This document shows positions 1 to 46,919 of a DNA stretch of 46,919 nt, piece by piece. The DNA is taken from the NCBI RefSeq assembly GCF_003426815.1, contig NZ_QKYK01000039.1, forward strand, positions 1-46,919, in the 5' to 3' direction. The number at the start of each line of letters is the position of its first letter. Position 1 is the first letter of the stretch. A program made the translations under genes and the position numbers. This DNA is from Desertimonas flava. GTDB lineage: Bacteria; Actinomycetota; Acidimicrobiia; Acidimicrobiales; Ilumatobacteraceae. The notes under the pieces were generated by a model. The model saw only the letters and a program-made list of their open reading frames with translations, searched no databases and was not told the origin of the DNA.

Positions 1-13
1 GGCGATCACGGGC

Positions 14-1315
<1,302 letters not shown>

Positions 1316-1397
1316 GGATCTCGGCACCCGACGCGTCGTCGAGGACGGCGACGGCGTGGGCAGCCAGCGAGACGACGGTGGTGTCACACCCGACGCG

Positions 1398-1403
1398 TAC
1401 AGT
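1398..1403 (+). promoter_or_regulatory. Leaderless -10 element TACAGT for the exonuclease gene
   Basis: TACAGT is followed by six bases and then GTG at 1410. This fits an actinobacterial TANNNT -10 with transcription starting at the start codon, and it selects this GTG over the long open upstream frame. Confidence 0.55.
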
Positions 1404-1409
1404 CGGAGC

Positions 1410-2018
1410 GTGGGACTTCCTCGATTCGCCGTCGTCGACCTCGAGACCTCGGGGCTCCGTCCTGGACGCGATCGGGTGCTCCAGATCGGCGTGGTCACGG
1501 TCGAGGCCGACGGCACCGTGCTCGACGAGTGGTCCACGCTGGTGCGGCTGCGGTGGCCGTGGAGCCGCGTCGGACCCACGCACATCCACGGGCTCACCAG
1601 GCGGAGCCTCCGCGGCGCCACGCCGGCCGGCGACGCCTTCGCCGAGCTCGCCCAGCGGCTCGAGGGTGCGGTGTTCACCGCCCACAACGCGGCGTTTGAC
1701 GCGGCGTTCGTCGAGCGGTGGTCCCGCCACCACGGCAGCCCCATCGAGCTACCCACCCGCCTCTGCACGCTCGAACTCTCCCGTCGCCTCGATCCCGACC
1801 GGCTGCTCACCCACGGACTGGCCGACGTCTGCGCCCGCTACGACGTCGCCCTCGTGAGCCACCACGACGCCCTCGCCGACGCCGCCGCCACGGCGGCCAT
1901 CCTCCCCCACCTGCTGGCCGCCCACGGGGTCAGTGACCCGACCGATCTCGACGAGTTGTACCTCCGTCGCCGTCCGCGCAGCGGCCGGAACAGGCGTCGC
2001 TGGTTCAGGCGTCGCTGA
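1410..2018 (+). CDS. DEDDh 3'-5' exonuclease (DNA polymerase III epsilon-like)
   Basis: A 202-residue protein of the DnaQ-like RNase T/exonuclease fold, predicted to remove nucleotides from 3' ends with two metal ions, in proofreading, repair or RNA trimming. The three motifs are visible: VVDLETSG near the N-terminus (Asp and Glu), HNAAFDAAF in the middle, and SHHDALADA near residue 150 (His and last Asp). It is short and has no polymerase, BRCT or GIY-YIG part, so it is not a full epsilon subunit. The GTG start is set by the -10 element six bases upstream and because the motif begins right after it. The basic tail (RRRPRSGRNRRRWFRRR) overlaps the end of the opposite TetR gene by 14 bp. Confidence 0.85.
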   Translation: MGLPRFAVVDLETSGLRPGRDRVLQIGVVTVEADGTVLDEWSTLVRLRWPWSRVGPTHIHGLTRRSLRGATPAGDAFAELAQRLEGAVFTAHNAAFDAAFVERWSRHHGSPIELPTRLCTLELSRRLDPDRLLTHGLADVCARYDVALVSHHDALADAAATAAILPHLLAAHGVSDPTDLDELYLRRRPRSGRNRRRWFRRR

Positions 2019-2703
2019 GGGCGGAGCGGACCCAGCGTTCGAACTCGTCGAGAAGGGCACCGAGGCGCCGGCGGTCGATCCGGTCGTCGAACTGCTGGCT
2101 GCCCACGAGGATCGCGAACCCGATCCTCGCCAAATCACCTGCCCGGCTCGGGTCGACGCCGGCGTCCTCGAGCATCCGGGCCAGCCGCTGCTCGCGGGCG
2201 ACGTCCACCCTGCGCACCGCGGCGGCCACCATCGGATTGGTCGCACCCCACGCCCTGATCGCCTTCTCGGCGTTGTGGTCGCCCCAGAGGGCGAACGACT
2301 TGAGCACGTCGATCCGCTCGGACGGGTCGGCCACCGCTTCGGCGTGGGCGAGCAGACCGGGAACCAGCTCGTTCTCCCAGAAGTCGATGACCGCCGCGTG
2401 CAGCGCCGGACCGCTGGCGAAGTGGTGGTACAGGGAGCCGCGGGTGACGTTGAGCTGGGCACACAGGTTGGTGGTGGTCAGGGCGCCCACCCCGTCGGTG
2501 GAGAGGATCTCGATCGCCGTCACCAGGTAGTCCCAACGCCGCAACCGTCCGTCGCTCCGCGGCGGAGGGGCGAGGGCCTTGGTCAACACGTCGACCGGCA
2601 GCACCGTCGGCGCCGACCCGCCCGACGCACTCGATCGTCCTGCCCGTCTTTCCATGTCGTCGCTCGTCGTCGCTCGTCGTCGCTTGCTCGTCCAACTCGA
2701 CAT
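2005..2703 (-). CDS. TetR family transcriptional repressor
   Basis: A regulator of up to 232 residues. The TetR N-terminal helix-turn-helix lies in RRWDYLVTAIEILSTDGVGA through TRGSLYHHFASGPAL, with the typical LYHHF recognition-helix end; the rest is a helical ligand-binding domain. It is divergent from the alcohol dehydrogenase-P450 pair, and a perfect 22-bp palindrome lies between them, so it very probably represses that pair and itself. The ATG at 2703 lies only two bases from the palindrome, leaving no room for a ribosome site. The ATG at 2655 (MERRAGRSS) is the alternative start and still leaves the whole DNA-binding domain. The likely inducer is a substrate or product of the P450 or dehydrogenase (inference). 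Confidence 0.88.
   Translation of the reverse strand: MSSWTSKRRRATTSDDMERRAGRSSASGGSAPTVLPVDVLTKALAPPPRSDGRLRRWDYLVTAIEILSTDGVGALTTTNLCAQLNVTRGSLYHHFASGPALHAAVIDFWENELVPGLLAHAEAVADPSERIDVLKSFALWGDHNAEKAIRAWGATNPMVAAAVRRVDVAREQRLARMLEDAGVDPSRAGDLARIGFAILVGSQQFDDRIDRRRLGALLDEFERWVRSALSDA
2657..2690. repeat. 10-bp tandem repeat at the 5' end of the TetR gene
   Basis: The unit CGCTCGTCGT occurs twice with a degenerate third copy, between the two candidate TetR start codons. It encodes a low-complexity Ser/Lys/Arg stretch if translated, which slightly favours the downstream start. Confidence 0.45.
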
Positions 2704-2705
2704 CT

Positions 2706-2727
2706 AACCATACATCGATGTATGGTT
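2706..2727. promoter_or_regulatory. Perfect 22-bp palindromic operator between TetR and ADH-P450
   Basis: Each half is AACCATACATC and the two halves are exact reverse complements with no spacer. It is an AT-rich island in GC-rich DNA, midway between two divergent genes, one of which encodes a TetR protein. The CATACAT half-site resembles the half-site described for AcrR. Confidence 0.85.
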
Positions 2728-2776
2728 GCTGCCGGCGGCGATCGAGCCGACGGATCACGCTCGAGGGGGGCGAACG

Positions 2777-3880
2777 ATGGCGCACATCACGCAGGCGGCC
2801 GTGCTCCGAGCCGGCACCGGCCCGTTCACGGTCGAGGAGCTCTCGGTGGGCGACCCCGGAGACCGCGAGGTCCTCGTCCGGATCGTCGCCGCCGGCATGT
2901 GCCACACCGACCTGCTCGCCCGTGAGCTGCCACCGGAGTTCTTCGCCGGTCCGCAGGTGTACGGGCACGAGGGCGCCGGGATCATCGAGTCGGTCGGTGC
3001 CGGGGTCACCGACGTCGGCCCCGGCGATCATGTCGTCTTGTCGTTCACCTCCTGCCACCACTGCCCGGCGTGCGACGCCGGTCGGCGGCCGTACTGTTTC
3101 AACTTCGCCCTGCACAACATGTCGGGCGGGCGACCCGACGGGAGCTCGGTGTTCACCGATGCCAACGGCGACCGTGTCGGCTCCCACTTCTTCGGTCAGT
3201 CGTCGTTCGCCGGTCTGACCGTCGTGGCCGCTGACTCGGTCGTCAAGGTCGACGCCGGCCTCGACCTCCGGCGGCTCGGGCCACTCGGCTGCGGCGTGCA
3301 GACCGGCGCCGGCACGATCCTCAACACGCTCGCCGTCGAGCCCGGCGCATCCGTCGTGATCGCCGGCGCCGGCGCCCTCGGGCTCAGCGCCGTGATGGCC
3401 GCCAAGCTCGCGGGTGCGGGCACGATCGTCGCCATCGACCGCCACGCCAATCGCCTCGAACTGGCCACCAGGTACGGTGCGACCGCCACCCTCGGCGGCT
3501 CACCGGCGGAACTCGCCGATCTCATCCGCGAGGCCACCGGCGGCGGATCCCGCTACGCCTTCGACACGACCGGCAATGCCGCCGTCGTGCGCTCGCTCTA
3601 CGACGGTCTCGACAACATCGGCACGTTGGCGATGGCCGGTGTCGGCTTCGGTGATGTCACGTTCGACTTCCTGTCGATGATCAGCGGCCGGCGCATCACG
3701 GGCGTGATGGAAGGCGATGCCGTACCGACCGAGTTCATCCCGCACCTCGCCGCGCTCAATGCCGCCGGGGAGTTTCCGTTCCACGAGCTGATCACCGAGT
3801 TCCCGATCGCCGAGATCAACGACGCCGAGGCCGCCAGTGCGTCGGGAGCCGTGATCAAGCCCGTCCTCACCTTCCCCTGA
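2777..3880 (+). CDS. Zinc-dependent NAD(P) alcohol dehydrogenase (MDR superfamily)
   Basis: A 367-residue medium-chain dehydrogenase that should oxidise a primary or aryl/terpenoid-type alcohol to the aldehyde in the cytoplasm. Catalytic zinc ligands are C42 (MCHTD), H64-E65 (GHEGAG) and C172 (GCGVQTGAGT). Structural zinc ligands are C93, C96, C99 and C107. The Rossmann loop is GAGALG at 197-202, and the acidic D221 after it favours NAD over NADP. The ATG at 2777 was chosen because a strong GAGGGGGG ribosome site lies just upstream. It is the first gene after the palindromic operator, and the P450 gene follows after 29 bp. A P450 hydroxylation followed by alcohol oxidation is a sensible two-step pathway. 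The substrate cannot be told from sequence. Confidence 0.9.
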   Translation: MAHITQAAVLRAGTGPFTVEELSVGDPGDREVLVRIVAAGMCHTDLLARELPPEFFAGPQVYGHEGAGIIESVGAGVTDVGPGDHVVLSFTSCHHCPACDAGRRPYCFNFALHNMSGGRPDGSSVFTDANGDRVGSHFFGQSSFAGLTVVAADSVVKVDAGLDLRRLGPLGCGVQTGAGTILNTLAVEPGASVVIAGAGALGLSAVMAAKLAGAGTIVAIDRHANRLELATRYGATATLGGSPAELADLIREATGGGSRYAFDTTGNAAVVRSLYDGLDNIGTLAMAGVGFGDVTFDFLSMISGRRITGVMEGDAVPTEFIPHLAALNAAGEFPFHELITEFPIAEINDAEAASASGAVIKPVLTFP

Positions 3881-3897
3881 CCAACGGCACCGTCGCC

Positions 3898-3903
3898 AAG
3901 GAG
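3898..3903 (+). promoter_or_regulatory. Ribosome binding site AAGGAG of the P450 gene
   Basis: A near-perfect Shine-Dalgarno sequence six bases before ATG at 3910, consistent with translation of an internal operon gene. Confidence 0.75.
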
Positions 3904-3909
3904 CCTCGC

Positions 3910-5142
3910 ATGACCGACCTGTTCACCAACCCGCACCGCTACGGCGACCTCGACCGCTGGCGGAGCGAGGCCCTCGCCCTGCACGCCGACGGGCCGATCC
4001 ATCGCATCGAGCAGCAGGGGTTCCAACCGTTCCTCGCCGTGATCGGACACGACGCGATCCTCGACATCGAACGCCGGCCCGCCGAGTTCAGCAACGGGCC
4101 CGAGCCCGTGCTCGGCACCGACGAGGCGATCGAGCTGCGTCACCGAGAGCAGGGTCAGATCCGCACATTGATCCACATGGACGAACCGGATCACGCCAAG
4201 TACCGGGCGCTCACGGCCGACTGGTTCAAACCGTCGAGCGTCGGCCGGTTGACCGATCGGCTCGACGAGCTGAGCCGGGAGGCGGTCGCCACGCTCGAGC
4301 GTCTCGGTGGCGAGGCCGACTTCTACCGCGACATCGCCCTGTCCTACCCCCTGCAGGTGATCCTCGCCATCCTCGGCCTTCCCGAGTCCGACTACGCACG
4401 GATGAAGCAGCTGACCCAGGAGCTCTTCGGCGCAGAGGACCCCGACCTGCAGCGTGAGACGACCACCCCCGAGGAGATGCTCCAGGTGGTCGTCGACTTC
4501 TACCAGTACTTCGCCGGCCTCACGGCCGACCGTCAGGCGAATCCGACCGGAGACCTGGCGACGCTCATCGCCAACGGCACCATCGACGGCGAGCCGATGC
4601 CCGAGCTGGAGAAGATGGGGTACTACACCATCATCGCCACCGCCGGACACGACACGACGGCCGCGGCGATGGCCGGCGGCCTTCGCGCCCTCGCCGAGCA
4701 CCCCGATCAGCTGCGTCGGCTGCAGGACGAGCCAGACCTGATCCCCAATGCCGTCGACGAGATGATCCGGTGGACGACACCGGTACGCCATTTCATGCGC
4801 ACCGCGCAGGTCGATGCCGAGATCGCCGGTTTCCCCATCGCCAAGGGTGACTGGCTGTTGCTGTCGTACCTCGCCGGCAACATCGATCCCGCCGTGTTCG
4901 ACGATCCGCTGCGCTTCGACGTCGCCCGGCCCAACGCCAGCAAGCACATCGCCTTCGGGTACGGCATCCACTTCTGCCTCGGTCACCAGCTGGCTCGGAT
5001 GGAGCTGCGCTCGCTGTTCAGCCACATCGTGCCGCGCCTGGCGTCGCTGGAACTGGCCGGTGAGCCGGCGACGGCCAAGACCACGTTCGTCGGCGGCCAC
5101 AAGACCCTGCCGATCCGCTACACGCTCACCCCGGGTTCCTGA
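3910..5142 (+). CDS. Cytochrome P450
   Basis: A 410-residue soluble bacterial P450, the usual length for the class. It inserts one oxygen atom into an organic substrate and needs a ferredoxin and reductase, neither of which is in the window. The I-helix oxygen-binding motif is AGHDTT at 245-250, the K-helix ExxR pair is E284 and R287, and the haem loop FGYGIHFCLG at 349-358 carries the thiolate Cys356. It follows the zinc alcohol dehydrogenase by 29 bp and has its own strong ribosome site, so the two are an operon under the TetR operator. The subfamily resembles actinobacterial terpenoid/steroid/alkyl P450s, but I cannot assign a CYP number. Confidence 0.93.
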   Translation: MTDLFTNPHRYGDLDRWRSEALALHADGPIHRIEQQGFQPFLAVIGHDAILDIERRPAEFSNGPEPVLGTDEAIELRHREQGQIRTLIHMDEPDHAKYRALTADWFKPSSVGRLTDRLDELSREAVATLERLGGEADFYRDIALSYPLQVILAILGLPESDYARMKQLTQELFGAEDPDLQRETTTPEEMLQVVVDFYQYFAGLTADRQANPTGDLATLIANGTIDGEPMPELEKMGYYTIIATAGHDTTAAAMAGGLRALAEHPDQLRRLQDEPDLIPNAVDEMIRWTTPVRHFMRTAQVDAEIAGFPIAKGDWLLLSYLAGNIDPAVFDDPLRFDVARPNASKHIAFGYGIHFCLGHQLARMELRSLFSHIVPRLASLELAGEPATAKTTFVGGHKTLPIRYTLTPGS

Positions 5143-5210
5143 CACCGCGGCCGCTCAACCACGCGATCCGTGCCGTTCGGTCGTGCCACCGACGCTACGT
5201 TGCACCCTCG

Positions 5211-6890
5211 ATGACGCACCTGGTCCTCGGGCCCCTACTCCGACACGTCTCCCGGTCGACGGCCACCATCTGGGTGGAGACGGACGAGCCCTGCACGGTT
5301 CGCGTGCTCGATCACGAGTCCCCGACATTCACCGTGTGCGGTCATCACTACGCGCTCGTGATCGTCGAGGGTCTGGTCCCGGGGTCGACGACGCCGTACG
5401 AGGTGCATCTCGACGGTCAGCGGTGCTGGCCCCCGGCCGGCACCGCGTTCCCGCCGAGCGTGATCCGGGCGCTCGACGGCGGCCCGCGGCGCATCCTGTT
5501 CGGTTCCTGCCGGGCCACCGCACCCCACGAGCCTCCGTGGTCGCTCGACGGCGACGCCGACGATCGGGCGCGCGGGGTCGATGCGCTCTACGCCCACGCC
5601 CTGCGCATCCTGGGCCAGGAGCCCGACCAGTGGCCCGATCTCCTCCTGTTCGTCGGCGACCAGGTGTATGCCGACGACTCATCACCTGCGACACGGGCGC
5701 GGGTCGAGCAACGTCGCGGGCACCTGGACGGGGACGATCGGTACCCGCCGCTCGACGACGTCGCCGACTTCGAGGAGTACACCTGGCTGTACCACGAGGC
5801 GTGGCAGCCCGAGGTCGAGCGTTGGCTGTTGTCGGTGGTGCCCAGCGCGATGATCTTCGACGACCACGACATGATCGACGACTGGAACACGTCGGCGACC
5901 TGGTGCGAGGAGATCCGCCGCCACGACTGGTGGGACGAGCGGTTGACGGCCGGGCTGATGTCGTACTGGGTGTACCAGCATCTCGGCAACCTGTCCCCGG
6001 ACGAGATCCGCGCCGAGGGGATGCTCGAGCGGTTCGTCGAGGCCGGGGACGCCTCCTCCGCGCTCGAGGCGTGGGCCAGGGAAACGAGCACCCGCGAGCC
6101 CGGAGCGGGCGGCTACCGGTTCAGCTTCTGGCGTGACCTCGGTCCGATCCGGCTCGTCGTGATCGACTGCCGGCAGTCGCGGGTGCTCGACCCGAACGGC
6201 CGGCGGATGGTCTCGGAACGGGACTGGGAGTGGGTCGTCGACCACGCCGACGTCGAGTGTGATCACCTCGTGCTCGCGACCTCGGTGCCGGTGATCATGC
6301 CGGGTGGGGTCCACGACCTCGAGCAGTGGAGCGAGCGAGTCGCCAGCGGTGCCTGGGGCCGCCCGGGCGCGCGTCTCGGGGAGTGGGTCCGCCAGGCCGC
6401 CGACCTCGAGGACTGGTCGTCGTTCCATCGCTCGTTCGTGGACTTCATGAACCTCCTGCAGCGCGTGTCGACGCCGGACTCGCCCGGGACGACATCCCCG
6501 CCGGCGACCGTGCTCGTGTTGTCCGGCGACGTCCATTTCAGCTACCGGGCGCGGGCGACGTTCGTCGCCGGCCCGGATGCGCCCCCGCCGACCAGCCGCG
6601 TCCACCAGATCGTCAACTCGCCCATCCGGAACGTGCTGGACTCGGGCACCCGTCGAACACTCCGACTCGGGCTCTCACCGATCGGCGCGTTGGTGGGGCG
6701 GATGCTCCGGCGCGCGTCGGGAGCCCGGCGTCACCCGACGTCCTGGTCGATGATGGACGGCCCGTTCTTCGCCAACCACGTCTGCGTCATCGAGTTCGAC
6801 GGACGCGACGCGCGAATGATCCTGGAGCGTGCCGATGCCGACGAGCACGGCGAGCCCCGCCTGACGGTGGCCGCCGACTCAGCGCTGTAG
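5211..6890 (+). CDS. PhoD-like metallophosphatase, no signal peptide
   Basis: A 559-residue member of the alkaline phosphatase D superfamily, a calcineurin-like phosphoesterase. An N-terminal beta domain (HVSRSTATIWVETDEPCTVRV) is followed by the metal motifs FGSCRA, VGDQVYADD, FDDHDMIDDWN and LSGDVHFSYRA. Unlike the second PhoD gene in this window it has no Tat or Sec signal, so it probably acts in the cytoplasm, perhaps on phosphodiesters or phospholipid head groups (inference). A TACGTT hexamer lies nine bases before the ATG and may be a leaderless promoter, at slightly wide spacing. The gene ends tail-to-tail with the PAP2 gene, overlapping by 12 bp. Confidence 0.82.
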   Translation: MTHLVLGPLLRHVSRSTATIWVETDEPCTVRVLDHESPTFTVCGHHYALVIVEGLVPGSTTPYEVHLDGQRCWPPAGTAFPPSVIRALDGGPRRILFGSCRATAPHEPPWSLDGDADDRARGVDALYAHALRILGQEPDQWPDLLLFVGDQVYADDSSPATRARVEQRRGHLDGDDRYPPLDDVADFEEYTWLYHEAWQPEVERWLLSVVPSAMIFDDHDMIDDWNTSATWCEEIRRHDWWDERLTAGLMSYWVYQHLGNLSPDEIRAEGMLERFVEAGDASSALEAWARETSTREPGAGGYRFSFWRDLGPIRLVVIDCRQSRVLDPNGRRMVSERDWEWVVDHADVECDHLVLATSVPVIMPGGVHDLEQWSERVASGAWGRPGARLGEWVRQAADLEDWSSFHRSFVDFMNLLQRVSTPDSPGTTSPPATVLVLSGDVHFSYRARATFVAGPDAPPPTSRVHQIVNSPIRNVLDSGTRRTLRLGLSPIGALVGRMLRRASGARRHPTSWSMMDGPFFANHVCVIEFDGRDARMILERADADEHGEPRLTVAADSAL

Positions 6891-7742
6891 CGAAGGGTCT
6901 GCTTCGGACGCATGCGTCGCCGGATCGCCGAGGCGCTGGAGACGACCGCCGAAGACGACCGCACTGAGAACGAACCAGCCGTAGCCGACGGCCACGCCGG
7001 CCACGACATCGGTGAGCCAGTGCACGCCGAGCAGGACCCGTGACGCGGCGACCGCGACCGTCACCAGCGCGGCCAGACCAGCGGCGACGGCGCGACGTCG
7101 CCGGCCCTGGTGACGAGTGACCACGAGGGCGAGGGCGAACCACGCGGCCGCTGCGGCCGACGAATGCCCGGAGGGGAACGACGCACCGGCCGCCCCGACG
7201 AGGTGCTCGACGGGTGGGCGCTCTCGACCGACCAGGACCTTGAGCGCGTTGTTGACCACGACGACCCCGATGAGCGTGACGACGAGGAAGAGCACGACGT
7301 CGCGGTCGCGGTGGCGGGCGAAGTCGACGGCGGCGACGACGATCACGGCCCCGGTCAACACACCCGTTCCGCCGAGATCGGTGATGTGATCGAGGATGCG
7401 AACGGACCGCTCGGTCGCGTGCCTGCTCCCCCATTCCGAGACGCTCCGGTCCCATGCGGCCAGGCCGGACTCGGCGTCCACCATGTCGAAGACGAGTCCA
7501 ACGACCAGCGCCGTTGCGAACACCACCGTGAGCGCGACGACGAGCATCACTCCGCCCACGATCTCGCGGTCGAGCCGGCGCACGAGCGTCTTCAGGCGCT
7601 GACGGCGGCCGATCCACGCAACGAGCCAGCGTTCCTCCGCAGCCGGGTCCACGGGGTCGGGGCCGCGGCGCGTGCGCGACACCGCCCCCACTGCGGCGGC
7701 GGTGAGCACGGCAGCGAGCACCACGGCGAGCGTGACGGGCAA
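6879..7742 (-). CDS. PAP2-family membrane phosphatase (lipid phosphatase-like)
   Basis: A 287-residue multi-pass membrane protein with the complete PAP2 active site: motif 1 KVLVGRERP (Lys plus Arg-Pro), motif 2 PSGH (FPSGHSSA) and motif 3 SRVLLGVHWLTD (Ser-Arg, His, Asp). It should dephosphorylate a lipid phosphate such as phosphatidic acid or undecaprenyl pyrophosphate on the outer face of the membrane. The start used is TTG at 7742, 12 bp after the DUF1206 stop; GTG codons shortly downstream are alternatives. It is the last gene of a four-gene operon that begins with a lipid kinase. It overlaps the end of the opposite PhoD-like gene by 12 bp. Confidence 0.85.
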   Translation of the reverse strand: MPVTLAVVLAAVLTAAAVGAVSRTRRGPDPVDPAAEERWLVAWIGRRQRLKTLVRRLDREIVGGVMLVVALTVVFATALVVGLVFDMVDAESGLAAWDRSVSEWGSRHATERSVRILDHITDLGGTGVLTGAVIVVAAVDFARHRDRDVVLFLVVTLIGVVVVNNALKVLVGRERPPVEHLVGAAGASFPSGHSSAAAAAWFALALVVTRHQGRRRRAVAAGLAALVTVAVAASRVLLGVHWLTDVVAGVAVGYGWFVLSAVVFGGRLQRLGDPATHASEADPSLQR

Positions 7743-7754
7743 CGAGGGCCTCGC

Positions 7755-8633
7755 TCAGCCGGCCGGTTTGAGCTGTTGGCGGGGCGCCGACACCACGCAG
7801 AACGCCCCGTAGACGATCAGGCCCACCGCTGCGCAGCCGACGAGCACGGCACCGACACCCGAGCTGGTCGCTGAGCGCAGGGCACCGTCGATGCCCTTGG
7901 CCTCGTCGGGATCGAACGAGACGGCCGCGCGCAGCAGCAACCAGCCGACGAGTCCGGTGACGATGCCGCGCCCGACCCAGCCGACGCGTCCGAGATTCAC
8001 GATCGTCTCCGGGCTGAGCGGGCCGACGGCCCGGGGCTCGAGCTCGTCACGGAACGACGCCTTGATCCCCCGGACGACGAAGTAGACCCCGAGACCCACC
8101 ACCGCGGCCCCGGCCAGGCCGACGAGCCAGCGACCCGCCGAATGCTCCATCAGGTCGCGGGTGAACCCCTCGACCTTGCTGTCTTCGGACTGCTGACCGC
8201 TCCCGCCACCGTTGCGGACGAACGAGATCGCCGTCCATCCCAACGTGATGTACACCAGGGCGCTGACCACGTAGCCGGCTCGCGTGGCCCACGCCTTGAC
8301 CGAGTGCTCGGCGGGAAGTGCGGCGGACACGAGCCGCCACGCCGCATAGAGGAACACACCGATGGCGATGGCGACGAGCAGCGGCGTGCCATAGCTCGAC
8401 TCGGCGATCTCCTGGACGGCGCCGGTCTGGCTCGCCTCTTCCTGCTGCCCCGCGGCCCCGGACGTGTCCGAGCCACCATCGAGCGCGATCGGCACGGCGA
8501 GCACGCCGACCAGGCCGTAGACGATCCCCTTGGCGACCCAGCCGGCCCGGCCGAGAGCGACCAATGTCGGATGCTGGGCAACGTTCCGAGCCGCATCCGA
8601 CGGGGACGAGACGGACGTGAGATCGGTGGTCAT
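7755..8633 (-). CDS. DUF1206 membrane protein
   Basis: A 292-residue integral membrane protein of unknown function with three copies of the DUF1206 unit. The repeats begin VALGRAGWVAKGIVYGLVG (about residue 25), WATRAGYVVSALVYITLGW (about 110) and VNLGRVGWVGRGIVTGLVG (about 205). Each carries a G-R-x-G-(W/Y) turn and two membrane helices, giving about six helices. The ATG at 8633 overlaps the preceding PAP2 stop as ATGA, so the two are translationally coupled, and the second PAP2 gene follows after 12 bp. Its place between two lipid phosphatases suggests a link with membrane-lipid turnover, but no catalytic motif is visible. Confidence 0.85.
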   Translation of the reverse strand: MTTDLTSVSSPSDAARNVAQHPTLVALGRAGWVAKGIVYGLVGVLAVPIALDGGSDTSGAAGQQEEASQTGAVQEIAESSYGTPLLVAIAIGVFLYAAWRLVSAALPAEHSVKAWATRAGYVVSALVYITLGWTAISFVRNGGGSGQQSEDSKVEGFTRDLMEHSAGRWLVGLAGAAVVGLGVYFVVRGIKASFRDELEPRAVGPLSPETIVNLGRVGWVGRGIVTGLVGWLLLRAAVSFDPDEAKGIDGALRSATSSGVGAVLVGCAAVGLIVYGAFCVVSAPRQQLKPAG

Positions 8634-9412
8634 CGCTCTGCTCCCTCGACGAGTTCCAGACGGCGTACCCGCTCGGGGGCCCGCTCTCCCCACTGGCGGT
8701 CGATGTCGGCGGCGCCGCTTTCGAGCGCGGCACGTACGACGACGAGTGTGGCGACGCCGAGAGCGGCACCGAGCACGACGTCGACGGGGTGGTGCATGCC
8801 CCGCTGGACGCGCGAGACCCCCACGATGATGGGGGCGGCGACGGCGACCAACCCGACGACGAGACGGATGCCGGCGCGGCGGGTCCGCCAGCACGTGATC
8901 ACGAAGAGACCACCGTAGAAGGCCACGGCCGCCGCGGTGTGTCCGGACGGCAGGCTGCCCGACGGCGCAGGAGGATCGAGGGGTTCGACGGGAGGGCGGT
9001 CGCGGTCGATGACGAGACTGGAGCACACGAACACGGTCGCTTCGACGATGACCGACACCGCGAGGAAGACACCGTCGTGCCATCGTCGCCACACCAGCAC
9101 CATCGCACCGCCCACGACGGCGACCGCGGCGACCTTGACGAGGGTGTCGGAGAGCATCGAGCCGATCTCGCTGAGCGAGTTCCAGGTGGGTGTCCGCCGC
9201 TCGGCGAACCACTCGACGGCCCGCCGGTCGGCATCGCCGATGGCGCCACCGTCGAGGAGCCCCATGTACAGCAGGCCGACGGCGGTCGTGGCGGCGAACA
9301 GCAGCACCATCCCCGTGCCGATGCGCACCATCGCCGGCTTCCGAAGTGGCCAGGCCTGCGCCCACCCCACTCCGGCACCACGGTCGGCGTCGAGCGTCGC
9401 CGTCCCGCTCAC
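8630..9412 (-). CDS. PAP2-family membrane phosphatase lacking the motif-1 lysine
   Basis: A 260-residue PAP2 protein with several membrane helices. Motif 2 is SLPSGHTAAA and motif 3 is SRVQRGMHHPVD, both intact with the catalytic His pair. Motif 1 reads SSLVIDRDRPP: the Arg-Pro is present but the usual Lys seven residues earlier is Ser, unlike the sister gene at 6879-7742. Activity may be altered, or a variant subfamily is involved. ATGA overlaps join it both to the upstream lipid kinase (stop at 9409) and to the downstream DUF1206 gene (start at 8633). A kinase that phosphorylates lipids next to phosphatases that remove the phosphate suggests a controlled lipid-phosphate cycle (inference). 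Confidence 0.85.
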   Translation of the reverse strand: MSGTATLDADRGAGVGWAQAWPLRKPAMVRIGTGMVLLFAATTAVGLLYMGLLDGGAIGDADRRAVEWFAERRTPTWNSLSEIGSMLSDTLVKVAAVAVVGGAMVLVWRRWHDGVFLAVSVIVEATVFVCSSLVIDRDRPPVEPLDPPAPSGSLPSGHTAAAVAFYGGLFVITCWRTRRAGIRLVVGLVAVAAPIIVGVSRVQRGMHHPVDVVLGAALGVATLVVVRAALESGAADIDRQWGERAPERVRRLELVEGAER

Positions 9413-10293
9413 GGCGCCGGCACCATGACGGGGATGCGCCGGGGCAGTACGGACAGCTCGAACTTCCGCGCCGGCGCCCGGTCACCGCCGTCGAGCTCCC
9501 AAGGCATCCGGCGGTCGAGCTCGATCCGCAGGCTCGCCGCCGACGTGGTCTCGACGAAGGGCGACGCGTCGATCCGACCGGCGATGGCGCGCGCCGCGAC
9601 GCGAGCCCAGTCGCGACGCCTCGCGGCGGTGACCACCCCCACCTCGAGGACGCCGTCGTCGAGCCGGGCCTCGGGGAAGACATCGATCCCCCCGATGATC
9701 CGCCCGACGTTGCCGACGAGCACACAGGCCGCCCGCCCGGTGAACCACGCGTCGCCGTCGACCTCGATCCTCATGCCCGCTCCCGCCGATGTCAGGTGGC
9801 GCGTCGCCGCGCGCACGTAGGAGAGCCGGCCGAACCGGGCCTTGCTTCCGTCGGCGACGTCGCGGATCATCAAGGCGTCGAATCCGGAGCCGGCCATCAC
9901 GGCGAACGCCTCGCCGTTGACGACACCGATGTCGATCGCTCGCGGCACGCCCGCGAGTGCGACGTCTGCGGCGCCGGCCAGGTCGCCGGGCACGCCCAGG
10001 GCCCGAGCCAGATGGTTGGCCGTGCCCGCGGGCATGATCGCCACCTCGGCCGCGGCGTCGTCGGCGACCAGCGTGTCGATGCACCGCCGGACGGTTCCGT
10101 CCCCGCCCCAAACGATGAGACGGTCGACGCCGTCGTCCACCAGCTTGCGCACCGCGGCCGGTGCCTTCTTGCTCTTGGGGACGAACGCCCACGACGCGTG
10201 GGGATGACCGGCATCGGCGAGCCGGCGACGCAGCTCGTCGGGCCCGCCGCCCAGGGACTTGCCCTCGTGCACCACCACACCGACAGTCGTCAT
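9409..10293 (-). CDS. Diacylglycerol/sphingosine kinase-like lipid kinase (YegS/DgkB type)
   Basis: A 294-residue soluble kinase of the DAGK catalytic family. The nucleotide-binding signature VWGGDGTVRR lies at 61-70, followed by the PAGTANHLARALG loop at 88-100 and the GSGFDA segment; the C-terminal half is the beta-sandwich lipid-binding part. It should phosphorylate diacylglycerol or a related lipid at the inner membrane face. The ATG at 10293 was chosen because a GGAGG ribosome site lies just upstream; the open frame continues further without support. It heads the operon lipid kinase, PAP2, DUF1206, PAP2. The 107-bp gap to pafC upstream makes independent transcription likely. Confidence 0.88.
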   Translation of the reverse strand: MTTVGVVVHEGKSLGGGPDELRRRLADAGHPHASWAFVPKSKKAPAAVRKLVDDGVDRLIVWGGDGTVRRCIDTLVADDAAAEVAIMPAGTANHLARALGVPGDLAGAADVALAGVPRAIDIGVVNGEAFAVMAGSGFDALMIRDVADGSKARFGRLSYVRAATRHLTSAGAGMRIEVDGDAWFTGRAACVLVGNVGRIIGGIDVFPEARLDDGVLEVGVVTAARRRDWARVAARAIAGRIDASPFVETTSAASLRIELDRRMPWELDGGDRAPARKFELSVLPRRIPVMVPAP

Positions 10294-10400
10294 CGTCTCG
10301 CCTCCATCGGTCCGGCTCGTACCCGGATCGGCGAGAGCCGAAACGGTCTCGATGAGGCGCCCGGCCGACCGAGCGCAGGTGCCGGCGCGGGACCGGTGGC

Positions 10401-11369
10401 CTACTGGTACTTGGCGAGGAGGCGGGTGGCCGCCTCGCGGGCGACGGATCGCCACTTCGCCGGTTCGAGCACCTCGGCGCCGGTGCCGACGCGGAGCAGC
10501 AATCGTTCCAGCCACACCTCGCTGAGCACGACGAACGTCGCGTCGACGGCACCGTCGCCGGCGTCGACCACCGACACGACCGGGTATTGCTCGACGGCCC
10601 AACGCGCGGCCGGCTGGAGGCGGATCGTCACCCTGGGCAGCGAGCCGTCGGCAGACCACGACACCGAGGTCGCCGGATGGTCGGCCGCGTCGGCGTCGAT
10701 CGGGTCGTCGACCTCACCGGTGTGCTCGATCGCCTCGACCCGGTCGACGCGGAACGTCCGGTACTCGCCCGACAGATGATCGTCGCCGGCCACGAACCAG
10801 TCCCCCCGTTCGTGGAAGACCCGGCGGGGCGTGAACTCGCGCTCGGTCACCTCGTCCCGGGATGCCGTGAAGTACCGCATCCGCAGTCGCTCGACCCGGC
10901 GGGTGGCCTCGACGAACTCGTCGACGAGCGGGGTCGGTGCCAACTCGACGACCAGCGCCGCACCGTCCTCCGGCTCACCCAGCACTGCCGCCAGCTTCGC
11001 CAGGCCACGCCCGAGGGGACTCCCCGGATCGGCCCCCGGGAGCTGCATCGCGGCCCGCCCGGACGTGAGGAGGGCGAACCCCTCGGGAGCGGTGAGGCGC
11101 AGCGGTTTGGTGAACAGCCGGGGAACACCGACGTAGACCATCTCGTCGTCGATGAACACGTCGATCATCTCGTCGACGAAGGGCGGCACCCCGCACATCG
11201 CCGCCAGTTCGAGCTCGGTCGCCACCTCCTCCGGGGGCATCTTGAACGTCCGGGCCACCTCGGCGAGCGGTACTTCCCGACGCTCCATCAACCATGGCAG
11301 CATGACGAGCAGCCGGCGGAGCCGCTGCTCGGCGCTCGCCGGCCCCCGCCGCTCGCGAGGCGCCGTCAC
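10401..11369 (-). CDS. pafC: WYL-domain regulator PafC
   Basis: A 322-residue protein matching PafC in layout: an N-terminal winged helix (RLRRLLVMLPWLMERREVPL to ELAAMCGVPPF), a middle part containing KPLRLTAPEGFALLTSGRAA, a WYL domain (MRYFTASRDE...REFTPRRVFHERGDWFVAGDD...RTFRVDRVEAIE) and a C-terminal WCX extension. In mycobacteria PafB and PafC form the activator of the LexA-independent DNA-damage response. The GTG at 11369 overlaps the pafB stop as GTGA, which fixes the start and shows coupling. Unlike the classic locus, no pafA, proteasome or tatAC gene is adjacent. Confidence 0.85.
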   Translation of the reverse strand: MTAPRERRGPASAEQRLRRLLVMLPWLMERREVPLAEVARTFKMPPEEVATELELAAMCGVPPFVDEMIDVFIDDEMVYVGVPRLFTKPLRLTAPEGFALLTSGRAAMQLPGADPGSPLGRGLAKLAAVLGEPEDGAALVVELAPTPLVDEFVEATRRVERLRMRYFTASRDEVTEREFTPRRVFHERGDWFVAGDDHLSGEYRTFRVDRVEAIEHTGEVDDPIDADAADHPATSVSWSADGSLPRVTIRLQPAARWAVEQYPVVSVVDAGDGAVDATFVVLSEVWLERLLLRVGTGAEVLEPAKWRSVAREAATRLLAKYQ

Positions 11370-12376
11370 CGCGCCGCCTTGCGACGCGTCCGCGGCGGCG
11401 TGGCCGCGATCGCCCGCAGGCGGTCGACGACCGCCGCACGTGCTGCGGGTGGGGACAGGACCTCGGCGTGGTCGGTGAGACCGAGCACCCACGATCCGAA
11501 CGCGTCGAGGTTGGCGCATGGGACGTCGACGACGATGTCGCCCCGCTTGTAGCGGCGCGTGACGCGGTCGGACCCGAGCTGCCGCTCCACGAGGACCGCC
11601 CGGTCGGCGGAGATGCGGACGCTGGCCGTCGTCGGCGCAGCTGCCGTCTCGTCTCCGGTCGCGCCCACGCCGAAGCGTTTCGCGTCGGCAGGAAAGGCAT
11701 CCCGAGGGTCGAAGCCGGCGGGTCGTTCGAACGCCCCGCCGTCGCCGACGATGGTGGCGTCGCCCTCGATCCGGTCGACGCGGTAGGTGCGCTGCTCGTC
11801 GTGGCCGTGATCACGGCCGAGCACGTACCAGAACCCGTTGCGCAGGAGGAGCCCGTACGGGTCGACCTCGCGTCGCCGCCCGTGGTAGCCGAACTGCACG
11901 ACCGCCCTCCGGGCCGCGGCATCGCGCAGCACGGGGAGGGCCGGGAGCTCCGGGACGCTCGCCGTGACGAGGGCGGCCGACTCGAACGCGTCGCCGCCGC
12001 CGAGCTTCCACAACGCCTCCTCCCCGGCGGTCATCGCCGACCCGCTCGTGGAGCGCACGGCGGCGAACGCCATCTGCAGGGCCCGGGTCTCGTCCGGCTC
12101 GAGATCGAGGTCGGCCAGCTCGTAGCGGGCGCGATCGATCCAGTACACGTACGTGCCGAAGCTGCCGTCGTCGCGATGCTCCGACTCGATCGGCACGCCG
12201 ATGTCGCGCAGCGCCGCCTTGTCCCGCTCGAACGCCGCGCGCAGGGCGTTACCGGTGGACGTGTACTGGCCTTCGAGCTCCGCCGCGATCTCGACCAGCG
12301 ACAGCGGTCGCGGTGTCTCGAGGAGCAGCGCCAACAGGTTCGTCAGCCGCTCGACGCGGTCGATCCGTTGGGCCAT
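11366..12376 (-). CDS. pafB: WYL-domain regulator PafB
   Basis: A 336-residue protein starting with a winged helix-turn-helix (RVERLTNLLALLLETPRPLS, then ALRAAFERDKAALRDIGVPIE), the typical PafB opening. The WYL domain follows (VVQFGYHGRRREVDPYGLLLRNGFWYVLGRD...RTYRVDRIEG), then a WCX extension. It pairs with PafC as a DNA-damage-responsive transcription activator; that role is established for mycobacterial homologues and inferred here. The ATG at 12376 lies seven bases after a TACGGT -10 element, so the mRNA is probably leaderless. The stop overlaps the pafC start by 4 bp. Confidence 0.87.
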   Translation of the reverse strand: MAQRIDRVERLTNLLALLLETPRPLSLVEIAAELEGQYTSTGNALRAAFERDKAALRDIGVPIESEHRDDGSFGTYVYWIDRARYELADLDLEPDETRALQMAFAAVRSTSGSAMTAGEEALWKLGGGDAFESAALVTASVPELPALPVLRDAAARRAVVQFGYHGRRREVDPYGLLLRNGFWYVLGRDHGHDEQRTYRVDRIEGDATIVGDGGAFERPAGFDPRDAFPADAKRFGVGATGDETAAAPTTASVRISADRAVLVERQLGSDRVTRRYKRGDIVVDVPCANLDAFGSWVLGLTDHAEVLSPPAARAAVVDRLRAIAATPPRTRRKAAR

Positions 12377-12383
12377 GGTCGCG

Positions 12384-12389
12384 ACCGTA
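12384..12389 (-). promoter_or_regulatory. Leaderless -10 element TACGGT for pafB
   Basis: On the minus strand TACGGT is followed by seven bases and ATG at 12376. It gives pafBC its own promoter in the 76-bp gap after the B12-protein gene. Confidence 0.55.
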
Positions 12390-12452
12390 CAGGAGGGCGA
12401 CGCCAACCCGATGGCTGACGGGAGCGCGCCGATGGATGCGACGAGTCGCTGG

Positions 12453-12938
12453 TCAGGAGCGCGAGGCCACTGCGTCGCGGATCGCCTGGACGACCGCCTC
12501 GGAGCTGGCGCCCGGCGTCAGCACGCCGGCGACGCCGAGCGCCTTGAGCTCGGCCACGTCGGTGTCGGGGACGATGCCGCCGACGACGACGGGGATGTCG
12601 GCGCCGCGTTCGCGCACCTTGGCCACGACCGCTGGAGCGAGCGTCATGTGGGCGCCCGACAGCATCGACAGCCCGATGACGTCGGCGTCCTCGTCGACGG
12701 CGGCGGCGGCGACCGTGTCGGGCGTCTGGAACAACCCGGTGTAGATGACCTCGAAGCCGGCATCGCGCAGGATGCGAGCGACGACCTTCACGCCGCGGTC
12801 GTGGCCGTCGAGGCCGACCTTGGCGACGAGGACACGCGGTGCTGGCGACTCAGTCGACACCGTCGACTCAGCGGGCACCGTCGACACCGTCGACTCAGCG
12901 GGCACCGTCGACACCGTCGACTCAGCGGGCATAGTCAT
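12453..12938 (-). CDS. Stand-alone cobalamin (B12)-binding protein, mutase C-terminal type
   Basis: A 161-residue protein equal to the B12 domain of methylmalonyl-CoA-type mutases. The base-off/His-on motif DGHDRG is in [20 protein letters not shown], followed by [11 protein letters not shown] and VVVGGIVP typical of the fold. It should bind adenosylcobalamin and serve a separate mutase large subunit, which is not in the window. The N-terminal ~30 residues are a repeat of PAESTVSTV (three near-copies) before the domain, probably a disordered linker. Two in-frame starts exist, 12938 and 12932. Either overlaps the end of the acyl-CoA dehydrogenase gene (17 or 11 bp), so translation is coupled. 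Confidence 0.85.
12851..12932. repeat. 27-bp tandem repeat encoding PAESTVSTV
   Basis: Two full copies (12862-12888 and 12889-12915) of a 27-bp unit, flanked by partial copies. Each unit has two GTCGAC hexamers. The length is a multiple of three, so copy-number change keeps the B12 protein in frame. Confidence 0.85.
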
Positions 12939-13824
12939 AGAAACCCCTCCCGGTCTTGCGGCCCAGCAGTCCCGCCTCGACCATGCGCGAGAGCAAGGGC
13001 GGCGGGGCGTAGAGCGGCTCTTTGAACTCCTCGTAGAGGCTCTCGGCGACGGCGAGCGTCGTGTCGAGGCCGATGAGATCGGTGAGGTGCAGCGGGCCCA
13101 TCGGGTGGTTGCAGCCCTCGACCATGCCGATGTCGATGTCGTCGGCGGTCGCAAAGCCCGACTCCATCATGCGGATCGCCGAGAGGAGGTACGGGATCAG
13201 CAGGGCGTTGACCACGAAGCCGGCTCGATCCTGGCTGCGGATGACCTTCTTGCCGAGCGTGCCGGTGGCGAAGTCCATCGCCGTCGACACGGTTGCCGGC
13301 GAGGTCATCAGGCTGGTGACGAGCTCGACGAGGCGCAGCACCGGGACCGGGTTGAAGAAGTGGATGCCGATCACCTGCTCGGGCCGCGCCGTGGCGATGC
13401 CGAGCTTCATGATCGGGATCGAGCTGGTGTTGCTCGCCAGCACGGCGTTGTCGTCGTTGACGACCTTGTCGAGCTGGCGGAAGATGTCGACCTTGGTGTC
13501 CTCGTCCTCGACGACCGCCTCGACCACGAGCTGACGGTCGGCCAGGTCGTCGATGTCGGTCGTGAACGTCACGGCGGCGAGGGCGGCGTCGCGGGCGTCT
13601 TCGCCGAGCTTGCCGGCGGTGACGCCGCGGTCGAGGGACTTGACGAGCCGACTGCGGCCCGCCTCGGCGGCGGCGGCGTCCACTTCCCGAACGATCGTGT
13701 CGATACCGGCCCGGGCGCACACCTCGGCGATTCCCGATCCCATCAGGCCGGCTCCGACCACGCCGACCCGCTCGATCGTGGCTCGATCCACGGAGCGAAC
13801 AACATCTCCAGCTACGTCTGTCAC
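12922..13824 (-). CDS. 3-hydroxybutyryl-CoA (3-hydroxyacyl-CoA) dehydrogenase
   Basis: A 300-residue NAD-dependent dehydrogenase that interconverts 3-hydroxyacyl-CoA and 3-oxoacyl-CoA. The Rossmann motif is GAGLMGSG at 24-31. The substrate/catalytic segment is ASNTSSIPI (130-138) and [15 protein letters not shown] with catalytic His155. The C-terminal helical domain has the typical [16 protein letters not shown] and ends GRGFYDYAR. It has the length of Hbd/FadB2-type proteins without a hydratase domain. The GTG at 13824 sits seven bases after a TACGCT -10. The gene overlaps the B12 protein, suggesting a shared role in acyl-CoA metabolism such as butyryl/ethylmalonyl-CoA routes (inference). 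Confidence 0.9.
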
Positions 13825-13831
13825 GCCCGTC

Positions 13832-13837
13832 AGCGTA
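13832..13837 (-). promoter_or_regulatory. Leaderless -10 element TACGCT for the hydroxyacyl-CoA dehydrogenase
   Basis: On the minus strand TACGCT, then seven bases, then GTG at 13824. It supports this GTG as the start. Confidence 0.55.
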
Positions 13838-13842
13838 CTTGG

Positions 13843-13854
13843 TTGGACGTCCAA
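13843..13854. promoter_or_regulatory. 12-bp palindrome TTGGACGTCCAA, candidate operator
   Basis: A perfect palindrome five bases upstream of the dehydrogenase -10 element, in the 109-bp gap between two divergent genes. The position fits a repressor site; no regulator gene is adjacent. Confidence 0.5.
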
Positions 13855-13933
13855 GCATTCTGTGCGGGACGCCCCACCCAGCCTCGTTCCCGGGCGGACC
13901 GACCTGTGTCTCCGGCGCGGCCAGACTTCCGGT

Positions 13934-15430
13934 GTGACTCCGATCTCCCGCCGCGACGCCCTCGGTCTCGGCGCCGCCGCCCTCGCCGCCTTCCCGCTCG
14001 CCCGCGCCGCCGACCGTCGTCGACCGGGCTCGGCTCCATCGACCGACGACCCATTCGTGCTCGGGGTGTGCTCGGGTGATCCCGACGCCACGTCGGTGGT
14101 GCTGTGGACCCGCCTCGCCGGACCCGGAGGCGCTCTCCTCGAGGCCGGCGACGTGCCCGTGACCTGGGAGCTCTCGGAGGACGAAGGGTTCACGTCGGTC
14201 GTCGCCGGCGGCACGGTCGACGCCCTCGCCCGCGAGGGCCACGCCGTCCACGCCGTCGTCGACCTGTCCGCACCGGCATGGTTCCGCTTCACGACGGGCG
14301 GATGGACATCGCCGATCGGGCGGACGGCCCCGGCGCCGCGTGACGCCGACACGCTCACGGTGGCCGCAGCGAGCTGCCAGAACTTCGAAGTCGGCTATTA
14401 CGCGGCCCACCGCGACATCGCCGAGTGGCAGCCCGACCTCGTCGTCTTCCTGGGTGACTTCATCTACGAATACGCGGCCAACCCGGTCGGCGACCACGTG
14501 CTGCGCAGCCACCACGGGCCGGAGGTACGCACGATCGACGACTACCGCATCCGCTACGGCCAATACCTCGGCGACCGCCACCTCGCGGCGTCGCGCGCCG
14601 CGGCACCCTGGTTGGCGATCTGGGACGACCACGAGGTGGAGAACAACCATGCCCGGCTCGTCCCCGAGGACCCCGCCGACGTCGACGGGTTCGCCGAGCG
14701 GCGTCTCGCCGCTTACCAGGCATGGTGGGAACACATGCCGGTTCGCATGGCCCGGCCAACCAGCGCCGACTTCACCATCTACCGCCGCGTCGAGTGGAGC
14801 TCACTCGCCACCTTCTTCCTGCTCGACGGGCGGCAGTACCGCAGCGACCAGGCGTGCGGCGACGTGACGCTGAACTTCGACCCGCCGTGCGCCGACGCCC
14901 TCGTCGACGATCGCACGATGCTCGGCTCCGAGCAGGAAGTCTGGCTCGCCGGCGGACTGGCCGACGTCTCGGCGCGCTGGGCCGTGATCGCCCAGCAGAC
15001 CGTCGTCTCCGACATGCGCCTGGAGAACGGGGCGATCATCAACTACGACCAGTGGGACGGGTACGCGCCAGCCCGCGATCGACTGTTGCTGGCCGCCGCC
15101 CAGCCCGAGCGCACGATCGTGCTCACCGGCGACATCCACTTGGCGGCGGCGGCCCGCCTCCCCGGCGTCGGCGCCGAGTTCGTCTCGACCGGCGTCAGCT
15201 CCCGGTCACCCGTCGACCAGGCGGCGGCCGATGCGCTGACGAGCCTGTTCCCGGACGTCGTCGGCGTCGAGGCCGACCACCGCGGCTACGTGCGCCACAC
15301 CGTGACGAACGACGCCTGGACCGCAGAGTTCCGGACGGTCGACGATGCCACCGATCCTGACTCCGCCGTCTCGACCTGGAAGACGTTCACCGTCGACGCA
15401 AACGTCCGCGACGTCGTCGTCGAAGCCTGA
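13934..15430 (+). CDS. phoD: Tat-exported alkaline phosphatase D (PhoD) family protein
   Basis: A 498-residue secreted phosphatase/phosphodiesterase. The twin-arginine signal is ISRRDALGLGAAALAAFPLA with likely cleavage after ARA near residue 26, so the protein folds with its metals before export. The mature part begins DPFVLGVCSGDPDATSVVLWTRL, an N-terminal beta domain. Metal motifs follow: SCQNFEVGYY, FLGDFIYEY, WDDHEVENN and LTGDIHLAAAARL. It should release phosphate from extracellular organic phosphates. The GTG at 13934 was chosen because it lies just before the Tat motif; the open frame further upstream is antisense to the dehydrogenase gene. It is divergent from that gene and convergent with the NmrA-like gene. 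Confidence 0.85.
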   Translation: MTPISRRDALGLGAAALAAFPLARAADRRRPGSAPSTDDPFVLGVCSGDPDATSVVLWTRLAGPGGALLEAGDVPVTWELSEDEGFTSVVAGGTVDALAREGHAVHAVVDLSAPAWFRFTTGGWTSPIGRTAPAPRDADTLTVAAASCQNFEVGYYAAHRDIAEWQPDLVVFLGDFIYEYAANPVGDHVLRSHHGPEVRTIDDYRIRYGQYLGDRHLAASRAAAPWLAIWDDHEVENNHARLVPEDPADVDGFAERRLAAYQAWWEHMPVRMARPTSADFTIYRRVEWSSLATFFLLDGRQYRSDQACGDVTLNFDPPCADALVDDRTMLGSEQEVWLAGGLADVSARWAVIAQQTVVSDMRLENGAIINYDQWDGYAPARDRLLLAAAQPERTIVLTGDIHLAAAARLPGVGAEFVSTGVSSRSPVDQAAADALTSLFPDVVGVEADHRGYVRHTVTNDAWTAEFRTVDDATDPDSAVSTWKTFTVDANVRDVVVEA

Positions 15431-15451
15431 CGAACGGCGCAATGAGGAGAA

Positions 15452-16210
15452 TCAGACGGTTGCCGGGGTGAGCGAGGCGAGCCAGTCGTCGAACGTCGTC
15501 GGCCCGAGCTCGGCGTCGGGACCGGCGATGAGGACCTCGCCCGACATCGACACGTCGAACACGGCGTCGGTCCACGAGGCGACGAGCCGAACCTCGCGCC
15601 CTCGCGCCGCCAGCGTGCGGCGGGCCATGTCGACCATGTCGTGCGTGTCGGGACCGGCGATGTCCCGGTGGCGGCCCTGCGGGGCACCGGTGGCGACCCG
15701 AGCGAGGATCGCCGCGACGTCGGCGGGAGCGATCGGCTGGAGGAGCAAGGGAGCGATCCGCGCCACCTCGTCGCGCTCGGTCCATCCGACGACCATCTCG
15801 GGGAAGTCGTGGAACTGGGTGGCCGGCACGATCGTCCACGGAATCGGCCCGCTCGCCACGGTCGCTTCCTGGGCGCGCTTGCCGGCGTAGTGGCCGTTGC
15901 CGGCCACCCGATCGATGTTGGTGATCGAGAGCGCGACGTGATGGCCGACGCCGGCGCGCTGCTCGGCGGCGAGCAAGTTCTGCGTCGCGGTCGTGAAGAA
16001 GGCGACGGTGTCCGCCTCAGCGGTGGCAGTGGTGCTGGAGGCGTCGATGACGGCATCGACACCGACGAGCGCGGCGTCGAGCCCGGCACCGCTGATCACG
16101 TCGACTCCATCGGTCCGGCTGATGCGGACCGCTTCATGGCCATCTCGCTCGAGGGCGGCGACGGTGAGGGATCCGATGCGCCCGGTGGCGCCGACGACGG
16201 CAACTCGCAT
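15452..16210 (-). CDS. NmrA/SDR-like NAD(P)-binding protein
   Basis: A 252-residue atypical short-chain dehydrogenase of the NmrA/NAD(P)H-binding type. The dinucleotide motif VVGATGRIG is at the extreme N-terminus. No Tyr-x3-Lys pair is at the usual place, but HYAGKRAQE (about residue 120) carries a possible Y and K. It may be an isomerase, a reductase or a redox sensor. The ATG at 16210 is preceded by an AGGAG ribosome site; the upstream open frame runs into the operator. It is divergent from an Rrf2 regulator with an inverted repeat between them, so it is probably that regulator's target. Confidence 0.8.
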   Translation of the reverse strand: MRVAVVGATGRIGSLTVAALERDGHEAVRISRTDGVDVISGAGLDAALVGVDAVIDASSTTATAEADTVAFFTTATQNLLAAEQRAGVGHHVALSITNIDRVAGNGHYAGKRAQEATVASGPIPWTIVPATQFHDFPEMVVGWTERDEVARIAPLLLQPIAPADVAAILARVATGAPQGRHRDIAGPDTHDMVDMARRTLAARGREVRLVASWTDAVFDVSMSGEVLIAGPDAELGPTTFDDWLASLTPATV

Positions 16211-16256
16211 GGTGATGCTCCTGGTGTGGGGTTCGTACGTGATGACGTCGACCACC

Positions 16257-16285
16257 ATATTACGGATATCTCACATCCGCAATAT
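16257..16285. promoter_or_regulatory. Inverted-repeat operator between NmrA-like and Rrf2 genes
   Basis: Arms ATATTACGGAT (16257-16267) and ATCCGCAATAT (16275-16285) match at 10 of 11 positions around a 7-bp spacer. It is the most AT-rich stretch nearby and lies upstream of the Rrf2 -10 at 16309. It is likely the binding site of the Rrf2 protein. Confidence 0.75.
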
Positions 16286-16308
16286 CCGAGACAGCGCCCC
16301 TCGCCGAG

Positions 16309-16314
16309 TAGCCT
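16309..16314 (+). promoter_or_regulatory. Leaderless -10 element TAGCCT for the Rrf2 gene
   Basis: TAGCCT, six bases, then ATG at 16321. Confidence 0.5.
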
Positions 16315-16320
16315 CGGGGC

Positions 16321-16794
16321 ATGAAGCTGCCGGAGACGACCGAGTGGGTCCTGCACTGCGCCACGGCCCTCGCCCAGCTTCCCGACGGCCAGACGGTCAG
16401 CACCGGCCAGCTCGCCGAGCACTTCGGCATCGCGGCGCCATATCTGGCGAAGCAGCTCGCGCAACTCGTGCGCCATGGCGTGCTCACCGCGACCACCGGG
16501 CCGCGTGGCGGATTCCGTCTCGCCCGCGCCCCCGGCGACATCTCGATCCTCGAGGTCGTCGAGGCCGTCGACGGCGGGACCGACCCGTACATCTGCCGCG
16601 AGATCCGCCAGCAGGGCCGCGGCGCATCGACGCCCGACGCGTGTACGGAGCCGTGCCAGCTCGTCATCATCATGGGGCGGGCCCATGAGGCGTGGCGTGA
16701 GAGCCTGCGCGCCACCACCCTTGCCGATGTCGTCGAGTCCCTCCCTCCGGAGGTCCCGTTCAACACGCGCCGCCTGCTCATCCGCCCCGGTTGA
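16321..16794 (+). CDS. Rrf2 family transcriptional regulator with three C-terminal cysteines
   Basis: A 157-residue Rrf2 protein. The winged helix covers about residues 1-75: TGQLAEHFGIAAPYLAKQLAQLVRHGVLTA as recognition region and TGPRGGFRLAR as wing. C92, C108 and C112 lie in the segment where IscR and NsrR bind an iron-sulfur cluster, but the spacing (15 then 3 residues between) differs from the classic pattern; a thiol or Fe-S sensor of redox or nitric oxide stress is plausible. It is divergent from the NmrA-like gene with an inverted repeat between. The acyl-CoA synthetase gene follows after 18 bp in the same direction but has its own start signal. Confidence 0.88.
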   Translation: MKLPETTEWVLHCATALAQLPDGQTVSTGQLAEHFGIAAPYLAKQLAQLVRHGVLTATTGPRGGFRLARAPGDISILEVVEAVDGGTDPYICREIRQQGRGASTPDACTEPCQLVIIMGRAHEAWRESLRATTLADVVESLPPEVPFNTRRLLIRPG

Positions 16795-16812
16795 GCGCGC
16801 GACGATTGGGCC

Positions 16813-18447
16813 ATGTCACTCGCAATCGACGCCGGGCCCACCGACGTCCCGCTGCTCGACGAGACGATCGGCGCCAATCTCGACCGCATCGTCGCCGCCC
16901 ACGGCGACGGTGACGCCTTGATCAGCCGACACCAGGGCATCCGCTGGACGTACGCCGAGTTCGGTGAACGCGTCGACCGTCTGGCGCTCGGGCTCCTCGG
17001 GCTCGGACTCGAACCCGGCGACCGCGTCGGGCTGTGGAGCCCGAACTACGCCGAGTGGACGCTGCTTCAGTACGCCACGGCTCAGATCGGCGTCGTGCTC
17101 GTGAACGTCAACCCGTCGTATCGCACGCACGAGTTGTCGTACGCCCTGCAGCAGTCCGGGAGCCGCATGCTGTTCGCCGCCCCGTCGTTCAAGTCGTCGG
17201 ACTACATGGACATGGTCGAGCAGATCACGCCCGACGTTCCCGGACTCGAGCGCGCGGTGTTCTTCTGGGAGGACGACTGGGACGAGATCGTCGCCGGAAC
17301 GGGCGGGGTGTTGCCCGACGTGTTGGCCGACCGCAAGGCGGCGCTCCGTCCGGACGACCCGATCAACATCCAGTACACGTCCGGGACGACGGGATTCCCC
17401 AAAGGCGCCACACTCACCCACCGCAACATCTTGAACAACGGCTACTTCGTGGCCCGCGGCCAGGGCTTCACCGCCGCCGACCGGCTCTGCATCCCCGTGC
17501 CCTTCTACCACTGCTTCGGCATGGTCATGGGCAACCTCGGCTGCACCACGCACGGCGCCACGATGGTCATCCCGTCGGACGCGTTCGACCCGGCCCACGT
17601 GCTCGAGACGGTTCAGGCCGAGCGCTGCACTGCCCTCTACGGCGTCCCCACGATGTTCATCGCCGAGCTCGGCCTGCCCGACTTCGAGCGCTACGACCTC
17701 TCGTCGCTGCGCACCGGTGTCATGGCCGGCTCGCCGTGCCCCGTCGAGGTGATGAAGGCGTGTGTCGACCGCATGCACATGGCCGAGGTGACCATCTGTT
17801 ACGGCATGACCGAGACCTCGCCGGTGTCGACACAGACACTGCTCGACGACTCACTGCACCACCGCACGGCCACCGTCGGCCGCGCCCACCCGCACGTCGA
17901 GATCCGTGTGGCCGACCCGGCGACCGGCGAGACACTGGCGCGTGGGGAGACCGGCGAGTTCTGCACGCGGGGCTACTCGGTGATGCAGGGCTACTGGAAC
18001 GACGCCGACCGGACTGCGGAGGCGATCGACGCCGACGACTGGATGCACACCGGCGACCTCGCGGTGATGGCCGAGGACGGCTACGTCAACATCGTCGGGC
18101 GGATCAAGGACATGGTGATCCGCGGCGGCGAGAACATCTACCCCCGCGAGATCGAGGAGTTCCTCTACACCCACCCGGACGTGGCCGACGTGCAGGGCAT
18201 CGGCGTGCCCGACCCGAAGTACGGCGAAGAGCTGATGGTGTGGGTGAAGCTCCGCCCCGGCGCCACCGTGGACGAGGAAGGACTCCGCGACTTCTGCCGC
18301 GGCAAGATCGCCCATTTCAAGGTGCCGCGCTACGTGAAGCTCGTCGACGAGTTCCCGATGACCGTCACGGGCAAGGTGCAGAAGTACCTGATGCGGGAGC
18401 GGTCGATCGCCGAGCTCGGCCTGGCCCCGGCGGCCGACACCGCCTGA
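16813..18447 (+). CDS. Acyl-CoA synthetase (AMP-binding, FadD-like)
   Basis: A 544-residue ANL-superfamily ligase that activates a fatty acid with ATP to acyl-AMP and then acyl-CoA. The P-loop-like motif is [11 protein letters not shown] at 188-198. [14 protein letters not shown] is the adenylate-binding motif, [10 protein letters not shown] carries the ribose-binding Asp, and the C-terminal [11 protein letters not shown] holds the catalytic Lys. The length and the YYHCFGM-type segment ([12 protein letters not shown]) fit medium/long-chain FadD proteins. A GACGAT hexamer followed by six bases precedes the ATG, a weaker version of the leaderless signal. Chain length is not predictable here. 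Confidence 0.92.
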
Positions 18448-18465
18448 CCGCGCGTCCGGCGCCGA

Positions 18466-19008
18466 TCAGACGATCGACAGTGGGCGCTCGGGCGTCTCGT
18501 CGCTCTCCCGCAGGACCAGACGCCACTCCCGCTCGCCGTCGACCAAGCGCTCGGTGGGTTGGAGGCCGACGCGGGACGCGACGGCGTTGGAGGCGGCATG
18601 GTCGGGATGGATGTGCGCGACGATCTCGGTAACCCCTTCGCCGACCAGGGCACCGACCATCGCCGACGCCGCCTCCGAGGCGTAGCCGTGTCCCTGGAAC
18701 GCGGCGCCGACGACCCAGGCGATCTCGGCGTGGCGCCCACCATCGGCGACGGTCGCCTGCACGTAGCCGACGGCCGGCCCGCCGCGAACGGTGCGGATGA
18801 TCCAGTTGTGCCACTCCTCGACCGATCCGGCCGGCGGTCCCGTCACCTGGGCGGTGTAGCGGCGGACCAGCTGATCCGACGTCGGCGGCTCGCCGCCGGT
18901 GAAACGGTACAGCGTCGGGTCGGAGAGCACCGTCACCATCTCATCGGCATCGGCGACGCAGAGTGGTGTCAGTTCCAACCGGGCGCTGCGGATCGGCATC
19001 GTCTGCAT
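18466..19008 (-). CDS. GNAT family N-acetyltransferase
   Basis: A 180-residue acetyltransferase of the RimJ/RimL type (Acetyltransf_3). The opening RSARLELTPLCVADADEMV is typical, and the acetyl-CoA pyrophosphate loop is in the AFQGHGYASEAASAMVGALV segment (Q-x-x-G-x-A/G). The end ASNAVASRVGLQPTERL is the conserved final motif. The substrate is unknown: ribosomal proteins, antibiotics or small amines are all possible. Two close ATGs (19008 and 18999) are equally good. It is convergent with the acyl-CoA synthetase and follows the methyltransferase on the same strand after 62 bp. Confidence 0.85.
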   Translation of the reverse strand: MQTMPIRSARLELTPLCVADADEMVTVLSDPTLYRFTGGEPPTSDQLVRRYTAQVTGPPAGSVEEWHNWIIRTVRGGPAVGYVQATVADGGRHAEIAWVVGAAFQGHGYASEAASAMVGALVGEGVTEIVAHIHPDHAASNAVASRVGLQPTERLVDGEREWRLVLRESDETPERPLSIV

Positions 19009-19070
19009 CGCGACAGCCTGCCCGCTTGCGGGATGAGGCGCAGCCGGATTCCCCACGACGGGACTCCGGA

Positions 19071-19913
19071 TCAGCCGGGATTGCGGGCGGTCACCAGCCA
19101 CGTGGCGCCGTTGAACTGCACGCGCCCGTCGACGAGGTTGGCCCGCAACTCGGCGCGGACGTCGTCGAGCAGGGCGGCCCACGCCTCCTCGCCGATCTGC
19201 GGCCGAACGTTGGCCGACGCCATCGAACCAGCCGAGGTGCCGAGGATCATCGTGAGGCGGTTCTCCACGCCATCGGTCCCGTCGCGGCCGTAGTCACACA
19301 TCGCGTCGAACGGCTCGACGGACACGTCCGCCCAGCCTGACCCCGTCAGCACCGACCGGATCCGATCGGGATCGGCGAAGCCGAGCGGACCCGGTGCACC
19401 ATCCACCGGGCCGGGCGGCCGCGGGTCGATCCGGTCGAGCAGGACGCTGGTGCCGAGCGAGAACATCGGGTTCTCGTCGAGGCCACGCCAGCAGACGAAC
19501 GCCAGCCGGCCGTCCGCTTCGACGGCGCGGCGGATGTTGGCGAACGCCGCCACGGGGTCCTCGAAGAACATCACGCCGAAGCGGGAGATCATCGCCGAGA
19601 ACGGCCCGCCGAGCGGGTCGGTCTGGGCATCGGCCACGACGAACGTCGCCGACGGCACCAGGGACGTCGCAGCCTCGATCATCGCCGGCGAGATGTCGAC
19701 GCCCTGCCCGGACGCCCCGCTCTCGGCCGCCAGATGGAGCAGGGTGCCGGTCCCACAACCGATGTCGAGCAGCCGGTCGCGGGGGCCCGGCCGCACGTTC
19801 TCGAGCACGGCGGCAGCGAACGGGGCCAGCTCGGAGTCGAAGATGTGCTTGTGCCGCACCCATCCCTCGGCTCCGATCGACGCCCAGTAGTCCCGCATCT
19901 GCTCGTTGGCCAT
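19071..19913 (-). CDS. Class I SAM-dependent methyltransferase
   Basis: A 280-residue methyltransferase. Motif I is LLDIGCGTGTLL near residue 46-57, followed by GVDISPAMI (motif with the acidic ribose ligand) and FVVADAQTDPLGGPFSAMISRFGVMFFEDP. The opening NEQMRDYWASIGAEGWVRH is shared with a common actinobacterial family of unknown substrate. The ATG at 19913 follows a TACCGT -10 by seven bases, which rejects the longer open frame. It is divergent from glgX. Confidence 0.86.
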   Translation of the reverse strand: MANEQMRDYWASIGAEGWVRHKHIFDSELAPFAAAVLENVRPGPRDRLLDIGCGTGTLLHLAAESGASGQGVDISPAMIEAATSLVPSATFVVADAQTDPLGGPFSAMISRFGVMFFEDPVAAFANIRRAVEADGRLAFVCWRGLDENPMFSLGTSVLLDRIDPRPPGPVDGAPGPLGFADPDRIRSVLTGSGWADVSVEPFDAMCDYGRDGTDGVENRLTMILGTSAGSMASANVRPQIGEEAWAALLDDVRAELRANLVDGRVQFNGATWLVTARNPG

Positions 19914-19920
19914 GGGGCAG

Positions 19921-19926
19921 ACGGTA
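19921..19926 (-). promoter_or_regulatory. Leaderless -10 element TACCGT for the methyltransferase
   Basis: On the minus strand TACCGT, seven bases, then ATG at 19913. Confidence 0.55.
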
Positions 19927-19978
19927 CCCAAGCCAAATCGGCCAGCGGGGCGAGCGGTTCGTCCGATTGTCCGCGAGA

Positions 19979-22206
<2,228 letters not shown>

Positions 22207-22216
<10 letters not shown>

Positions 22217-22720
22217 AAGTCGTCGGCGCCGTCGCCCGGCTCGTCGACGTCCGTGACGAAGTCGTCGGCCGAGTCCGCGTACGCCACCGCCGTGTCGGCC
22301 CCGCCGTCGTCGACCCCGATGTCGATGTCGGCGTCGGCCGAAATCACAGGTGGCGGTGGCGTCTGCGGCTCCGGCACCGGCTCGAACGTGTCCGGATCCC
22401 AGTTGCGCGGAATGGGTCGGATGTCAGGCGGGCCGACCGGACCTTGCGGCAACTGCGGTCCCTTCGGCTGCACCGTCAGGCCCATACGAGGGTTGGTCCC
22501 ATCGATGGCCACCTCGGCGCCGTCGGGTCGCCCATCGTCGTCGGTGTCGCCGTCGTCGTCGAACGTCCCGAGCCAGCGCTCCTCGACGGTCGTTGAGCCC
22601 GTCGCCGTCCGAATCGCGCTTGTTCGGATCGGTGCCCAGCACCTCTCGCTCGAACACGTCGGGGATCCCGTCGCCGTCGGAATCTGTCATCCCGTCGTCG
22701 AACCTGAATCGCTTCGCCAT
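22207..22720 (-). pseudogene. Acidic DxDxDG (thrombospondin type 3-like) protein gene with a one-base frameshift
   Basis: Reading starts at ATG 22720 after a GGAGG ribosome site and gives two calcium-binding-type repeats (DSDGDGIPD and DSDGDGLND, with EREVLGTDPNKR between). At 22588-22589 an extra base breaks the frame. Removing it gives VEERWLGTFDDDGDTDDDGRPDGAEVAIDGTNP, the expected next repeat, and the frame then runs to the stop at 22207. The gene without that base is exactly 171 codons. The second half is Pro-rich and ends in a very acidic tail (DDFVTDVDEPGDGADDFYA). No signal peptide is seen. It may be a true pseudogene, a strain variant or a base-call error. It lies between glgX and malQ on the opposite strand. 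Confidence 0.8.
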
Positions 22721-22802
22721 CGACCGTCCTCCACTGCCGGCCACCGCGGGACCGGACCGTATCCCCAGCGCGTGTCACGTGCGGGCGAATTCGACTGTCA
22801 GC

Positions 22803-22808
22803 TATCGT
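22803..22808 (+). promoter_or_regulatory. Leaderless -10 element TATCGT for malQ
   Basis: TATCGT, seven bases, then GTG at 22816. It also means malQ-glgB has a promoter separate from glgX. Confidence 0.55.
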
Positions 22809-22815
22809 CCCGCCA

Positions 22816-24630
22816 GTGACGGACCTCGACGCGCTGCGTGCACGAGCCAACGAGCTGGCGATCGAGAGCTTCTACTGGGACAACGAGGGTCGCCGTCATG
22901 ACGCCAACCCCGAGGCACTGCAGCGTGTGGTCGATGTCGTCGAGGCCGACTACGCCCGCTCGGAGGGGCGCCGCACCCATCCGATCGTGCTCACCGCTCG
23001 GCGACCGCCCACCGGCGTGAGCGGTGCTCCCGAGCGGGTCTACGCCGGCGGGGCATCGGACGCCGAGCTCCTGCTGGCCGACGGCACGGTGGCCGGCCTC
23101 GCCGTCAGCGAGGATCACGTCGAGCTGCCCGGCGACCTCCCGTTCGGGAGCCATCGGCTGTCGCTCGCCGGGGTCGGCTTCGAGGAGACCTCCACGGTGG
23201 TCGTCGCCCCCGACCGCATGCCGCGGTCGGCCGCCCTCGACGGCGGCACGGCCCTCTTCGCACCCGCGTACGCGCTCTGGGAGAAGGAGCGGCCGCTGCC
23301 GAGCTTCGGCCACGTCGCCGACCTGTGCCGGCGGCTGCCATCGCTCGGCGTCGACGCGCTCGTCACCCTGCCCCTGTATGCGGCCTTTCTCGACGAGCCG
23401 TTCGACCCCAGTCCGTACGCGCCGGTCAGCCGGCTGCACTGGAACGAGTGCTACCTCGACGACGCCTCGCTCAACGCCCTGCTGCCCGCGCCCGAACCGG
23501 CGCCGCCCGTGGGCGAGCTCGTCGACTGGCGCGAGCTGGCGCGCCGGCGACGGCGCCAGCTGCTCACCGCGGCCGCCGGCCTTGCCGCCGGCGGTCCGCT
23601 CGCCGCGCGCGTCGAGCAGTGGTCGCTGTCCCACCCGGACGTCGCGGCCTACGCCCGTTTCCGGGCCACCGCCACACCAGACCCGGTGGACGCCGGCCAC
23701 CCGAGCGAGCTCGTCGAGCTCAGCCACCGCCTGGCCCAGTACCTCGCCCACGAACAGCTCTCGGCCATCGAGGGCGACGGTACGGCGGCCTTCGCCCTCG
23801 ACCTGCCGATCGGAAGCCACCCGGGCGGCTACGAGACGTGGGCCCATCCCGACCTCTGGGCGCCGGCCATGGCGATCGGCGCCCCGCCCGACGCGCTGTT
23901 CGCCGAAGGACAGAACTGGGGCTTTCCGCCGCAGCTCCCCGGCGAGGCCGAGCGGAGCGGGTTCGCCCTGTGGCGCGAGCTGGTGGCCCGCTGCGGCCGC
24001 TACGCCTCGATGCTTCGTGTCGATCACGTGCTGGGTGTCCACCGCCTGTGGTGGGTACCCGACGGGATGTCACCGAAGGACGGCGTCTACGTGAAGTACC
24101 CCCGCCAAGCGCTGATGTCCGTCATCGCCGCCGAGGCCCAGCTCACCGCCACGACCGTGGTCGGCGAAGACCTCGGCACGGTTCCGCAGGAGATCATCGA
24201 CCTGCTCGACGAGTGGGAACTGCTCGGGCTGTACGCCGAGCAGCTCCAACTGACCGAGCCACTCGAGGCTGTGCCGGCCCGAACCGTCGCCGGATTGCGC
24301 ACCCACGACATGCCGGCGTTCGCCGCCCGCTACGCCGATGGCGACCTCGATCCGTACCGGGAACAGCTCGCCGAACGGCTCGGACGTGCTGTTCCCGACA
24401 CCGCCGAGGGCGTGCTCGAGGCGGCGCTCGAGCGGCTCGCCTCGTCGGCCGCCTACCTGGTCGTCGGCGACGTCGACGATCTGCTCGGCGAGACGCGTCC
24501 CCACAACGTGCCCGGCAAGATCCTGCCCGGAACGTGGCGCCGCCGGTTCGCTCAGCCGACCTCGGCCACGCTCGCCGATCCCCGGGTGCGCCACAACCTC
24601 GCCCTGCTCACCGATCGGACCCGCCGATGA
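22816..24630 (+). CDS. malQ: 4-alpha-glucanotransferase (amylomaltase)
   Basis: A 604-residue GH77 enzyme that transfers alpha-1,4-glucan segments between maltooligosaccharides. The catalytic residues are nucleophile Asp403 (LRVDHVLGVHRLWW), acid Glu451 (VVGEDLGTVP) and Asp498 (RTHDMPAF). The GQNWGFPP and PYAPVSRLHWNECYLD segments are family hallmarks. The N-terminal ~150 residues form a variable beta domain. The protein is near the lower size range. The GTG start follows a TATCGT -10 element. The stop overlaps the glgB start as ATGA, so the two are translationally coupled. It probably recycles the short oligosaccharides released by debranching. Confidence 0.92.
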   Translation: MTDLDALRARANELAIESFYWDNEGRRHDANPEALQRVVDVVEADYARSEGRRTHPIVLTARRPPTGVSGAPERVYAGGASDAELLLADGTVAGLAVSEDHVELPGDLPFGSHRLSLAGVGFEETSTVVVAPDRMPRSAALDGGTALFAPAYALWEKERPLPSFGHVADLCRRLPSLGVDALVTLPLYAAFLDEPFDPSPYAPVSRLHWNECYLDDASLNALLPAPEPAPPVGELVDWRELARRRRRQLLTAAAGLAAGGPLAARVEQWSLSHPDVAAYARFRATATPDPVDAGHPSELVELSHRLAQYLAHEQLSAIEGDGTAAFALDLPIGSHPGGYETWAHPDLWAPAMAIGAPPDALFAEGQNWGFPPQLPGEAERSGFALWRELVARCGRYASMLRVDHVLGVHRLWWVPDGMSPKDGVYVKYPRQALMSVIAAEAQLTATTVVGEDLGTVPQEIIDLLDEWELLGLYAEQLQLTEPLEAVPARTVAGLRTHDMPAFAARYADGDLDPYREQLAERLGRAVPDTAEGVLEAALERLASSAAYLVVGDVDDLLGETRPHNVPGKILPGTWRRRFAQPTSATLADPRVRHNLALLTDRTRR

Positions 24631-26525
24631 CCGCTCGGGAGCCCGGCCCGCCGGGGGAGATCGACCGGCACCTGTTCAACGAAGGCACGCACCGGTTCGT
24701 CCACCACACGCTCGGTGCCCACGCCGACGAGACCGGCGTGTGGTTCTCGGTCTGGGCGCCCGCGGCGCAGCGCGTCGACGTCGTCGGCGACTTCGGCGGT
24801 TGGCAGACGCCACACCGGCTCGAACCGGTCGACTCGTCGGGCATCTGGTCCGGTCACGTCGACGGCGCCCACGTCGGGCAGGCCTACCGCTTCGGCATCA
24901 CCGGCCCCGACGGGCTGCGCACCGAGCGATCGGACCCGGTCGCCGCGGCCAACCACCTCCCTCCGTCCACCGCCTCCATCGTCGCCGATCTCTCGTACGA
25001 GTGGCACGACGCCGCATGGATGGGCTCACGGGGCAGCCGCATCGACCCCCGTTCACCGGTGTCGGTCTACGAGGTCCATCTCGGATCGTGGGGCCGGATC
25101 GCCGTGCCCAACCGACGCTGGCCGCGCTACGACGAGCTGGCCGAGTCGCTCGCCGACCACGCCGAGGCGCACGGATTCACCCACGTCGAACTGATGCCGA
25201 TCATGGAGCACCCGTTCTACGGGTCGTGGGGGTATCAGACGACCGGCTACTTCGCGCCGACGTCCCGATACGGCTCTCCCACCGACCTGATGCGGATGAT
25301 CGACGTCCTGCACCAGCGCGGCATCGGGGTCATCGTGGACTGGGTGCCGTCGCACTTCCCCATCGACGGTCACGCGCTCGCTCGTTTCGACGGCACCCAT
25401 CTCTACGAGCACGCCGATCCTCGCCAGGGGTTCCATCCCGACTGGACGTCGGCGATCTTCAACTACGGTCGCCCCGAGGTTCGCTCGTTCCTCGTGTCGA
25501 GCGCACTGTCCTGGCTCGAGCACTACCACGTCGACGGCATCCGCGTCGACGCCGTGGCGTCGATGCTCTATCTCGACTACTCGCGCGAGCCCGGCGAATG
25601 GGTGCCCAACGTGCACGGCGGGCGCGAGAACCTCGAGGCGATCGACTTTCTCCGCCAGCTCAACACGGCGGTGGCCGCCGAGTTCCCGGGCACGGCGACG
25701 ATCGCCGAGGAGTCGACGGCGTGGCCGCAGGTGACCGGGCCGGTCGAGGCCGGCGGTCTGGGCTTCACCTACAAGTGGGACATGGGCTGGATGCACGACA
25801 CGTTGCACTACCTCAGCCGTGACCCGGTGCACCGCCGCTTCCATCACGACGAGGTGACGTTCCGCAACGTCTACGCCTTCAGCGAGCGCTACGTGCTCCC
25901 GCTGTCGCACGACGAGGTGGTGCACGGCAAGGGCTCTCTGCTCGGCAAGATGCCGGGCGACGAGTGGCAGCGCCGGGCCAATCTGCGCCTGCTGTACGGC
26001 ACGATGTGGGGTCAGCCGGGCAAGAAGCTGCTGTTCATGGGCGGCGAGCTGGCGGCGCTCTCCGAGTGGGATCACGAGTCGACGCTCGACTGGGACCTCC
26101 ACGACGCTCCCGGCCACGAGGGCGTGCGTCGCCTCGTCGCCGATCTTAACGCCGTCTACGCGAAGGAACCGGCCCTCCATCGCGGGGACGCCGCGGTCGA
26201 CGGCGCCGGCGGCATGCAATACGTCATCGGCGACGACGACACCCACAGCGTGTTCGCCTGGCTGCGCATCGATCCGGTCGGTGAGGCCCCCGACGTCCTC
26301 GTCGTGGCGAACGCCACACCGACGGTGCACCACGGGTACCGGGTCGGGGTCCCCGTCGCCGGAGCCTGGGCCGAGATCATCAACACCGACTCCGATCTCT
26401 ACGGCGGAAGCGGCCTCGGCAACCTCGGTGTGGTGCGCTCCGACGGTCAGGCGTGGCACGGCTACGACCAGTCGTTGGTGCTCACGCTCCCCCCGCTCGC
26501 CGTGATCTTCCTCCGCGCCCAATAG
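24627..26525 (+). CDS. glgB: 1,4-alpha-glucan branching enzyme GlgB (short form)
   Basis: A 632-residue GH13 branching enzyme that cuts an alpha-1,4 chain and rejoins it as an alpha-1,6 branch. One N-terminal CBM48 is seen (VWFSVWAPAAQRVDVVGDFGGWQ). The barrel has nucleophile Asp308 (GIRVDAVASMLYLDYSR), acid Glu361 (TIAEESTAWP) and Asp429 (LSHDEVVHGKGSLLGKMPGD). The protein is about 100 residues shorter than the common actinobacterial GlgB, which carries an extra N-terminal beta domain. The start is set by the ATGA overlap with malQ; a much longer open frame upstream is only the malQ shadow. No glgA, glgC or glgP is present in the window. Confidence 0.93.
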   Translation: MTAREPGPPGEIDRHLFNEGTHRFVHHTLGAHADETGVWFSVWAPAAQRVDVVGDFGGWQTPHRLEPVDSSGIWSGHVDGAHVGQAYRFGITGPDGLRTERSDPVAAANHLPPSTASIVADLSYEWHDAAWMGSRGSRIDPRSPVSVYEVHLGSWGRIAVPNRRWPRYDELAESLADHAEAHGFTHVELMPIMEHPFYGSWGYQTTGYFAPTSRYGSPTDLMRMIDVLHQRGIGVIVDWVPSHFPIDGHALARFDGTHLYEHADPRQGFHPDWTSAIFNYGRPEVRSFLVSSALSWLEHYHVDGIRVDAVASMLYLDYSREPGEWVPNVHGGRENLEAIDFLRQLNTAVAAEFPGTATIAEESTAWPQVTGPVEAGGLGFTYKWDMGWMHDTLHYLSRDPVHRRFHHDEVTFRNVYAFSERYVLPLSHDEVVHGKGSLLGKMPGDEWQRRANLRLLYGTMWGQPGKKLLFMGGELAALSEWDHESTLDWDLHDAPGHEGVRRLVADLNAVYAKEPALHRGDAAVDGAGGMQYVIGDDDTHSVFAWLRIDPVGEAPDVLVVANATPTVHHGYRVGVPVAGAWAEIINTDSDLYGGSGLGNLGVVRSDGQAWHGYDQSLVLTLPPLAVIFLRAQ

Positions 26526-26528
26526 GGG

Positions 26529-27314
26529 TCAGCGTCCGGAGTGGGCGCCGCCGTTGACGTGCACCACCTGGGCCGTGATGTGGGCGGCGCCGGGTGAGGC
26601 GAGGAAGGCGATGACCGAGGCGACGTCGTCGGGAGTGCCGGCCCGGCCGGTCGCCGTGGCGGCGACGAGGCGCATCCGTCGCTCGTCGGACAGGCGGCCA
26701 CGGAAGAACTCGGTGTCGACGATCAGGCCCGGCGCGACGAGGTTGACGGTGATGCCGTCACGGCCGACGTCAGCGGCGAGCGACACCGTCCACGACTCGA
26801 GCGCGGCCTTGGCGGCGCCGTAGGAGCCGGCCCCCCTCGGCGAGGCGATCGATCCGACGTTGACGATGCGACCACCCGCCCCCATACGCGGACGCAGGGC
26901 GGTCGTGGTCAAGACCGCAGTGAGGACGTTGGCGGCCCAGTTGCGGTTCCACACGTCGGCGGTCGCCGTCAGCTCGTCGGCCCCGTCCGGCACGCCGTCG
27001 AAATCGGTGTTGCCGCCAGCGTTGTTGACCAGAACGTCGATCTGCTCGGGCAACGCGGCGACGACGGCCGCCACCCCGTCCGGAGTCGCGAGGTCACCGG
27101 CGACCGGCGTCGCGGCGATGGCCGCCGCCGTCTCCTGCAACGGGCCGGCGCGCCGGCCGACGATGTACACATCGGCGCCCCCGGCGGCGAACGCCGCAGC
27201 CGTCGCCCGACCGATTCCCGTCCCGCCGCCGGTGACGACGACCGTCCGGACGGTCCCGCTCGTCCTGCTCGTCCCGCTCGTCCCGCTCGTCATCGTGTCG
27301 TCCGGCGTCGTCAT
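26529..27314 (-). CDS. SDR family NAD(P)-dependent oxidoreductase
   Basis: A 261-residue classical short-chain dehydrogenase, likely a 3-oxoacyl-ACP-reductase-like or secondary alcohol dehydrogenase. The cofactor motif is TGGGTGIGRA near residue 29, NNAG follows at LVNNAGGN, the catalytic Ser is in VGSIASPRG and the Tyr-Lys pair is in SYGAAKAAL. The C-terminal PGLIVDTEFF is usual. The first ~20 residues are a low-complexity SGTSGTSRTSGT stretch encoded by 9-bp repeats. The ATG at 27314 lies seven bases after a TACAGT -10. It is divergent from a MarR gene and an inverted repeat covers both promoters, so it is probably under MarR repression. Confidence 0.88.
   Translation of the reverse strand: MTTPDDTMTSGTSGTSRTSGTVRTVVVTGGGTGIGRATAAAFAAGGADVYIVGRRAGPLQETAAAIAATPVAGDLATPDGVAAVVAALPEQIDVLVNNAGGNTDFDGVPDGADELTATADVWNRNWAANVLTAVLTTTALRPRMGAGGRIVNVGSIASPRGAGSYGAAKAALESWTVSLAADVGRDGITVNLVAPGLIVDTEFFRGRLSDERRMRLVAATATGRAGTPDDVASVIAFLASPGAAHITAQVVHVNGGAHSGR
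27255..27290. repeat. 9-bp tandem repeat at the SDR gene 5' end
   Basis: Four copies of CCCGCTCGT (one with a T) encode the Ser-Gly-Thr run near the SDR N-terminus. Unit length keeps the frame. Confidence 0.65.
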
Positions 27315-27321
27315 GACAGAT

Positions 27322-27327
27322 ACTGTA
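27322..27327 (-). promoter_or_regulatory. Leaderless -10 element TACAGT for the SDR gene
   Basis: TACAGT on the minus strand, seven bases, then ATG at 27314. Confidence 0.55.
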
Positions 27328-27331
27328 GTGC

Positions 27332-27337
27332 TAAAGT
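27332..27337 (+). promoter_or_regulatory. Leaderless -10 element TAAAGT for the MarR gene
   Basis: TAAAGT, six bases, then GTG at 27344; no space exists for a ribosome site. Confidence 0.55.
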
Positions 27338-27343
27338 ATCTGG

Positions 27344-27871
27344 GTGCCCACCGGTGAGATCGAGCGTGACGACGTCGACGAGATCCAAGCGGCGTGGGCT
27401 CGGGAACAACCCGGCGTGCCGGTGGCGTCGATCGGGGTGATCACGCGGATCTGGCGCATCGCCCGCCTACTCGACGACGACCGCCGATCCACGATGCGAC
27501 GCCTGGGGATGGACGTGCCGACGCGCAACGTGCTGAGCACGCTCCGGCGGGCCGGCGCCCCGTACTCGCTGACCGCATCGGAGCTCGCCCGCCGGGCCGG
27601 GGTGACGCCCGCCGCCGTCTCCCAGTGGGTGGCGCGCGCCGAGGCCGACGGGCTGGTGACACGGCGACGCCACACCGTCGGCGACACTCGCCAGGTCGAC
27701 GTGTCCCTCACCGAGCGCGGCCGCGAGCGCATCGACGGTGTCGTCGCCGAACTGCTCCGCCACGAGGACGACCTGGTGGCCGGACTCGACCCAGACGAGG
27801 TCGAGCAACTGTCCGCGTCGTTGCGGACGTTCCTCGCCTCGCTGACGGCCCGCAAGGCGCGATCGTCCTAG
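27344..27871 (+). CDS. MarR family transcriptional regulator
   Basis: A 175-residue winged-helix regulator. The core runs from VITRIWRIARLLDDDRRSTMRRLGMDVPTRNVLSTLRRAG to the recognition helix LTASELARRAGVTPAAVSQWVARAEADGLVTRRR, and the wing is HTVGDTRQVDVSLTERGRERI. It should bind the inverted repeat that precedes it and respond to a small ligand. The GTG at 27344 lies two bases after the operator and six after a TAAAGT -10, so the transcript is probably leaderless. Its TAG stop and that of the opposing HxlR gene share the palindrome CTAG, a 4-bp tail-to-tail overlap. Confidence 0.9.
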   Translation: MPTGEIERDDVDEIQAAWAREQPGVPVASIGVITRIWRIARLLDDDRRSTMRRLGMDVPTRNVLSTLRRAGAPYSLTASELARRAGVTPAAVSQWVARAEADGLVTRRRHTVGDTRQVDVSLTERGRERIDGVVAELLRHEDDLVAGLDPDEVEQLSASLRTFLASLTARKARSS

Positions 27872-28323
27872 TTCGCCGCCGCGGCCTCCGCGGCCTCGTA
27901 GCGGGCGCGCGCCGCGGCGATCTCGGCCTGGTGCGTCTCGGTCCACTGCACCAGGCAGTCGGTGATCTCGAGCAGCGTGCACCCGAGATCGGTCAGCTCG
28001 TAGTCGACCCGCGGCGGCACGACGGGGTAGACGGTCCGCGAGATGAGACCGTCGCGCTCCAGGTGACGGAGCGTGAGGGTGAGCATGCGCTGGCTGATGC
28101 CGTCGATCTCGCGGCGCAGTTCGGAGAAGCGGAGCGTGCGCCGCGCCAGCAACGAGATGACCAGCAGCGACCACTTGTCGGCGATGCGGTCGAGGATCTG
28201 GCGCACCTCGCAGTCCTGGCGTTTGTCCCACTGGATCGCGTCACGTTCGAACGCCGCCGCTCGGCGGTCGTCGGCCTCGGTACCGTCGCAGTCACTCGGT
28301 TCTCGCGATGTGCCTTCTTCCAT
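27868..28323 (-). CDS. HxlR family transcriptional regulator
   Basis: A 151-residue winged-helix protein. The HxlR domain runs from DCEVRQILDRIADKWSLLVISLLARRTLRFSELRREIDGISQRMLTLTLRHLERDGLISR to VDYELTDLG. Cys38, at the start of the domain, is the position where redox-sensing HxlR proteins carry their reactive thiol. The first ~35 residues are an acidic extension. The ATG at 28323 was chosen because the DNA-binding domain follows it; a very long open frame upstream is antisense to the transporter gene. It is divergent from an MFS exporter and a short inverted repeat lies between, so it probably represses that exporter. Confidence 0.88.
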   Translation of the reverse strand: MEEGTSREPSDCDGTEADDRRAAAFERDAIQWDKRQDCEVRQILDRIADKWSLLVISLLARRTLRFSELRREIDGISQRMLTLTLRHLERDGLISRTVYPVVPPRVDYELTDLGCTLLEITDCLVQWTETHQAEIAAARARYEAAEAAAAN

Positions 28324-28352
28324 CGGCAGCCAGTCTGTCGCACAATGGCCAC

Positions 28353-28369
28353 AGTTACAAGAAGGAACT
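28353..28369. promoter_or_regulatory. Candidate HxlR operator
   Basis: AGTTAC and GGAACT are near-inverted copies (5 of 6) around AAGAA, in the 81-bp gap between the HxlR and MFS genes. It is the only symmetric AT-containing site there. Confidence 0.4.
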
Positions 28370-28404
28370 GACCCCCCGATCGAGAACCGAGAACCCGAGT
28401 CGTC

Positions 28405-29955
28405 ATGACGTCGCCGCCCTCCATCACCACCACCACACCGCCGACCACACCGTCCATCACACCGTCCCCGATCCCGTCGCGGTCCCCCGCGCCCTCCCGC
28501 CTGCTCACCGGCCACGACCGCACGATCCTGTTCGTGCTGTGCGGCGCGATCTTCCTCGAGGGGATCGACGTGGCGATGCTCAACGTCGCCCTGCCATCGA
28601 TCCGCGCCGACCTCGACCTGTCGACCGGCATGCTCAGCGCGGTCGTCGCCGCCTACGTGCTGGGCTACGGCGGCTTCATGCTCCTCGGCGGCTCGGCCGC
28701 CGACCGGTTCGGGCGGCGCCGGATGTTCGTCGGCTGGCTGGGCGTGTTCGTCGTCTTCTCCGGTCTCGGCGGCCTCGCCACCGACGGATGGATGCTGCTG
28801 CTCGCCCGCTTCGTCACCGGCGTGGCGGCGGCGTTCATGACGCCCGCCGGCCTGTCGCTCATCACGACGAACTTCGCCGAGGGACCAGTGCGCAACAAGG
28901 CGCTGGTCATCTACGGGGCCACCGGCGCCGCCGGTTTCTCCCTCGGCCTCGTCGCCGGCGGGTTGCTCACCGAGATCAGCTGGCGCTGGGTGTTCTTCGC
29001 CCCGGTGATCATCTCGGCGACGCTGCTGGTGCTCGCCATCCGGGTGATCCGCGACGTGCCGACCCCACCGCGCCCCGGCCGCTTCGACCTGCCGGGCGGG
29101 GTCACCCTCACCGCCGGCGCCGTCGCCGTCGTCTACGCCATCACGCGGCTCGAACATCCCGGCGACGCACCCGTCCTCACCGCCGCCCTCTTCGTCGCCG
29201 GAGCCACGCTGCTCGCCGTCTTCGTCCGCATCCAGCGGCGGACCACGAGTCCACTGCTCCGGCTCGGGCTGCTGCGCACGCCGGCGCTCGCCCGGGCGAA
29301 CACGACGGCGCTGCTCTACGCCGCGGCGTTCTTCGGGTTCCAGTTCCTGGCCACGATCTACCTCCAGGAGCTGCTCGGTTGGAGCTCCCTGCAGACCGGC
29401 CTGGCGATGGTCGTGATGGCGATCGACGGCATCATCGCCCCGACGTTGACCCCGAGGCTCGTGCGCCGATACGGGAACTCGAGGGTGATCCTCAGCGGCA
29501 CGCTGTTCGCCGCCGTCGGCTACCTCCTGTTCCTCCGGCTCTCGCTCGACTGGACGTACGCGGCGATGTTCCCGACGTTCGTGCTGATCGGCCTCGGCTT
29601 CTCGTTCGCCTACGGCCCGCTGGCGATCGCCGCCACCGACGGGGTCAGCGAACACGAACAGGGAGTGGCCGGGGCGCTGCTCAACACCGCCTTCCAGTTC
29701 GGCGCCGCCCTCGGGGTGGCTCTCGTCAGCGCGGTCAACGTGCTCCGACTCGACGACGACCCGACGCCCGCGGCCGAGATCGACGCCATCCGTGTGGCCC
29801 TCGTCGTGTCGGTCGTCGCCGCCTTCGGCGCCGCTGCGGTCATCGCCACGGGCGTCCGCCGGTCAACGAGGCCGAGCGAGGTACACGAGCGGGCTGACGC
29901 CGACGTGCGCCGTGAAGTCCCGCGTGAAGTGTGCCTGGTCGAACCAGCCGAGTGA
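28405..29955 (+). CDS. MFS drug exporter, DHA2 (EmrB/QacA) type
   Basis: A 516-residue membrane transporter, probably a proton-coupled multidrug exporter with about 14 helices. The N-terminal 30 residues are Thr/Ser/Pro-rich. Motif A is GGSAADRFGRRRMFV after helix 2, the motif-D1-like DVAMLNVALPSI is in helix 1, and the motif-C region is GATGAAGFSLGLVAGGLL. It is divergent from the HxlR regulator, which suggests induction by a toxic compound. The last ~30 residues follow the final helix and are encoded antisense to the AraC gene, with which it overlaps by 93 bp tail-to-tail. Confidence 0.88.
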   Translation: MTSPPSITTTTPPTTPSITPSPIPSRSPAPSRLLTGHDRTILFVLCGAIFLEGIDVAMLNVALPSIRADLDLSTGMLSAVVAAYVLGYGGFMLLGGSAADRFGRRRMFVGWLGVFVVFSGLGGLATDGWMLLLARFVTGVAAAFMTPAGLSLITTNFAEGPVRNKALVIYGATGAAGFSLGLVAGGLLTEISWRWVFFAPVIISATLLVLAIRVIRDVPTPPRPGRFDLPGGVTLTAGAVAVVYAITRLEHPGDAPVLTAALFVAGATLLAVFVRIQRRTTSPLLRLGLLRTPALARANTTALLYAAAFFGFQFLATIYLQELLGWSSLQTGLAMVVMAIDGIIAPTLTPRLVRRYGNSRVILSGTLFAAVGYLLFLRLSLDWTYAAMFPTFVLIGLGFSFAYGPLAIAATDGVSEHEQGVAGALLNTAFQFGAALGVALVSAVNVLRLDDDPTPAAEIDAIRVALVVSVVAAFGAAAVIATGVRRSTRPSEVHERADADVRREVPREVCLVEPAE

Positions 29956-30705
29956 TGCGGCCAGATCGGCCAAGTCGATGCGCTCGCCGGCGCCGTCGGC
30001 CTGGTCGATCGCCGCGACCGCATCATGGAGGCGGAAGCGTGCGAGCAACCACTTGGGCCCGACTCCCACGTGGCGGCGCAGGAGTCGCTGCAGCGTCCGC
30101 ATCGACATGCCGTGCGCAGCGGCGACGTCCTCGGCCCTCGTGAGGGTGCGATCACCCGCCATCGCCGCGACGATCGTCCTCACGCGTTCGAATTCGGGAT
30201 CGACTGCACCAGGGACTCGGCCGTGCAGCCAGCTCTCGAACGCCGCCGCGCGATCCTCGGGCTCCGCTGCGGTGACCGTCGTCAGCAGCTCGGCCGCACT
30301 GGATCGGCCCACCAGCTCCCCGAGCGGGACGACACGATCGGTGAACGCCACGGCGTCGGCTCCGAACACGGCACGGAATCCACCCGGGAGGAAGCGCGCG
30401 CCGATCACCCATCCACGTGGCGGAAGGTCGACGTTGAACGTGCGCCGCACGATCCCGTGCACCAGGGCGACGGGCGTGGCGAAGCCGTGGATCGGTCCGT
30501 CACCCACCTCGACCGTCACGTGGATCACCGGATGGCCGAGCACGAATCGGCGGGCCGGGCCGCGGACCTCCCACTCCACCGTCCAGTAGCGCTCCACGAA
30601 CCGCGCCACGTCGACGCCGGGGCGAACGGTCTGCGACTGCGGACGCCCGGTCCCGTCCGGCGAGCGCAGCACGCCTCGACCGATCGTGGCGGACGGGCGC
30701 GGCAT
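29863..30705 (-). CDS. AraC family transcriptional regulator
   Basis: A 280-residue regulator. The N-terminal sensor has the form RGVLRSP...RPGVDVARFVERYWTVEWEVRGP, as in AraC proteins with a DUF6597-type domain. The C-terminal HTH_18 spans LTRAEDVAAAHGMSMRTLQRLLRRHVGVGPKWLLARFRLHDA through LADLAASLGWFDQAHFTRDFTAHVGVSPLVYL. The ATG at 30705 matches where related proteins begin; GTG 30741 and 30780 are alternatives, the last overlapping the next gene. Divergent from the VOC gene with 64 bp between; a GGGAGTG/CACTCCC inverted pair (30713-30719 and 30739-30745) lies there. Likely activates the VOC gene or itself (inference). Confidence 0.86.
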   Translation of the reverse strand: MPRPSATIGRGVLRSPDGTGRPQSQTVRPGVDVARFVERYWTVEWEVRGPARRFVLGHPVIHVTVEVGDGPIHGFATPVALVHGIVRRTFNVDLPPRGWVIGARFLPGGFRAVFGADAVAFTDRVVPLGELVGRSSAAELLTTVTAAEPEDRAAAFESWLHGRVPGAVDPEFERVRTIVAAMAGDRTLTRAEDVAAAHGMSMRTLQRLLRRHVGVGPKWLLARFRLHDAVAAIDQADGAGERIDLADLAASLGWFDQAHFTRDFTAHVGVSPLVYLARPR

Positions 30706-30769
30706 CTCCGGCGGGAGTGTCGCGTTTGTCCAAGACTCCACTCCCCCGACGCTACGAGGCTGGACGGTG

Positions 30770-31282
30770 ATGGAAACCACCGCTCACCGCCCAGTCGACC
30801 GACCCGCCGCCCCGCAGAATCCGCCCGCCGGCTACACGACGATCACGCCGTTCCTGGTCGTCGACGGCGCCGCCCGGGCCATCGAGTTCTACTCGTCGGT
30901 GTTCGGTGCCCGCCTGGTGTCACGCAACGACGCTCCCGACGGCACCGTCGCCCACGCCGAGCTCGAGTTCGACCACGGCCGGCTGCAGCTCGCCGATCCC
31001 GCCCCGGCCTACAAACTCGTCGCCCCCGACGGCACCGACACCGTCAATCACTCGTACGCCCTCTATTGCGACGACGTCGACGCCGTGTGGCAGGCAGCCG
31101 TCGCCGCCGGCGCCACGCCGTTCGAGGAGCCGTCGACGTTCGTGACCGGCGATCGCTTCGGCGCCGTCCTCGACCCGTTCGGTCACCGCTGGGCGATCCT
31201 CACGAGGGTCGAGGACATCGACGAGGACGAGGCCGCCCGCCGCGTCGATGCCTGGCTGGCCGAACAGTCGACCGCTGGGTAG
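30770..31282 (+). CDS. VOC family (glyoxalase/PhnB-like) protein
   Basis: A 170-residue vicinal-oxygen-chelate protein. The two beta-alpha-beta modules are ITPFLVVDGAARAIEFYSSVFGARLVSR...VAHAELEFDHGRLQLAD and YALYCDDVDAVWQAAVAAGAT...DRFGAVLDPFGHRWAIL, the PhnB-like pattern. Such proteins bind a metal and act in detoxification or on small aromatics; the substrate here is unknown. The ATG at 30770 is preceded by a weak GAGG. It is divergent from the AraC regulator, the natural candidate for its control. Confidence 0.85.
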   Translation: METTAHRPVDRPAAPQNPPAGYTTITPFLVVDGAARAIEFYSSVFGARLVSRNDAPDGTVAHAELEFDHGRLQLADPAPAYKLVAPDGTDTVNHSYALYCDDVDAVWQAAVAAGATPFEEPSTFVTGDRFGAVLDPFGHRWAILTRVEDIDEDEAARRVDAWLAEQSTAG

Positions 31283-31303
31283 TGCCGGGGCACGTACGTC
31301 CGG

Positions 31304-32764
31304 TCAGCGAGCCATCCAGTAGGTGTGGGTGCCGCTGGAGATGCGTTCGGGGAGCCGCACGCGGGCGAGCGGGCCGTCGGCGATCGATCGGACGTCGAAC
31401 ACCAGGCACTCCGAGCGGTCGTTGGCGACGTCGGTGGTGAACGTGACGACGTAGCCGTCGTCCTCGGCGGTGCTCCCCGAACGCGGCGCCATCGGACTCT
31501 CGCTGGCGAACTCGCCGGGGGCGAACCGATACTCCTGCGTCGCCCCGGTCTCCACGTCGGTGGCCACGATGCCGTTGAAGAGGAACCAGCCCGGTTCGTT
31601 CGTCATCGCGTACACGTGCCGATGACGCCGGCCGAGATGCCGCGGGTTGATCATGCCGAACTCGACCGTGCGGTCGTCGAGGAAGCCCTCGGTGACCGTG
31701 CCGGTGCGGAGGTCGAGCCGCCAGCGGTACGGCCGGGTGCCCAGCTCGGCGGCGTCGAGGAAGCGGAACATGCGATCCTCGATCGACGCGTCGGGGGGAG
31801 ACGAGGGCGCCGGGTTGGTCTGGAAGTAGCCGTCGAGCACGATCTCGTCGCCGTCCTCGTAGGCGTTGATCCAGTGCAGCACGTACGTCGGCGCCGCCTC
31901 GAACCAACGAATCTCGTCACCGCCGCCGCGCCGGGGGAGGATGCCGATACGGGTGGGGAGATCGGGGTGGAACCGCACGGCGTGGACGCCGCGGGCGAGG
32001 AGGTCGGGGTCCCAGAACATCGGGCAGTCGTTGAGGACGGCATAGTGCTCGGTGAACGCCATGTCGTGCGGCAGGCGGGGGCCGGGCAGCTCGACGGGTG
32101 TGTAGTGCCCGAGCGTGCCGTCGGGATCGAGGACCCCGTAGTGGAGGTAGGGCGCCGTCGTCGAGTAGTTGAAGAACAGCAGCTCGCCGGTGTGCTCGTC
32201 GACCTTCGGGTGCGCGGACACGCCCTCGGCGGGGAACCCGTCCCAGCGCTGCGGGCCGAGCTGTTCGAGGGTGACCGGGTCGAGGCCGTAGAGGTCACCG
32301 CACTGGTAGAAGCTGGTGAGGGCGATGCCCCGATGCACGACCACGTCGGTGGACGAGGCGTCCTTCATGCGGGTGCGGGCGCCCCAACCGTCCGCGCGGA
32401 TGGAACGGCTCGGCGGTTCGGCGAGCCCGGCCCACAGCGGGCCGCCGGCCGCCAGCTCGGCCTCGAACCCGGCGGTCCGCACGAAGCGGTTCCGGTAGTT
32501 GGCCGTGCCGTTGCCGAACTCGACGGCGTGCACCATCCCGTCGCCGTCGAACGGGTGGTAGCGACCGATCGACGGGTGCAACGGGTTCTCGGTGTTCCGG
32601 AGATACACGCCGTCGAGGTCGTCGGGAAGCTCACCGACGACCTCGCAATCGGTGACCGACCACTCGGTGAACGTCGGCTGCCAGGCACCCGTCCGGTAGC
32701 GATGATCGTCGTCGGCGGGCAACGTCGGTTCGTACCGGGCGACGACTCGCGTGATCGGGGACAT
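31304..32764 (-). CDS. Carotenoid oxygenase family protein
   Basis: A 486-residue non-haem iron dioxygenase (carotenoid/apocarotenoid or stilbene cleavage type). The four iron-binding histidines are visible: H185 (SAHPKVDEHTGEL), H233 (PHDMAFTEHYAVL), H297 (LHWINAYED) and H480 (GTHTYW near the end). YLRNTENPLHP and YHPFDGDGMVHAV are the family's N-terminal motifs. The ATG at 32764 follows a GAAAGGGG ribosome site. It lies 44 bp downstream of pgi, so read-through is possible. No carotenoid synthesis genes are in the window, so the substrate is open. Confidence 0.92.
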   Translation of the reverse strand: MSPITRVVARYEPTLPADDDHRYRTGAWQPTFTEWSVTDCEVVGELPDDLDGVYLRNTENPLHPSIGRYHPFDGDGMVHAVEFGNGTANYRNRFVRTAGFEAELAAGGPLWAGLAEPPSRSIRADGWGARTRMKDASSTDVVVHRGIALTSFYQCGDLYGLDPVTLEQLGPQRWDGFPAEGVSAHPKVDEHTGELLFFNYSTTAPYLHYGVLDPDGTLGHYTPVELPGPRLPHDMAFTEHYAVLNDCPMFWDPDLLARGVHAVRFHPDLPTRIGILPRRGGGDEIRWFEAAPTYVLHWINAYEDGDEIVLDGYFQTNPAPSSPPDASIEDRMFRFLDAAELGTRPYRWRLDLRTGTVTEGFLDDRTVEFGMINPRHLGRRHRHVYAMTNEPGWFLFNGIVATDVETGATQEYRFAPGEFASESPMAPRSGSTAEDDGYVVTFTTDVANDRSECLVFDVRSIADGPLARVRLPERISSGTHTYWMAR

Positions 32765-32808
32765 GGCCCCTTTCGTAGTTCCTCGCCGCCCGGCTGGCAA
32801 CACCCGGG

Positions 32809-34410
32809 CTAGGCCTGGCGGTTGGCTCGGTACCAGTCGATCAGGGCGTTGGTGGAGCTGTCGTGGACGCCGCGTTCGTCCCCGCTGAGCTCGGGTGTGA
32901 TGCGGTTGGCGAGCTCCTTGCCCAGCTCGACGCCCCACTGGTCGAAGCTGTCGATGCCCCACACGGCGCCCTGGACGAACACGATGTGCTCGTACAGGGC
33001 GACGAGGTTGCCGAGCACGAACGGCGTGAGCTGGGGCGCGAGGATCGTCGTGGTGGGACGGTTGCCGGCGAACGAGCGCCACGGCTCGTCGGGCCGGTCG
33101 TAGCCGAAGGCCAGGGCCTCGGTCTGGGCGATCAGGTTGGCCACGAGCAGGTCGTGGTGGTTCCGGTGCGGGTGATGGGGATTGGCGAAGCCGATGAAGT
33201 CGGCGGGAACGATCTCGGTGCCCTGGTGGAGCAGCTGGTAGAAGGCGTGCTGGCCGTTGGTCCCCGGTTCGCCCCAGACGATGGGCCCCGTGTCGGTGGA
33301 CACCGGTCGACCGTCGAGCCGAACGGACTTGCCGTTGGACTCCATGTCGAGCTGTTGGAGGTAGGCGGGGAAACGACCGAGCTCCTCCGCGTAGGGCAGG
33401 ACCGCCTTGGTGGCGAAGCCCAGCACGTTGCGGTTGAGGACGCCGATGAGGCCGAGGACGACCGGCGCGTTCTGCTCGAGCGGGGCCGACACGAAATGTT
33501 CGTCGACGGCCCGGAACCCGGCGAGGAACTCGGTGAAGCCGGACGCACCGATCGCCACCATCAGCGACAGGCCGATCGCCGAGTCGACGGAGTAGCGACC
33601 GCCGACCCATTCCCAGAAGCCGAACATGTTGGCAGTGTCGATGCCGAACTTGGCCACCTCGGCCTCGTTCGTGCTGACGGCCACGAAGTGGCGGCCGACG
33701 GCCTTCTCGCCGAGGGCGGCCACGAGCCATGCCCTGGCCGTGTGGGCGTTGGTGAGCGTCTCGATCGTGGTGAACGTCTTCGACGAGACCACGAACAGGG
33801 TGCGGGCCGGGTCGAGGTCGGCCGTCGCCTGGGCGATCGCCGCGCCGTCAACGTTGGACACGAACCGGCACTCGATCTTCGGGTGGCGGAAGGCCTCCAG
33901 CGCGCGGTACGCCATGGCCGGTCCGAGGTCGGAGCCACCGATGCCGATGTTGACGACGGTGCGGATGCGCTTGCCCGTGGCCCCGCGCCAGGCACCCGAC
34001 CTCACCCGCTCGGCGAACTTCCCCATTCGCTCGAGCACCTCGTGGACGTCGGGTTCGACGTTGACGGTGGTGCCGTCGGTCGTCCGCGGGCCCATCACCA
34101 CGCCGGCGGGCGCCCGCAGCGCCGTGTGCAGCACGGCGCGACGTTCGGTCGCGTTGATCGGGTCCCCGGCGAACATGGCATCCCGGCGCGCCTCCACGCC
34201 CGCCGCCCGGGCGACGGCGAACAGGGCGTCGAGGGTGGCGTCGTCGACCCGCTGCTTCGAATAGTCGATGCGCAGGTCACCCGCCGTGACCACGTAGCGG
34301 TCGGCCCGGCCCGGGTCGTCGTGGAAGAGCGAGCGAAGATTGAGGTCTCGGGCGTGCCCGTCGACGAGGGCGGCCCACTCCTGCGTGCTGGCGATGTCGA
34401 TCACATCCAT
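32809..34410 (-). CDS. pgi: Glucose-6-phosphate isomerase
   Basis: A 533-residue glycolytic isomerase of glucose-6-phosphate and fructose-6-phosphate. Phosphate-binding [31 protein letters not shown], the [19 protein letters not shown] signature and [27 protein letters not shown], which holds the catalytic His and Glu, are all present. The length is normal for the bacterial long form. The ATG at 34410 is eight bases after a TACGGT -10. It links the glycogen genes nearby to central sugar metabolism, but is not in a zwf-opcA-pgl operon as in many actinobacteria. Confidence 0.96.
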
Positions 34411-34418
34411 CGGGTGCG

Positions 34419-34424
34419 ACCGTA
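34419..34424 (-). promoter_or_regulatory. Leaderless -10 element TACGGT for pgi
   Basis: On the minus strand TACGGT, eight bases, then ATG at 34410. Confidence 0.5.
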
Positions 34425-34500
34425 GCGCCGCGTTGGTTGGCTTGCGCTGGCGTCCCCCGGGGAACGAGAACAGCCGACCGCCCGCAGGCTCGGCCTTCGA

Positions 34501-36414
34501 TCAGCGGCAGTGCCGGATGGTGGCGTACGCGCCCGGGCCGAGATAGTTGACCGCCGCGACGCGCATCCGCAGGCATTGCTCCGGAGAGGGAATGATTTTC
34601 GATTGAGTGGCCCGAGCGTCGGTGAGTTCCGCGATCACCCACGACGAGCCGTCCCAATACTCGACCGTGTACCCGAGGATGTCGAGGCCGCCGTCTTCCC
34701 ATGGCTCGTTCCAAGCGATGATGAAGTTGAAGATGTTTCCGCTGCCGTAGTAGCCGTTACCCCACGTATTCCTCGGCACGCTCGGGGTTTCGAAGTAGCA
34801 CGAGTCGTAGATCGTCGAGAACTGGCCACGACCGACGGCGTTGACGGCGGCGACGCGCATGTCGACGCATCCGTAGCCGGGAACGCCGATCCAGAGCGAT
34901 GTGGACGTTGAGACGCCGTCGGGATATGTCCACCAGCCATCTGTCGAGTCGTACACCTGGACGACGTAGTCGTACGTGGGGTACCCGCCAAGGAACTCCG
35001 GAGCCGACCAGGTGAGATTGAGCCCTTCGTACGAGGCGTCGATGTCGAACCCGCGCGGAGCGGACGGCACGCGAGGCGTGAATGGCGCCGAGTGCGCGAT
35101 GTTGCTGCCCGGGCCGGTGCCGACGGCGTTGCGGGCGTAGACCCGGAACCAGTAGCGGGTCCCGTTGGTGAGCCCGGTGACGGTGAACGATCGGCCCGTC
35201 GACGCCCCGTCGCTGATCGTCACCCAACCCGACGTGCCGTTGGGGGAACGCTGGATGACATAGTCGGAGATCGGCGAGCCGCCGTTCGACGACGGCGCCG
35301 TCCACGACAGCCGGATCTGGCCGGAGACGTACGTCGGTACCGCACTCAAGGCGGTCGGCGCCGTCGTGATCGTGCGCGCGGCCCCGGCGGCGACGTTGGA
35401 CGCCGGGCCCGGGCCGACGGCGTTCGTGCTGATCACGCGGAACCAGTACCGCGTGCCATTGGCGAGGCCGGTCACCGTGTAGGCGTTGGCCACCGACACC
35501 CCGTCGTTGATCGTGGTCCAGCCCGACGTGCCGTTGGGCGATCGCTGGATCACGTAGTCCGTCACGGCCGAGCCGCCGTTCGACGCATGGGGCGACCATG
35601 TCAGCCGGACCTCGCCCGACCGGTTCGTCGGTGCCGCCACCAATGAGCGTGGCGCCGTCGGCGTCGTACGAGCGACCTGGTGGACGACGTTGCTCGCCGG
35701 CCCCGTGCCGACGCCGTTCCTCGCGAACACCCGGAACCAGTAGCGCGTCCCGTTGGTGAGGCCCGTCACGGTGTACGACCGCGCCGTCGAGACGCCGTCG
35801 TTGATCGTGACCCAACCCGTCGTGCCGTTCGGCGAACGCTGGATCGCATAGTCCGTGATGGGCGTGCCGCCAGTGGAGGCCGGGAGGGACCACCACAACC
35901 GCACCGACCGATCGCCGGACGACGCCACCAGCCCCAACGGCGCCGACGACGGTGTCAAGGCCGCGACCATCAACGCCGGCACCGCCAGGGCCGGCGAGGC
36001 CAACGGCACCGTCGACGAGACGGCCGGTGCCGTCGAGGCCGTTGCGACCGTGGTGGGCGGAGACGCCGGTTCCGTCGCGGGCGGGGCCGGTTGAGGCTCC
36101 GTCGAGCCGACCGACTCCGGCGCCGAGGACTCCGGCGCCGAGGAATCAGGCGCCGAGGAATCAGGCGCCGAGGAACCAGGCGCCGAGGAATCATGGACCG
36201 ACGGCTCGGGCACGGAATCGCCCGGCTCCGAGGCCACCGAACTGGTTGGCACCGACGAGTCCACCGGATCATCGGCCACTGGGATGCGAGCCTCGTCCAC
36301 CACATGCGCAGACGTCGCTCGGGACGACGGCCCGAGCGCCGAACCGGTTCCGATCAGCCCGATCACGAGCGATCCGACGAGTGCCGCGCGTCCACCAACC
36401 GTGCGAGACCTCAT
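34501..36414 (-). CDS. Secreted five-domain fibronectin type III protein
   Basis: A 637-residue exported protein. A signal peptide is likely in the first ~29 residues (hydrophobic AALVGSLVIGLIGTGSALG). A Ser/Pro/Thr-rich stalk (about 50-150) follows, with SSAPD-type repeats encoded by 15-bp units. Five FN3 domains lie at about 156-249, 252-347, 351-446, 450-540 and 544-636. The first three are nearly identical (DYVIQRSPNGTSGW, TVTGLTNGTRYWFRV), indicating recent duplication. The last two are diverged, each with a pair of cysteines (C516/C539 and C614/C636). No cell-wall anchor is seen. It is probably a surface or released adhesion/scaffold protein. A GGAAGGGG ribosome site precedes the ATG. 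Confidence 0.85.
   Translation of the reverse strand: MRSRTVGGRAALVGSLVIGLIGTGSALGPSSRATSAHVVDEARIPVADDPVDSSVPTSSVASEPGDSVPEPSVHDSSAPGSSAPDSSAPDSSAPESSAPESVGSTEPQPAPPATEPASPPTTVATASTAPAVSSTVPLASPALAVPALMVAALTPSSAPLGLVASSGDRSVRLWWSLPASTGGTPITDYAIQRSPNGTTGWVTINDGVSTARSYTVTGLTNGTRYWFRVFARNGVGTGPASNVVHQVARTTPTAPRSLVAAPTNRSGEVRLTWSPHASNGGSAVTDYVIQRSPNGTSGWTTINDGVSVANAYTVTGLANGTRYWFRVISTNAVGPGPASNVAAGAARTITTAPTALSAVPTYVSGQIRLSWTAPSSNGGSPISDYVIQRSPNGTSGWVTISDGASTGRSFTVTGLTNGTRYWFRVYARNAVGTGPGSNIAHSAPFTPRVPSAPRGFDIDASYEGLNLTWSAPEFLGGYPTYDYVVQVYDSTDGWWTYPDGVSTSTSLWIGVPGYGCVDMRVAAVNAVGRGQFSTIYDSCYFETPSVPRNTWGNGYYGSGNIFNFIIAWNEPWEDGGLDILGYTVEYWDGSSWVIAELTDARATQSKIIPSPEQCLRMRVAAVNYLGPGAYATIRHCR
35077..35949 (-). 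repeat. Three tandem FN3-encoding repeats of about 290 bp
   Basis: Copies at about 35668-35949, 35374-35661 and 35077-35364 encode highly similar domains with shared DNA blocks (for example GTAGCGSGT-type segments around NGTRYWFRV). This indicates recent intragenic duplication and possible copy-number variation. Confidence 0.75.
36113..36187. repeat. 15-bp tandem repeat (five units) in the FN3 protein stalk
   Basis: Units of GACTCCGGCGCCGAG or GAATCAGGCGCCGAG, plus-strand view, encode the SSAP(D/E/G) run. Length changes stay in frame. Confidence 0.8.
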
Positions 36415-36574
36415 TCCACACCCCTTCCATCACGGACAGCTCGACCGCCGCCACTCGTGTTCCGCCTGCCCGGCAATCGCCACGCCGGCCGGAAACCTAC
36501 ACGCTCCAGAATCCGAATCTGAACGGGACGGATCGCCACCGTCGGAAAAGGCGCGTCCGGGACGATGAGGTGTC

Positions 36575-37000
36575 ATGGAACTCGACGACATCAAGCAGGA
36601 GGCGGCTCGCCTGTCGCCGCTCGCTCACCTGGCCACGGTCGGCGCCGACGGCGCGCCCGACGTCAGTCCGATCCACCCGGCCTGGGAGGGCGACACCCTG
36701 TGGATCATGAGCTACACCAACTCGGTGAAGGTGAAGAACCTCGCCGCCAACCCGGCCGTGGCCCTGCACTGGCAGGTGAGCGAGGCCGGCGACGGGGTGG
36801 CCATGTGGGGCACGGGCAAGACGTTCGACGACCTCGAGACGAAGCAACGCCTCTGGAAGGGCGTGTTCGACTATGACCTCGATCTGTTCGCCCCGGGCGG
36901 TCCGACCACCGACGGCGTCGGGTTCATCGGGATCGAGCCCGAGCGGGCCCTCGTGCTGAAGCAGTACGGCCTCGCCGGCCGCGAGACCTGGCACCGCTGA
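36575..37000 (+). CDS. Pyridoxamine 5'-phosphate oxidase-like flavin/F420-binding protein
   Basis: A 141-residue split-barrel protein of the PNPOx-like superfamily. The opening (ARLSPLAHLATVGADGAPDVSPIHPAWEGDTLWIMSYTNSVKVKNLAANP) is typical, with the cofactor-phosphate-binding region near KVKNL. Such proteins in actinobacteria bind FMN or F420 and reduce or oxidise small molecules; the true pyridoxamine oxidase is longer. The ATG at 36575 is preceded by a weak GACGAT hexamer and GAGG. Its upstream 160-bp gap separates it from the FN3 gene transcribed away; I see no other feature in that gap. Confidence 0.8.
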   Translation: MELDDIKQEAARLSPLAHLATVGADGAPDVSPIHPAWEGDTLWIMSYTNSVKVKNLAANPAVALHWQVSEAGDGVAMWGTGKTFDDLETKQRLWKGVFDYDLDLFAPGGPTTDGVGFIGIEPERALVLKQYGLAGRETWHR

Positions 37001-37007
37001 CTGTCAC

Positions 37008-38633
37008 TCAGGCCGGGAAGGCCCGCTCGACGATCGCCGCGGCGTCGACGCCGTCGGGAAGGGTGCCGAACATCGCCCCGCCGGTCCGGGCCAGCCGAGA
37101 TCCGCAGAAGGCATCGGCGACCTCGGCAGTCGAGTGGCGCAGCAAGAGCGATCCCTGGAGCGCGAGAGCAAGCCGTTCGGCGAGGCGGCGCGCGCCACGT
37201 TGGGCCTCGTCACCGGCCAGGGCCGGCAGCCCGGCGAGCTCGGCGTGCAGGTCGGCGACGAACCGGTCGAAGCGCGTGTCGGCGCCGGCCGCCAGCTCGA
37301 TCTCGGCGAGCACGGCCGCCAGCGAGTCCGGCTCGCGAGCGACGGCGCGCATCACGTCGAGGGCGATGACGTTGCCGCTGCCCTCCCAGATGCCGTTCAG
37401 CGGACTCTCGCGGAACAGCCGCGCCATCGGGCCCTCCTCGACATAGCCGTTGCCGCCGAAGCACTCCAGCGCCTCGGCGGCGAACATCGGCGTCCGCTTG
37501 CAGCACCAATACTTGGCCACGGCCGTCGCCAGACGGGACATCGTCTCGTCTCCCGCGTCGTACGCCGCCGCCAGCCGCAGCATCGTCACCGTGGCGGCCT
37601 CGCTCTCGATGGCCAGGTCGGCGAGCACCTGATGCATCAATGGCTGATCGGCGAGCCGGCGACCGAACGCCGAGCGATGGCGCGTGTGGTGGATCGCCTG
37701 GATGAGGCCGGCGCGCATCTGCCCGGTCACACCGATGACGCAGTCGAGCCGGGTGTGGTTGACCATGCGGATGATCGTCGACACCCCGGCGCCGTCGCCG
37801 CCGAGTCGCCGGCCCCAGGCGCCCTCGAGCTCGATCTCGCTCGACGCGTTGGAGCGATTGCCGAGCTTGTCCTTCAGCCGCTCGACGCGGATGGCGTTGC
37901 GCGTGCCGTCCGGCAACCAGCGGGGCACGGCGAAGCAGGTCAGCCCGGCGTCGGTCTGCGCCAACATGAGGAACAGGTCGCTCATCGGCGCCGAGCAGAA
38001 CCACTTGTGACCGGTCAGGGCGTAGCCGTCGCCGGCGGGCACGGCGCGGGTCGTGTTGGCCCGAACGTCGCTGCCGCCCTGCTTCTCGGTCATCGCCATA
38101 CCGGCGAGCGCGCCGCCCTTCTCGCTCGCCGGCCGGTCATCGCCGTCGTACACCCGCGACGTCAGCCGGGGCTCCCACTCCGCGGCGAGGTCGGCGTCGG
38201 CACGCAGGGCCGGCACGATCGAGTAGGTCATCGAGACCGGGCAGCCGTGGCCGGCCTCCACCTGGGTCCACACGGCGAAGCGGGCCGCCCGCACCACGTG
38301 GGCGCCCGGCCGCCCGTCGGCCCACGGGGCGGCATGCAGGCCACCGCGCACGGCCTCGCCGATCAGCCGGTGATACGCCGGGTGATACTCGACCTGGTCG
38401 ATCCGGTGGCCGAAACGGTCGTAGCGGTGCAGCTCGGGATGATGTTCGTTGGCCAGTTCGCCGGCTCGGATCCACTCGTGGTCGCCCGCCCGCCGACCGA
38501 GTTCGGCCAGCTCCTCGAGTCCCCACGCGCCGCCGTACCGTGCGACGCCGTCGATCAGCGCCACGTCGGTGGACGCTGCGTCGTGCCCCTCGAGCGGCAC
38601 CGCCTGGTTGAGAACTTCATGCGTCGTGACCAC
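37008..38633 (-). CDS. AidB-like acyl-CoA dehydrogenase family flavoprotein
   Basis: A 541-residue FAD protein. Length and motifs fit the AidB subgroup: YHRLIGEAVRGGLHAAPW, MTYSIVPALRAD, AMTEKQGGSDVRANTT (flavin-binding), GHKWFCSAPMSDLFLMLAQT, and FGGNGYVEEGPMARLFRESPLNGIWEGSGNVIALD. AidB in E. coli is part of the adaptive response to alkylation; an acyl-CoA substrate is not established. The GTG at 38633 follows a TAGCGT -10 by six bases. It is divergent from the disulfide oxidoreductase, start codons 31 bp apart, with a 15-bp interrupted palindrome between. It ends 8 bp from the PNPOx-like gene, tail-to-tail. Confidence 0.85.
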   Translation of the reverse strand: MVTTHEVLNQAVPLEGHDAASTDVALIDGVARYGGAWGLEELAELGRRAGDHEWIRAGELANEHHPELHRYDRFGHRIDQVEYHPAYHRLIGEAVRGGLHAAPWADGRPGAHVVRAARFAVWTQVEAGHGCPVSMTYSIVPALRADADLAAEWEPRLTSRVYDGDDRPASEKGGALAGMAMTEKQGGSDVRANTTRAVPAGDGYALTGHKWFCSAPMSDLFLMLAQTDAGLTCFAVPRWLPDGTRNAIRVERLKDKLGNRSNASSEIELEGAWGRRLGGDGAGVSTIIRMVNHTRLDCVIGVTGQMRAGLIQAIHHTRHRSAFGRRLADQPLMHQVLADLAIESEAATVTMLRLAAAYDAGDETMSRLATAVAKYWCCKRTPMFAAEALECFGGNGYVEEGPMARLFRESPLNGIWEGSGNVIALDVMRAVAREPDSLAAVLAEIELAAGADTRFDRFVADLHAELAGLPALAGDEAQRGARRLAERLALALQGSLLLRHSTAEVADAFCGSRLARTGGAMFGTLPDGVDAAAIVERAFPA

Positions 38634-38637
38634 GGCC

Positions 38638-38652
38638 CCACGCTAGGCGTGG
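38638..38652. promoter_or_regulatory. Interrupted palindrome in the 31-bp divergent promoter region
   Basis: CCACGC-TAG-GCGTGG is a 6-3-6 inverted repeat between the AidB-like and oxidoreductase start codons. It contains the AidB-like gene's -10 (TAGCGT, 38640-38645 on the minus strand) and abuts the candidate CATCGT hexamer (38653-38658) six bases before ATG 38665. Confidence 0.6.
38640..38645 (-). promoter_or_regulatory. Leaderless -10 element TAGCGT for the AidB-like gene
   Basis: On the minus strand TAGCGT, six bases, then GTG at 38633. Confidence 0.5.
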
Positions 38653-38664
38653 CATCGTTGGGCC

Positions 38665-40146
38665 ATGTCTGCCACCGCGTCGGCGAACGACGCCGAGCCG
38701 TTCGATGCGATCGTGATCGGGGCCGGCCAGGCCGGTCCCGGGGTCGCCACCCACCTGGTCGGACAGGGCAAGCGAGTCGCCCTCGTCGAGATGGACAAGG
38801 TCGGCGGCACGTGCCTCAACCGCGGCTGCCGCCCGACGAAGGCGTTGCGGGCGTCGGCACGCGTCGCCCACCTCGCCCGCACCGCAGCGCGCCACGGCGT
38901 CCACGCCGGGCCGGTCACCGTGGACTTCGCCGCCGTGATGGCGCGGAAGGACGTGCTGATCGACGGCTGGCAGCACGGCTATGCCGACTCCCTCGAGCAC
39001 ACCGACGGCCTCGACATGATCTACGGCACGGCGAGATTCGTGGGCACCGACGACGCCGGCGATGGTCGGCTCCGCCACGTCGTGGCCGTCGGTGATCGCA
39101 GCCTCGTCGCGCCGCACGTGTTCGTCAACGTCGGCACGCGGTCCACCGTGCCGGCCATCCTCGGACTCGATCCCGCGCTCGGCGACGTCGTGCCGTGGCT
39201 CGACAACGATCGCGTGCTCCATCTCGACTCGCTCCCCGAGCACCTGGTGATCCTCGGGGGCAGCTACATCGGTCTGGAGCTGGGCCAGCTGTTCGCCCGC
39301 CTCGGGAGCGCCGTCACCATCGTCGAGCGGGGTGAACGCATCGCATCGCGGGAGGACTCGGAGATCAGCGATGCGATCGCCCGGTTCCTGACCGACGAAG
39401 GCATCGACATCCGCACGGGTGCGGCGGTGGAACGGGTGTCGGTCACCGACGGCGTGATCCGCGTCGACATCTCCGCCGACCCGTCGACCCCGTCCCGAAC
39501 CGGCGGCGAACACATCGCCGGGACCCACCTGCTCGTCGCCATCGGGCGCACGCCCAACACCGACACCCTCGACCTGGACGCCGTCGGCGTCGAGACCGAC
39601 GGTCGTGGCTTCGTCCCGACCGACGGGGTGTTCCGCACCAACGTCGAGGGGATCTGGGCGCTCGGCGACATCAACGGACGCGGCGCGTTCACCCACACCA
39701 GCTATCAGGACTACGAGATCCTCGTCGACCACCTCGACGGCGGCTCACGGAGCGTCGACTCGCGGATTCCCACCTACGCGATGTTCACCGACCCGCCGCT
39801 CGGCCGCGTCGGGATGTCCGACCGCGAGGCCCGACGATCGGGACGCAACGTCCTCAAGGCGACATACCCGATGTCGGACGTCACCCGGGCGAAGCTCGAC
39901 GGCGAGACGGCCGGCCTTGTCAACCTCCTCGTCGACGCCGATACGGAGCGCCTCCTCGGGGCCTCGGTGCTCGGGCTGAGCGGTGACGAGATCGTCCAGA
40001 TCGTCAGCGCCCTCATGCACGCCGACGCCAGCTGTCACGTCCTCAAGGACATGCTCCCGATCCACCCCACCGTCGCCGAGTTCTTCCCGACGATCCTCGG
40101 CGCCCTCGAGCCGCTCACCCCGGACGAGGGCGCCGCCGCCGGCTGA
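38665..40146 (+). CDS. FAD-dependent pyridine nucleotide-disulfide oxidoreductase (MerA/Lpd-like)
   Basis: A 493-residue class I disulfide oxidoreductase. FAD binding is by VIGAGQAG at 17-24. The redox-active disulfide is C50-x4-C55 in GGTCLNRGCRPTK. NAD(P) binding is by ILGGSYIGLELGQL, and the second FAD motif is GIWALGDINGRGAF. The C-terminal dimer domain has IHPTVAEFF, supplying the partner subunit's His-Glu dyad. It lacks the N-terminal mercury-binding domain and C-terminal vicinal cysteines of true MerA, and the Asn-Arg-Gly before the second Cys is unusual for Lpd. It may be a mycothione-reductase-like or unassigned thiol reductase (inference). ATG 38665 has a CATCGT hexamer six bases upstream. 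Confidence 0.88.
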   Translation: MSATASANDAEPFDAIVIGAGQAGPGVATHLVGQGKRVALVEMDKVGGTCLNRGCRPTKALRASARVAHLARTAARHGVHAGPVTVDFAAVMARKDVLIDGWQHGYADSLEHTDGLDMIYGTARFVGTDDAGDGRLRHVVAVGDRSLVAPHVFVNVGTRSTVPAILGLDPALGDVVPWLDNDRVLHLDSLPEHLVILGGSYIGLELGQLFARLGSAVTIVERGERIASREDSEISDAIARFLTDEGIDIRTGAAVERVSVTDGVIRVDISADPSTPSRTGGEHIAGTHLLVAIGRTPNTDTLDLDAVGVETDGRGFVPTDGVFRTNVEGIWALGDINGRGAFTHTSYQDYEILVDHLDGGSRSVDSRIPTYAMFTDPPLGRVGMSDREARRSGRNVLKATYPMSDVTRAKLDGETAGLVNLLVDADTERLLGASVLGLSGDEIVQIVSALMHADASCHVLKDMLPIHPTVAEFFPTILGALEPLTPDEGAAAG

Positions 40147-40926
40147 TCACGCCGGATCGACGGAGACGTACATCTCGGTCAACGCGACCGGGCCGAACTG
40201 CGTGACGAGGGCGACGTCGGCGGCGTCACGGCCGTAGGCGACGGCGACGCGGTTGCCCTTGGCGGACGGCTGGGTGGCGTCGAACGTGTACCAGCGGTCG
40301 CCGACGAACGCCTCGAACCAGGCGTGGGCGTCCATCGGCACCAACTCGTGGAGATAGCCGACCACCATGCGGGCCGGGATCTGCAGCGCCCGGCACAGGG
40401 CGATGCCGAGGTGGGCGAAGTCGCGGCACACCCCGGCGCGGCTCTCGATGGTGTCGAGCGCCGACGTCGTCGACGAGCTCGTCCCGTACTCGTAGCGGAT
40501 CGTGGAGGCGATCCAGGCCCGGATCGCCTCCACCTGCGGGTAGCCGGGGAGGGCGCCGGCGGTGACCGTCGAGGCCAGGTCGTACAGCGTGTCCGACGGG
40601 CAGTAGCGGCTCGGCAGGCAGTATTCCAGCACCCAGTCGGGGATCGTCTCGAACTCCGACCGTGGGGCGGTGGGGTCGACGTCGATCTCGTCACCGACGT
40701 CCACCGTCGCCGCCGCCGCCACCGTGGTGCGGCCGGTGGGCAGCGTCAGTCGGTGACAGAGGTTGCCGAACGAATCGTGGTACGACCGAACGTGGGTCGC
40801 CGGATCGACCACGAGCTGCTCGGTCACCACGTTCTGAGCCTCGCCCGACTGGGGGGACACCATGAGCACGATTCCCGTCGGCCACGGCGCCTCGAACGTC
40901 AGTCGACAGCCGACATCGAGCCTCAT
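40147..40926 (-). CDS. Transglutaminase-like cysteine protease-fold protein
   Basis: A 259-residue protein of the transglutaminase-like superfamily. The N-terminal ~90 residues form a beta domain (MRLDVGCRLTFEAPWPTGIVLMVSPQSGE), as in the bacterial transglutaminase N-terminal class. The catalytic triad is C167 (AGVCRDFAHLG), H201 (DAHAWFEAF) and D216 (YTFDATQP). Predicted to be a peptidase or amidase rather than a crosslinker; the substrate is unknown. No signal peptide. The ATG at 40926 overlaps the pgl stop as ATGA, so it is the second gene of a coupled pair with pgl. It ends immediately after the disulfide oxidoreductase stop, tail-to-tail. Confidence 0.88.
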   Translation of the reverse strand: MRLDVGCRLTFEAPWPTGIVLMVSPQSGEAQNVVTEQLVVDPATHVRSYHDSFGNLCHRLTLPTGRTTVAAAATVDVGDEIDVDPTAPRSEFETIPDWVLEYCLPSRYCPSDTLYDLASTVTAGALPGYPQVEAIRAWIASTIRYEYGTSSSTTSALDTIESRAGVCRDFAHLGIALCRALQIPARMVVGYLHELVPMDAHAWFEAFVGDRWYTFDATQPSAKGNRVAVAYGRDAADVALVTQFGPVALTEMYVSVDPA

Positions 40927-41582
40927 CCGCGGTTGCCGATCCCGGCCGCGGCGTCGGTGAACACGACGGTACGCGTGGCGCGCAGCCGGGCGATCGGTGG
41001 AGCTGGCCCGTCGGCCGGGTCGAGCCACGACGCGAGGGCGGCGGCCTTGCCCGCACCCCGGGTGAGCACGACCCGCCCGGTTGCCGCGTTGACCACCCCT
41101 GGAGTCAGGGTCATGCGCACGTGCCCCTGGTAGGCCTGGGACAGGGCCACCGGTTCGGTCCGGTCGATCACCGGATCGCCGGGGGGCCACGAGGCGGTGT
41201 GGCCGTCATCGCCGAGGCCCAGGTGCACCACGTCGAACCGCTCCGGCAGCGTGCGGGCGTAGCGCTTGGCAGCCTTCACGAGGTCGGGGTCGGTGACCGG
41301 CATCAGACGATGGCGACCGGGGAAGCCGGCCAGCTGGTTGGCGTTGCGACTGTCATCACCGTCGGGTGCGACCCGCTCGTCCACCTGCCACACACCCACC
41401 TTCGGCCAGGGCACGTCGAGGGCGGCCAGGATCGCCAGCATCGGCGGCGCACTCGACCCCCCGGAGACCGCCAGCGTGGCCGAGCCCCGGCGCCGGATCG
41501 CCGCGTTGAGGCGCCGGGCGATCGACTGCGCGCACTCCGCATCGGGGTCATCGACCACCCTGACGACCGGACCGGAGCTCAC
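40923..41582 (-). CDS. pgl: 6-phosphogluconolactonase
   Basis: A 219-residue lactonase of the DevB/NagB-like family that hydrolyses 6-phosphogluconolactone in the pentose phosphate pathway. The N-terminal AVSGGSSAPPMLAIL phosphate-binding loop, VDERVAPDGDDSRNANQL and the catalytic LGLGDDGHTASWPPGD motif are present. It lies away from zwf, opcA and tal, which are absent from the window. The GTG at 41582 is seven bases after a TACATT -10. It is coupled to the transglutaminase gene by ATGA and divergent from the DsbA-like gene. Confidence 0.9.
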   Translation of the reverse strand: MSSGPVVRVVDDPDAECAQSIARRLNAAIRRRGSATLAVSGGSSAPPMLAILAALDVPWPKVGVWQVDERVAPDGDDSRNANQLAGFPGRHRLMPVTDPDLVKAAKRYARTLPERFDVVHLGLGDDGHTASWPPGDPVIDRTEPVALSQAYQGHVRMTLTPGVVNAATGRVVLTRGAGKAAALASWLDPADGPAPPIARLRATRTVVFTDAAAGIGNRG

Positions 41583-41589
41583 GGCACCG

Positions 41590-41595
41590 AATGTA
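41590..41595 (-). promoter_or_regulatory. Leaderless -10 element TACATT for pgl
   Basis: On the minus strand TACATT, seven bases, then GTG at 41582. Confidence 0.55.
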
Positions 41596-41655
41596 CGGCC
41601 TGGGCGGCGCGCTCGCACGGGAAGAGATCGGCCTGGCGCGGTGTTGCACCATCGC

Positions 41656-42369
41656 GTGACCGACACGCTCACCTCCTCCGAGTCCCCCGTCGCCGATCTG
41701 CCCGGCGGGCCGTACGACATCGAATTCTTCTTCGATCCCGGTTGCCCGTTCGCGTGGCAGACCTCCGTGTGGATCCGCCGCGTCGCCGAACTGCGCGACG
41801 TCAAGGTCGGCTGGCGGTTCATCTCGTTGAAGTTCATCAACGAGGCGAACAACCCCCCGCCAGCCATGTCCGAGGCCCAGCAGCGCGGGCTGCGCTACCA
41901 CCGCATCTGCGCCGCCGCCCGTGAGCGCCTCGGCAACGATGCCGTCGGCGCGCTGTACAAGGCGTTCGGCGACCGCTACTGGTACAAGGAGATCCCCGGC
42001 GACTTCGGCGAGAAGTTCGCCGCCGCGACGGCCAACGTCGAGCCCGGCGCGATCCTCGCCGAGCTCGGCCTCCCCGCCGATCTCCTGGCCGAAGCCGACA
42101 ACGAGTCCTGGGACCCTCTCATCCGCGCCGAGAGCGACGAGGCCTTCCGCCGCACCGGCCCCGATGTCGGCACGCCGATCATCAGCTACTTCGAAGCCGA
42201 CGGGACGCTGGGCAACTCGCTGTTCGGACCGGTGATCAGCGACGTGCCCGCCGACGACGAGACCACCGTGGCGTTGTACGACGCCCTGCGCGTGTTCGTC
42301 GACTACCCCGGCTTCGCCGAGCTCAAGCGCACCAAGCGCCCCCCGCTCGACCTGCCGCTCTTCTCCTAG
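41656..42369 (+). CDS. DsbA-like thioredoxin-fold protein of the mycothiol-nitroreductase (Rv2466c) type, CxxA
   Basis: A 237-residue cytoplasmic DsbA-fold protein. The opening DIEFFFDPGCPFAWQTSVWIRRVAELRDVKVGWRFISL and the C-terminal VGTPIISYFEADGTLGNSLFGPVIS and YPGFAELKRTKRPP match the mycobacterial mycothiol-dependent nitroreductase family. That family uses C-P-W-C; here the motif is C30-P-F-A33, so only the nucleophilic cysteine remains. It may work by a monothiol mechanism with mycothiol or have another role. Two GTG starts fit, 41641 and 41656; I use the second because the N-terminal tail then has usual length. Divergent from pgl. The 61-nt gap to the next gene ends in the ATPase -10. 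Confidence 0.85.
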   Translation: MTDTLTSSESPVADLPGGPYDIEFFFDPGCPFAWQTSVWIRRVAELRDVKVGWRFISLKFINEANNPPPAMSEAQQRGLRYHRICAAARERLGNDAVGALYKAFGDRYWYKEIPGDFGEKFAAATANVEPGAILAELGLPADLLAEADNESWDPLIRAESDEAFRRTGPDVGTPIISYFEADGTLGNSLFGPVISDVPADDETTVALYDALRVFVDYPGFAELKRTKRPPLDLPLFS

Positions 42370-42416
42370 GGCACGCCTCCGCCACGAATTGTGCCGGTGG
42401 CGCCGCCGCCGATCGG

Positions 42417-42422
42417 TACGGT
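42417..42422 (+). promoter_or_regulatory. Leaderless -10 element TACGGT for the ATPase-HTH gene
   Basis: TACGGT, eight bases, then ATG at 42431. Confidence 0.5.
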
Positions 42423-42430
42423 CGTGGGCG

Positions 42431-44476
42431 ATGACGCCCCTCACCACGGTCATCGAGCAGGCGAGGCGCCAGGCGTTCGTCGGACGCCGGTTCGAGCTGG
42501 CGCGGTTCGACGAACTGCTCGCCGGCACAAGCAGCTGGCGGGTGATGTACGTGTACGGTCCGGGCGGCATCGGCAAGACCGCGTTGCTCGCCGAGTTCGG
42601 GGCCCGCGCCACTGCTGCGGGACGGACCACGGTCGCCGTCGATCTGCGCGACGTCGAGTGTTCCCCGGACGGGCTCCGGGCGTCGTACGACTGGGCCGCC
42701 ACGCGAGCCGGAGGCGACCCCGAGGTCGTGCTCCTCGACGGGTACGAGCACTTCGCCGCCAACGACGCCTGGGTGCGCGACCAGTTCCTCCCCGGGTTGG
42801 TCGGCGACCCGATCGTCGTGCTCAGCGGTCAGGCCTCGCCGCGCGACCCGTGGGTCACCGATGCCGGATGGCGACAGGTCGTCAGCGTCCACCCGCTCGC
42901 CGCTCTCGACCTCGCCGACAGCCGCGAGCTCGTCCTCAAGGCGGCGACTCCCGCCGAGCACGTCGACGCGCTGACCGACCTCGGCTGCGGTCATCCCCTC
43001 ACGCTCGCCCTCCTGGCCGAAGCGACGAAGACGGCCGGCGCCCCGCCCGGCGACCTCGCCGACGTCCCGGACCTCGTCGCCACGCTGGCGACCCGGGTGA
43101 TCGGCTCGGTCCCGAGCGCCGCCCATGCCACCGGACTGGCCGTCTGTGCCCATGCCTGGCTGACGACCGAGGACCTGCTGCGCCGGATCGTCGGCGACGA
43201 CGCCCCGAGCGTCTGGGCGTGGCTGGAGTCGCGCCCGTTCGTGGCGCGGGCACCTCACGGACTCCACCCCCACGCACTCGTCCGCGATGCCCTCGAGGCC
43301 GACCTGATCCGACGGTCGCCGGAGACCTACCGTCGGGTCCACCGGGCGGTGCACGGCCATGTCGCATCGGGTCTGCGCCGCGCCGACGGCTTCGACCGGC
43401 AGCTGCTGCTCGACCAGAACTTGTGGTTGCACCGTCACAGTCCACTGTCGGCGCTCTACCTGATGATGCGGGATCACGGCCCGACCACCCTGGTGCCGGG
43501 CGAGGAGACCGACCACCCGGCGGTACTCGCCATCATCGAGCAGTCCGACACGACCGCCGAGGTCGCGCGGGCCGCCCGCTGGTTGGCGGAGAAGCCCGAG
43601 AACCTGCGCGTGGTCCGGGTCGACGGAGAGGTTGCCGCCTTCGCCTACAACGTCCTGTGGCCGGCCGACGCCGAGCTCTGCGATGCCGACCCGGTCGCCA
43701 GGGAGATCCTCGAGTTCGCCGCGGCCACGTCGCCGGCTCGACCGGGCGAGGAGATCTGGCTCGGCCGGTTCGTCGGCGGCCGCGACGGCTACCAGCGCGA
43801 TCCGCTCGCGGTCGTCGCCGCGGCGACGACGGCGACCGTCGACTGGGTCACCAGGCCCCTGGCGTGGGCGTTCGTGTCGGCCGTCGATGCCGAGTTCTGG
43901 GGACCGGCGATGGACTACATCGCGTTCACGCATCACCTCGACATCGGCCAACCGGTCCCGAGCCACGTGGTGTACGGCAACGACTGGCGGCGATTGTCGG
44001 TGGAGAGCTGGCAGGACGTGCTCGGCGAGCGCGAGCTGACCGGCGAGTCGGGGCCGGCCCCGGCGGCGATGCTGCGGCCCCCACCGCTCGCCCGGAGCGC
44101 GTTCGACGACGCGGTACGCGCCGCCCTACGGGACCTGCGCCGTCCCGATCGGCTCCGGGGCAACCTGCTGATGGGGTCGGCGCTCGCCGGCGGCGGCGAC
44201 ACAGCGAACGGCGGCGATGCCGAGCGCCTGGGCGCGGTCCTGACCGCGGCGATCGATGGGCTCGCGCACGAGCCCCGCGGCGAACGTCTCGTCAGGGTCC
44301 TCGACCGGACGTTCCGGCACGCCGTGCCGTCACAGGAAGCGGCGGCCGAGCTGCTCGGGTTGCCGTTCTCCACGTACCGCCGCCACCTGGGCCGGGCGAT
44401 CGAGCGCCTCACCGACGTGCTCTGGGAGATCGAGACCGGGCAGCGGCGCGGCGACGAGCCGGCGACCTGGAACTGA
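42431..44476 (+). CDS. STAND-like ATPase with C-terminal helix-turn-helix, putative transcription regulator
   Basis: A 681-residue protein. The N-terminal P-loop NTPase has Walker A GPGGIGKT at 43-50 and Walker B VVLLDGYEHF at about 99-108, preceded by FVGRRFELARFDELL, as in STAND regulators. A helical region (about 130-340) follows with VRDALEADLIRRSPETYRRVHRAVH. The middle segment (about 370-550) has no motif I recognise; its beta-rich look (GEEIWLGRFVGGRDGYQRDPLAVVAAATTATVDW) leaves room for a GNAT-like or sensor fold (guess). The last ~60 residues hold an HTH (VPSQEAAAELLGLPFSTYRRHLGRAIERL). The secreted repeat protein starts 50 bp downstream, so this may be its dedicated regulator. Confidence 0.82.
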   Translation: MTPLTTVIEQARRQAFVGRRFELARFDELLAGTSSWRVMYVYGPGGIGKTALLAEFGARATAAGRTTVAVDLRDVECSPDGLRASYDWAATRAGGDPEVVLLDGYEHFAANDAWVRDQFLPGLVGDPIVVLSGQASPRDPWVTDAGWRQVVSVHPLAALDLADSRELVLKAATPAEHVDALTDLGCGHPLTLALLAEATKTAGAPPGDLADVPDLVATLATRVIGSVPSAAHATGLAVCAHAWLTTEDLLRRIVGDDAPSVWAWLESRPFVARAPHGLHPHALVRDALEADLIRRSPETYRRVHRAVHGHVASGLRRADGFDRQLLLDQNLWLHRHSPLSALYLMMRDHGPTTLVPGEETDHPAVLAIIEQSDTTAEVARAARWLAEKPENLRVVRVDGEVAAFAYNVLWPADAELCDADPVAREILEFAAATSPARPGEEIWLGRFVGGRDGYQRDPLAVVAAATTATVDWVTRPLAWAFVSAVDAEFWGPAMDYIAFTHHLDIGQPVPSHVVYGNDWRRLSVESWQDVLGERELTGESGPAPAAMLRPPPLARSAFDDAVRAALRDLRRPDRLRGNLLMGSALAGGGDTANGGDAERLGAVLTAAIDGLAHEPRGERLVRVLDRTFRHAVPSQEAAAELLGLPFSTYRRHLGRAIERLTDVLWEIETGQRRGDEPATWN

Positions 44477-44510
44477 GCAGCAACCGGCCTGGAAAGTGAG
44501 CAGTCCCCGG
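44466..44510. repeat. 22/23-bp tandem direct repeat upstream of the secreted protein gene
   Basis: Two abutting copies, 44466-44487 and 44488-44510, share CCTGGAA, then TGAGCAG, then CCGG, with one inserted base and four mismatches. They cover the ATPase stop codon and the gap. Relative to a start at 44527 they lie at about -61 to -17, where activators bind. Confidence 0.7.
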
Positions 44511-44513
44511 CCC

Positions 44514-44519
44514 GATCGT
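44514..44519 (+). promoter_or_regulatory. Weak leaderless -10-like element GATCGT for the secreted repeat protein
   Basis: GATCGT, seven bases, then ATG at 44527. The first base departs from TANNNT, which would suit a promoter needing an activator. Confidence 0.35.
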
Positions 44520-44526
44520 CGGGTCC

Positions 44527-46740
44527 ATGACTGCCACTCCCAACGTGCACGGGCTGCGCGCCGCGCGCCGCATCGCCATCTCGGCGACCGTGCTGACCCT
44601 CGCCATCACGGGACCGCCGACGGCGATCGCGCAAGCCGCCACCGTTGCGCCGGGGCAGCCTCCCACCGCCGAGCGCGGCCCGATCACGGCGATCACGCCG
44701 GCGCGCTATTGGGACACCCGCGCCGGGACAGCGCCGACGGTCGACGGTCGGCTGCAGGACACCGGCCGGGTCGCCGCCGGAGGCCGGGTCGCCGTGCCGG
44801 TGGCCGGACGTGGCGATGTGCCGGCCGACGCCGTCGCAGCCATCGTCAACGTCACCGTCATCGACCCTGCGTCGACCGGCACCGCCGTGGTCTACCCCTG
44901 CGGTCGCCGCCCGCCTCCGGTGCCGCTGCTCACCGTCGCCACCGGCGACACCCGCTCGAACTCGGCGGTCGTCGCCCTCGGAGACGGCGGGGAGCTGTGC
45001 GTGCGCACCGACAACGACGCCGATGTCGCCCTCGACGTGACCGGGTACATCGTCGCCGGCTCCGCCGTCGGCGTGTTCGACGCCACCCGCATCCTCGACA
45101 CCGCCGACCGGCTCCCCGCCACGTCGTTCGCGGCACGAGCGCCGGGCGCGCCGCGAATCGCCGCGGGGCAGATCGTCGAGATCGCGGTCGCCGGCCGTGG
45201 CCGCGTGCCCGCTGACGCGCGCGGAGTGTTCGTCAACGTCACCGCCTCGTCCGACGCCGCCGGCTCGGTCAGCGTCGTTCCGTGCGGCTCGCCGCCCGCC
45301 CTCCCGACCGTCGACGTCGCGGCGGGCGAGGTCGTGTCCAGCAGCACGGTCGTCGCCCTGACGCCCACCGGCACGATCTGTGTGTCGGCGACCGTGGACG
45401 CCGACCTCGCCGTCGACGTGCTCGGCGCCATCTCCGGTGACGTGTCCGGCCTCCTCCGCATCGCACCGCCGTCGACGATCACCGAGGGAACGACGCTCGG
45501 CGCCGGTGAGACGGTCGAGATCGACGTGGCCGGCCCCTCCGGAGGCCCGGCCACGGCGACCGCAGCGTTCGTGACGCTGCGCATCGACTCCGTCGACGGA
45601 CCGGGCGACGTCACGATGTTCCCGTGCGGTGCCGCACCGGGGCCCCCGACCGTCACGCTCGGTTCGAGCACCGGCGCTCGCACGACCACCGTCTTGACGC
45701 CGCTGTCGCCTCGCGGCAGTCTCTGCCTGGTCGCGTCGACCGGCGTCGACGTCGCACTCGGACTGGCGAGTGCGGTCGCCAACCCCCCGCCGGCGACGAC
45801 GAGCGACCCCGACGTCTCCGTCGGCCCGGCCCCGACGACTGGGCCGACCACGACGCCCGGTCCGACCACGACGCCCGGTCCGACCACGACGCCCGGTTCG
45901 ACCACGACACCGGGCCCGTCGGAGAGTCCACTACCCGACGTCGCATCGCCGACAGCGCCGTCGACCGCCCCGGCAACCCGGCCACCGGACACGATTGCCG
46001 TGCCGTTGCCCACCACCGCACCCGCCACGACCACACCCGCCACGACCACACCAGGCGGTTCGGGCTGCTCCCGCTTCGACGCCGCGACAACGCCGATCAG
46101 CATCACCGGCTTCGTGCTCTATCCCGACGGCGTGCCGCCGAACCGGTCGCGCTTCTTCGACGGGCATCACTCTGCGCTGGCCACCTTGCGCAACCATGCG
46201 ACGAACCCCGGGGGCATCTCCGCCGAGGCGTCGGTGAACGAGGCCGGCTTCTTCCTCCTCAACGCGAGCATCGCCTCGGAGCCCGAGTGCCCACGGAACT
46301 ACACGATCGAGATCGACATCGAGCTTCCCTCGGGCCTCCAGATGTACGGCGAGCTCGACGTGACCGGACTGATGATCCCCTTGACACCCGGCGCCGACAC
46401 GGTCGACGCCGACATCACGTCGACACCGATCCAGGTCGAGATCACCGACCGCCCGACGACCACCACCACCGTCGCACCGACCACCACCAGCGGCCCGCCG
46501 ACGAGTCAGGCCCCGACCAGCGTCGACCCCGCCGACAACAGCGGCGAGCACGACACCGACGAACCCCGTCCCGACGAGCCCCGACCCGACCAACCCCCGA
46601 CCGCGGCCCCACCGACGACCACCCCATCAACGACCACCGTCCCTCCCACGACCTCGGCCCCGCCCAGCGAGTCACCAACGAGCGAGCCACCAACCAGCGA
46701 GACGCCAACCAGCGAGGTGCCAACCGATGGAGACCGGTAG
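44527..46740 (+). CDS. Secreted Cys-pair beta-repeat protein with Thr/Pro-rich linkers
   Basis: A 737-residue exported protein. The signal peptide is RRIAISATVLTLAITGPPTAIAQA with cleavage near residue 37. Three repeat domains lie at about 51-176, 180-304 and 306-416. Each contains VAGRG.VPADA..(V/I)NVT followed by VxPCG and ends with a second Cys: C125/C158, C253/C285 and C367/C400, a constant spacing of 32-33 that suggests a disulfide. The first starts ARYWDTRAG. A PGPTTT linker (18-bp DNA repeats) leads to a further beta domain (about 513-645), then a Thr/Pro/Glu-rich tail ending SEPPTSETPTSEVP. No LPXTG or membrane anchor. Probably a cell-surface or released matrix protein; such repeats are common in Acidimicrobiia secreted proteins (inference). 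Confidence 0.82.
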   Translation: MTATPNVHGLRAARRIAISATVLTLAITGPPTAIAQAATVAPGQPPTAERGPITAITPARYWDTRAGTAPTVDGRLQDTGRVAAGGRVAVPVAGRGDVPADAVAAIVNVTVIDPASTGTAVVYPCGRRPPPVPLLTVATGDTRSNSAVVALGDGGELCVRTDNDADVALDVTGYIVAGSAVGVFDATRILDTADRLPATSFAARAPGAPRIAAGQIVEIAVAGRGRVPADARGVFVNVTASSDAAGSVSVVPCGSPPALPTVDVAAGEVVSSSTVVALTPTGTICVSATVDADLAVDVLGAISGDVSGLLRIAPPSTITEGTTLGAGETVEIDVAGPSGGPATATAAFVTLRIDSVDGPGDVTMFPCGAAPGPPTVTLGSSTGARTTTVLTPLSPRGSLCLVASTGVDVALGLASAVANPPPATTSDPDVSVGPAPTTGPTTTPGPTTTPGPTTTPGSTTTPGPSESPLPDVASPTAPSTAPATRPPDTIAVPLPTTAPATTTPATTTPGGSGCSRFDAATTPISITGFVLYPDGVPPNRSRFFDGHHSALATLRNHATNPGGISAEASVNEAGFFLLNASIASEPECPRNYTIEIDIELPSGLQMYGELDVTGLMIPLTPGADTVDADITSTPIQVEITDRPTTTTTVAPTTTSGPPTSQAPTSVDPADNSGEHDTDEPRPDEPRPDQPPTAAPPTTTPSTTTVPPTTSAPPSESPTSEPPTSETPTSEVPTDGDR
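45841..45914 (+). repeat. 18-bp tandem repeat encoding PGPTTT
   Basis: About four units of ACGCCCGGTCCGACCACG encode the linker after the third beta repeat. Unit length keeps the frame. Confidence 0.75.
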
Positions 46741-46777
46741 CAGGACGACCAAGGCGCCGGCGCCGAAGGGGGAGGTT

Positions 46778-46800
46778 TCGGAGGGGGATTCCCCCTCCGA
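46778..46800. terminator. Strong hairpin after the secreted protein gene
   Basis: TCGGAGGGGG, loop ATT, CCCCCTCCGA: a perfect 10-bp stem 37 bp after the stop codon. There is no T-run, so it may be an actinobacterial tail-less terminator or mRNA stabiliser. The rest of 46741-46919 holds no supportable gene. Confidence 0.6.
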
Positions 46801-46919
46801 TTGCGGCGACCAGCGGAGCTTGCTGGGTGTTCATAATGGTGGTTGCCGGCCGGTCGGCCTGATCGGTCGGGTAGGCCATCGTCACTGGCGTTGCCATGGC
46901 TCTGGAGCTTGGTGTCGCG

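Follow-up and report, generated by a model that had tools for sequence, protein, structure and literature searches.

A palindrome between divergent SDR and MarR genes of Desertimonas flava as a probable shared operator over two closely packed putative promoters

The question raised by this locus is whether a single site can control two promoters when the genes that they drive stand back to back, only 29 bp apart, with a palindrome taking up nearly all of the gap. The locus lies in the window analysed here, that is, the whole stretch of 46,919 nucleotides from Desertimonas flava (contig NZ_QKYK01000039.1), and the layout of a divergent SDR gene and MarR gene with one shared intergenic palindrome points to a divergon.

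26529–27314, minus strand: classical SDR oxidoreductase of 261 aa (Pfam adh_short_C2, E 1.2e-41; alignment of three sequences)
27344–27871, plus strand: MarR-family regulator of 175 aa with a GTG start (Pfam MarR_2, E 5.2e-10; open reading frame)
27317–27342, no strand assigned: proposed MarR operator, a 26-bp imperfect palindrome with perfect 8-bp arms (sequence and conservation of the core)

We regard it as likely, on the sequence evidence set out below, that MarR binds this dyad and blocks both promoters, that a ligand releases MarR, and that the two mRNAs are most probably leaderless. Binding, repression, the ligand and the RNA 5′ ends are what we infer; the palindrome, its conservation, the leaderless signature and the geometry of the hexamers are computed.

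The SDR carries TGGGTGIG, which is of the TGxxxGIG type that forms the cofactor motif, together with Ser-Tyr-Lys, the hallmark of classical SDRs. In an alignment of three sequences, the residues T28, G29, G33, I34, G35, S155, Y165 and K169 are invariant, and the solved structures closest in sequence are FabG-type reductases. Because the same alignment gives the window SDR a 20-residue N-terminal extension relative to its two orthologues, its start is not certain and may lie at 27314 or at the in-frame ATG at 27293. Part of this Thr/Ser/Gly-rich extension, which the two orthologues lack, is encoded by a 9-bp tandem repeat at 27253–27291 (GTCCCGCTC, 4.3 copies). The winged-helix domain of the MarR protein is matched above cut-off by both PF12802 (E 5.2e-10) and PF01047 (E 2.2e-07), and the solved MarR structures closest to it in sequence are 8ylh and 8ylf. 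A TAA at 27332 closes the MarR frame four codons upstream of the GTG, and an earlier protein start is therefore impossible. The flanking open reading frames end convergently on the pair, a plus-strand frame at 26525 and an HxlR-type minus-strand frame at 27868, the stop of the latter overlapping that of the MarR gene; SDR and MarR therefore form a closed two-gene unit in the window. Adjoining the MarR gene, at 27868–29955, the gene for the HxlR-type regulator domain (minus strand) and one for an MFS transporter (28405–29955, plus strand) diverge from each other and are a second possible regulator-target pair.

The palindrome reads CAGATACT GTAGTGCTAA AGTATCTG at 27317–27342, as a whole CAGATACTGTAGTGCTAAAGTATCTG. 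The original prediction of a perfect 8-bp inverted repeat with a 10-bp spacer is borne out by the sequence (CAGATACT-N10-AGTATCTG, arms at 27317–27324 and 27335–27342), and the spacer adds a TAG..CTA match, bringing the 26-mer to 11 of 13 dyad pairs. Both starts had also been placed correctly within 2 bp of the repeat, with two bases between the left arm and the SDR ATG (27314, minus strand) and one between the right arm and the MarR GTG (27344, plus strand). Inverted repeats are common in the window, however, and symmetry alone therefore proves little: perfect 8-bp repeats with a spacer of 0–20 occur at 65 places, against a mean of 46 (sd 6) in 40 shuffles, and a dyad with 11 or more matching pairs out of 13 is shown by six 26-mers, that at 27317–27342 among them, against 0–7 in 40 shuffles. 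Inverted repeats whose arms have a GC content of 40% or less are unusual in this GC-rich window; there are two, against 0.075 expected, the other being found at 2704–2729 (AACCATAC-N6-GTATGGTT). Allowing up to three mismatches, the arm pattern is absent from all 100 shuffles of the window, and in the 6.22-Mb genome it occurs at 27317–27342 and at one further place, with three mismatches and without the TAG..CTA core; with the core added to the pattern, at the same tolerance, 27317–27342 is the sole match in the genome. A single genomic site fits a local switch.

It is thus conservation that carries the case. A contig scan with the window MarR as single query found no relative, while an alignment of three MarR proteins succeeded, and the wider scan queried with that alignment confirmed 484 relatives. 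The best 80 of these were kept, and they include proteins from Ruania (64% identity), Amycolatopsis, Saccharopolyspora, Streptomyces and Nocardia. The addition of the window, L038 and five MarR relatives retrieved by genome searches gives 87 loci, in which L004, the same record as L071, is counted once, and L092 and L093, whose core was missed in an 82-locus scan in which the SDR match ran past it, are included. A locus was taken as SDR-linked when it held an SDR relative with E below 1e-20, and the core TTTAGNNCTAAA was then sought up to 200 bp upstream of the SDR. At least 8 of its 10 letters are matched in 63 of the 64 SDR-linked loci, window included, at least 9 in 59 and all 10 in 42; L071, with 7 of 10, is the sole exception. 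Upstream of the MarR gene, on the other hand, which is where the 23 loci without an SDR were scored, no core of at least 8 of 10 letters is found (0 of 23), and shuffled stretches lead one to expect 0.8 matches for the SDR-linked group and 0.3 for the group without SDR; since the consensus had been derived beforehand from the same loci, only the contrast with other loci and with shuffles is informative. Among 29 further MarR loci outside this count, 26 could be scored, none of them with the core, and three were left unplaced by tblastn. Three of the 23 loci without an SDR (L053, L061 and L107) group with SDR-linked loci on the MarR tree, and these have no core either.

The arrangement of the genes is informative as to which of them the core follows. 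In the 82-locus scan, window included, 56 loci are divergent, 18 have no SDR and eight are laid out otherwise. The co-directional loci L081, L089, L091 and L095 and the convergent L056 have an exact core before the SDR and none that was found at the MarR gene, and in the convergent Saccharopolyspora loci L063 and L065 the core before the SDR is one letter off, and there, too, none was found at the MarR gene. As the core stays with the SDR in these non-divergent loci, the SDR gene would be the constant target and MarR's own gene a frequent second one. In Amycolatopsis circi, the SDR-MarR locus occurs twice on one contig, in opposite orientation (L046 and L048). Six loci with MarR and no SDR (L040, L041, L110, L112, L113 and L114) have other palindromes when inspected by eye, of the TCTTGA..TCAAGA or CTTCC..GGAAG types, which suggests that operator classes may follow MarR subfamilies. 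Judged by these comparisons, the window pair belongs to an SDR-MarR module that is widespread in actinobacteria, and neither the module nor its operator is described in the titles and abstract openings that our literature searches returned.

Within the palindrome lie two hexamers that would serve as −10 elements.

27332–27337, plus strand: −10-like hexamer TAAAGT of marR, 6 nt before the GTG and preceded by TG at 27329–27330
27322–27327, minus strand: proposed leaderless −10 TACAGT of the SDR gene, 7 nt before the ATG

Both hexamers straddle an edge of the spacer, half of each belonging to an arm, and the first T stands 12 bp (marR) or 13 bp (SDR) upstream of the start. A TANNNT about 12 bp upstream of a start has been read as the mark of a leaderless gene, a class that makes up about 20% of genes in Actinobacteria (PMC3160421), and no Shine-Dalgarno sequence is visible before either start in the window. 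The genome itself favours this geometry. On the 380-kb contig C23, TANNNT stands 6–9 nt before an in-frame ATG or GTG in 46 of 191 predicted open reading frames, against 1, 6, 4 and 4 in equally wide control bands, these frames having been picked crudely (longest open frames, GC-rich third positions, any in-frame ATG or GTG in the first 40%); a histogram by single distances over 217 frames, window included, likewise peaks at 6–9 nt, so that both gaps in the window, 6 and 7 nt, fall inside the peak. The signature is present on both sides in nine of 40 divergent neighbour pairs of C23, of which one, 16 kb apart, is not a real pair; in the remaining eight, 20 to 158 bp separate the two starts, and back-to-back leaderless-like genes are thus ordinary in this genome. 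A tighter pair than that of the window is found at L124:9190–9210 of the same genome, where divergent frames start 20 bp apart, both leaderless-like and neither regulator-like by eye.

Taken together, these data allow a mechanism to be proposed. A MarR dimer would sit on the dyad through the core TAG-NN-CTA inside TTTAGNNCTAAA-type half-sites, and would there cover the −10 elements of both divergent promoters and exclude RNA polymerase, thus repressing its own gene along with that of the SDR until a small molecule, probably the SDR substrate or a relative of it, releases the protein; both mRNAs would most likely begin at their start codons. With the −10-like elements only 4 bp apart, two polymerases should also exclude each other. 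The predicted operator is supported by the contrast between SDR-linked and other loci, the predicted leaderless starts by the hexamer distances, the TAA at 27332 and the missing Shine-Dalgarno sequences, and the proposal that one site of about 30 bp overlies both putative promoters agrees with the geometry, both TANNNT hexamers overlapping the arms.

Relatives of the pair bear on how this arrangement may have come to Desertimonas. MarR relatives (E 1e-10) occur in 42 of 200 family genomes, own genome included, and apart from the latter only the MarR of G078 reaches 50% identity in that search. The same locus is found as L071 in an Acidimicrobiaceae MAG (NZZV01000114.1); compared with the window, its MarR is 49% and its SDR 43% identical, and in G078 both genes run in the same direction, the stop of one overlapping the start of the next. 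The SDR ATG of G078/L071 is immediately preceded by CAGATAGCTTCGTGCTAAGCTATCTGC (CAGATA..TATCTG), which shares 20 of 26 letters with the window site in one orientation and 18 of 26 in the other and is palindromic in 22 of 26 letters, and a TAAGCT 6 nt before that ATG gives this gene a leaderless-like geometry. A motif built from these two sites is found in 2 of 221 family genomes, namely those two, with no control matches, which makes horizontal acquisition a reasonable reading. Searches at other ranks returned, for the SDR, the own genome and one partial match in 298 order genomes (E 1e-40) and, for MarR, five genomes, own included, both in 395 class genomes (E 1e-20) and in 396 phylum genomes (E 1e-24). 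In a tree made by a quick method, with SH-aLRT as sole support, the window MarR is sister to Ruania (SH-aLRT 99), in the company of loci treated below as class I, and L071 is a long, more distant branch.

A closer comparison is offered by a set of loci, here called class I, that were picked for a MarR start 8–9 nt after the core. These are 21 of the 56 divergent loci, window included; they comprise Ruania and both copies from A. circi (L046 and L048, in one genome), and for L057 the second of two core-like copies was used. In the other 35 loci the MarR start does not lie 8–9 nt after the core or was not resolved, and on the MarR tree the class I label needs two changes. The marR hexamer TAAAGT is common to the other 20 class I loci, in a class picked for geometry from the 56, and TAAA[GC]T ends 6–7 nt before the MarR start by construction. 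A TG precedes this −10 in 16 of the 21, the window among them. A consensus scan of both strands found no sigma-70-type promoter matching at least 9 of 12 letters and no recognisable −35, and any −35 elements would fall inside the coding sequence of the opposite gene; the TG may compensate for the absent match. The same letters, read on the reverse strand, provide another candidate element for the SDR gene.

27333–27338, minus strand: alternative SDR −10 TACTTT, overlapping the marR −10 (TANNNT at this position in all 21 class I loci)

This element opens an alternative that we hold to be rather unlikely, though it deserves serious weight, namely a bidirectional promoter with a shared −10, in which TAAAGTA drives a leaderless marR from 27344 and TACTTT, read backwards, drives the SDR from 27326. 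The two starts would then lie 18 bp apart, in place of the 30 bp between 27314 and 27344 if both are leaderless, and the SDR mRNA would have a 12-nt leader without a Shine-Dalgarno sequence; MarR would still repress both genes. The arrangement recurs throughout class I, where the reverse strand reads TACTTT or TAGTTT in all 21 loci with predicted separations of 18–19 bp, and in 17 of them AAGGA begins at the second nucleotide of the predicted SDR RNA. An SD-like stretch lies further on in three more, giving 20 of 21. Bacterial bidirectional promoters have been defined as divergent starts 7–25 bp apart with overlapping −10 elements, and 18 bp is their usual spacing (PMC10268837); they resemble the shared −10 in that one element is usable on both strands, and differ in having been recognised from mapped start sites, without a repressor dyad that shares their letters. 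Against a shared −10 in the window stand the predicted SDR leader, which makes the window the sole class I locus without an SD-like stretch for the SDR, the second hexamer TACAGT at the spacing that the leaderless-like genes of this genome favour, and the leaderless-like geometry of the SDR in G078/L071. The prediction of two leaderless promoters is supported by the hexamer geometry and by the lack of a Shine-Dalgarno sequence in the window, with two amendments: the SDR mRNA could begin at 27326, and in 20 of the 21 loci of nearest geometry the SDR gene has an SD-like stretch.

Two further explanations concern the palindrome itself. That another regulator binds it in place of MarR, such as the nearby HxlR-type protein (minus strand, frame ending at 27868), we consider very improbable: its HxlR domain (Pfam E 6.7e-27) is indeed encoded just past the MarR gene, yet the core follows the SDR-MarR pair, and the flanking frames vary in orientation and spacing in the 11 loci examined. 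Slightly less credible still is that the repeat is due to chance, or that it works at the RNA level as a hairpin or as a terminator. Inverted repeats of such length are frequent in the window, as noted above, but the placement of this one is conserved across loci, a search for a terminator-like site found none, and the repeat would be untranscribed if transcripts begin at 27314 and 27344.

Returning to a MarR operator over two leaderless starts, the comparison with class I suggests that the dyad may have additional roles. In the relatives, the left half-site can double, through AAGGA, as the Shine-Dalgarno sequence of the SDR gene. In the window, the SDR strand of this half-site has the sequence CTACAGTATCTG, which can act as a further −10 instead, so that the window, which lacks a Shine-Dalgarno sequence where relatives have one, may have turned it into a −10. 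A tentative proposal, to which we give slightly less than even weight, is therefore that one dyad does several jobs, with one half-site providing the −10 of both genes, while the other serves relatives as a Shine-Dalgarno sequence and the window as an additional −10. The left half-site as second −10 would fit a proposed history in which the SDR gene changed from leadered to leaderless inside a preserved dyad.

Autorepression by MarR regulators, combined with repression of a divergent gene from a palindrome, is well documented, and parts of the present design are found in the published accounts of four systems. The ForZ-forAA divergon of Streptomyces formicae also has a MarR regulator with a divergent partner, a leaderless regulator gene and an imperfect inverted repeat reported as the sole genomic site (PMC12421854). 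Its partner, on the other hand, is an exporter, its site covers the start site of the partner and overlaps the forZ −35, and ForZ is proposed to activate itself, whereas the window site covers both −10-like hexamers (PMC12421854). CrtR of Corynebacterium glutamicum, which stands divergent to the crt operon, is likewise a MarR repressor with a small regulon, a gene reported as leaderless and a motif overlapping promoter elements; it differs in having about 200 bp between the genes, a crtE leader of 114 nt and a short TTAA motif (PMC5401885). EstR of Agrobacterium tumefaciens represses itself and the divergent enzyme gene estC by covering promoter elements, as is proposed here, but does so with two operators, −35 elements 19 bases apart and an oxidation-sensing cysteine (PMC5201249). 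CtcS of Streptomyces aureofaciens binds between its own gene and the divergent ctcR, over possible −10 and −35 elements, and differs in its two protected regions (PMC6905112) and in its partner, an efflux pump gene (according to PMC12421854); the available text of PMC6905112 does not contain the word leaderless. Repression of a leaderless operon through an inverted repeat has been reported for AnsR (PMC9145765). What is different here is the economy, some 30 bp holding the two −10s together with the two starts, and the window pair is thus a neat and compact variant of a familiar design, not a new principle.

The wider meaning lies in the module and in its history. An SDR-MarR module with a recognisable operator, TTTAGNNCTAAA, is conserved in actinobacteria, and if the reading of a dyad with several jobs is true, the window would contain a switch of some 30 bp in which scarcely a base could be spared, and would record a change from an SD-led to a leaderless gene within an operator that kept its symmetry. 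Such loci would form a natural set for comparison, in which the same type of operator accompanies an SD-led gene in some members and its leaderless counterpart in others, so that the evolution of leaderless starts and the competition of promoters within one dyad would become testable with short synthetic promoters.
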